A stretch of 33,693 nt of DNA from Clostridia bacterium (lineage in GTDB: Bacteria; Bacillota; Clostridia; Oscillospirales; Acutalibacteraceae). This document shows positions 1-33,693 of the stretch, piece by piece (positions within the stretch are counted from its first letter, which is position 1; each line of letters begins with the position of its first letter). Below the pieces are notes generated by a model that was not told where the DNA came from, searched no databases, and was given only the letters and a program-made list of their open reading frames with translations. Location: assembly GCA_017472225.1 (NCBI GenBank), contig JAFUQS010000068.1, forward strand, positions 1 to 33,693. The letters run 5' to 3'. A program made the translations under genes and the position numbers.

Positions 1-70
1 GAACAACAGGGCTCGAACCTGTGACCCTCTGCTTGTAAGGCAGATGCTCTCCCAGCTGAGCTATGCTCCC
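1..70 (-). tRNA. tRNA-Val (anticodon TAC), 3' end cut by window edge
   Basis: Read on the minus strand, the 5' acceptor strand GGGAGCA lies at 70-64, followed by a D-arm, the anticodon stem-loop TCTGC-CTTACAA-GCAGA and a T-arm ACAGG-TTCGAGC-CCTGT. The loop places TAC at the anticodon, so it should read GTA valine codons. The 3' acceptor strand is visible only as TGTTC before the window starts, so the last two acceptor bases, the discriminator and any CCA are outside. A strong promoter lies upstream at 103-131. Confidence 0.93.
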
Positions 71-102
71 ATCTTTGCCACCACTCTCGCAGCGACTTGT
101 AT

Positions 103-131
103 ACTATACATCAAAAAAGCTTTTTTGTCAA
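103..131 (-). promoter_or_regulatory. sigma-A type promoter for tRNA-Val
   Basis: On the minus strand a perfect -35 TTGACA (131-126) is followed by exactly 17 bases and a -10 TATAGT (108-103). The tRNA begins about 32 bases downstream. The spacer contains the short palindrome AAAAAGCTTTTT. Confidence 0.85.
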
Positions 132-162
132 CACCTTTTTTGAAGTTTTTTCAATTTTTTTC

Positions 163-1044
163 TTATTTTTTTGTTGCTCTTTTAATCAGTCTGCCAATGT
201 CATCGGGAGTGAAAACATATTTAGTGTCACAGAACTGACAGTTAACCTCTGTTTTTTCATCGTTCATCATGTCTCTGAGCTCGTCGACGCCCGTGCTGAT
301 GAGTGCAGCTTCAACTCTTTCCTTTGAGCAGTAGCATTTATATTCGGGTTCACTGCCGTCAAGAACCTCAAGGTCAAACAGCTTTAACGCATGGCGGCAG
401 ATTTCCTCGGGTGTCATTCCACGGTCAATAAGCGTTGAGATAGGCTCAAGGTCCGCAATCGACTTTTCAACCTTATCAATTGTGTCCTCCATTGCTGTGG
501 GGAGAAGCTGAATAATGAGTCCGCCTGCTGCCCTGATTGAAAGATCGGGATTCACAAGCACACCGAGTGCGCAAACAGTGGGAGTCTGCTCACTTGTTGA
601 ATAGTATGCAGTGATATCCTCGGCAATTTCACCTGTGATGATGGGGGATTGACCGACATAAGGCTCCTTCATGCCAAGGTCCTTGATAACGGTTAAAAAC
701 CCGTTTGTACCAACTGCACCTGCAACATCAAGCTTGCCCTTTTTGTTAAGGGGAATTTCAACAACATTCTGCTGCACATATCCACGGACATTTCCCATGC
801 TGTCGGAAACCGCCATAACCGTACCGGCGGGGCCGTCACCCCTGAGTCTGAGAGTTACGGAGTCATCCTTGCCCTTAAGCACTGCACCCATAAGTGAGGC
901 TGCTGTGAGAAGTCTGCCGAGAGCCGCAGAGCATACTGCTGAGGTTTCATGAATCTGCTGTGCTTTTTCACAGATATCCGTTGAATTCACTGCCATGGCA
1001 GTAAGTGTACCGTCTGTTGAGATACATCTGACTAATTTACCCAT
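163..1044 (-). CDS. hslO: Hsp33 redox-regulated holdase chaperone
   Basis: This 293-residue protein matches Hsp33 (HslO), a cytosolic chaperone that is switched on by oxidation and holds unfolding proteins under oxidative and heat stress. The N-terminal substrate-binding domain covers roughly residues 1-225. The C-terminal redox switch is complete: C237 and C239 form a CxC pair (YKCYCS) and C269 and C272 form a CxxC pair (NCQFC). In the family these four Cys bind zinc when reduced and form disulfides when activated. Length fits the usual 290-300. The start is supported by AGGAG about 12 bases upstream. It is the last gene of a minus-strand set, 31 bases after the methyltransferase, which suggests co-transcription with the YerC-like regulator. 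Confidence 0.96.
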   Translation of the reverse strand: MGKLVRCISTDGTLTAMAVNSTDICEKAQQIHETSAVCSAALGRLLTAASLMGAVLKGKDDSVTLRLRGDGPAGTVMAVSDSMGNVRGYVQQNVVEIPLNKKGKLDVAGAVGTNGFLTVIKDLGMKEPYVGQSPIITGEIAEDITAYYSTSEQTPTVCALGVLVNPDLSIRAAGGLIIQLLPTAMEDTIDKVEKSIADLEPISTLIDRGMTPEEICRHALKLFDLEVLDGSEPEYKCYCSKERVEAALISTGVDELRDMMNDEKTEVNCQFCDTKYVFTPDDIGRLIKRATKK

Positions 1045-1075
1045 TATAATTAACTCCTTTAGCTGAATTGGGAAT

Positions 1076-1831
1076 TCACTGTGTGCCGTGCTTTTTCAAA
1101 ACGAACACAGCCCTTTGTGTGTCGGCTCTGACATCGTCTGTGGTCATTTCTTCATATATGCCTATGACCTCAAACTTATATTCCTGCACCCATTCCTGAA
1201 TTTCGGAAAGCTCATAACCCTTCTCCTGAAACTGCTCTGTATATTTATAGTATACATCCTCTTGCTCATCTTTTTCAAAAATATCAAGATTTATTGTGGT
1301 GAGAAGGTTTTTATCTGTGCTGTTCTGCCACACACAGTAAACATCATCCATGTCATAAACAAAGGTATTGTTGCCGAGAATTTCTCGGTGCTTATACGGT
1401 GTGTTGACATCAAAAATGAAAATGCCCTTGTCCTCCATAAAAAGAGATACACGGCGGAAAATTTCCCTCACCGTTTTTTTGTCAGTCACATGATTTATGC
1501 TGTCGAGGGTACAGACTGCGCCGTTAATTGTTCCGAAAAGGTCAAGCTCCTCCATTTTCTGGCAAAGGAAAATCACATCTGCATCCGAATCGAACTTCTT
1601 TTCCTGAGCCTGTGAAAGCATTTCTTCAGAAGCGTCAACGCCGATAACCTCATAGCCCTTCTGAGAAAGGAGGAGAGAGACTGTACCTGTTCCGCAGGCT
1701 AAGTCAAGCAAAATCCCCTTGCCGATTCCGTTTTCAGCAAGGAGATCTGAAATATAATTACATCTGCTTTCATAGTCGACGTTTTCGGTTAACAGGTCAT
1801 AATAATATGCAAAATCACCGTAACCTGCCAT
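1076..1831 (-). CDS. class I SAM-dependent methyltransferase
   Basis: The 251-residue product has the SAM-binding motif I LLDLACGTGT at residues 41-50, followed by an acidic motif II region (VIGVDASEEML), as in small cytosolic class I methyltransferases of the Methyltransf_11/25 type. It is preceded by an N-terminal segment rich in Tyr (FAYYYDLL) that is usual for the small Firmicute family annotated as class I SAM-dependent methyltransferase. The substrate cannot be told from the sequence. It begins 3 bases after the stop of the upstream YerC-like gene, with GAGG located inside the end of that gene, so the two are almost certainly one transcript, with hslO following. Confidence 0.9.
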   Translation of the reverse strand: MAGYGDFAYYYDLLTENVDYESRCNYISDLLAENGIGKGILLDLACGTGTVSLLLSQKGYEVIGVDASEEMLSQAQEKKFDSDADVIFLCQKMEELDLFGTINGAVCTLDSINHVTDKKTVREIFRRVSLFMEDKGIFIFDVNTPYKHREILGNNTFVYDMDDVYCVWQNSTDKNLLTTINLDIFEKDEQEDVYYKYTEQFQEKGYELSEIQEWVQEYKFEVIGIYEEMTTDDVRADTQRAVFVLKKHGTQ

Positions 1832-1834
1832 CGC

Positions 1835-2128
1835 TTAATCCTCTTTGCCGAAAATTTTGTCATATCCGCCCTTGCCGAAAGCGAGGGAACGATTAACACG
1901 GCTTATTGTTGCAGTTGAAGCACCTGTTTCGGCAACTATATCACTGTATACTCTTTTTTCGCTGAGCATTTTTGCAACAACAAGTCTTTGTGAAATAGAA
2001 GCGAGCTCTGTTTTTGTGCAAAGGTCGTCAAAAAGTGCCTCACATTCATCCAGAGTTTCTATTTTCATAATTGTTTCAAATAGATAAGCGATATTTTTGT
2101 TTATTCTATCGTTGTTTCTGTCTGCCAT
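1835..2128 (-). CDS. yerC: YerC/YecD-type TrpR-like regulator (first paralogue)
   Basis: A 97-residue protein of the YerC/YecD family, related to the trp repressor. The helix-turn-helix is visible in the second half (YSDIVAETGASTATISRVNRSL), ending in the family's GKGGYD signature. An upstream in-frame ATG at 2185 exists, but the start at 2128 (MADRNND) is preferred because AAAGGA lies 8 bases upstream and family members begin near here. It leads a minus-strand set with the methyltransferase and hslO. A second paralogue opens the histidine operon at 18736. The two align over nearly their whole length (LFETIMKIETLDEC against LFQTILNLETIEEC), with different residues in the recognition helix region. 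The target of this copy is unknown. Confidence 0.9.
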   Translation of the reverse strand: MADRNNDRINKNIAYLFETIMKIETLDECEALFDDLCTKTELASISQRLVVAKMLSEKRVYSDIVAETGASTATISRVNRSLAFGKGGYDKIFGKED

Positions 2129-2194
2129 TATGTCTATCCTTTCGAATATGTGTTTTCTTAAAATAAAAGTATTGATTTTCCCCAATCGTTTAAT

Positions 2195-2223
2195 AGTTTA
2201 TCATAATAAACAAGAAAAGTAAA
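2195..2223 (-). promoter_or_regulatory. possible promoter for yerC-methyltransferase-hslO
   Basis: On the minus strand TTTACT (2223-2218), 17 bases, then TAAACT (2200-2195). Each box matches the consensus at 4 of 6 positions, so the call is tentative. The leader to the ATG at 2128 would be about 60 bases. Confidence 0.4.
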
Positions 2224-2261
2224 TAAGATTTGAAAAAATTTCCAATGTACTTTTTTGCTTA

Positions 2262-2290
2262 TTGCAATCGGGACAAGTTATGTGTATAAT
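2262..2290 (+). promoter_or_regulatory. promoter for the hydrolase and secreted protease genes
   Basis: TTGCAA at 2262-2267, a 17-base spacer and a perfect TATAAT at 2285-2290. The next start codon is the ATG at 2331. It is divergent from the minus-strand yerC promoter. Confidence 0.75.
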
Positions 2291-2330
2291 CATATATGTA
2301 AAAATACGGAAAACGGAAAGGAAGATTCAA

Positions 2331-3311
2331 ATGAGTTATCAGCTTCAGGTGGCATTGACGGTTATTATTGTTCTGGCGGTTATTTTTCTTGTTTTGTATT
2401 TCGGCCTTGGCGTGGTGTTTTTTCTCATCGCCCTCGGAAACAAAAAAAGACCCGATATGACAGTGCCCTGTAAGGACAGTCTTTTTGAAAGAAATGCCGA
2501 TAATAAAAATCTTATCGCAGGTTATAAGTGGTATGATAATACATATCATCAGGAGGTTATCATCAAAAACAGAAAAGGGGAAAATCTCCACGGGGTTGAA
2601 TTCCGTAACCCCTCAAACAGCAACATCTGGGCAATTTCACTTCACGGCTGGACAAATGTTAACAGAGAAATGTCCTCCTATGCCATGGAGTTTTATAAAA
2701 GAGGCTTCAATGTGCTTCTTCCTGACCTGAGAGGTCACAACAACAGTGAACATAAATTCGTAACCATGGGCTGGAATGACAGGCTTGATGTTGTGGATTG
2801 GATAAACAGCATCGTAGAGGAAAATCCGAAGTCAAAAATTATCATTCACGGCACATCCATGGGCGGAGCCACAACAATGATGACAACGGGTGAGGAGCTG
2901 CCAGAAAATGTTATTCTTGCAATCGAGGACTGCGGCTTTACATCGGTTAAGGATATTTTCGTTGACCAGTGCATCAGAAAATATCATCTTCCGCCGAAAA
3001 TTGTTATGCCTCAGGCAAGTCTTGTGAACAAGCTTCTCAATGGCTTTTTCTTCGGTGAGGCTTCTGCCGTTGAACAGCTCAAAAAGTCAAAAACTCCCAC
3101 ACTTTTCATTCACGGAGACAAGGATGATTTTGTGCTTCTTGATAATCTGCAGCCGGTTTACGATGCCTGTGCAGCTCCGAAGGAGAAGTACATTATCAAG
3201 GGTGCTGAGCATGCAGTGTCATCCCATTGGTTCCATGAGGAATATTGGGAGGTTGTGGATGCCTTCCTTGAGAAATATCTTTATAACAATGTTCAGAACA
3301 CACAGAACTGA
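2331..3311 (+). CDS. membrane-anchored alpha/beta hydrolase
   Basis: A 326-residue protein with one hydrophobic segment at about residues 7-35, then an alpha/beta-hydrolase domain (hydrolase_4 / serine aminopeptidase S33-like). The nucleophile elbow is HGTSMGGA with Ser176. The likely acid is Asp265 in HGDKDDFV and the likely base is His294 in GAEHAVS, so the triad is complete. The domain probably faces outside, since an N-terminal anchor precedes it. An earlier in-frame ATG at 2262 would overlap the promoter. The ATG at 2331 is preferred because GGAAAGGAAG lies just upstream. The substrate is unknown: an ester or acylated wall or lipid molecule is a guess from the family. The secreted protease gene follows 38 bases later, probably on the same transcript. 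Confidence 0.9.
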   Translation: MSYQLQVALTVIIVLAVIFLVLYFGLGVVFFLIALGNKKRPDMTVPCKDSLFERNADNKNLIAGYKWYDNTYHQEVIIKNRKGENLHGVEFRNPSNSNIWAISLHGWTNVNREMSSYAMEFYKRGFNVLLPDLRGHNNSEHKFVTMGWNDRLDVVDWINSIVEENPKSKIIIHGTSMGGATTMMTTGEELPENVILAIEDCGFTSVKDIFVDQCIRKYHLPPKIVMPQASLVNKLLNGFFFGEASAVEQLKKSKTPTLFIHGDKDDFVLLDNLQPVYDACAAPKEKYIIKGAEHAVSSHWFHEEYWEVVDAFLEKYLYNNVQNTQN

Positions 3312-3349
3312 AAAGCAGAAAACAAAATTTATTCTGAGGGGTATTGTTG

Positions 3350-6300
3350 ATGAAAAAAGCGTTATTGAAGCTTATGGGCGTGCTGATGGCCCTGCTGAGC
3401 CTTGCCGTTATTTTTCTTGTGCCGTCTTCTGCGGCAGATGACGGCTGGACATATGCGGCAAAGCTTCCTTCAAATGTAACTGCGGCTGATTATTATATTG
3501 AGTATAAGCACACATATAAAACAGTTGCAAAGGACTCTCCGGGAAGCGGTTGGGTGAATAAGGGACTTAACAAAACCGTTTATGAAAACAGCGGCAGTCC
3601 CTATCAATCTGCAATTGAGCTTGAAACAAGCGAAACGAGAGCCCTTGTTTCTTATTACTATTATCATTGGTGCTCGAATTCGGGAGTAAGAGTCAATTTT
3701 GCGCAGCTCGACTCTTATAATCATTATGACGGAATAAGCCCCGACGGCAGCTTTTACGAAGCGGGACAGTATAATGACGATGACGACCCGAGATATAAGT
3801 CATATTGGCTGAAATATCACGACGGTTCAAATGTATATTGCTACAGCGGCTTTTCCTGTGACGGAGCATGGGGAAGCCACGGCGGAAGGTCCTATGTATG
3901 GTATAAAATGTGTACCTATCAGGACAAGGTCAGGGTTGATTATTATGATTTTGAAAAGCAGGGTGAATGGACAGATAAATACGATTCCTCTGCCGCTTCA
4001 TGCACTGTAAGATATAAAATCAGACACACTCACTCCTATTCAGGTTGGGCGGTTTCAAAAAAAGCAACCTTCACTTCTGACGGAAGCAAGTACAGAGTCT
4101 GTAAAACCTGTAAGGCAAAGCAGACGGCAAAAATATACAAGGCATCATCAGTGAAGCTTTCAGGCACCTCCTTCGCTTATAACGGCAAGGCAAAAAAGCC
4201 GACCGTAACCGTTAAAGACAGCAAAGGCACTGTGATAAAAGACAGTAAATACACTCTTTCCTATTCAAAGGGAAGAAAGAATATAGGCACATATAAGGTA
4301 ACGGTAAAGCTTAAGGGTGCTTATTACACAGGAACAAAAACTCTCAGCTTTAAAATTGTTCCCGGTCAGGTGAAAAACCTGAAGGCAACGGCAAAAAAGA
4401 ATGCTGTCACCTTGAATTGGAGCAAGGTGTCGGGTGCTGCAAAATATAAGGTTTATGCCTATAACACCTCAAGCAAAAAGCTGACACTTCTTGCAACAAC
4501 GGAAAAAACCACCTATACTCAGAAGTCTCTGAAAAGCAAAAACACCTACAGCTATGTTGTCAAGGCTTATAAGAAGGTGGGTAAGAAGGAATATTACGGA
4601 AAGCAGTCCGCAGTTGTTAAAAAGCAGCCCTACGGAACTCCTGCCAAGGTGACAGGACTCACTGCTTCTTCAAAAACCTCCTTTTCCGTCACCCTGAAAT
4701 GGAAAAAGGCTGCCGGAAACAATGTTAAGTATTATGTGTATTCCTACAACCCCTCAACAAAGAAGTATACAAAGCTCGGAGTAACAGCTTCAACCTCATA
4801 TAAGGTTAAAAGCCTTAAAGCAAACACAAGCTATAAATACTCTGTAAGGGCATATTCTCCGGCGGGCAAAAACAAGGGATACTTCGGACAAAGGTCTGAT
4901 ATTTTCACCGTTAAAACAAACAAAAAGCTTACTTCTCCTGCAGTGAGCGGCTTCACGGCTTCAACGGAAAAGAAGCTTAAAAACATTCTGATAAGCTGGA
5001 AGGCTGACACATCGGTAAAAAGCTTCCAGATTTACAGAAGCACCTCAACAAAAAGCGACTCCTTCAAGCTCCTTGCAACGGTATCCTCCTCAACGGGCTC
5101 TTACCGTGACACATCGGTTTCACCGGGCGTTACATACTATTACAAAATGCGCACATATAAGGTAAGCGGAGAGGAAAGTGCCTACGGTACATTCACAAAG
5201 CTGCTTAAAATCACCTCATACGGCGCATGGAGAGAAAATCTCGGTATTTCCGATTTTACCTACAGCTTTTCAAACAGCTACCGAGGCTTCGGATATCCGA
5301 CGGATTATTCGATTCCCCTTTCATCCTATCAGCTTATTTTCGGCAATACGGAATTAGCTCAGCAGATGTATGAAAAATACGGAAAATGGGGAGGCAACTG
5401 CCACGGCCTGAGTGCAACATCGGCAATGCTTAATATGAGAAGCTCCGGTGTGACACCTGCAATGTTCAACACATCGGCTTCAAGGGTAAAGGATCTTAAT
5501 GTCAATGATACAGGCTCGCTCGGAATTTCCGTCAGACAGTTCATTGAAGCCATGCAGGTTTCTCAGCTCTCGTCCAATATTTACAGCAACAGAGTCTGGG
5601 ATGACCTTGACAGCCTTCTTAAAGAGGTGTGTTGGGTACCTTATACGGGTAAGCCTGTTATAATCGGTGTGAGAAACGATGCGCAGGGTGTTTCCCATGC
5701 ACTTCTTGCCTTCAGGGCGGTCAAGGTGAGCGACACACAGATAAATATTGAGCTTTATGACAGTAACTATCCGGACTCACTGAGAAATCTGATTCTTTAC
5801 GTGAATTCGGCAGGCAAGGTCACAGGCTGGTATTATGAGGTCGATGACAACCGTACCGTAGGCAGCGGATATCTGACAAGCAGAATTGAGTATCTTACCT
5901 ATGATGTTTATTCCGCAATGTGGACAGACAGAGGCTCCTTCACATCGGGCATGGCTCAGAGCAATGCGCTCATGGTCAACTCTGATTTCATCAGCATATA
6001 TGACGAAAATGACAACCTTATTGCCACAATGAGTGACGGTGAGCTTATATCTGATGATGAAGGCATATATGTTGTTGACACCGAGGATGTCTGCGGCACA
6101 GATGAGGAAGCTCCGGCAATGCTTTATCTGCCTTCGGACAAAACCTACACCGTTGTTAACAATGACGCTTCTGTGGAAACTTTTGAAGCAACAATGGTCA
6201 ACGTGGAAAGAAGTGCCGAGGTATCAACCGAGTCAGATACCGTTACTTTTACAGTCAGTGACAGTGTGCAGGCAAATGAGGTCAGCGTTGAAGCCGACAA

Positions 6301-6508
6301 AAACGATAAATTCAGCATTGTCCTTTCCTCCTCGGATAACACCGATGAAGAACAGCTTGAAATCATCGGCGAGGGTGAAGGCGAAATTGTTGCCGCTTCG
6401 CAGAATGAGGGCGAAATCAGTCTTCAGGGCTGCGATAATGCAGAGGTATATGTTGACAAGGCAAGTTCACCTCTTTCCCGGGAGCAGATTGAAGAAATCA
6501 CAAATTAA
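3350..6508 (+). CDS. large secreted papain-like cysteine protease candidate with Fn3 domains
   Basis: A 1052-residue secreted protein. It has a signal peptide (MKKALLKLMGV...VPSSAADD, about 1-29), an unrecognised Tyr/Ser-rich region (30-225), a small His/Trp/CxxC module (226-264; HTHSYSGW...CKTCKA), an Ig/MBG-like beta domain (about 264-337) and three fibronectin type III domains (about 338-425, 430-521, 529-622). A catalytic-looking region (about 626-880) and a Ser/Asp/Glu-rich beta tail follow. The catalytic region has WGGNCHG with Cys684, then VSHALL with His783 and YDSN with Asp804/Asn806, in the order expected for papain-fold peptidases or transglutaminase-like enzymes. The ATG at 3350 follows GAGGGG. 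TTG codons at 3344 and 3347 are less likely starts. No LPXTG motif or membrane anchor is seen, so it may be released or held by its repeats. Enzyme class is inferred from motif order only. Confidence 0.8.
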   Translation: MKKALLKLMGVLMALLSLAVIFLVPSSAADDGWTYAAKLPSNVTAADYYIEYKHTYKTVAKDSPGSGWVNKGLNKTVYENSGSPYQSAIELETSETRALVSYYYYHWCSNSGVRVNFAQLDSYNHYDGISPDGSFYEAGQYNDDDDPRYKSYWLKYHDGSNVYCYSGFSCDGAWGSHGGRSYVWYKMCTYQDKVRVDYYDFEKQGEWTDKYDSSAASCTVRYKIRHTHSYSGWAVSKKATFTSDGSKYRVCKTCKAKQTAKIYKASSVKLSGTSFAYNGKAKKPTVTVKDSKGTVIKDSKYTLSYSKGRKNIGTYKVTVKLKGAYYTGTKTLSFKIVPGQVKNLKATAKKNAVTLNWSKVSGAAKYKVYAYNTSSKKLTLLATTEKTTYTQKSLKSKNTYSYVVKAYKKVGKKEYYGKQSAVVKKQPYGTPAKVTGLTASSKTSFSVTLKWKKAAGNNVKYYVYSYNPSTKKYTKLGVTASTSYKVKSLKANTSYKYSVRAYSPAGKNKGYFGQRSDIFTVKTNKKLTSPAVSGFTASTEKKLKNILISWKADTSVKSFQIYRSTSTKSDSFKLLATVSSSTGSYRDTSVSPGVTYYYKMRTYKVSGEESAYGTFTKLLKITSYGAWRENLGISDFTYSFSNSYRGFGYPTDYSIPLSSYQLIFGNTELAQQMYEKYGKWGGNCHGLSATSAMLNMRSSGVTPAMFNTSASRVKDLNVNDTGSLGISVRQFIEAMQVSQLSSNIYSNRVWDDLDSLLKEVCWVPYTGKPVIIGVRNDAQGVSHALLAFRAVKVSDTQINIELYDSNYPDSLRNLILYVNSAGKVTGWYYEVDDNRTVGSGYLTSRIEYLTYDVYSAMWTDRGSFTSGMAQSNALMVNSDFISIYDENDNLIATMSDGELISDDEGIYVVDTEDVCGTDEEAPAMLYLPSDKTYTVVNNDASVETFEATMVNVERSAEVSTESDTVTFTVSDSVQANEVSVEADKNDKFSIVLSSSDNTDEEQLEIIGEGEGEIVAASQNEGEISLQGCDNAEVYVDKASSPLSREQIEEITN

Positions 6509-6519
6509 AGCTTATCTTT

Positions 6520-6552
6520 GCGGCATCGGCTGATTGAGCTGATGCCGCTTTT
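6520..6552 (+). terminator. Rho-independent terminator after the secreted protease gene
   Basis: GCGGCATC-GGCT (6520-6531) pairs with AGCT-GATGCCGC (6537-6548), giving a 12-bp stem with one G-U pair and a 5-base loop, followed by TTTT. Confidence 0.85.
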
Positions 6553-6603
6553 GGATAAATCAAAAGCATATGCTGTTGGTTTGTTTATAAATATGCACTA
6601 AAA

Positions 6604-6619
6604 ATGCAATTTGTTGCAT
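6604..6619. promoter_or_regulatory. inverted repeat, candidate operator of the amino-acid ABC operon
   Basis: ATGCAA-TTTG-TTGCAT is a perfect 6-bp inverted repeat with a 4-base centre, ending 7 bases before the -35 box. Its place suggests a regulator site, either activator or repressor. The protein is not identified. Confidence 0.4.
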
Positions 6620-6626
6620 AAAAGTG

Positions 6627-6655
6627 TTGACATACACCCGTTTCGGTGCTAAAAT
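6627..6655 (+). promoter_or_regulatory. strong sigma-A promoter of the amino-acid ABC transporter operon
   Basis: Perfect TTGACA (6627-6632), a 17-base spacer and TAAAAT (6650-6655). The start codon at 6691 has GGAGGA about 8 bases upstream. A near-consensus promoter fits high expression of a binding protein. Confidence 0.88.
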
Positions 6656-6690
6656 ATCGACACATCAAAATATTTTTGGAGGAATAAAAA

Positions 6691-7557
6691 ATGAAAAAGT
6701 TTTTAGCAATTGCCCTTGCTGCTGTTATGCTTTTTGCTCTTGCAGCCTGTGGCGGAAACAATGCAACCAACGGCAACGCAGATGATGGTGCAGCACTTGT
6801 TAAGCTTATTGATATTCAGCTTTCAAGCGAAGAATATGCATTCGGTGTTGACAAAAATCAGCCCGAGCTTCTCAAGGATGTAAATGCATTCATTGAAAAG
6901 ATTCTTGAAGACGGTACATTCGATGCAATCTGCAACAAGTATCTCGGCAACGGCACACCTGAAGGTGTTGCATCGGCTGAGCTTGACACAACCAAGGATC
7001 AGCTTGTTGTTGCAACAAATGCTGAATTCGCTCCATTTGAATACACAGAAGGCGACCTTTACTACGGTATTGACATGGAGGTTGCTGCCCTTCTTGCAAA
7101 GGAGCTCGGCAAAGAGCTTGTAATCGACAACATGGACTTTGATTCAGTTTGCCTTGCAGTCGGTCAGCAGAAATGTGACATTGCAATCGCAGGTCTTTCA
7201 ATCAACCCTGAAAGAGAAGAATCCGTAACCTTCACTGTTCCTTACTATAAGTCAGCTCAGAAGATCATTGTAAAGGCAGACGACACAAGATTTGATGCCT
7301 GCACAACAGCAGACGAAATCGTAGCAGTTCTCAATGCTCTTCCCGAAGGCACAAAAATCGGTGCTCAGACAGGTACAACAGGTCAGTCATATATCGAAGG
7401 TAACGATGCATTCGGTTTTGAAGGCATCAAGAATGCAGAAGCTGTAACCTATGACAGTGCAGCTCTTGCAACTCAGGACCTTGTTAACGGTAACCTTGAT
7501 TTTGTTATTGTTGATGCTGACCCTGCAGTATCAATTGTTGATACAATCAACGGCTGA
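6691..7557 (+). CDS. amino-acid ABC transporter binding lipoprotein, apparently circularly permuted
   Basis: A 288-residue lipoprotein of the family 3 (SBP_bac_3, polar amino acid) solute-binding proteins. The signal peptide ends in the lipobox LAAC, with Cys20 as lipid anchor. The canonical start of the mature fold (QLVVATNAEFAPFEY) appears only at residues 104-118. Between them, residues about 29-97 carry what is normally the C-terminal end of this family: VKLIDIQL, EEYAFGVDKNQPELL and GTFDAICNKYLG. The protein then stops at VSIVDTING, about where a normal member would continue into that segment. The order of segments is therefore rotated, with every part present once. Total length is normal. 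The neighbouring permease and ATPase look intact, which argues for a working importer. The specific amino acid is unknown. The family assignment is secure, while the permutation rests on remembered family order. Confidence 0.9.
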   Translation: MKKFLAIALAAVMLFALAACGGNNATNGNADDGAALVKLIDIQLSSEEYAFGVDKNQPELLKDVNAFIEKILEDGTFDAICNKYLGNGTPEGVASAELDTTKDQLVVATNAEFAPFEYTEGDLYYGIDMEVAALLAKELGKELVIDNMDFDSVCLAVGQQKCDIAIAGLSINPEREESVTFTVPYYKSAQKIIVKADDTRFDACTTADEIVAVLNALPEGTKIGAQTGTTGQSYIEGNDAFGFEGIKNAEAVTYDSAALATQDLVNGNLDFVIVDADPAVSIVDTING

Positions 7558-7578
7558 TAAAAAATAAAATCATATTCT

Positions 7579-7608
7579 GCAATACCTCACTGAAAAGTGG
7601 GGCATTGC
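7579..7608 (+). promoter_or_regulatory. intercistronic hairpin between binding protein and permease
   Basis: GCAATACCTCAC (7579-7590) can pair with GTGGGGCATTGC (7597-7608) around a TGAAAA loop, with one wobble and one mismatch. No T-run follows, so it looks like an mRNA-stabilising or partial-attenuation stem rather than a full terminator. Such stems often keep binding protein levels above membrane subunit levels. Confidence 0.6.
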
Positions 7609-7627
7609 TGTTGTAGAGGACATAATT

Positions 7628-8335
7628 ATGCTGGATTTTGATGTTAAAATTGCAAAGTTTCTGGAGCAGTTTATTGACAAGGGCGCTTATGCGAGTGTTC
7701 TTGAAGGCTTGCAGAATACAATGATAATTGCCGTCGCCGGTCTTGTTATAGGCATTTTTATCGGTACGGTTATTGCTGTTGTGAGAGTGCTCCCGAAATA
7801 CAGACTGTTGCCACGGCTTCTTGACGGAATATGCTCGCTTTATGTGGGACTTTTCAGAGGAACTCCCATTGTTGTGCAGCTTCTTGTTTTCTATTATGTT
7901 GTGTTGCCCTTGCTCGGCTTCAACAGGGTGGATTCTGTCAGTGTTGCAATAATTGTTTTCGGCATGAACTCAGGTGCATATATTTCTGAAATTATGCGAA
8001 GCGGTATTCTTTCTGTTGATATCGGTCAGATGGAAGGCGGAAGAAGTGTTGGCATGAGCTACGGAGCGACGATGATTAAAATTGTAATTCCTCAGGCAAT
8101 AAAGAACATTCTTCCCACCCTCGGCAACGAGTTCATTGCCCTTGTTAAGGAAACCTCCGTTGTTTCCTTTGTTGGTGCAACAGACCTTTACAAGGCTTTC
8201 AGAAGCATAGGCAGCAGAACCTATGAATACATGGTACCCTATCTTGTGATGGCAGTTATTTATATTGTTATCGTAATGGTAATCACAGTGCTTATCAAGC
8301 TTATGGAAAGGAGGCTGAGGAAAAGTGACAGATAA
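7628..8335 (+). CDS. amino-acid ABC transporter permease (HisM/GlnP type)
   Basis: A 235-residue integral membrane protein of the polar amino-acid permease family. Hydrophobic segments occur at about residues 24-50, 63-97 and 188-222. The cytoplasmic EAA-type loop that docks the ATPase reads [22 protein letters not shown], followed by [18 protein letters not shown], which is typical of the family. It probably forms a homodimer, since no second permease is nearby. GAGG lies 9-10 bases before the ATG. The gene follows the binding protein after a hairpin and overlaps the ATPase gene by 11 bases, so the three are one operon. Confidence 0.95.
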
Positions 8336-9158
8336 TAATGAAAACCTCATTGAGGTCACTGACCTTTGCAAATCCTTCGGTGACAATCATGTTCTTAAAA
8401 ACATTACCACCACCATCAAAAAGGGTGAAAAGGTGGTTGTTATCGGCCCCTCAGGCTCGGGCAAAAGCACATTTCTCCGTTGCCTTAACTGTATGGAGGA
8501 CCCTACAAGCGGCTCAATTATTTTCGGCGGCGAAAACATTGCAGACCCCAAGGTCAACATCAATATTCACCGCCAGAAAATGGGCATGGTTTTTCAGCAT
8601 TTCAATCTTTTCAACAACAAGACTGTTATTGAAAACATTATGATGGCTCCCGTTTATGTGGGCAAGAAGAATCTCAAAAAGCAGAAAAGAGATAATCTTC
8701 TTAAAAAGCTTCATCTTAAAAAGGGTGAGGCTGTTCCTGTAACAACAACACCGGATGAAATCAAAAAGCAGGCTAAGGAAAAGGCAATTGAGCTTCTTAA
8801 AAGAATCGGACTTGAAGAAAAGGCAGACGCTTATCCTTCATCACTTTCCGGCGGACAGAAGCAGAGAGTTGCAATTGTACGCTCACTTGCAATGGATCCG
8901 GATGTTATCCTTTTCGATGAGCCTACCTCAGCCCTTGACCCGGAAATGGTCGGTGAGGTTCTTGAACTGATGAAGGAGCTTGCAGATCAGGGTATGACAA
9001 TGGTTGTTGTAACCCATGAAATGGGCTTTGCAAGGGAAGTGGGAACAAGAATCATGTTCATGGACGAGGGACGCTTTGTTGAGCAGGCAACTCCCGAAGA
9101 GTTTTTCTCAAACCCGAAAAGCCCCCGTGCAGTTGAATTTCTGTCAAAGGTTTTATAA
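8325..9158 (+). CDS. amino-acid ABC transporter ATPase (GlnQ/HisP type) with a helical-domain insertion
   Basis: A 277-residue ATPase energising the importer. Walker A is GPSGSGKST (41-49), the Q-loop Gln is residue 91, the signature is LSGGQ (174-178), Walker B is VILFDEP (194-200) and the switch His lies in VVVTHEMG. Usual GlnQ-type proteins have about 240-250 residues. The extra length is a Lys-rich stretch at about residues 118-146, between the Q-loop and the signature, in the helical subdomain that meets the permease. The start is GTG at 8325, inside the permease gene, with GAGG upstream. The two genes overlap by 11 bases, which implies coupled translation. Confidence 0.95.
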
Positions 9159-9177
9159 TAATAACAAAACTGTTGGC

Positions 9178-9201
9178 TATTCAGCCTTGGTTGGCTGAAT
9201 A
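9178..9201 (+). terminator. first hairpin after the ABC operon
   Basis: TATTCAGCC (9178-9186) pairs perfectly with GGCTGAATA (9193-9201) around TTGGTT. No T-run follows directly. It probably works with the terminator just downstream, or protects the mRNA 3' end. Confidence 0.55.
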
Positions 9202-9218
9202 CAGTTCAGGCGAAATAT

Positions 9219-9253
9219 ACGGTGTAGTCCATTACGGCTACACCGTCTTTTTT
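9219..9253 (+). terminator. Rho-independent terminator of the ABC operon
   Basis: ACGGTGTAG (9219-9227) pairs perfectly with CTACACCGT (9238-9246) and is followed by CTTTTTTG. Confidence 0.88.
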
Positions 9254-9322
9254 GTTAAAACAGCTTTTAGTTTTATAAAGCTTCTGCCACATTTGTTTGT
9301 TGTTTCCGCAGCGGGACAAGTT

Positions 9323-9385
9323 CAGTAGACAGTAGACAGTAGTCAGGGGTCAGTAGTCAGGGGTCAGGGGTCAGTAGACAGGGAA
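9323..9385. repeat. heptanucleotide tandem array, consensus CAG(T/G)(A/G)G(A/T)
   Basis: From 9323 the sequence divides exactly into 7-base units: CAGTAGA three times (two at the start, one eighth), CAGTAGT twice and CAGGGGT three times. These make eight clean units to 9378, plus a degenerate ninth, CAGGGAA. The two unit types alternate irregularly, which suggests slippage and unit-by-unit spread. It resembles the short tandem heptamer repeats known from cyanobacteria (STRR), though homology is not implied. Confidence 0.9.
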
Positions 9386-9698
9386 AAGATAAAACAATAA
9401 GGAGTCTGTAAAAAATAAACAATCATTAAAAAGAAAGAATAGCAACGTAAAAAGGAATTCTCTTTCAGAAAGCAGATTGTAGCGGGAGCGACTGTCGGAC
9501 TACACGCAGTGGAAAGGCAGACAAATAAAATAGACAATAGCAGACCTTACGGAACAAATGAAACCGAGCGGCTCATTTTATTGAGCTTTGTTTTAATCAG
9601 AGCTGTTCGGCAACCGAGCCGTGGTACAGCACAACGGAGCAATCTGAAAATACCGATAAGAAGAAACCTTGTTTTTTTATCCACGGTGAGCAGAAAAG

Positions 9699-9740
9699 AA
9701 TACCGAGTAAAGGATAGAATAAGCCTGACTCGGTATTTTT
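9699..9740 (+). terminator. terminator-like stem in the repeat region
   Basis: AATACCGAGT (9699-9708) pairs perfectly with ACTCGGTATT (9728-9737) around a 19-base loop, followed by TTT. No gene upstream can be supported, so it may be part of a dispersed element or a remnant. Confidence 0.5.
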
Positions 9741-9776
9741 AGTTCTTGCGGAAGCTAATCCGCCAGCGTGCTTTTG

Positions 9777-9806
9777 CTTACTTTTGTCACGCTTGACAAA
9801 AGTAAG
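9777..9806. repeat. perfect 13-bp inverted repeat (REP-like hairpin)
   Basis: CTTACTTTTGTCA (9777-9789) and TGACAAAAGTAAG (9794-9806) are perfect reverse complements around CGCT. Neither side has a run of T suited to termination. This form fits a dispersed palindromic element. Confidence 0.8.
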
Positions 9807-9876
9807 AGCCCAAGCGGCTCGAGCGAGCGGAGTCAGAGGAACAGATAAAACCTTGCCATTTTGCACCACGGCACAT

Positions 9877-10005
9877 AAAAGCGAGGATAAATACACTTTA
9901 AGTAGGCAGTAGTCATGGGTCAGTAGTCAGGGTGCCTTTGGCACAGGATAAATAACACCTCAAAATTTAAAAGCGAAGATAACTACACTTTAAGTAGTCA
10001 GGAAA
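9877..10005. repeat. 29-nt direct repeat, two copies, each followed by heptamer units
   Basis: The 29-base stretches at 9877-9905 and 9969-9997 match at 27 positions (both start AAAAGCGA and end ACACTTTAAGTAG). The first runs into heptamers at 9907-9934 (CAGTAGT, CATGGGT, CAGTAGT, CAGGGTG) and the second into AAGTAGT-CAGGAAA at 9992-10005. The unit of about 92 bases therefore appears duplicated together with its heptamer tail. Confidence 0.8.
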
Positions 10006-10099
10006 AGATAAAACAGGGACGATAAAAATGAATAACCATAAAAACCATTGTAAAAGCAGTTTTTTATTGTAAATCAAAAGGGGATTAGCTTTTTTTGGC

Positions 10100-10315
10100 A
10101 TGGTTTTGCGTGGGGATATATGTCAACACTGCTCTTATTCATTGTTTGTTAATAATTTTACAACTTCAAATTAACTATAATTTGTCTTAATATCAGCATG
10201 ATATAAAAATAATACACGGTGTTTTATTTTTTCGCTTTTTATTATTGACTTTAATGCTGTAATTTGATATCATATAAAATGGTATGCAAGAATTTTCGGC
10301 GATGGTTTTGCATGG
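10100..10315. repeat. 14-nt direct repeat ATGGTTTTGC(G/A)TGG flanking the promoter of the condensation cluster
   Basis: Copy 1 is at 10100-10113 and copy 2 at 10302-10315, 13 of 14 bases identical. Copy 2 lies in the 5' leader, between the -10 box and the start codon. These may be two binding sites of one regulator that loops DNA across the promoter, or chance remnants of a repeat. Confidence 0.45.
10245..10273 (+). promoter_or_regulatory. promoter of the condensation-ligase-carrier cluster
   Basis: TTGACT (10245-10250), a 17-base spacer and TATCAT (10268-10273). Each box matches the consensus at 5 of 6 positions. The leader to the ATG at 10379 is about 100 bases and carries an ATGCAA/TTGCAT pair (10284-10289 and 10308-10313) and the second copy of the 14-nt repeat. 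Confidence 0.7.
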
Positions 10316-10378
10316 TCGGAAAGGCCAATATAAAAGTGTAAAAAATTTAACATTAACGATGAAAGAAGTGTAGAATTT

Positions 10379-11767
10379 ATGAAGAAAGAACTTCCGTCAA
10401 AGCTCTACGACCTCATTCCTTCTCAGGAAACGATGTACCTTATGGTCAAGTATAGCTTTTCAAAGCAGATTACTCAGATTCCCACATCGATTACTGTTGA
10501 TATGGATGTGGATTTTGACATTCTCACAAAGGCTCTCAATATTGAATTTGAAAGAAATGACAGCCTTCGTCTGAGATTCATGAAGGTTGATAAGCAGATT
10601 AAGCAGTATTTCCTTCCCTCATTCAAAATGAATAAGGTTCCCATGAAGTATTTCCGCAGTGTTGAGGAGCAAAAGGCTTTCTTCGGAAAAGACGGACAGA
10701 CTCCCGTTAAATTCCTTAAGGGCGAAAGCTTCAGAATCTATTTCTATAAAATTGCAGACGGCAGCAGCGGTATTTACCTTAATGTCAGCCATCTTAATAT
10801 GGATGCACTCGGTGCAGTTGTTTTCTATCTTGACCTTATGGGTGTTTATCAGGCACTTAAAACAAACAGTGAGCTTCCCGATCCTCTTTATTCCTATGAA
10901 GAATACATTCAGCAAGAGCTTGAAAAGGTTGCTTCAAAGAAAAGATGGGATAAGCACGAAAAATGGTACCGTGAATACTTTGCAAAGGGTGGCGAGCCCT
11001 TCTATGCAGCCGTTCACGGCCCTGAGTTCCTTGAAAAGTACAGAGCAAAAAAGAAGAATCCCGACCTTCGTGTTCCTGCTGCATATAATCCCATTTATGA
11101 TAAGTGCAGTATGTATAACGGTCACATCAATGCTGAAGATGCAGCAAAGATTTTTGAATTCTGCAAAGCTCACAGCATTGCTCCCGAAAGTGTATTTATG
11201 ATGGGTCTTCGTACTCATTGCTCCGCTATCAACTACAGAATCAATGATGTATTCATGATGGCAAACTGCTCAAAGCGTGCAACCGTTAAGGAAAAGAGAA
11301 TGGGCGGCTGCCTTGACCAGCCTGTTCAGGTTCGTACAATTCTTTCAGAGGACCAGACCTTTATGGATGGTGTAAACGAATATACATCGGTAAGAACTCA
11401 GCTTTACCGTCATGTTGAATATCCCTATATCACAGCAAGAGATATGTCAAGAGATATGTATAACTACAACCTCATTCAGGGACCTGCCTGCATGATGTTC
11501 TCATGGATTCCTCTGCCCGTTGGTATGGATTTAGGCTTTAAGTTTGACTTCCAGTTCTATGATCTCGGAAGATATTTCACTCCGCTTTACACAATCTGCA
11601 CTCCTAACCCGGTGGATAATGGTATTGACCTTAACTATATGTACAGAGTCAAGCTTTCCGAACAGAGCCACATTGAAGTTCTTCACAAAAACTGCATGAA
11701 AGTAGTTTTAGCCGGTATCGAAAATCCGGACATCACAATCAAAGAGCTTCTTGATATGTGCAACTAA
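10379..11767 (+). CDS. stand-alone condensation-domain protein (NRPS C-domain superfamily)
   Basis: A 462-residue protein of the size and layout of a single condensation domain, the fold shared by NRPS C domains, PapA-type acyltransferases and related CoA-dependent enzymes. The active-site motif HHxxxDG appears as SHLNMDA at residues 137-143. The catalytic His (H138) and the structural Asp (D142) remain, while the first His is Ser and the Gly is Ala. No signal peptide or membrane segment is seen. An AMP-forming ligase and a carrier protein follow in the same direction, so it may transfer a carrier-bound acyl or aminoacyl group to an amine or alcohol acceptor. The ribosome site (GAAAGAAG) is weak. 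The product and acceptor cannot be told from the sequence. Confidence 0.8.
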   Translation: MKKELPSKLYDLIPSQETMYLMVKYSFSKQITQIPTSITVDMDVDFDILTKALNIEFERNDSLRLRFMKVDKQIKQYFLPSFKMNKVPMKYFRSVEEQKAFFGKDGQTPVKFLKGESFRIYFYKIADGSSGIYLNVSHLNMDALGAVVFYLDLMGVYQALKTNSELPDPLYSYEEYIQQELEKVASKKRWDKHEKWYREYFAKGGEPFYAAVHGPEFLEKYRAKKKNPDLRVPAAYNPIYDKCSMYNGHINAEDAAKIFEFCKAHSIAPESVFMMGLRTHCSAINYRINDVFMMANCSKRATVKEKRMGGCLDQPVQVRTILSEDQTFMDGVNEYTSVRTQLYRHVEYPYITARDMSRDMYNYNLIQGPACMMFSWIPLPVGMDLGFKFDFQFYDLGRYFTPLYTICTPNPVDNGIDLNYMYRVKLSEQSHIEVLHKNCMKVVLAGIENPDITIKELLDMCN

Positions 11768-11827
11768 TTTTAAGTTGGAGAAATTGGCATAAAGCCGTAA
11801 AAATATTAAAGAATCAGGAGAATCAGA

Positions 11828-13594
11828 ATGCATATTGAAATCAGCAAAAAAGAATTCAAAGAGCTTTCAAAGCTCAGAGAAAAAATTCACAACTCAGGCG
11901 AAGTAACAAGCATTAAAGAAATTTTCACAAGAAGTGAAGCCTTCGGCGACAGAGTGGCTGTTGTTGAAAAAATTAAAAAACAGGATGTTGTTTACACTGT
12001 AAAGGATTTTCACGACAGAGTAAGACAGGTCGGTACTGCTCTTTATGAGCTTGGTCTCGGCGGAAAGCACATTTCAATTGTCAGTGAAAACAGCTATAAT
12101 TGGATTGTTGTATTTTTTGCAATTGTATGCGGCGGCGGTGTTGCAGTTCCCATTGATAAGGAGCTTCCCGATAAGGATATCAGTATGCTTATTTCAAAGG
12201 GCGATGCAGAAGCAGTTTTCCACAGCAAAACATATAAAGAAACAGCAAAGCTTCACCTTGAAGCAGATGAACGCTGCAAGTATGCTTTCGTAATGAATCC
12301 CGGAGCAAAGGCTGAAGGCGGAAAATACCTTTCAGTGGACGCTCTTGCTGAAATGGGTAAGGAGCTTCTTGAAAAGGGTGACAGACGCTTCATTGATGCA
12401 GAGGTTAAAAAGGATGACCTTGCAGCAGTTGTTTTCACCTCAGGCACCACCGGAACAAATAAGGGCGTTATGCTTTCTCATCACAACTTTGCAACAAATG
12501 TTGAAGGTGTTCTTCAGTTCCTCGGTCCCGAGCAGTCAACAATGTCAATTCTTCCCATGAACCATGTTTATGAGCTTTCATGCAGTATTCTTACCGCTAT
12601 CTATATGAACGGTATCATTTATGTCAATGACAGTCTCAAGAATATTCTTCCCAACATCAACGATTTCAGACCCACTGCAATGGCTGTTGTTCCCCTTGTT
12701 CTTGAAGCCATCTATAATGGTATCTGGGCAAAGGCAGAAGCAGGCGGCAAGGCTGAAATCATGAAAAAGATGATTAAAATCAGCAACAAGCTTCTTGATA
12801 AGGGTATTGATATCAGACCTATCGTATTCAAGCAGATTAAAGACAACTTCGGCGGTCAGTTCCCCACAATGTCATGCGGCGGTGCTCCTGCAAGAGGTGA
12901 CCACATCAAGGTTCTTTCAGAGCTTGGCTTTAACATCATTTCCGGCTATGGTATGACAGAATGTTCACCCACAATCACTCTTCATAGGAACGGCAGAAAG
13001 AAGCCTCTTTCAGCAGGCTATGCATTCCCGAAGGCAAAGTTCATCATCAACGAGCCCGATGAAGACGGCATTGGTGAAATCTGGGTTAAGGGTGACAATG
13101 TAACCAAGGGCTATTATAAGGATGAAGAAGCAACAAAGGCTTCCTTCTCAGAAGATGGCTGGTTCAAAACAGGTGACTACGGCAGACTTGATGAGGATGG
13201 TGAGCTTTATATCACCGGCAGAAAGAAGTATCTTATCATTCTTCCCAACGGTGAAAATATCTTCCCTGAAACAGTTGAAAGCAACATTATGGAGCATCTT
13301 CCTTACGCTGTTGAAACTGTTGCATTTGAAGAAAAAATCAATGTTGCAGGCAGAGAGAACACCATTATGGCTGCTGCAATTTATGTCAACAAGGAATTCC
13401 TCAAGGACATGACAGATGAGGAAATCATTGCAAAGACAAAGGCTGATGTTGCAGATTCAAACAAGGGTCAGCCTTCGTACAGAAAAGTTCAGAATGTTTA
13501 TGTATCCTTCACAGAGTTTGAAAAGAACTCCACAAGAAAGGTTATCAGACAGAAGGTAATTGATACATACACAAAGAAAACAGAAACCGTTTAA
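11828..13594 (+). CDS. AMP-forming acyl/aminoacyl ligase (adenylating enzyme, long-chain acyl-CoA synthetase-like)
   Basis: A 588-residue member of the ANL superfamily that activates a carboxylic acid as adenylate and loads a thiol. Visible core motifs are FTSGTTGTNKGV (203-214, nucleotide P-loop), GYGMTECSP (373-381), GWFKTGDYG and ITGRKKYLIILPNGENIFPE, with the likely catalytic Lys571 in NSTRKVIRQ. The sequence resembles long-chain fatty-acid ligases more than classical NRPS adenylation domains, so a fatty acid is a plausible substrate. Residue-level specificity cannot be read. It sits 60 bases after the condensation protein, with CAGGAGAA upstream of the ATG, and 15 bases before the carrier protein gene. 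This makes loading of that carrier the likely job, rather than general CoA ligation. Confidence 0.9.
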   Translation: MHIEISKKEFKELSKLREKIHNSGEVTSIKEIFTRSEAFGDRVAVVEKIKKQDVVYTVKDFHDRVRQVGTALYELGLGGKHISIVSENSYNWIVVFFAIVCGGGVAVPIDKELPDKDISMLISKGDAEAVFHSKTYKETAKLHLEADERCKYAFVMNPGAKAEGGKYLSVDALAEMGKELLEKGDRRFIDAEVKKDDLAAVVFTSGTTGTNKGVMLSHHNFATNVEGVLQFLGPEQSTMSILPMNHVYELSCSILTAIYMNGIIYVNDSLKNILPNINDFRPTAMAVVPLVLEAIYNGIWAKAEAGGKAEIMKKMIKISNKLLDKGIDIRPIVFKQIKDNFGGQFPTMSCGGAPARGDHIKVLSELGFNIISGYGMTECSPTITLHRNGRKKPLSAGYAFPKAKFIINEPDEDGIGEIWVKGDNVTKGYYKDEEATKASFSEDGWFKTGDYGRLDEDGELYITGRKKYLIILPNGENIFPETVESNIMEHLPYAVETVAFEEKINVAGRENTIMAAAIYVNKEFLKDMTDEEIIAKTKADVADSNKGQPSYRKVQNVYVSFTEFEKNSTRKVIRQKVIDTYTKKTETV

Positions 13595-13609
13595 AAAGGA
13601 GGGTACACT

Positions 13610-13840
13610 ATGCTTGAAACACTCAGAAGTGTAATTTGCCGTTATGTTGACATCGACCCCAACACACTCACTGAAGAAACAAACATCAGAAGTGAGCTCG
13701 GACTCAACTCTCTTGAGCTTATCAACATTGCAGTTGCAATTGAAGATGAATTTGATGTTGAAATCCCTGACCGTGAGGTTGCAAACATTGAAACATTGGG
13801 CGATGCAATCAAGGTTATTGAAAAGTACCTTGAAGACTAA
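13610..13840 (+). CDS. acyl/peptidyl carrier protein
   Basis: A 76-residue acidic carrier protein. The phosphopantetheine attachment site is Ser34 in LGLNSLELI. Most acyl carrier proteins have Asp before the Ser (DSL), and here it is Asn33. The four-helix pattern and total length are normal. A strong AGGAGG lies 8-9 bases before the ATG. It is the last gene of the condensation-ligase-carrier set and is followed at once by a terminator. No 4'-phosphopantetheinyl transferase or thioesterase is in the window, so these would have to act from elsewhere. Being alone with a dedicated ligase, it is unlikely to be the housekeeping fatty-acid carrier. Confidence 0.92.
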   Translation: MLETLRSVICRYVDIDPNTLTEETNIRSELGLNSLELINIAVAIEDEFDVEIPDREVANIETLGDAIKVIEKYLED

Positions 13841-13854
13841 GCTTTAAAGAACAC

Positions 13855-13883
13855 ATCCTCCCTGAAAAAAGGGAGGATTTTTT
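13855..13883 (+). terminator. Rho-independent terminator of the C-A-T cluster
   Basis: ATCCTCCC (13855-13862) pairs with GGGAGGAT (13871-13878) around TGAAAAAA, followed by TTTTT. Confidence 0.9.
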
Positions 13884-13929
13884 CTGTTGTAAGTCAGAAG
13901 CAAAAAAACAGAATATTTTATAAAAAGAC

Positions 13930-13958
13930 TTGATTTTTATGTTCTTATTGTGTATAAT
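13930..13958 (+). promoter_or_regulatory. promoter of tRNA-Ser
   Basis: TTGATT (13930-13935), a 17-base spacer and a perfect TATAAT (13953-13958). The tRNA begins 21 bases downstream. Confidence 0.85.
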
Positions 13959-13978
13959 ATCAAGGCAACAAAACATAT

Positions 13979-14071
13979 GGAGAGTTGTCCGAGCTGGCCG
14001 AAGGAGCACGATTGGAAATCGTGTAAGTCGCTAAAACGGCTTCGAGGGTTCGAATCCCTTGCTCTCCGCCA
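13979..14071 (+). tRNA. tRNA-Ser (anticodon GGA), CCA encoded
   Basis: Acceptor strands GGAGAGT (13979-13985) and GCTCTCC (14061-14067) pair with one G-U. The anticodon stem-loop CACGA-TTGGAAA-TCGTG gives anticodon GGA, reading TCC and TCT. A long variable arm follows, as expected for a class II tRNA, then the T-arm GAGGG-TTCGAAT-CCCTT. The discriminator is G14068 and CCA is encoded at 14069-14071. Confidence 0.96.
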
Positions 14072-14079
14072 AAAAAATG

Positions 14080-14117
14080 AAAGGTAATTCCACAAGGAGT
14101 TACCTTTTATTTTTTTT
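14080..14117 (+). terminator. terminator of tRNA-Ser
   Basis: AAAGGTAA (14080-14087) pairs with TTACCTTT (14100-14107), with further TCC/GGA pairing inside, and is followed by TAT and a run of T. Confidence 0.82.
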
Positions 14118-14136
14118 CGATAGATTTAAGAGAGAA

Positions 14137-14236
14137 AAGGGATTCGAACAAGGAGGGAGCAAAGCGGAAGGAAACAGTCCGCTGCACGGATATTTATAGC
14201 TTGCGCTCTCCCTCACCGGATGACCATCGGTGGGGG
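14137..14236. repeat. post-tRNA element with an inverted T-arm copy and two hairpins
   Basis: AAGGGATTCGAAC (14137-14149) is the exact reverse complement of the tRNA-Ser T-arm stretch at 14048-14060. It is followed by an AGCGGA/TCCGCT hairpin (14163-14183) and a 9-bp stem CCCTCACCG/CGGTGGGGG (14210-14236) just past the end of ldhA. The mix of tRNA-like and palindromic sequence beside a tRNA suggests a remnant of an integration site or a dispersed tRNA-associated repeat. No integrase is present. Confidence 0.5.
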
Positions 14237-14250
14237 CTTTGGCTTTGCGT

Positions 14251-15246
14251 TTACTGTCTTCCGACTATATTCCCTTTTATCGGCTCGCCATTGGCAAAGC
14301 TCCGTGCATTCTGAAGGGTGGTTTCGCAAATCGCTTCAAGAGCTTCTTCTGTCAGAAAGCCCTGATGAGATGTCACAATAACATTGGGGAAGGAAAGCAG
14401 TCTTGCAGTGACGGAGGATTCAAGAATATCATCCTCACGGTTTTCAAAAACATTTTCCATTTCTTCCTCATAAACATCAAGCCCTACACCTGAAAACTTA
14501 TACTGACGGATACCTTTGATAAGGTCTTCGGTGCTTATTAGGGCGCCTCGTGAGGTGTTGACAAGAATAACTCCGTTTTTCATTTTTTCAATTGCCTCAA
14601 GGTCAATGATGTGATATGTGTCTTCTGTAAGAGGGCAGTGGAGGGAAATGAGGTCGCTTCTTCTGAAAAGTTCGTCCAAATCCACATATTCGGCAAAAGG
14701 CAGGTCGGGATTGTGATATTTGTCATAGGCTATAACCTTCATGCCGATGCCGTGGCAGTTTTTTGCCATCATTGCGCCGATTTTACCCGTTCCGATAATG
14801 CCGGCGGTTTTTCCACGGAAGTTCACTCCCGAAAGTCCGATGAGGCTGAAATTGTTTTCACGGACCTTGATGTATGCCTTGTGAATATGTCGGTTTACCG
14901 CAAAAGCAAGAGCGAGGGCGTGTTCAGCAACAGCTTCGGGGGAATAAGCGGGAACATGCATAACGGTTATTCCGTGCTTTTTTGCTTCGGCAAGGGCAAC
15001 ATTGTTGTATCCGGCGCAACGGAGCAGAATAAGCTTCACCTTGTATTCTGCGAGCTTTCTGACAATGTGTTCGTTCACATCGGAAGCCACAAAAACACAA
15101 ACGGCATCATAGCCTTTTGCAAGGTCAACGGTACGGTGTGAAATATCTGTTTTAAGAAAATCGACGGTAATATCATTATACTGGGGCTTGATTTTTTCAA
15201 AGGATTCCCTGTCGTATGGCTTGGTATCATAAAAGAGTATTTTCAT
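14251..15246 (-). CDS. ldhA: NAD-dependent D-lactate dehydrogenase / 2-hydroxyacid dehydrogenase
   Basis: A 331-residue cytosolic enzyme that very probably reduces pyruvate to D-lactate with NADH, re-oxidising NADH in fermentation. It matches the LdhA type closely along its length (RCAGYNNV, VPAYSPEAVAEHA, FRGKTAGIIGTGKIG, LISLHCPLTEDT). The dinucleotide-binding GTGKIG is at 152-157. The expected catalytic residues are Arg233 in NTSRGAL, Glu262 in VYEEEME and His294 in SHQGFL. A strong AGGAGG precedes the ATG. It is transcribed alone, since a terminator for the upstream hydrolase gene lies at 15311-15351. No clear promoter boxes were found in its short leader. Related 2-hydroxyacid specificities cannot be fully excluded. 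Confidence 0.93.
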   Translation of the reverse strand: MKILFYDTKPYDRESFEKIKPQYNDITVDFLKTDISHRTVDLAKGYDAVCVFVASDVNEHIVRKLAEYKVKLILLRCAGYNNVALAEAKKHGITVMHVPAYSPEAVAEHALALAFAVNRHIHKAYIKVRENNFSLIGLSGVNFRGKTAGIIGTGKIGAMMAKNCHGIGMKVIAYDKYHNPDLPFAEYVDLDELFRRSDLISLHCPLTEDTYHIIDLEAIEKMKNGVILVNTSRGALISTEDLIKGIRQYKFSGVGLDVYEEEMENVFENREDDILESSVTARLLSFPNVIVTSHQGFLTEEALEAICETTLQNARSFANGEPIKGNIVGRQ

Positions 15247-15310
15247 AAATGTTCCTCCTGTGTTTTGAATTTATGTTTTGTCGTTTTATTTGATTTAAAC
15301 ATAAAAGCTC

Positions 15311-15351
15311 AAAAAAAACAACCCCATACGACAAACAAATGCCGTATGGGG
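15311..15351 (-). terminator. Rho-independent terminator of the secreted hydrolase gene
   Basis: On the minus strand CCCCATACG (15351-15343) pairs perfectly with CGTATGGGG (15330-15322), then TTG and eight T. Confidence 0.9.
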
Positions 15352-15368
15352 TCAGGCTTATTACTTTA

Positions 15369-17030
15369 TTATTTGTTAAGAAGATGGGTGAAGGCTTTAA
15401 GAAGAGCAGTGATCCATCTGAAAAGGGCTGCAAGCTTTGTCCAGATTGTGCTGTCCTTTGTTTCTACCTTTGTATCCTCCCAGAGATCCTCTCCCGGGTT
15501 TTCTTCGGTCATTTCGGTAAGAGTACCTGTTTCGTCATCACAAACAAGGAAGCGTGCCCATGTTTTGTCATTGTTTGTTGTCATGCCTGTGCTGTGGCAG
15601 AAGGCCTCAACGATGGGCTCCTCATGGCTCCAATTATCGTGGTTGCAGTTTTTGATTATCCATGTGGTGTCTTTAAGAAGTCCCGTTGAAAGGTCAACCT
15701 TTTTGTCTGCTGAGATATAATCACCATAGCCGAGCTCAATTCTTTCTGCAATGTATTCATCCGAAAGAGTGCCGGTGGCAAGTGATGTTGTTGCGCCGAA
15801 GGAAGCGCTTTCAAGTGTAACAAGTCTGTCTGAAAGCTCATTCTGTCTCTCTGTGAAGGGCATTGCCTGAGTTCCGTATTTTGCAATTGCACCGAAGTGA
15901 GTACCCTTTGCCTGACATTCAGCAATGATTTCATCTCTTCTTGAGGAGACCTCGTTGTAGTATTTGTCAGTTTTAGCAATGAAGCCTGCGTATTCTTCTC
16001 TGAGCTCAGGGTCAGCAAAAACAAAGTCTCTTGCTTCTTCGTAATGAGCAGGGTCAACCGATGCCCAATAACCGGGGAAGTTGCCGTAAGAAACAATTGC
16101 AAGCTTAGGAACAAGACCTTCATAAATTTCACCGTAGAAGTCCTCAAGGTCACCGATGATTGTGTCGGCAACACCTGTTTCTCTGAGAAGCTCGTAGGTT
16201 GTGAAAAGAAGCTCGTTGAGGAAGGGGATACCGTCTTCAAGTCCGTTAAAGCTGTTTTCGTCGGGGTCCGCATATTCATCCATAAAGCGCTGAAGTGCAT
16301 CTACATCAAGGTCAACCTTGCCACGGAAAGCGTCGGTGAAGGCCGTGCAGTCATTTGCAACTGTTGCATCGAACATAACATTTTTGATGTAGGGTGTCAT
16401 GCCCGGGTTGGCTTCAAGCTTGTTAAGATAAAGATTAAGATATGCCATTACGGGGCAGCCACCGAGACATAAGCCGACAAGGCTTACCTGTTTTGCGCCT
16501 GTTCTTGCCATAACCGCAGCGATGTATTCATCAAGCTTTTCGGCAGTTTCAAGGGGTGAAAGACGCCAGTCATAGCGGAAGGTATAGTCATCCTTGTCAT
16601 ATTTGTTGCCATGCCAGTATTTTTTGTCATACTTAACACTTTCAATGTTTTCTGCCTGCATTTCAGGGTCAAGCTGAGTTCCGTTTGAGGGGTTGCCGTC
16701 GCCGTCAAGGTGAGAATCCTCAAAAAGGGGCAGCATGGCATCATAGAAAGCATCATAGTAGCCTTCATAGTTGCCGGTAAGAAGACCTGTTGCAAGGTGA
16801 GGGAAAAGAACATCGGCAATGGAGTCGATAAGCGCATCCTTGTCACCCTCTTCATCACCGAAGGAAGGCGGCCACACAACATTTTCGCCTGAAGCGTCAT
16901 AAATTTCTGCACCGTCGCCCCTGAGTGTGATCATGGGTACATTATAATCAGGGTCAACAACTGCAAAGGCAGGAACTGCAAGTGTAAGCATCATAATGAG
17001 CACGAGTGTGAGTGAAATGATTTTCTTCAT
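15369..17030 (-). CDS. secreted alpha/beta-hydrolase-like protein with a Cys in the nucleophile elbow
   Basis: A 553-residue exported protein with a signal peptide of about 23-25 residues ending at VPAFA. The core looks like an alpha/beta-hydrolase or lipase: RYDWRLSP precedes VSLVGLCLGGCP, a nucleophile elbow of the form GxCxGG with Cys188 where lipases have Ser. The same GxCxG form is known from PHA synthases, and Cys nucleophiles also occur in dienelactone hydrolases. A candidate base lies in NCNHDNWSH (His464 or His469). The last 25 residues form an amphipathic, Trp- and Leu-rich helix that may bind membrane. The start has AAGGAGG just upstream and a good promoter at 17059-17087. Substrate unknown. 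The divergently placed neighbours do not point to a pathway. Confidence 0.8.
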   Translation of the reverse strand: MKKIISLTLVLIMMLTLAVPAFAVVDPDYNVPMITLRGDGAEIYDASGENVVWPPSFGDEEGDKDALIDSIADVLFPHLATGLLTGNYEGYYDAFYDAMLPLFEDSHLDGDGNPSNGTQLDPEMQAENIESVKYDKKYWHGNKYDKDDYTFRYDWRLSPLETAEKLDEYIAAVMARTGAKQVSLVGLCLGGCPVMAYLNLYLNKLEANPGMTPYIKNVMFDATVANDCTAFTDAFRGKVDLDVDALQRFMDEYADPDENSFNGLEDGIPFLNELLFTTYELLRETGVADTIIGDLEDFYGEIYEGLVPKLAIVSYGNFPGYWASVDPAHYEEARDFVFADPELREEYAGFIAKTDKYYNEVSSRRDEIIAECQAKGTHFGAIAKYGTQAMPFTERQNELSDRLVTLESASFGATTSLATGTLSDEYIAERIELGYGDYISADKKVDLSTGLLKDTTWIIKNCNHDNWSHEEPIVEAFCHSTGMTTNNDKTWARFLVCDDETGTLTEMTEENPGEDLWEDTKVETKDSTIWTKLAALFRWITALLKAFTHLLNK

Positions 17031-17058
17031 AGAGATACCTCCTTAAAAAACTATAGAC

Positions 17059-17087
17059 AATATATCACAATTTGTTAACATTTTCAA
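17059..17087 (-). promoter_or_regulatory. promoter of the secreted hydrolase gene
   Basis: On the minus strand TTGAAA (17087-17082), a 17-base spacer and TATATT (17064-17059). The start codon at 17030 follows AAGGAGG. Confidence 0.78.
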
Positions 17088-17096
17088 TAGTTTATA

Positions 17097-17143
17097 CAAA
17101 AAAATCAGCACTCGTTGCCGAAATGATACAATGAGTGCTGATT
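17097..17143 (-). terminator. Rho-independent terminator of the MFS gene
   Basis: On the minus strand AATCAGCACTC (17143-17133) pairs perfectly with GAGTGCTGATT (17113-17103) around a 19-base loop, followed by a T-run. It starts right after the MFS stop codon. Confidence 0.85.
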
Positions 17144-17153
17144 GTGTTTCAAA

Positions 17154-18590
17154 TCAATCCCATTCGCAGCCTGTGACGGTGTCAAGGTTAACACCTCTGG
17201 TGTCATGGGTATTTTTTATAAGAGCGATAAGAGTGATTGCAAAGCTGGGAATGAGAAGGCAGAGTGAAACGGTGGTGATTGAAGCGTTGCCGAAAATCAT
17301 TGTGACCGGAACGTAAACAAGATAAGCCATGGCGTATCCCACGAAGCCGATAACCGTCTGAGCCGATGAGGTTGAGGAACGGAGATTTGTGGGAGCTGAT
17401 TCGCTTGCCATCATGATAAGCACATCGTTTGTGGAATAGTAGCTTCCGACAAAGGCACCGCAAAGGAAACCTACAACCGAAGGATTGAAGTTCATTTTTG
17501 CGCCGAGGGTGAAGGCGATAAAGCAAACAAGACAGTTTGCAGCCACTGTGATGGCGGCTGCCTTTCTTCCCTTCAGGTCAGAAACAAAGCCCATGATAAG
17601 CTGTGCAATGGCAGAGCCCAACGGGAAAAGAATGAGAGCCTGTGTAACCTCGTTAATGCTTACAAGATTAAGGAATTCTTCGCCTATTCCGCCGTGAACA
17701 CTCTGTGCATAGCAATAGGTGATAATTGTCTGATAGTCAAGGCTGCCGATAACACCGATACCTGCAAGAGCAAAGCAGATGAACACCCAACGAAGCTGTT
17801 TATGCTGCATACCGAATTTAAGGGCTGCAATAAGTCCGCCCTGAGCATTGTCTGCCTTTTTGCGGTCGGCTTCTGCTTTCAGCTCCTCCTCTGTCATTCT
17901 CAGGAAACGAAGCCGTGAAGCAATAAAGGCATCGGTTTCTCTTGCACAAAGAAGGGCAATCAGGCTGATTACAATGCCGACAATGGCAGGAATCATGTAT
18001 ACCTTACGCCATTCGTCGGCACTCTGCATGAGTAAACGGCGAAGAATGGGAACAAGCATAACAGCCATGTTGGCAAAGAATTTTATAACGGAATATGTAA
18101 TTGCACGTTTTTTCTGCGGTGAGGATTCCATAATGAAAACAACGTGCATATCGTGAGGCACAAAGAACATAATCATACACGCACCGATAACATACATAAA
18201 CACATTTTGCGAAAGGAAAATGACAAACATGGCAATGCTCATTCCGAAGGTGTTGAGAACAAGGAATATTTTTCTGCCGAAGCGGTCTGCCATGGGTCTG
18301 TAAAGCAAGCCTAAAACCTGAAAGGGGATGGCAACAACCTGAAGAAGGTTGAGGATTGTAACGGAGCTTGCACTCTGAAAAAGGTCATTTGCAATTTCCG
18401 TTTTCATGAGCGTACCGATTTGCGAAGCAATTTCGTCAACTGCATAAATGAGTGCAATAATCAGCACAAGGTACCAGAAATAAGTGTTGCTTTTGGGGCG
18501 TGCCTGCTGCTTTTCCCAATACCTGATTTCTTTTTCCCGTTTAAGCTGAAGCTTTTGCAGCTTTTCGGGGGTCATAGCTTTTGTTTTCAT
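17154..18590 (-). CDS. major facilitator superfamily transporter
   Basis: A 478-residue membrane protein with about twelve hydrophobic segments, a charged N-terminal tail of about 35 residues and a central charged loop (about 225-250). The MFS motif A appears after the second helix as YRPMADRFGRK (98-108), and its counterpart in the second half reads GFVSDLKGRKAA. A solute-proton or solute-solute exchange mechanism is usual for the family, but nothing visible tells the substrate. It is transcribed alone from a near-perfect promoter at 18620-18648, divergent from the histidine operon, and ends in its own terminator. AAGGAGA lies before the ATG. No regulator is adjacent except the YerC-like gene of the histidine operon, so a histidine-related or amino-acid role is possible but unproven. 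Confidence 0.9.
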   Translation of the reverse strand: MKTKAMTPEKLQKLQLKREKEIRYWEKQQARPKSNTYFWYLVLIIALIYAVDEIASQIGTLMKTEIANDLFQSASSVTILNLLQVVAIPFQVLGLLYRPMADRFGRKIFLVLNTFGMSIAMFVIFLSQNVFMYVIGACMIMFFVPHDMHVVFIMESSPQKKRAITYSVIKFFANMAVMLVPILRRLLMQSADEWRKVYMIPAIVGIVISLIALLCARETDAFIASRLRFLRMTEEELKAEADRKKADNAQGGLIAALKFGMQHKQLRWVFICFALAGIGVIGSLDYQTIITYCYAQSVHGGIGEEFLNLVSINEVTQALILFPLGSAIAQLIMGFVSDLKGRKAAAITVAANCLVCFIAFTLGAKMNFNPSVVGFLCGAFVGSYYSTNDVLIMMASESAPTNLRSSTSSAQTVIGFVGYAMAYLVYVPVTMIFGNASITTVSLCLLIPSFAITLIALIKNTHDTRGVNLDTVTGCEWD

Positions 18591-18619
18591 AATGATTTCT
18601 CCTTTAATGTTCTGCTTTA

Positions 18620-18648
18620 ATTTTAGCTCACAAAAAGCATTGTGTCAA
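18620..18648 (-). promoter_or_regulatory. promoter of the MFS transporter gene
   Basis: On the minus strand a perfect TTGACA (18648-18643), 17 bases and TAAAAT (18625-18620). It lies 27 bases from the divergent -35 box of the histidine operon. Confidence 0.87.
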
Positions 18649-18674
18649 TATAAAAAATAGATATTAAAATACTA

Positions 18675-18703
18675 TTGACTTTAAGATGATAAAGTGCTAA
18701 TAT
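18675..18703 (+). promoter_or_regulatory. promoter of the histidine operon
   Basis: TTGACT (18675-18680), a 17-base spacer and TAATAT (18698-18703). The -10 box is weak (4 of 6) and lies inside a palindrome. Confidence 0.65.
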
Positions 18704-18712
18704 ATTAAAGCA
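18695..18712. promoter_or_regulatory. candidate operator over the -10 box of the histidine operon
   Basis: TGCTAATATATTAAAGCA has complementary ends TGCT/AGCA and a perfect inner palindrome TAATATATTA (18698-18707). Its 18-base length equals that of the trp operator bound by TrpR. The first gene of the operon encodes a TrpR-like protein, so autoregulation is plausible. This is inference, not a recognised site. Confidence 0.4.
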
Positions 18713-18735
18713 TTAAATTGTGAGGTATGATAATT

Positions 18736-19035
18736 ATGAAAAAATTACACTGTGAATCCGTTGACAGACTCTTTCAGACAATTCTGAATCTTGAAACAAT
18801 CGAGGAATGCTACGATTATTTTGAAGATATCTGCACAGTTAAGGAAATTGAAGATATGTCCCAGCGTCTTGACACTGCCATTCTTTTAAGCGAGGGCTTA
18901 AGCTATCAGAAAATCACGGAAAAGGTGGCGGTGAGCACGGCAACCATCGGCAGGGTGAGTAAATGCCTTAATTACGGAAGCGGCGGCTACCGTGCTGCCA
19001 TTGATAAGCTCAAAAAAGGGGAGGCGGAAAAATGA
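18736..19035 (+). CDS. yerC: YerC-type TrpR-like regulator, leader gene of the histidine operon
   Basis: A 99-residue TrpR-like protein of the YerC/YecD family with the helix-turn-helix in YQKITEKVAVSTATIGRVSK and the C-terminal signature GSGGY. An ATG at 18727 is only a base or two from the GAGG box. The ATG at 18736 lies about 10 bases after it and is preferred. The stop overlaps hisZ by 4 bases (ATGA), so the gene is translationally coupled to the histidine genes. YerC-family regulators have been linked to control of histidine genes in Firmicutes, and the position here fits that well. Histidine as co-repressor is an inference. The paralogue at 1835-2128 sits with hslO instead. Confidence 0.92.
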   Translation: MKKLHCESVDRLFQTILNLETIEECYDYFEDICTVKEIEDMSQRLDTAILLSEGLSYQKITEKVAVSTATIGRVSKCLNYGSGGYRAAIDKLKKGEAEK

Positions 19036-20147
19036 ATATTGACGAGCTCTCCCTTTCCTTTGGTGAAAAGATTGTCTTTTCCCTCAGTGCCCTTTACGGA
19101 AGGTACGGCTACAGCCAGTATAAAATGAGTAAATTTGAGGAATATGACCTTTATGCGAGAAACAAGGCATTCCTCATTTCAGACGGTGTAATCACCTTTA
19201 CCGATACAAACGGAAAGCTTATGGCTCTGAAGCCTGACGTTACGCTTTCAATTATAAAGAACAGCAAGGATGAAGAAAAAACCGTTCAGAAGGTATATTA
19301 TAATGAAAATGTATACCGTACCGACAAGGGTAACGGTGCCTTTAAGGAAATTATGCAGGTGGGCCTTGAATGTATCGGAAGAATTGACAGCTACAGCATA
19401 AGTGAGGTTATCCTCCTTGCCTGCAAGAGTCTTAAAGCCATTTCAGAAAGCTCCGTTCTTGATATTTCACATTCAGGCTTTGTGTCCGGAGTTATCGATT
19501 CCTTCGGTATTCCCGAGGAAAACAAGGCACGGGTCCTGAAATGTATTTCGGAAAAGAATGTTCATGAGCTTCACACAATCTGCAGTGATGCTTCTCTTTC
19601 GGAAGAAAAGATAAATGCATTGAAAAGTCTCATCACAACCTGCGGTGCGCCCGATGAGGCTCTGCCCGTCATAAAATCTGCCTTTGAAGGACTTGCGGAA
19701 ACCGGGTCGCTGACTCAGCTTTCTGCGGTTATATCCGCACTTTCCGATGACAGCGTGAAGGATATGCTTCGCATTGACTTTTCAGTGGTTGATGATGTAA
19801 ATTATTATAACGGCATCGTCTTCAAGGGCTTTGTTGAGGGAATCCCCACGGTTGTGCTGTCAGGCGGTCAGTATGACAAGCTCATGCAGAGAATGAACAG
19901 AAAATCAGGTGCCATCGGCTTTGCGGTTTATCTTGATACCCTTGAGCGCTTTGTTGACACAAAAAATGATTACGATGTGGACTGTGTTGTTTTATATAAT
20001 GAAAGCACGGATTTATTATCCCTGAGCCGTTTTATCAATTCCCTGATTCTTCAGGGCAAAAGTGTTACGGCTCAATGGGAAGCTCCCGACGGTATCCGAT
20101 ATAAGGAGCTGATTGAATTTTTTGACGGTGAGGTGACTGAAGGGTGA
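19032..20147 (+). CDS. hisZ: ATP phosphoribosyltransferase regulatory subunit
   Basis: A 371-residue protein related to class II aminoacyl-tRNA synthetases (HisRS-like fold) that binds the short HisG and gives it histidine feedback control. Synthetase-like motif regions are visible (KPDVTLSI, NVYRTDKG, MQVGLECIG, VVLSGGQYDKLM, AIGFAVYLDTLE), without the features needed for tRNA charging. Its length is typical for HisZ. It overlaps the yerC stop by 4 bases and is directly followed by short-form hisG, the expected partner, so the pair forms the hetero-octameric enzyme for the first step of histidine synthesis. Confidence 0.94.
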   Translation: MNIDELSLSFGEKIVFSLSALYGRYGYSQYKMSKFEEYDLYARNKAFLISDGVITFTDTNGKLMALKPDVTLSIIKNSKDEEKTVQKVYYNENVYRTDKGNGAFKEIMQVGLECIGRIDSYSISEVILLACKSLKAISESSVLDISHSGFVSGVIDSFGIPEENKARVLKCISEKNVHELHTICSDASLSEEKINALKSLITTCGAPDEALPVIKSAFEGLAETGSLTQLSAVISALSDDSVKDMLRIDFSVVDDVNYYNGIVFKGFVEGIPTVVLSGGQYDKLMQRMNRKSGAIGFAVYLDTLERFVDTKNDYDVDCVVLYNESTDLLSLSRFINSLILQGKSVTAQWEAPDGIRYKELIEFFDGEVTEG

Positions 20148-20152
20148 AAACA

Positions 20153-20776
20153 ATGCTTAATGTGGCACTGCCCAAGGGCAGACTCGGTGAAAAGGTATAT
20201 GCCATGTTTGAAAAGGCAGGCTTTGAGTGTCCCTCAATAAAAGAGAACAGCCGTAAGCTCATTTTTGAAAATGAGGAGGTCGGAGTCCGTTACTTCTGGG
20301 TAAAGCCGTCGGATGTTGCAATTTATGTTGAACGGGGTGCAGCCGATGTTGGTGTTGCCGGCAAGGATATCCTTCTTGAATATGAGCCTGATGTTTATGA
20401 GCTTCTGGACCTTGACATCGGCAAATGCCGTATGGCTGTTGCGGCAATGGAAAATTTCCGTGACGATACTCACAGGACCTTGCGTGTGGCAACAAAATTT
20501 ACCAATATTGCCCGTCAGTATTATCTTTCAAAGGGCAGGGATATTGATATTATCCACCTTAACGGTTCAATTGAAATTGCACCTATATTGGGTCTTTCGG
20601 ATGTTATTGTTGATATTGTTGAAACGGGAACAACCCTTAAGGAAAATCAGCTTCAGGTTTTTGAAACCATTGTTCCCATCAGCGCAAGGCTCATTGCAAA
20701 CAAGGCAAATTATAAATTCAAAGAAGAACAGATTGAAAAAATAGTCGCAGAAATTGCGGCACAGGGAAAGGCATAA
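20153..20776 (+). CDS. hisG: ATP phosphoribosyltransferase, short catalytic subunit
   Basis: A 207-residue HisG of the short form, which lacks the C-terminal regulatory domain and needs HisZ. It joins ATP and PRPP to give phosphoribosyl-ATP, the committed step of histidine synthesis. Typical motifs are ALPKGRLG at the start, RGAADVGVAGKDIL, and the PRPP-binding stretch VDIVETGTTLKEN. A GTG at 20144 is in frame, but the ATG at 20153 has AAGGGTG about 6 bases upstream and gives the usual N-terminus (MLNVALPKG). It lies a few bases after the hisZ stop. Confidence 0.95.
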   Translation: MLNVALPKGRLGEKVYAMFEKAGFECPSIKENSRKLIFENEEVGVRYFWVKPSDVAIYVERGAADVGVAGKDILLEYEPDVYELLDLDIGKCRMAVAAMENFRDDTHRTLRVATKFTNIARQYYLSKGRDIDIIHLNGSIEIAPILGLSDVIVDIVETGTTLKENQLQVFETIVPISARLIANKANYKFKEEQIEKIVAEIAAQGKA

Positions 20777-20779
20777 GCT

Positions 20780-22054
20780 ATGATTAAAATTTTACAGTAC
20801 GGTGAGGTATCAAACGCTGATATCTTTGCAAGAGTTGTTCCGAGTGTTAATGTGGAGCAGATTGTTGCAGATATAATAGAAAATGTTAAAGCTGAGGGAG
20901 ACAAGGCTCTTTTTGAATATACGGAAAAATTCGATAAGGCTGTTCTTTCTTCCCTTCAGGTATCAAAGGAAGAAATTGACGAAGCAATAAGCTCAGTTGA
21001 GCCGAGGTTTCTTGAAATATTGGAAAAAGCGGCAAGGAATATCCGTAAATTTCACGAAAAGCAGGTTAGAAACAGCTTCATTATAAACGATGAAAACGGA
21101 ATTGTTATCGGTCAGAAGGTTATTCCCGTTGACAAAGCAGGTCTTTATGTTCCGGGCGGAACGGCAGCTTATCCGTCAACAGTGCTTATGGATTCAATTC
21201 CCGCAAAAATTGCAGGGGTAAAAGAGGTTGTTATCGTAACACCGCCGGGAGCCGACGGCAAGGTTAATCCCGTTATTCTTGCTGCCGCAAAAATTGCGGG
21301 TGTTGACAAAATTTTTAAAGTGGGAGGAGCTCAGGCAATTGCAGCTCTTGCCTACGGCACCGAAAGCATACCGAAGGTTGACAAAATCGTGGGTCCCGGA
21401 AATGCTTTTGTTGCAGAAGCCAAAAAGCAGGTTTTCGGTCTTGTTTCAATTGATATGATTGCCGGCCCCAGCGAGATTCTCATTGTTGCCGACGGGAAAA
21501 CAAATCCCCGTCATGCGGCTGCAGACCTTCTTTCACAGGCTGAGCATGACAAGCTCGCTTCAGCAGTGCTTGTCACAGATTCAATGGAATTGGCAAAGGC
21601 AGTGCAAAAGGAACTCGAGATACAGATTCCTCAGCTTCTTCGCTCTGAAATTGCAAGGGCTTCAATTGACAACAACGGCAAAATCATTGTTGCGGACACA
21701 CTTATGAAAGCAATTGAAATTGCAAACGAAATTGCTCCCGAGCATCTTGAGCTTTTAGTTGATAATCCCTTTGATTATCTTGATTCAATCCGTCATGCCG
21801 GCTCGATTTTCATGGGCAGAAACTGTCCCGAGGCTCTTGGCGATTACTTTGCAGGGCCCAATCATACCCTTCCCACAAGCGGAACGGCAAAGTTTTCAAG
21901 TCCGCTTTCCGTTGATGATTTTGTTAAAAAGACACAGTATACCTATTACACCTACGATGCACTCAAGGCTGTTGCAGAGGATGTTGCCTTCTTTGCCGAA
22001 AAGGAAGGGCTGACTGCTCATGCAAAAAGTGCAGTTATCCGTACGGAGGAATAA
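20780..22054 (+). CDS. hisD: histidinol dehydrogenase
   Basis: A 424-residue zinc enzyme catalysing the last two steps, histidinol to histidinal to histidine, with two NAD+. The zinc and catalytic residues seen in the family are present: Gln253 and His256 in SQAEHDKLA, Glu321 and His322 in APEHLELL, Asp355 in [14 protein letters not shown] and His414 near the C-terminus. The NAD-binding and signature regions [14 protein letters not shown] and [13 protein letters not shown] are intact. The ATG lies 3 bases after the hisG stop, with AAAGG upstream. Confidence 0.97.
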
Positions 22055-22058
22055 AAAA

Positions 22059-23123
22059 GTGAGCAGATTTTTCTCTTCAAAATACGATAAGCTTATTCCT
22101 TATACCCCCGGTGAACAGCCGAAGGATATGGAATATGTGAAGCTTAACACAAATGAGTCACCCTTTCCGCCAACACCCAAGGCACGGGAATATGCAAAAG
22201 AAATGGCAGAAAGCCTTCAGCTTTATTCCGACCCCGAGCTCAGGGAGCTTATGAAAATTGCTGCAGAGCATTTCGGTGTCGAAAAGGACGAAATCCTTTT
22301 CACCAACGGGTCGGATGAAATTCTGAATTTTGCATTCATGGCATTCTGTGACGAAAAGCATCCCGTTGTGTTTCCTGATATTACCTACGGCTTTTATCCT
22401 GTTTTTGCCGATATAAACAATATTTCTTATGAGAAAATCCCACTCAGGGAGGATTTCACAATCAATACTGAGGATTATATCGGTATAAATAAAACAATTG
22501 TAATTGCAAATCCCAATGCCCCCACAGGTATAGCTTTGAGTGTGGCTGAGATTGAAAAAATTGTCAGCAGCAATCCTCAGAGTGTTGTGGTTATTGATGA
22601 AGCCTATGTTGAATTCGGCGGTGAAAGTGTTATCCCTCTTATACATAAATATGATAACCTTCTTGTTACCCGTACCTTTTCAAAGTCCTGCTCAATGGCA
22701 GGCGCACGACTTGGCTTCGGAATCGGCTGCAAGGCACTGATTCAGGACCTGAATACAATCAAATATTCCACCAATCCCTATAATGTCAACCGCATGACAA
22801 TGGCGGCAGGCATCGGCACAATTGAAGATTATGCTTATGTTACGGACAACTGCAGAAAAATTGCCGTAACAAGAGCATGGGCAGTTCAGCAGCTTAAGGA
22901 AATCGGCTTCACAATGACCGATTCCGTGGCTAACTTCATTTTTGCAAAGCATTCGCAAGCCGATGGCAAAAGGCTTTATCTTATGCTGAAGGAAAAGGGT
23001 GTTCTTGTCCGTCACTTTGACACTCCGAGATTGAAGGATTATCTTCGCATCACCGTCGGCAGCGAGGAACAGATGCAGATTCTTATTGATACGTTAAAAA
23101 ATATATTGGAGGAAATCTTATGA
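22059..23123 (+). CDS. hisC: histidinol-phosphate aminotransferase
   Basis: A 354-residue PLP enzyme of aminotransferase class I/II that converts imidazole-acetol phosphate and glutamate to histidinol phosphate. The PLP-binding Lys209 lies in TFSKSCSMAGARLGF. KLNTNESP and ANPNAPTG are also typical of HisC. The start is GTG at 22059, placed 7 bases after GGAGGA. The longer open frame from 22020 would run back into hisD and adds residues not expected for the family. It overlaps hisB by 4 bases. Confidence 0.95.
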   Translation: MSRFFSSKYDKLIPYTPGEQPKDMEYVKLNTNESPFPPTPKAREYAKEMAESLQLYSDPELRELMKIAAEHFGVEKDEILFTNGSDEILNFAFMAFCDEKHPVVFPDITYGFYPVFADINNISYEKIPLREDFTINTEDYIGINKTIVIANPNAPTGIALSVAEIEKIVSSNPQSVVVIDEAYVEFGGESVIPLIHKYDNLLVTRTFSKSCSMAGARLGFGIGCKALIQDLNTIKYSTNPYNVNRMTMAAGIGTIEDYAYVTDNCRKIAVTRAWAVQQLKEIGFTMTDSVANFIFAKHSQADGKRLYLMLKEKGVLVRHFDTPRLKDYLRITVGSEEQMQILIDTLKNILEEIL

Positions 23124-23707
23124 GAACGGCAGAAATTTTACGCAAAACAGCAGAAACAGATATTTCTCTTAAACTGAATATAGACGGCAAGGGAGAAAGC
23201 ACCGTTAACACCGGCTGCGGATTTCTTGACCATATGCTGACCCTTTTTGCAAAGCATGGCAGATTTGACCTTGATATCACCTGCAAGGGTGACACTCAAG
23301 TTGATTTTCACCACACTGCCGAGGATATCGGAATAGTGCTGGGTCAGGCTTTCAAGGAAGCACTCGGCGACAAAAAGGGTATCACCCGCTACGGCAGTAT
23401 GATTCTTCCCATGGACGAGGCGCTCATTCTGTCGGCGGTTGATATTTCAGGCAGAAGCTGTCTCGGTTATGATTTAGCCATTCCCACCGAAAAGGTTGGT
23501 GTGTTTGATACTGAGCTTGTGGAAGAATTCTTTCTCGGCTTTGTCCGTAATGCACAGGTAACACTTCATATAAGGCAAATGTCAGGTACAAATTCCCATC
23601 ACATTATTGAGGGTGCCTTCAAATCCGTTGCAAGAAGTATGAAAGAGGCAGTTAAAATCGACGCTGACTTTTCTGATGAAATCATGTCCACGAAAGGTGT
23701 TTTGTAA
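23120..23707 (+). CDS. hisB: imidazoleglycerol-phosphate dehydratase
   Basis: A 195-residue, single-function HisB that dehydrates imidazoleglycerol phosphate to imidazole-acetol phosphate, using Mn. Conserved metal and active-site stretches are GCGFLDHMLTLFAKH, VDFHHTAEDIGI and GTNSHHIIEGAFK. The N-terminal histidinol-phosphatase domain of the enterobacterial fusion is absent, so that step needs another gene, not found here. It starts within the end of hisC (ATGA) and ends in TAATG shared with hisH. Confidence 0.97.
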   Translation: MRTAEILRKTAETDISLKLNIDGKGESTVNTGCGFLDHMLTLFAKHGRFDLDITCKGDTQVDFHHTAEDIGIVLGQAFKEALGDKKGITRYGSMILPMDEALILSAVDISGRSCLGYDLAIPTEKVGVFDTELVEEFFLGFVRNAQVTLHIRQMSGTNSHHIIEGAFKSVARSMKEAVKIDADFSDEIMSTKGVL

Positions 23708-24327
23708 TGGTAGCGATTGTTGATTACGGCGTCGGAAATCTTTTTTCCCTCAAAAGCTCACTGAAGGCTGTGGGTGCAGAGGTTGTTGTCACAGCCGACA
23801 TTGAGGTGCTTAAAAGTGCAGACCAGATTATTCTGCCCGGTGTAGGTGCCTTTGAGGATGCGGCAAAAAAATTGCGTGAAAGCGGACTTTCCGAAAAGCT
23901 TATTTCTCTTGCAAAAAGCGGAAAACCCTTTCTCGGTATCTGCCTTGGTATGCAGCTTCTTTTTGAAAAGAGCTATGAATACGGCGAGCATGAGGGTCTG
24001 GGTCTTATCAAGGGCAATGTCAGACCGATTGAGGGAGTGATTCCGGAGGAATATAAAATACCCCATATCGGCTGGAATTCACTTTCCTTCAAGGGTGAAA
24101 AAAGCCCTCTGTGGAAATATATAAATGACGGCGACTATGTATATTTTGTTCATTCATATTATGCCGCTGACTGTGAGAAGAATGTTATTGCCGATTCGGA
24201 ATACGGTGCCCGACTCACTGCCGCTGTGGCTGACGGAAACATTTTCGGTTGTCAGTTCCACCCGGAAAAAAGCGGAACGGTGGGGCTGAACATTCTCAAA
24301 GCCTTTACCGAAATGAAAGGGGAGTAA
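23707..24327 (+). CDS. hisH: imidazole glycerol phosphate synthase, glutaminase subunit
   Basis: A 206-residue class I glutamine amidotransferase. It hydrolyses glutamine and passes ammonia to HisF. The catalytic triad is Cys79 in LGICLGMQ, with His185 and Glu187 in CQFHPEKSG. The oxyanion strand region LPGVGAFEDA is present. It shares one base with the hisB stop (TAATG), which gives tight coupling, and precedes hisA by 3 bases. Confidence 0.97.
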   Translation: MVAIVDYGVGNLFSLKSSLKAVGAEVVVTADIEVLKSADQIILPGVGAFEDAAKKLRESGLSEKLISLAKSGKPFLGICLGMQLLFEKSYEYGEHEGLGLIKGNVRPIEGVIPEEYKIPHIGWNSLSFKGEKSPLWKYINDGDYVYFVHSYYAADCEKNVIADSEYGARLTAAVADGNIFGCQFHPEKSGTVGLNILKAFTEMKGE

Positions 24328-24330
24328 GAT

Positions 24331-25044
24331 ATGCTGATTTATCCTGCAATAGATTTATATGAGGGCAAGGCTGTCCGTCTTTTCAAGGGTGATTACAAGC
24401 AAATGACGGTTTACAGTGAAAATCCCCTTGAAATTGCACAGGATTTTGAAAAATGCGGTGCAACACACATTCATATGGTTGACCTTGAGGGTGCAAAAAT
24501 GGGCACAACTCCCAACTTTGAAACTGTGTGCAAAATTAAAAACAACACAAGCCTTTTTTGTGAAATCGGCGGAGGTATCCGCAGTATGGAGGTTATTGAC
24601 CGATATATTTCGGCAGGCATTGACAGAGTAATTCTCGGCACGGCAGCCGTAACCGAAAAGGGCTTCACCGAAAAAGCAGTCAAGGCATACGGCGATAAGA
24701 TTGCAGTAGGTATTGACATAAAAGACGGCTTTGTTGCAATTAAGGGCTGGACCGAAAAATCTGAGCTTAAAGCGATGGATTTTGCTGCGGAAATGGAAAA
24801 AATCGGTGTCAGAACACTCATTTGCACCGATATTTCAAAGGACGGCGCAATGGAAGGCACAAACCACGCACTTTATAAAGAGCTTTCTGAAAAATTCGGT
24901 ATGCAGATTATCGCTTCAGGTGGTGTTTCTTCAATTGAAGATGTGAAAAAGCTCACACAAAGAGATATGTACGGTGCAATTATCGGCAAGGCATATTACA
25001 CGGGTGCAATTGACCTGAAGGAAGCAATCGAGGTGGCAAAATGA
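24331..25044 (+). CDS. hisA: phosphoribosylformimino-AICAR-phosphate isomerase (ProFAR isomerase)
   Basis: A 237-residue TIM-barrel enzyme that performs the Amadori rearrangement of ProFAR to PRFAR. The two catalytic Asp regions are seen as Asp8 in YPAIDLYEGK and Asp129 in VGIDIKDG. Phosphate-binding glycines appear in CEIGGGIRS and IASGGVSSIED. GGGGAG lies before the ATG. It overlaps hisF by 4 bases. Confidence 0.97.
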   Translation: MLIYPAIDLYEGKAVRLFKGDYKQMTVYSENPLEIAQDFEKCGATHIHMVDLEGAKMGTTPNFETVCKIKNNTSLFCEIGGGIRSMEVIDRYISAGIDRVILGTAAVTEKGFTEKAVKAYGDKIAVGIDIKDGFVAIKGWTEKSELKAMDFAAEMEKIGVRTLICTDISKDGAMEGTNHALYKELSEKFGMQIIASGGVSSIEDVKKLTQRDMYGAIIGKAYYTGAIDLKEAIEVAK

Positions 25045-25799
25045 TTACAAAAAGAATTATTCCCTGCCTTGATGTGCGTGACGGCAGAGTTGTGAAGGGC
25101 GTGAATTTTGAAGGCCTCAGAGATGTCAGCTCTCCCGTTGAGCTTGCAAAATATTACAGCAGCTGCGGAGCTGATGAGCTTGTTTTTTATGACATCACGG
25201 CTTCTTCTGACGGCAGAAAGCTTTTCACAGATATTCTTTGCGAAACGGCAAAAAGTGTTTTTATTCCGCTTACTGTCGGCGGCGGCATCAACACCGTTGC
25301 AGATTTTGACCGTGTTCTCAAATGCGGTGCCGACAAGGTCAGCGTAAATTCCGGAGCTATCAGAAACCCTGACCTCATATATGAAGCCGCAAAGCTTTAC
25401 GGTGACCAATGCGTTGTAATTTCTGCCGATGTCAAGCGTGTTGACGGAGTTTTTCGTGTGTTTGCAAAGGGCGGCAGAGAAAACACGGGTCTTGAAGCCA
25501 TTGAATGGATAAAACGCTGTGTCGGCAACGGTGCAGGTGAGGTTGTTCTCAACTCAATTGATACCGACGGTGTAAAAAAAGGCTTTGACCTTGAAATGCT
25601 TGATGCAGTATGCAATGCGGTGTCCGTACCGGTTATTGCTTCCGGCGGTGCAGGCTGCATTGATGACTTCATCACTCTTTTCAAAACACTTGACAAGGTT
25701 GATGCAGGCCTTGCCGCTTCAATCTTCCACTTCGGTGAGGTTAAAATCTCAGACCTTAAAGCCGAAATGGCAAAAGCAAATATTCCCACAAGGTTATAA
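25041..25799 (+). CDS. hisF: imidazole glycerol phosphate synthase, cyclase subunit
   Basis: A 252-residue TIM-barrel enzyme that takes ammonia from HisH and closes the imidazole ring, releasing AICAR. Catalytic Asp11 (IPCLDVRDGRVVKG) and Asp130 (VISADVKR) are in place. The phosphate sites TVGGGINT and IASGGAG are conserved. The start overlaps the hisA stop (ATGA). Confidence 0.97.
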   Translation: MITKRIIPCLDVRDGRVVKGVNFEGLRDVSSPVELAKYYSSCGADELVFYDITASSDGRKLFTDILCETAKSVFIPLTVGGGINTVADFDRVLKCGADKVSVNSGAIRNPDLIYEAAKLYGDQCVVISADVKRVDGVFRVFAKGGRENTGLEAIEWIKRCVGNGAGEVVLNSIDTDGVKKGFDLEMLDAVCNAVSVPVIASGGAGCIDDFITLFKTLDKVDAGLAASIFHFGEVKISDLKAEMAKANIPTRL

Positions 25800-25811
25800 A
25801 AGGTGATACTT

Positions 25812-26459
25812 ATGATAAACATTGATGAACTGAAATTTGACGAAAAAGGGCTTATCCCTGCAATTGTTGTGGATGCTGTGACAAAAAAGGTGCTCACACT
25901 TGCATATATGAACAGGGAAAGTCTCAGCATATCAATCGAAAAGGAGCTGACCTGCTTCTGGAGCCGTTCACGGCAGGAGCTGTGGCTCAAGGGGGACACA
26001 AGCGGCAACTATCAGCACATTGTGTCCATTACGGCGGACTGTGACAAGGACGCTCTGGTGGTTATGGTTGAGCCTGACGGACCTGCCTGCCACAAGGGTA
26101 CAACCTCTTGCTTTAACGACGGGGTTTTTCAAAGTGAAGAACGCCACGAGTTTTCCTATGAAGGACTCATGAAGCTCATTGAAGGCAGAAAGACCGACAG
26201 AAAAGAGGGCTCATACACAACCTATCTTTTTGACAAGGGAATTGACAAAATTCTCAAAAAAATCGGCGAAGAAACAACAGAGGTTATCATCGCCGCCAAG
26301 GCTGAGGACAGGAAAGAAACAATTTATGAAATTGCGGACCTTGCTTATCATGTTATGGTGCTGATGATTGAGCAGGGAATTTCCCTTGAGGATATTCACA
26401 GAGAGCTTGCCTCACGCCATGTAATCGACCACAAGGTTAAACAGGAAAAAATGACCTGA
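25812..26459 (+). CDS. hisIE: bifunctional phosphoribosyl-AMP cyclohydrolase / phosphoribosyl-ATP pyrophosphatase
   Basis: A 215-residue HisI-HisE fusion covering steps two and three. The N-terminal cyclohydrolase domain (about 1-110) has [19 protein letters not shown] and the metal and Cys cluster in [12 protein letters not shown] and ACHKGTTSC. The C-terminal pyrophosphatase domain (about 120-215) has the MazG-like [12 protein letters not shown] and [13 protein letters not shown]. The ATG at 25812 is chosen because AAAAGGTG lies about 7 bases upstream. A GTG at 25803 falls inside that ribosome site. It is the last gene of the operon, and a terminator stem begins inside its stop region. Confidence 0.95.
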
Positions 26460-26480
26460 GCTGACGGCTCAGGTTATTTT
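26454..26480 (+). terminator. terminator of the histidine operon
   Basis: ACCTGAGC (26454-26461) pairs perfectly with GCTCAGGT (26467-26474) around TGACG, followed by TATTTTC. The stem includes the stop codon of hisIE. Confidence 0.78.
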
Positions 26481-26571
26481 CTGCAGATTTTCAGATAAAA
26501 ATTGTATTCACAGTCAAAACTGACATCTTGCATAAAAAAATTTGCAAAGGCAATAATTATTTCTGTCAACA

Positions 26572-26602
26572 TTTAATTCATACCCACTTGCTATGAATTA
26601 AA
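26572..26602. promoter_or_regulatory. 11-bp inverted repeat, likely operator of the iscR-iscS-iscU operon
   Basis: TTTAATTCATA (26572-26582) and TATGAATTAAA (26592-26602) are perfect reverse complements with a 9-base spacer. The right arm covers the -35 box. Because the first gene is an Rrf2/IscR-type regulator, this is a good candidate autoregulatory site. Confidence 0.65.
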
Positions 26603-26616
26603 AACAGTGATATACT
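26588..26616 (+). promoter_or_regulatory. promoter of the iscR-iscS-iscU operon
   Basis: TTGCTA (26588-26593), a 17-base spacer and TATACT (26611-26616). The weak -35 within the operator fits repression by competition with RNA polymerase. Confidence 0.75.
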
Positions 26617-26657
26617 ACTAAAGAAGTAGGAATTCTTCTGAAAGGAGTGAAAAGCAG

Positions 26658-27098
26658 ATGAAAATTTCAACCAAAGGAAGATACGGTCTTCGCATTATGA
26701 CAGACCTTGCAGTTCATGGTAAGGATTGCTGTGTTTCCCTGAAGGAAATTGCAGAAAGGGAGCATCTTTCCGAAAAGTATCTTGAGCAGATAATCAATAA
26801 GCTGACTAAAGCAGGGCTTGTTGAATCGGTGAGAGGAGCAAGGGGCGGATATCATCTGACAAAATCTCCCGAAAACATAACCGTTGAGGATATTCTCAAA
26901 GCGACGGAGGGCTCACTTGCTCCCGTGGCTTGTGCAGAGGATAACGGAAAATGTGAGAATTACTGCGATTGTGTAACGTCCTTCATCTGGACTGAGATAT
27001 ACAAAGCGACGATTTCGGTAGTGAGCAGAATAACACTTCTTGACCTTGCCGAAAGAAGTCAGAGCATTGAAAAAACAGAATTGGAGTGTTTGAAATGA
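26658..27098 (+). CDS. iscR: Rrf2-family regulator, IscR type
   Basis: A 146-residue Rrf2-family transcription factor. The winged helix-turn-helix is in the N-terminal half ([50 protein letters not shown]). The effector region has Cys92, Cys99, Cys103 and Cys105 ([15 protein letters not shown]), close in spacing to the three Cys that hold the [2Fe-2S] cluster in IscR. CymR-type members of the family lack such Cys, so a cluster sensor is more likely. It leads an operon with cysteine desulfurase and IscU and overlaps the next gene by 4 bases. AAAGGAG lies upstream of the ATG. Control of Fe-S cluster supply through the adjacent inverted repeat is inferred. Confidence 0.92.
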
Positions 27099-28282
27099 GA
27101 TTTGTTTATGCAGATAACGGAGCAACAACGCCTGTTTCAAAAAAGGTTGTTGAAGCTATCATTCCCTATATGACCGAGCATTACGGCAACCCCTCAAGCC
27201 TTTATGAAATCGGACAGACAGCTCACAGAGCTGTTGAAAAGGCAAGGCAGCAGGTTGCTGCGGCTCTGAATGCCGATGCCAATGAAATTTACTTCACCTC
27301 AGGCGGCTCTGAGGCTGATAACTGGGCAATCAGAGGTGCGGCACTTCTTGGTGCAAAAAAAGGAAAGAAGCACATCATCACATCAAAAATTGAGCATCAT
27401 GCAGTGCTTCATACTCTTGATAAGCTTGAAAAGGAAGGCTTCACCGTAACTTATCTTGATGTTTATGATAACGGTATTGTCAAGGCGGAGGATGTTGAAA
27501 AAGCAATCACCGATGAAACCTGCCTTGTAACCATTATGTTTGCAAACAATGAAATCGGCACAATTCAGCCCATAGAAGAAATCGGAGCTATTTGCCGCAG
27601 CAAGGGTGTGCTTTTCCACACCGATGCAGTTCAGGCAGTGGGCCATGTCAAGGTTGATGTTAAGCAGCAGAACATTGATATGCTTTCACTTTCAGGACAC
27701 AAATTCCATGCAACAAAGGGTATCGGCGCACTTTACTGCAAAAAGGGTATCCGTCTTCCCAACCTTATTGAGGGTGGTGCTCAGGAAAAGGGCAGGCGTG
27801 CAGGTACGGAAAATGTACCGGGAATTGTCGGCCTCGGTGTTGCAATTACCGATATGTGCGAAAACCTGGAAGAAAATGCAAAGAAGGTTGCGGCACTTCG
27901 TGACAGACTTTTTGAAGGTGCTTCAAAAATTACCCATTCAAGAATCAACGGCGACAGAGAAAAGCGACTTCCCGGCAACTTCAGTATGTGCTTTGAGGGC
28001 GTTGAGGGCGAAAGCCTCCTTCTCATGCTGGACTTCAAGGGAGTTTGCGCTTCAAGCGGCTCAGCTTGTACCTCAGGCTCACTTGACCCGAGCCATGTGC
28101 TTCTTGCAATCGGCTTGAAGCATGAGGTTGCACACGGTTCTTTAAGGCTTTCCCTCAGTGAATACAACACGGATGAAGATGTTGACCATATTCTTGAGGT
28201 GCTTCCGCCGATTATCGAAAGACTTCGCTCAATGTCCCCGCTTTGGGATCATATAATGGAACAGGAAAAGGAGATTAACTGA
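27095..28282 (+). CDS. iscS: cysteine desulfurase
   Basis: A 395-residue PLP enzyme (NifS/IscS type) that takes sulfur from cysteine for Fe-S cluster assembly on IscU. The PLP-binding Lys203 is in [11 protein letters not shown]. The persulfide-forming Cys325 is in [17 protein letters not shown], on the longer loop typical of IscS/NifS (class I). The start ATG at 27095 overlaps the iscR stop (ATGA) and has TTGGAG 8 bases upstream. A GTG at 27086 is possible but less likely. iscU follows after 2 bases. Confidence 0.96.
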
Positions 28283-28284
28283 TT

Positions 28285-28716
28285 ATGGAATACAGCAAAA
28301 AAGTAATGGAACATTTCGCAGAGCCTCACAATGTTGGTGAAATTCCCGATGCAAACGGTATCGGTGAAATCGGCAACGCAAAATGCGGCGACATCATGAA
28401 GATGTTCCTCAAAATCGAAAACGATATTATTGTTGATGTTAAGTTCAAGACCTATGGTTGTGCGAGTGCAATTGCAACATCATCAATCGCAACAGACATG
28501 ATTAAGGGTCAGCCCATCAGTGAGGCACTCAAGTTAACAAACAAGGCAGTTGTTGAAGCTCTTGACGGACTTCCCGCAGTTAAAATTCACTGCTCCGTGC
28601 TTGCAGAACAGGCAATCAAGGCAGCCCTTGCTGATTATTACAGAAGACAGGGTATCGACCCGGAGCCGATTGTAGGAAAGATTGAAGAACACGACCACGA
28701 TGCGTGTCATATATAA
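28285..28716 (+). CDS. iscU: Fe-S cluster assembly scaffold IscU/NifU N-terminal type
   Basis: A 143-residue scaffold on which new Fe-S clusters are built. The three ligand Cys are Cys34 (NAKCGD, with Asp36), Cys59 (YGCASA) and Cys103 (IHCSVLAEQA), preceded by His102. The C-terminal tail EEHDHDACHI is rich in His, Asp and Cys and goes beyond the usual IscU core, so it might bind metal. No IscA, HscA/B or ferredoxin gene follows, as is usual for this minimal clostridial operon. Confidence 0.95.
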   Translation: MEYSKKVMEHFAEPHNVGEIPDANGIGEIGNAKCGDIMKMFLKIENDIIVDVKFKTYGCASAIATSSIATDMIKGQPISEALKLTNKAVVEALDGLPAVKIHCSVLAEQAIKAALADYYRRQGIDPEPIVGKIEEHDHDACHI

Positions 28717-28727
28717 AAATACGGCTT

Positions 28728-28758
28728 TGTGGCACACTTCCTTTTGAAGTGTGCCACA
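28728..28758 (+). terminator. strong hairpin after iscU
   Basis: TGTGGCACACTTC (28728-28740) pairs perfectly over 13 bp with GAAGTGTGCCACA (28746-28758) around CTTTT. The downstream tract TTATATTGTTTT is only partly T-rich, so termination may be shared with the next stem. Confidence 0.75.
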
Positions 28759-28770
28759 GTTATATTGTTT

Positions 28771-28800
28771 TGCAGAGTATATAATGCTCTGCATTTTTTA
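28771..28800 (+). terminator. second terminator after iscU
   Basis: TGCAGAG (28771-28777) pairs with CTCTGCA (28787-28793) around TATATAATG, followed by TTTTTTA. Confidence 0.75.
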
Positions 28801-28905
28801 TTTCCTTCAGCCACCCTCTTTCAAATGAGAGGCACGGCTTTAGCGGTGGAGGAACAGACCCTGAACAAAAAATTCCTCTGAACAAAAAATATTAGTCAAA
28901 TCTCA

Positions 28906-28934
28906 TTGACGGATTGTGAATAAAATGTTATGAT
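28906..28934 (+). promoter_or_regulatory. promoter of the giant Cys-rich secreted protein
   Basis: TTGACG (28906-28911), a 17-base spacer and TATGAT (28929-28934). Each box matches the consensus at 5 of 6 positions. Transcription would begin near 28941, leaving a leader of about 148 bases. The 28801-28900 stretch before it holds only a CCACC/GGTGG stem and a doubled GAACAAAAAAT. Confidence 0.75.
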
Positions 28935-28947
28935 TATAACGATTATA

Positions 28948-29063
28948 ATTGGTATTATAATGCCAATAAATAATAGCCTTTCTGAATTTTAAAGGGTGGA
29001 GCACGGGTCAACATCAGGTCAGGGATGTCCGGGTGAAGCTTTCTGAATTATTTTAAGAAAGGC
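28948..29063 (+). ncRNA. structured 5' leader, possible cis-regulatory RNA of unknown class
   Basis: The leader opens with a self-complementary stem (ATTGG...CCAAT, 28948-28967). GCCTTTCT (28976-28983) pairs perfectly over 8 bp with AGAAAGGC (29056-29063) and encloses a G-rich core with an ACATC/GATGT hairpin (29011-29028). A second copy of CTTTCTGAATT at 29039-29049 can instead pair locally with the same AGAAAG (29056-29061). The two pairings exclude each other, as in a switch. The ribosome site AAGGAGG is at 29071-29077, close to the 3' partner strand. I do not recognise any known riboswitch class. Confidence 0.5.
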
Positions 29064-29088
29064 AGACAAAAAGGAGGAAACTTCGAAA

Positions 29089-32000
29089 ATGAAAAAATTC
29101 TATTTTAAAAAAGCACTGTCAGTGTTAATGGCAGTTATGATGTTGTTGTCCTGCTGGGTATGGGTTGCACCCACCAAGGCGGAAGCAGCTTCAATTACCG
29201 ACCTGAAGAACATCATCGAACAGTATGAAGGCTATTTAACTAACGGCACCTTCTATACAAATATGGTGAGTAACTATACAGCCTACAATAACGCTAAGCG
29301 TTATTATGACGCTGTGACCTACGGTGGTGTTGCTTTTGATGAAGCACTTGCAGACCAATATGTTACTGCTCTGAGTAATTCTTTTGGAGCAACAGGGGCA
29401 AACACTACCTATATAGACTACCTCAATCAGCAGTATTATGACCGCAACGGTGGCGGAACCAATGTTCCTGCGGCTATAAGCAAGACATACACAAAAAACC
29501 TTGTTTATATGGACTATGATTTCAGCTATAGTTTTCAGTTTGCCCAGCAAAAATGGATTGATAAAAACTATCTTGAATTGTCTTGGTCTATTCCCAATAT
29601 GATTGTTGGTATTACCGATAGTGATACCTCTACCTTCCCGTTGCATCTTTTTTATTATACTTCGAAAACTAACAGAAAATTGAGCTATATTTATATTGAA
29701 AATAACTCTATCAAAACCAATCGAACCTGGAGAGTTGCAAAAAGTGCTATACAAACAAATAACATAACTACTGATTCTGCTGCAGCCTATGGTAAATGGG
29801 TTTATGACAGTGATTACAGAACTAATGAAGACATTGGTGCAGAAAGCGATTCCAATGCTCAGAATTTGTCAAATAACTATCTTTACAGTGCATCAACATA
29901 TTACGATGCAGATTTGGCATCGGTAAAGAGCTTCAGCTCAACCTTCTCCACATCGGCAAATATGGTAATGATGAATACTCCCATAGTTGCCAGAATGGAT
30001 GGCAGCACCATGAATAAATGGGCAAGTGATTATGGCTACGGTTATGTTTACTATGTTTACATGGAGCCCTATAAGCAGAATTGGAGCAATTGGAAAACCC
30101 TTTTGCCGAAGCTTTCATATGCAAACTATGACGGCTATGTTTACAGCAATGTAATTACCAACGGTGTTGCTTCAAACCTTGATACAGCATCATCAAAGGA
30201 TCTTTCTATGTCTTCAAACAGTATTGCAAGAACAGGTGATATTTCAAGTAATGTAACAAGCTGGATTAACAACGCTACTACCGGTGCAAATGCACTTGCT
30301 AATGCAAAATCTGCCGCAACAACAACGGTCACCACAAAATACAATGACCTTATTTCAGCTATTTCCTCTGCTGATTCGATTTATGCAGGCGGCAGTGCTC
30401 CCTATACATATGCTTCATGGAATAATTTTGTAAGTGCATACAATGCTGCAAGAGCTCACATGGCTTCACTTAACCCCAATGGCAGCAATGTTCAGTACAG
30501 CTCCGATGCAACAACTGTCGGCAACCTTGCAACTGCTCTTACAAATGCAAAGGCAGCTCTCCAATACAGAACATACGATGTAACATACGAAAACCTTTTC
30601 TCATTTTCATCATGGGCAAACTCAGCTTCAAATGCCGGTAACAATACTTCCACTCAATACAAGGGTGAAGTAATTGCTGATGTTAATGCAGGTACTATTA
30701 CTCTTGATGCTACACTTAATGACTTCTATACTTTATGTAATGGAGCAGCAGGATTTTATCTTTCTACTGTTGAGCCCGGTGAAACCTATATTTTCGATTA
30801 CGACCTTACAATAGAGTCCGGTGGTATGCAGGTAGGTGCGTGGTTCTACGATGATTCAGGAAATGCAGTTACTGATACTGCAACAGGTAAAGCATATTCA
30901 CTTTCTTACAGTGCTCCTGATTATTTTGAGTTTACTGCACCGGCAGGTTGTACAAAAGTTGCTTTCCGTATTGGTGCTACCGGAGATGGTGCGAAATGTA
31001 CTTATTCCAACATCGCTCTTTATAAACAAACAAGAGCCGACGCCGTTGAGCTTGACACATGGACATCACGCCCCATAAGAAAGGTTTTCACCTATAATGC
31101 AGCTCTCGGAACAACTCTTGATGTTCCCGCAAGAGAAGGCTATACCTTCAACGGCTGGTGGGTTGACACAGTCAACACCAACGGAACAAAGGATGCCGGC
31201 GAAGAGATTACCGACGGCAACGGAACCGTAGTCAGTGCATTGCAGAACTACGGAATAACTCAGGATTGGGTTTTATATTCCGATTGGATAATCAATACTT
31301 ATACAGTTACATTCAAAAATTGGGACGGCTCAGTTCTTGATACACAAACGATTCAGTATAAGAGTGGCGCAACAGCTCCCGCTGACCCGACAAGAGCTCC
31401 CGATGACACAAACCACTATACATTCAATGGTTGGAATACCGATTTCAGCAGTATCACCACTGATAAAACCGTAACTGCAACCTATACACCGACTGCTCAC
31501 AGCAAGATATATACAATTGCAACAGCCGGTGCAGAGGATAGCAACGGCAACATTATAGGTACACACAGCATTTCATGTTCAGGTTGTTCGTGGACATCAA
31601 GTGCAAGCTGTGTAATGACAGAGGATGCAGCCGGTTATGTTGCTCCTAACTGCTCAACAGCAGGTCAGAGAGTTTATAAATGTGCCGATTGCGGCAACAG
31701 CTACACAAAGGTTATCGCTGCAACAGGTGTGCATAACTATGCAGATGACGGCTGGTACTGCGTTGACGAAACCAACCACAGACGTGATTGTACAAACGGC
31801 GACAAGAACTGTACTGCTTACGAGCTTTCAGGACATGAATATTCCGATACCGATTGGGAAGATGACGGCGAAACAAACCACGCTCATCTCTGTACCGTTT
31901 GTAAGGGAGATTCATCAAAAAAGACAGAGGCTCATGTTTTCAGCGATTGGGCAGAAACCAAGGCTTCCACTTGTACAACTGCGGGTGAAGAATCACGCAC

Positions 32001-33693
32001 CTGTTCAAAATGTAACAAAACAGAAACAAGAGCAACAGCACTCGCTGAACACACACTCGGTGAATGGATAGTTGACACGGATGCAACCTGTATCACAGCC
32101 GGTTCACAGCACAAGGAATGTGCAAACTGTGATTACGAAGTAACAGAAGCAATCCCCGCAACAGGTAAACACGTTTACGGTGAGTGGACTTATTACTCGC
32201 CTGAAGAACATCAGGCAAAATGTACAAAAGATACCAATTGTACAGCAACTGTAACAGAAGCTCATACACCGACAGAAGATGCAGTTCAGGTTGGTGATTC
32301 ATACCATTATTACAGGTGCGAAAAGTGTGATGCATACGGTGCATTGCTTAACGGTGTATTCAAAGAAAATTTAAGAGAAAACTGTTATGAGGTTGATGCT
32401 GAATATAAAGAGGTTGATGATAACAACCACACCGTAACCTGTATCTGCGGCAGAGTAAAAACCGTTTCACACAATTGGACTGTTACAGACACCAAAGCTG
32501 CAACCTGTACAGAGGACGGCTACAAAAACTCAGCTTGTAGCGATTGCGGTGCAACCAAAGAAGAAACTCTCACAAAGACAGGCCACAATTACACAGGTGC
32601 AATCAAGAGTGACGGTGACGGCAAGGATGCCACTCACTCATTCCTTTGCGTAAACGGCTGCGAAACATATGGCGGAGCAGTTAAACACACATGGAATGCA
32701 GGTGAAGTCAAGGAAGGCGACGAGGCAACCTGCGAAAAAGCCGGTACAAAGACATATACTTGTCAGTCAGATTGCGGCGCAACATATACAGAAGCAATCC
32801 CCGCAACAGGTCACAGCTTCACAGGAGATCCTGTGCCGACAACCACAACAACACACTCATTTAAGTGTACAAATGACGGATGTGATGCTGTTGGTACCAT
32901 GGATGGTGAAACTGCAAAGCTCAACGGTGTTGTTGACTGTGACTTCACAGTTAAATACGAAAAGAAAGATGCAGATAACCACACAGCATATTGTGTATGC
33001 GGTAACACCAGGGATGAAGAACATGCATGGCCTGAAAACGGTGTAATCGACCCTGATTCAACATGCACAAATGAAGGTACAGAGACATTCACCTGTACAA
33101 AGTGTTCAGAAACAAAACAGGAAGAAGTTGCACTTAAATCTCACAATCTCACAAAAACAGAGGCTGTTGAAGCAACCTGTACAACTGACGGTAATATCGA
33201 TTATTGGAGCTGCTCAGTATGTAATCAGCTCTTCAGTGATGAAAACGGAACAACCGTAATTACACAGGCAGAGACAGTTGTTGAAAAAATCAATCATAAA
33301 AACAAGGAACATCACGACAAAGTGCCTGAAAGCTGTACTGCTGATGGTACGATTGAATATTGGTCATGCCCGGATTGTAAGAAAAACTTCAGCGATGAAG
33401 ATTGCAAAAATGAAGTAATTGACCTCACAATCGAAAAAACAGGTCATGATTATAAAGACACAGTGACAGAGCCCACTTGTGAAGAACAGGGCTACACAAC
33501 TCACACCTGTGATACATGCGGTTACAGTTATGCTGATTCATATGTTGATGCAAAGGGACATGACTTCTCAGTCAATAACGACAGAATCCATGCTCTTTCT
33601 GACGGAAAGCACAATTGGAAATGCTCAAAGTGTTCCGATTACGGTATTGTTGAAAATGATGTTCAGGTTAAGAACGGCTCTGTAGCTTGTTCA
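29089..33693 (+). CDS. giant secreted Cys-rich repeat protein (3' end outside window)
   Basis: An open frame from ATG 29089 to the window edge, 1535 codons without a stop. The signal peptide is MKKFYFKKALSVLMAVMMLLS...AEAA (about 1-34). Then come helical FIVAR-like stretches (about 36-100 and 400-494) around a Tyr/Ser/Asn-rich region, and a beta-rich carbohydrate-binding-like region (about 497-646; APDYFEFTAPAGCTKVAFRI). Listeria-Bacteroides type repeats follow (about 667-800; GYTFNGWWVD, HYTFNGWNTDF). From about 829 to the end there is an array of small units built on His-x(3-8)-Trp, ATCT, then CxxC. I count twelve CxxC pairs plus CxC and CxxxC variants. The paired Cys suggest metal binding or disulfide knots on the cell surface. 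AAGGAGG lies 11 bases before the ATG. Anchor and function lie beyond the window. Adhesion or matrix binding is a guess. Confidence 0.85.
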   Translation, partial: MKKFYFKKALSVLMAVMMLLSCWVWVAPTKAEAASITDLKNIIEQYEGYLTNGTFYTNMVSNYTAYNNAKRYYDAVTYGGVAFDEALADQYVTALSNSFGATGANTTYIDYLNQQYYDRNGGGTNVPAAISKTYTKNLVYMDYDFSYSFQFAQQKWIDKNYLELSWSIPNMIVGITDSDTSTFPLHLFYYTSKTNRKLSYIYIENNSIKTNRTWRVAKSAIQTNNITTDSAAAYGKWVYDSDYRTNEDIGAESDSNAQNLSNNYLYSASTYYDADLASVKSFSSTFSTSANMVMMNTPIVARMDGSTMNKWASDYGYGYVYYVYMEPYKQNWSNWKTLLPKLSYANYDGYVYSNVITNGVASNLDTASSKDLSMSSNSIARTGDISSNVTSWINNATTGANALANAKSAATTTVTTKYNDLISAISSADSIYAGGSAPYTYASWNNFVSAYNAARAHMASLNPNGSNVQYSSDATTVGNLATALTNAKAALQYRTYDVTYENLFSFSSWANSASNAGNNTSTQYKGEVIADVNAGTITLDATLNDFYTLCNGAAGFYLSTVEPGETYIFDYDLTIESGGMQVGAWFYDDSGNAVTDTATGKAYSLSYSAPDYFEFTAPAGCTKVAFRIGATGDGAKCTYSNIALYKQTRADAVELDTWTSRPIRKVFTYNAALGTTLDVPAREGYTFNGWWVDTVNTNGTKDAGEEITDGNGTVVSALQNYGITQDWVLYSDWIINTYTVTFKNWDGSVLDTQTIQYKSGATAPADPTRAPDDTNHYTFNGWNTDFSSITTDKTVTATYTPTAHSKIYTIATAGAEDSNGNIIGTHSISCSGCSWTSSASCVMTEDAAGYVAPNCSTAGQRVYKCADCGNSYTKVIAATGVHNYADDGWYCVDETNHRRDCTNGDKNCTAYELSGHEYSDTDWEDDGETNHAHLCTVCKGDSSKKTEAHVFSDWAETKASTCTTAGEESRTCSKCNKTETRATALAEHTLGEWIVDTDATCITAGSQHKECANCDYEVTEAIPATGKHVYGEWTYYSPEEHQAKCTKDTNCTATVTEAHTPTEDAVQVGDSYHYYRCEKCDAYGALLNGVFKENLRENCYEVDAEYKEVDDNNHTVTCICGRVKTVSHNWTVTDTKAATCTEDGYKNSACSDCGATKEETLTKTGHNYTGAIKSDGDGKDATHSFLCVNGCETYGGAVKHTWNAGEVKEGDEATCEKAGTKTYTCQSDCGATYTEAIPATGHSFTGDPVPTTTTTHSFKCTNDGCDAVGTMDGETAKLNGVVDCDFTVKYEKKDADNHTAYCVCGNTRDEEHAWPENGVIDPDSTCTNEGTETFTCTKCSETKQEEVALKSHNLTKTEAVEATCTTDGNIDYWSCSVCNQLFSDENGTTVITQAETVVEKINHKNKEHHDKVPESCTADGTIEYWSCPDCKKNFSDEDCKNEVIDLTIEKTGHDYKDTVTEPTCEEQGYTTHTCDTCGYSYADSYVDAKGHDFSVNNDRIHALSDGKHNWKCSKCSDYGIVENDVQVKNGSVACS

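Follow-up and report, generated by a model that had tools for sequence, protein, structure and literature searches.

The nearest precedent for the gene analysed here is TpMglB-2 (Tp0684) of Treponema pallidum, presented in the excerpted text of its report as a glucose-binding lipoprotein with a Type I fold that is naturally circularly permuted, and whose relatives ('Type Ic / Cluster Bc') come mostly from treponemes and Gram-positive bacteria, many of which live as commensals in the gut (PMC4990184). Both are natural circular permutations of a lipid-anchored ABC binding protein, but TpMglB-2, according to the same excerpt, binds sugar and has three hinges, its rotation adding a fourth crossover (PMC4990184), whereas the family described here has the amino-acid-binding family-3 fold, appears to keep both of its two hinges and is cut at four different points. 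The significant Pfam, NCBIfam and PDB matches listed for our protein were amino-acid family-3 proteins and their relatives, with no Type I sugar-binding fold like that of TpMglB-2 among them. We take the family-3 amino-acid fold to be Type II.

In GlnPQ, as given in part of PMC8025302, the C-terminus of one substrate-binding domain leads into the N-terminus of the next through a 14-residue linker; these permease-fused tandem domains (6h30) belong to the same domain family and contain the same kind of junction, but they are whole canonical domains, unrotated. The canonical proteins GlnH/GlnBP, HisJ, ArtJ and AncQR/AncCDT-1 (1ggg, 1hsl, 2pvu, 4zv1, 5t0w) are homologous to ours segment by segment and differ in segment order. 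The permuted halves of the Thermotoga ribose-binding protein also present a periplasmic-binding-protein fold in rotated form, but, as far as the excerpt of PMC9815098 goes, they are half-proteins and not natural full-length rotated genes. In the accessible portion of PMC3779223, the circular-permutation cases are enzymes. We found no report of a permuted family-3 binding protein in open PMC papers, a scope outside which lie most subscription journals and all bioRxiv preprints. There was likewise no solved permuted family-3 structure among the best 60 of 103 PDB sequences matched by a profile of the alpha type defined below or the best 60 of 102 matched by a beta profile, and within these sets a long collinear best stretch was seen only for the tandem 6h30.

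A binding protein in rotated order

The window, a stretch of 33,693 nucleotides from a Clostridia bacterium (GCA_017472225.1, contig JAFUQS010000068.1), contains a compact operon in which a permease and an ATPase follow a binding protein, as in importer operons; we take this operon type to be that of a PAAT-type ABC importer. The features of the locus are as follows.

6627..6655, + strand: sigma-70-like promoter, TTGACA-17-TAAAAT (11/12), with TG before the -10; consensus match only
6671..6780, + strand: leader module comprising the ribosome-binding site GGAGG (6678-6682), signal peptide, lipobox LAAC and linker GGNNATNGNA; similar at the DNA level to other lipoprotein genes of the same genome
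6691..7557, + strand: open reading frame of 288 aa, alpha-type circularly permuted family-3 solute-binding lipoprotein; ATG start, stop present
6748-6750, + strand: codon of Cys20 in the lipobox LAAC
6799..6822, + strand: residues 37-44, VKLIDIQL, the small-lobe segment that precedes hinge 2 in canonical order and is now the N-terminal strand of the fold
6823..6837, + strand: hinge 2 segment, residues 45-49, SSEEY, aligned to GlnH 181-185
6838..6945, + strand: residues 50-85, lobe 1b, the canonical C-terminal part of the large lobe (PDB and HMM alignments)
6946..7002, + strand: linker, residues 86-104, GNGTPEGVASAELDTTKDQ, connecting the canonical C-terminus to the canonical N-terminus
7003..7242, + strand: residues 105-184, lobe 1a, the canonical N-terminal part of the large lobe (PDB and HMM alignments)
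7243..7257, + strand: hinge 1 segment, residues 185-189, YYKSA, aligned to GlnH 85-89
7258..7554, + strand: residues 190-288, the small lobe minus its last segment, with the new C-terminus after helix 276-287
7575..7618, + strand: intergenic stem-loop between the binding-protein and permease genes (z -3.7), which perhaps sets the ratio of binding protein to permease
7628..8335, + strand: ABC permease, BPD_transp_1 (PF00528, Pfam)
8325..9158, + strand: ABC transporter ATPase, ABC_tran (PF00005, Pfam)
9219..9246, + strand: intrinsic-terminator-like hairpin 3' of the operon; consensus match only

Upstream of the operon, 3344-6508 encodes a 1054-aa protein with two fibronectin type III matches and a listed start codon of TTG. 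The stem-loop at 7575-7618 was also present in all four relatives tried (loci L042, L043, L044 and L048; z -3.2 to -5.2).

The open reading frame carries a signal peptide and LAAC at Cys20, the marks of a bacterial lipoprotein (lipidation is predicted from sequence), and it belongs to SBP_bac_3 (Pfam PF00497) with 109.7 bits against a cut-off of 26.4, in two stretches. An earlier note on this DNA had read the gene as a genuine rotation, neither duplication nor truncation, and the alignments bear this out. The best phmmer match in the PDB, AncQR (4zv1), pairs query residues 35-86 with chain positions 181-232 and residues 104-281 with positions 11-173; GlnH (1ggg) gives the same inverted order, with 37-87 at 173-223 and 104-257 at 4-159. 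An HMM trained solely on 12 canonical relatives (219 positions) places residues 37-85 at model positions 168-216 and residues 105-287 at 2-166. Because these two pieces are complementary, each segment is present once; an extra or missing domain was rejected on this coverage. The canonical order of lobe 1a, lobe 2 and lobe 1b is absent, and with its inverted order the protein is therefore a permuted variant and not a standard SBP_bac_3 member. These matches confirm the product as a family-3 binding lipoprotein in rotated order: lipobox, canonical C-terminal block (37-85), linker and then the rest. The block follows the lipobox as had been claimed, though with an extent of about 34-88 plus a linker to 104 it is slightly shorter than the proposed 29-97.

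Rotating the window chain in silico raised its best single-domain score from 153.8 to 193.7 bits, a gain of 40, with the optimum at a chain start in or adjoining the linker (first residue 90-102). A gain above 20 bits was obtained for 91 of 134 permuted proteins and for none of 28 canonical controls, in a comparison that leaves out five permease-fused permuted proteins and in which 12 of the controls had trained the HMM. The other 43 permuted proteins gained 20 bits or less, which we take to reflect domains split by long leaders and linkers. In a standard Pfam scan such a protein passes for an ordinary SBP_bac_3 member matched in two stretches, and the rotation goes unflagged.

Lobes, hinges and the lipid anchor

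The structure prediction that the earlier note had called for gave a confident model. With an alignment of 25 sequences, AlphaFold2 reached a mean pLDDT of 87.9 and a pTM of 0.78; residues 33-288 are confident, the blocks covering 41-90 score 90-98, and residues 1-32 are the sole stretch below 50. The model has a strand at residues 37-40, and residue 37 aligns to GlnH 173. The best Foldseek matches in the PDB were family-3 amino-acid-binding proteins (ancestral and glutamine/arginine-binding), over about 185 columns of 288 residues with a TM of 0.53 by query. A partial alignment of this kind is expected because Foldseek is a sequential aligner and the chain is rotated, and it is no proof that the moved block takes its canonical place.

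We took the limits of hinge 2 in GlnH as 181-185. The available text of PMC13229503 gives the domain limits of GlnBP as 5-84 and 186-224 for the large domain and 90-180 for the small one, and its hinge passage prints 85-89, 181 and 189. By the GlnH alignment and these limits, seen in that partial source, the alpha cut at about GlnH 171-172 falls within the small lobe, some nine residues ahead of the second hinge; this agrees with the earlier claim that the new ends lie near the lobe crossover. The beta cut maps to about GlnH 95-97, with gamma and delta in between (our mapping from HMM positions), so that all four cut points appear to lie inside the small lobe. We had considered a single-hinge reading, in which the cuts fall exactly at the crossovers and one hinge is lost, and dropped it when the GlnH alignment put both cuts within the small lobe. 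If the cuts lie there, both hinge segments are left intact, and it is the small lobe that is interrupted, with the large lobe inserted into it as one unbroken piece. The small lobe would thus carry both termini, inverting the nesting of the lobes while keeping both hinge crossovers. The N-terminal lipid anchor would then pull on the small lobe and no longer on the large one, a change of tethered lobe that the earlier note had also deduced and that we infer from sequence. The window protein presumably works as a Venus-flytrap.

Four cut points in Clostridia

We collected 139 distinct untruncated permuted proteins and sorted them with the canonical-only HMM into alpha (97), beta (27), gamma (12) and delta (3) types. 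The cut in the canonical model lies at about 166 in alpha, the type of the window gene, at about 92-96 in beta, at about 104 in gamma and at about 125 in delta. Types were assigned by HMM end positions, gamma being split from beta by naming loci by hand, and three loci were left out: contig ends truncate L068 and L208, and the cut in L206 is ambiguous. An order-level search with the alpha profile (E <= 1e-40) returned matches in other registers, and reading them revealed the further permuted types; of its weak beta-like rows, three were taken in (L137-L139), and one more (G153) came through the class search. Since they were gathered with permuted queries, the 139 proteins are no measure of prevalence.

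Among the 394 genomes of the order sample (own included), alpha was present in 32 and gamma in 11. The class sample of 391 genomes (own included) held 58 with a permuted protein and a full-span junction match, 37 of them alpha and 21 beta; the other full-span rows, outside the 58, were L206 (ambiguous), L208 (truncated), L210 (an array) and G438 (two internal stops). In the phylum sample (398 genomes, own included), eight had a single permuted domain and one more had a permuted array. For the class and phylum samples the query was a junction profile, A3, that runs from lobe 1b through the linker into the start of lobe 1a; cuts inside lobe 1b or early lobe 1a would therefore escape it, and the counts do not imply that such cuts are absent. 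A loose ad hoc pattern found a lipobox-like motif in 125 of the 139 proteins. Permuted genes also occur close together: in genome G299 an alpha and a gamma gene adjoin (L120:1485-3261, - strand), and in genome G373 two gamma-type genes lie about 1.5 kb apart (L129:803-4219).

Relationships among the permuted proteins

For the trees, permuted proteins were first put back in canonical order and the linkers were almost wholly left out, as were near-duplicates of the same type (75% identity; a few rows of alpha2, alpha3 and beta were restored), the loci L068, L208 and L206, and six far canonical rows. A tree of 82 rows, which additionally omits 25 alpha1 rows and four tandem-array domains, requires 10 topology changes, and its starred branches force at least four for alpha and at least three for beta; a quick tree of 111 rows contains 12. 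These counts do not separate gain from loss. Gamma forms one clade (support 100/98) within alpha1, and in some of its members the linker ends as in alpha1, consistent with an already rotated or tandem ancestor having been cut a second time. The linkers read KYFGDGTP..V.SAELD.SKDQLVVATN in alpha1, YISG..HDL.FQ..EGKEELHMATN in alpha2, YIPSG...TTIEEGKLIMATN in alpha3 and YIGDDTKGKSPY in beta1.

The shared leader

We found the leader module of the window gene (6671-6780) repeated at seven other places in the genome (L225-L231), with 73-81% DNA identity. In the six copies whose genes were read, similarity fell to background after about codon 30 in five and after about codon 23 in L230. The bodies behind these six leaders are NMT1_3, SBP_bac_3, ABC_sub_bind, Bmp (twice) and, in one case, nothing beyond a DUF4358 match below threshold. 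This recurrence suggests leader shuffling or gene conversion, and we offer the suggestion that a shared leader could supply a new N-terminus to a rearranged gene.

Alternative explanations

A rotated order could come from an assembly chimera or a mis-joined contig, and the window genome is indeed a draft of 111 contigs. The order is, however, common to many independent assemblies, four single-contig genomes with the alpha type among them (G277, G615, G643 and G762), and the gene has an intact reading frame under purifying selection (dN 0.06-0.21 against dS 0.72-1.56, window gene versus five homologues), so we give an assembly artefact practically no credence. The search for homologues of the same order that the note had recommended found them in many genomes, together with the other cut points, which it had missed: at least 17 of 59 relatives have one that is full-length and collinear, and 14 of these belong to the same genus, which is represented by 33 genomes; in named GTDB records there are 51 loci, of which 27 are permuted, one of the 27 ending at a contig end. 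The note had also explained the rotation by a tandem duplication followed by deletion at microhomology, citing a near-identical stretch, CAAYCAACGGC, at both joints. That pair exists (CAACCAACGGC at 6764-6774 and CAATCAACGGC at 7544-7554), and the window holds five matches with up to one mismatch where 1.0 would be expected, but the 5' copy sits in the leader module that is shared with other genes. Among 223 loci, both copies are confined to those of the window's own gene, L015 and L044 having the 3' copy only, whereas the rotated order is common to homologues down to 48% identity, so the rearrangement is ancestral. Of 96 alpha genes, 5 have an exact 9-mer common to both ends, and of 2000 random pairings 94 do, which is chance level in a test that, being exact, does not count the window's own pair with its one mismatch. 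On the distribution of the pair, the 9-mer test and the recurrence of the leader module, we rejected the microhomology scar, and it is highly improbable that a recent tandem duplication with local microhomology deletion made the window gene.

The permuted protein might instead be a sensor or decoy and not a transporter component; two permuted genes can adjoin, as in G299 (L120), which means that some copies could do without a permease to serve. We consider this role very unlikely, because a permease lies downstream or is fused in 133 of the 139 (93/97 alpha, 26/27 beta, 11/12 gamma and 3/3 delta) and the pocket residues Phe, Phe, Arg and Asp (F113, F150, R175 and D275), whose GlnH counterparts we take to line the amino-acid pocket, are invariant in 25 of 25 aligned homologues. 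A further possibility is that one ancient permutation, later reshuffled, stands behind all permuted family-3 proteins, the scatter in the tree being only apparent. AU tests leave unrejected alpha1 (with gamma) together with alpha2 (p 0.166) or with alpha3 (0.106), alpha2 with alpha3 (0.154) and alpha1-3 with gamma (0.107), and alpha3, at 63% best identity to alpha2 and 60% to any canonical protein in the set, is slightly nearer the former, so alpha2 and alpha3 could share an origin. The same tests reject one clade of all permuted proteins (p 0.0004), all beta as one (7e-5), beta1 with beta3 (0.027; this grouping was defined once the tree was known) and all alpha and gamma including L207 (0.001). 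Alpha2, put in canonical order, is up to 68% identical to canonical proteins and at most 45% to alpha1, and the linkers, although almost wholly outside the tree, differ by group. A single permutation is accordingly unlikely, and rotation at different cut points has probably recurred in Clostridia, with several independent origins.

Tandem arrays as a probable source of rotated genes

We found that the alpha and beta profiles share the same best PDB chain, the GlnP SBD1-SBD2 tandem 6h30, which the alpha profile reads at 187-395 and the beta profile at 97-325. Fusions to a permease occur both with arrays and with single domains: L136 joins three canonical domains in tandem to a permease, and a single permuted domain is fused to one in L131 (alpha) and in L137, L171, L185 and L188 (beta). 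Two permease-fused permuted tandem arrays (L210:653-2911 and L214:529-2793) have half-domains at their start and end, running from the rear portion of one domain through another that is complete or almost so to the front portion of a further domain and then the permease; each is the shifted register of a canonical tandem array.

Tandem GlnP-like arrays are the likely source of the rotated forms. The route would start from an array of binding domains of the GlnP kind (domain, linker, domain, often permease-fused). Once the leading part of the first copy and the trailing part of the last one were lost, a lipoprotein leader would be followed by a single domain in shifted register, and this would have happened repeatedly in Clostridia, at different cut points. 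We favour such trimming over a single-gene event because arrays would supply the junction that is needed. We found no array clearly ancestral to the window's lineage, and the route is reconstructed from present-day arrays. We are highly confident that the window gene is a putatively working natural circular permutant, the amino-acid-binding lipoprotein of a PAAT-type ABC importer, with a probable origin in a tandem array. With more modest confidence we favour the account as a whole, in which permutation would be recurrent in Clostridia with at least four small-lobe cuts, inverted lobe nesting, hinges kept and a moved anchor, GlnP-like arrays would act as the generator, at least one lineage, gamma, would have been permuted twice and shared leaders would supply the N-termini.

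The wider pattern of recurrence is a more interesting result than the rotation of the window gene itself. To our knowledge, most natural circular permutations on record are isolated, distant cases; here a single well-studied and dynamic fold offers several cut points, probable repeated origins, canonical relatives as close as 68% identity and living tandem arrays as possible intermediates. Several cut points, close canonical relatives and living arrays together make the duplication-and-trimming model testable by phylogeny. The family also provides natural experiments on how chain connectivity and anchoring point affect opening and closing and the delivery of substrate to the transporter. Among plasmid records, 270 matched, and in 2 of these one place spanned 80% or more of the query; the best was a fused binding-protein/permease gene of Enterococcus faecalis.
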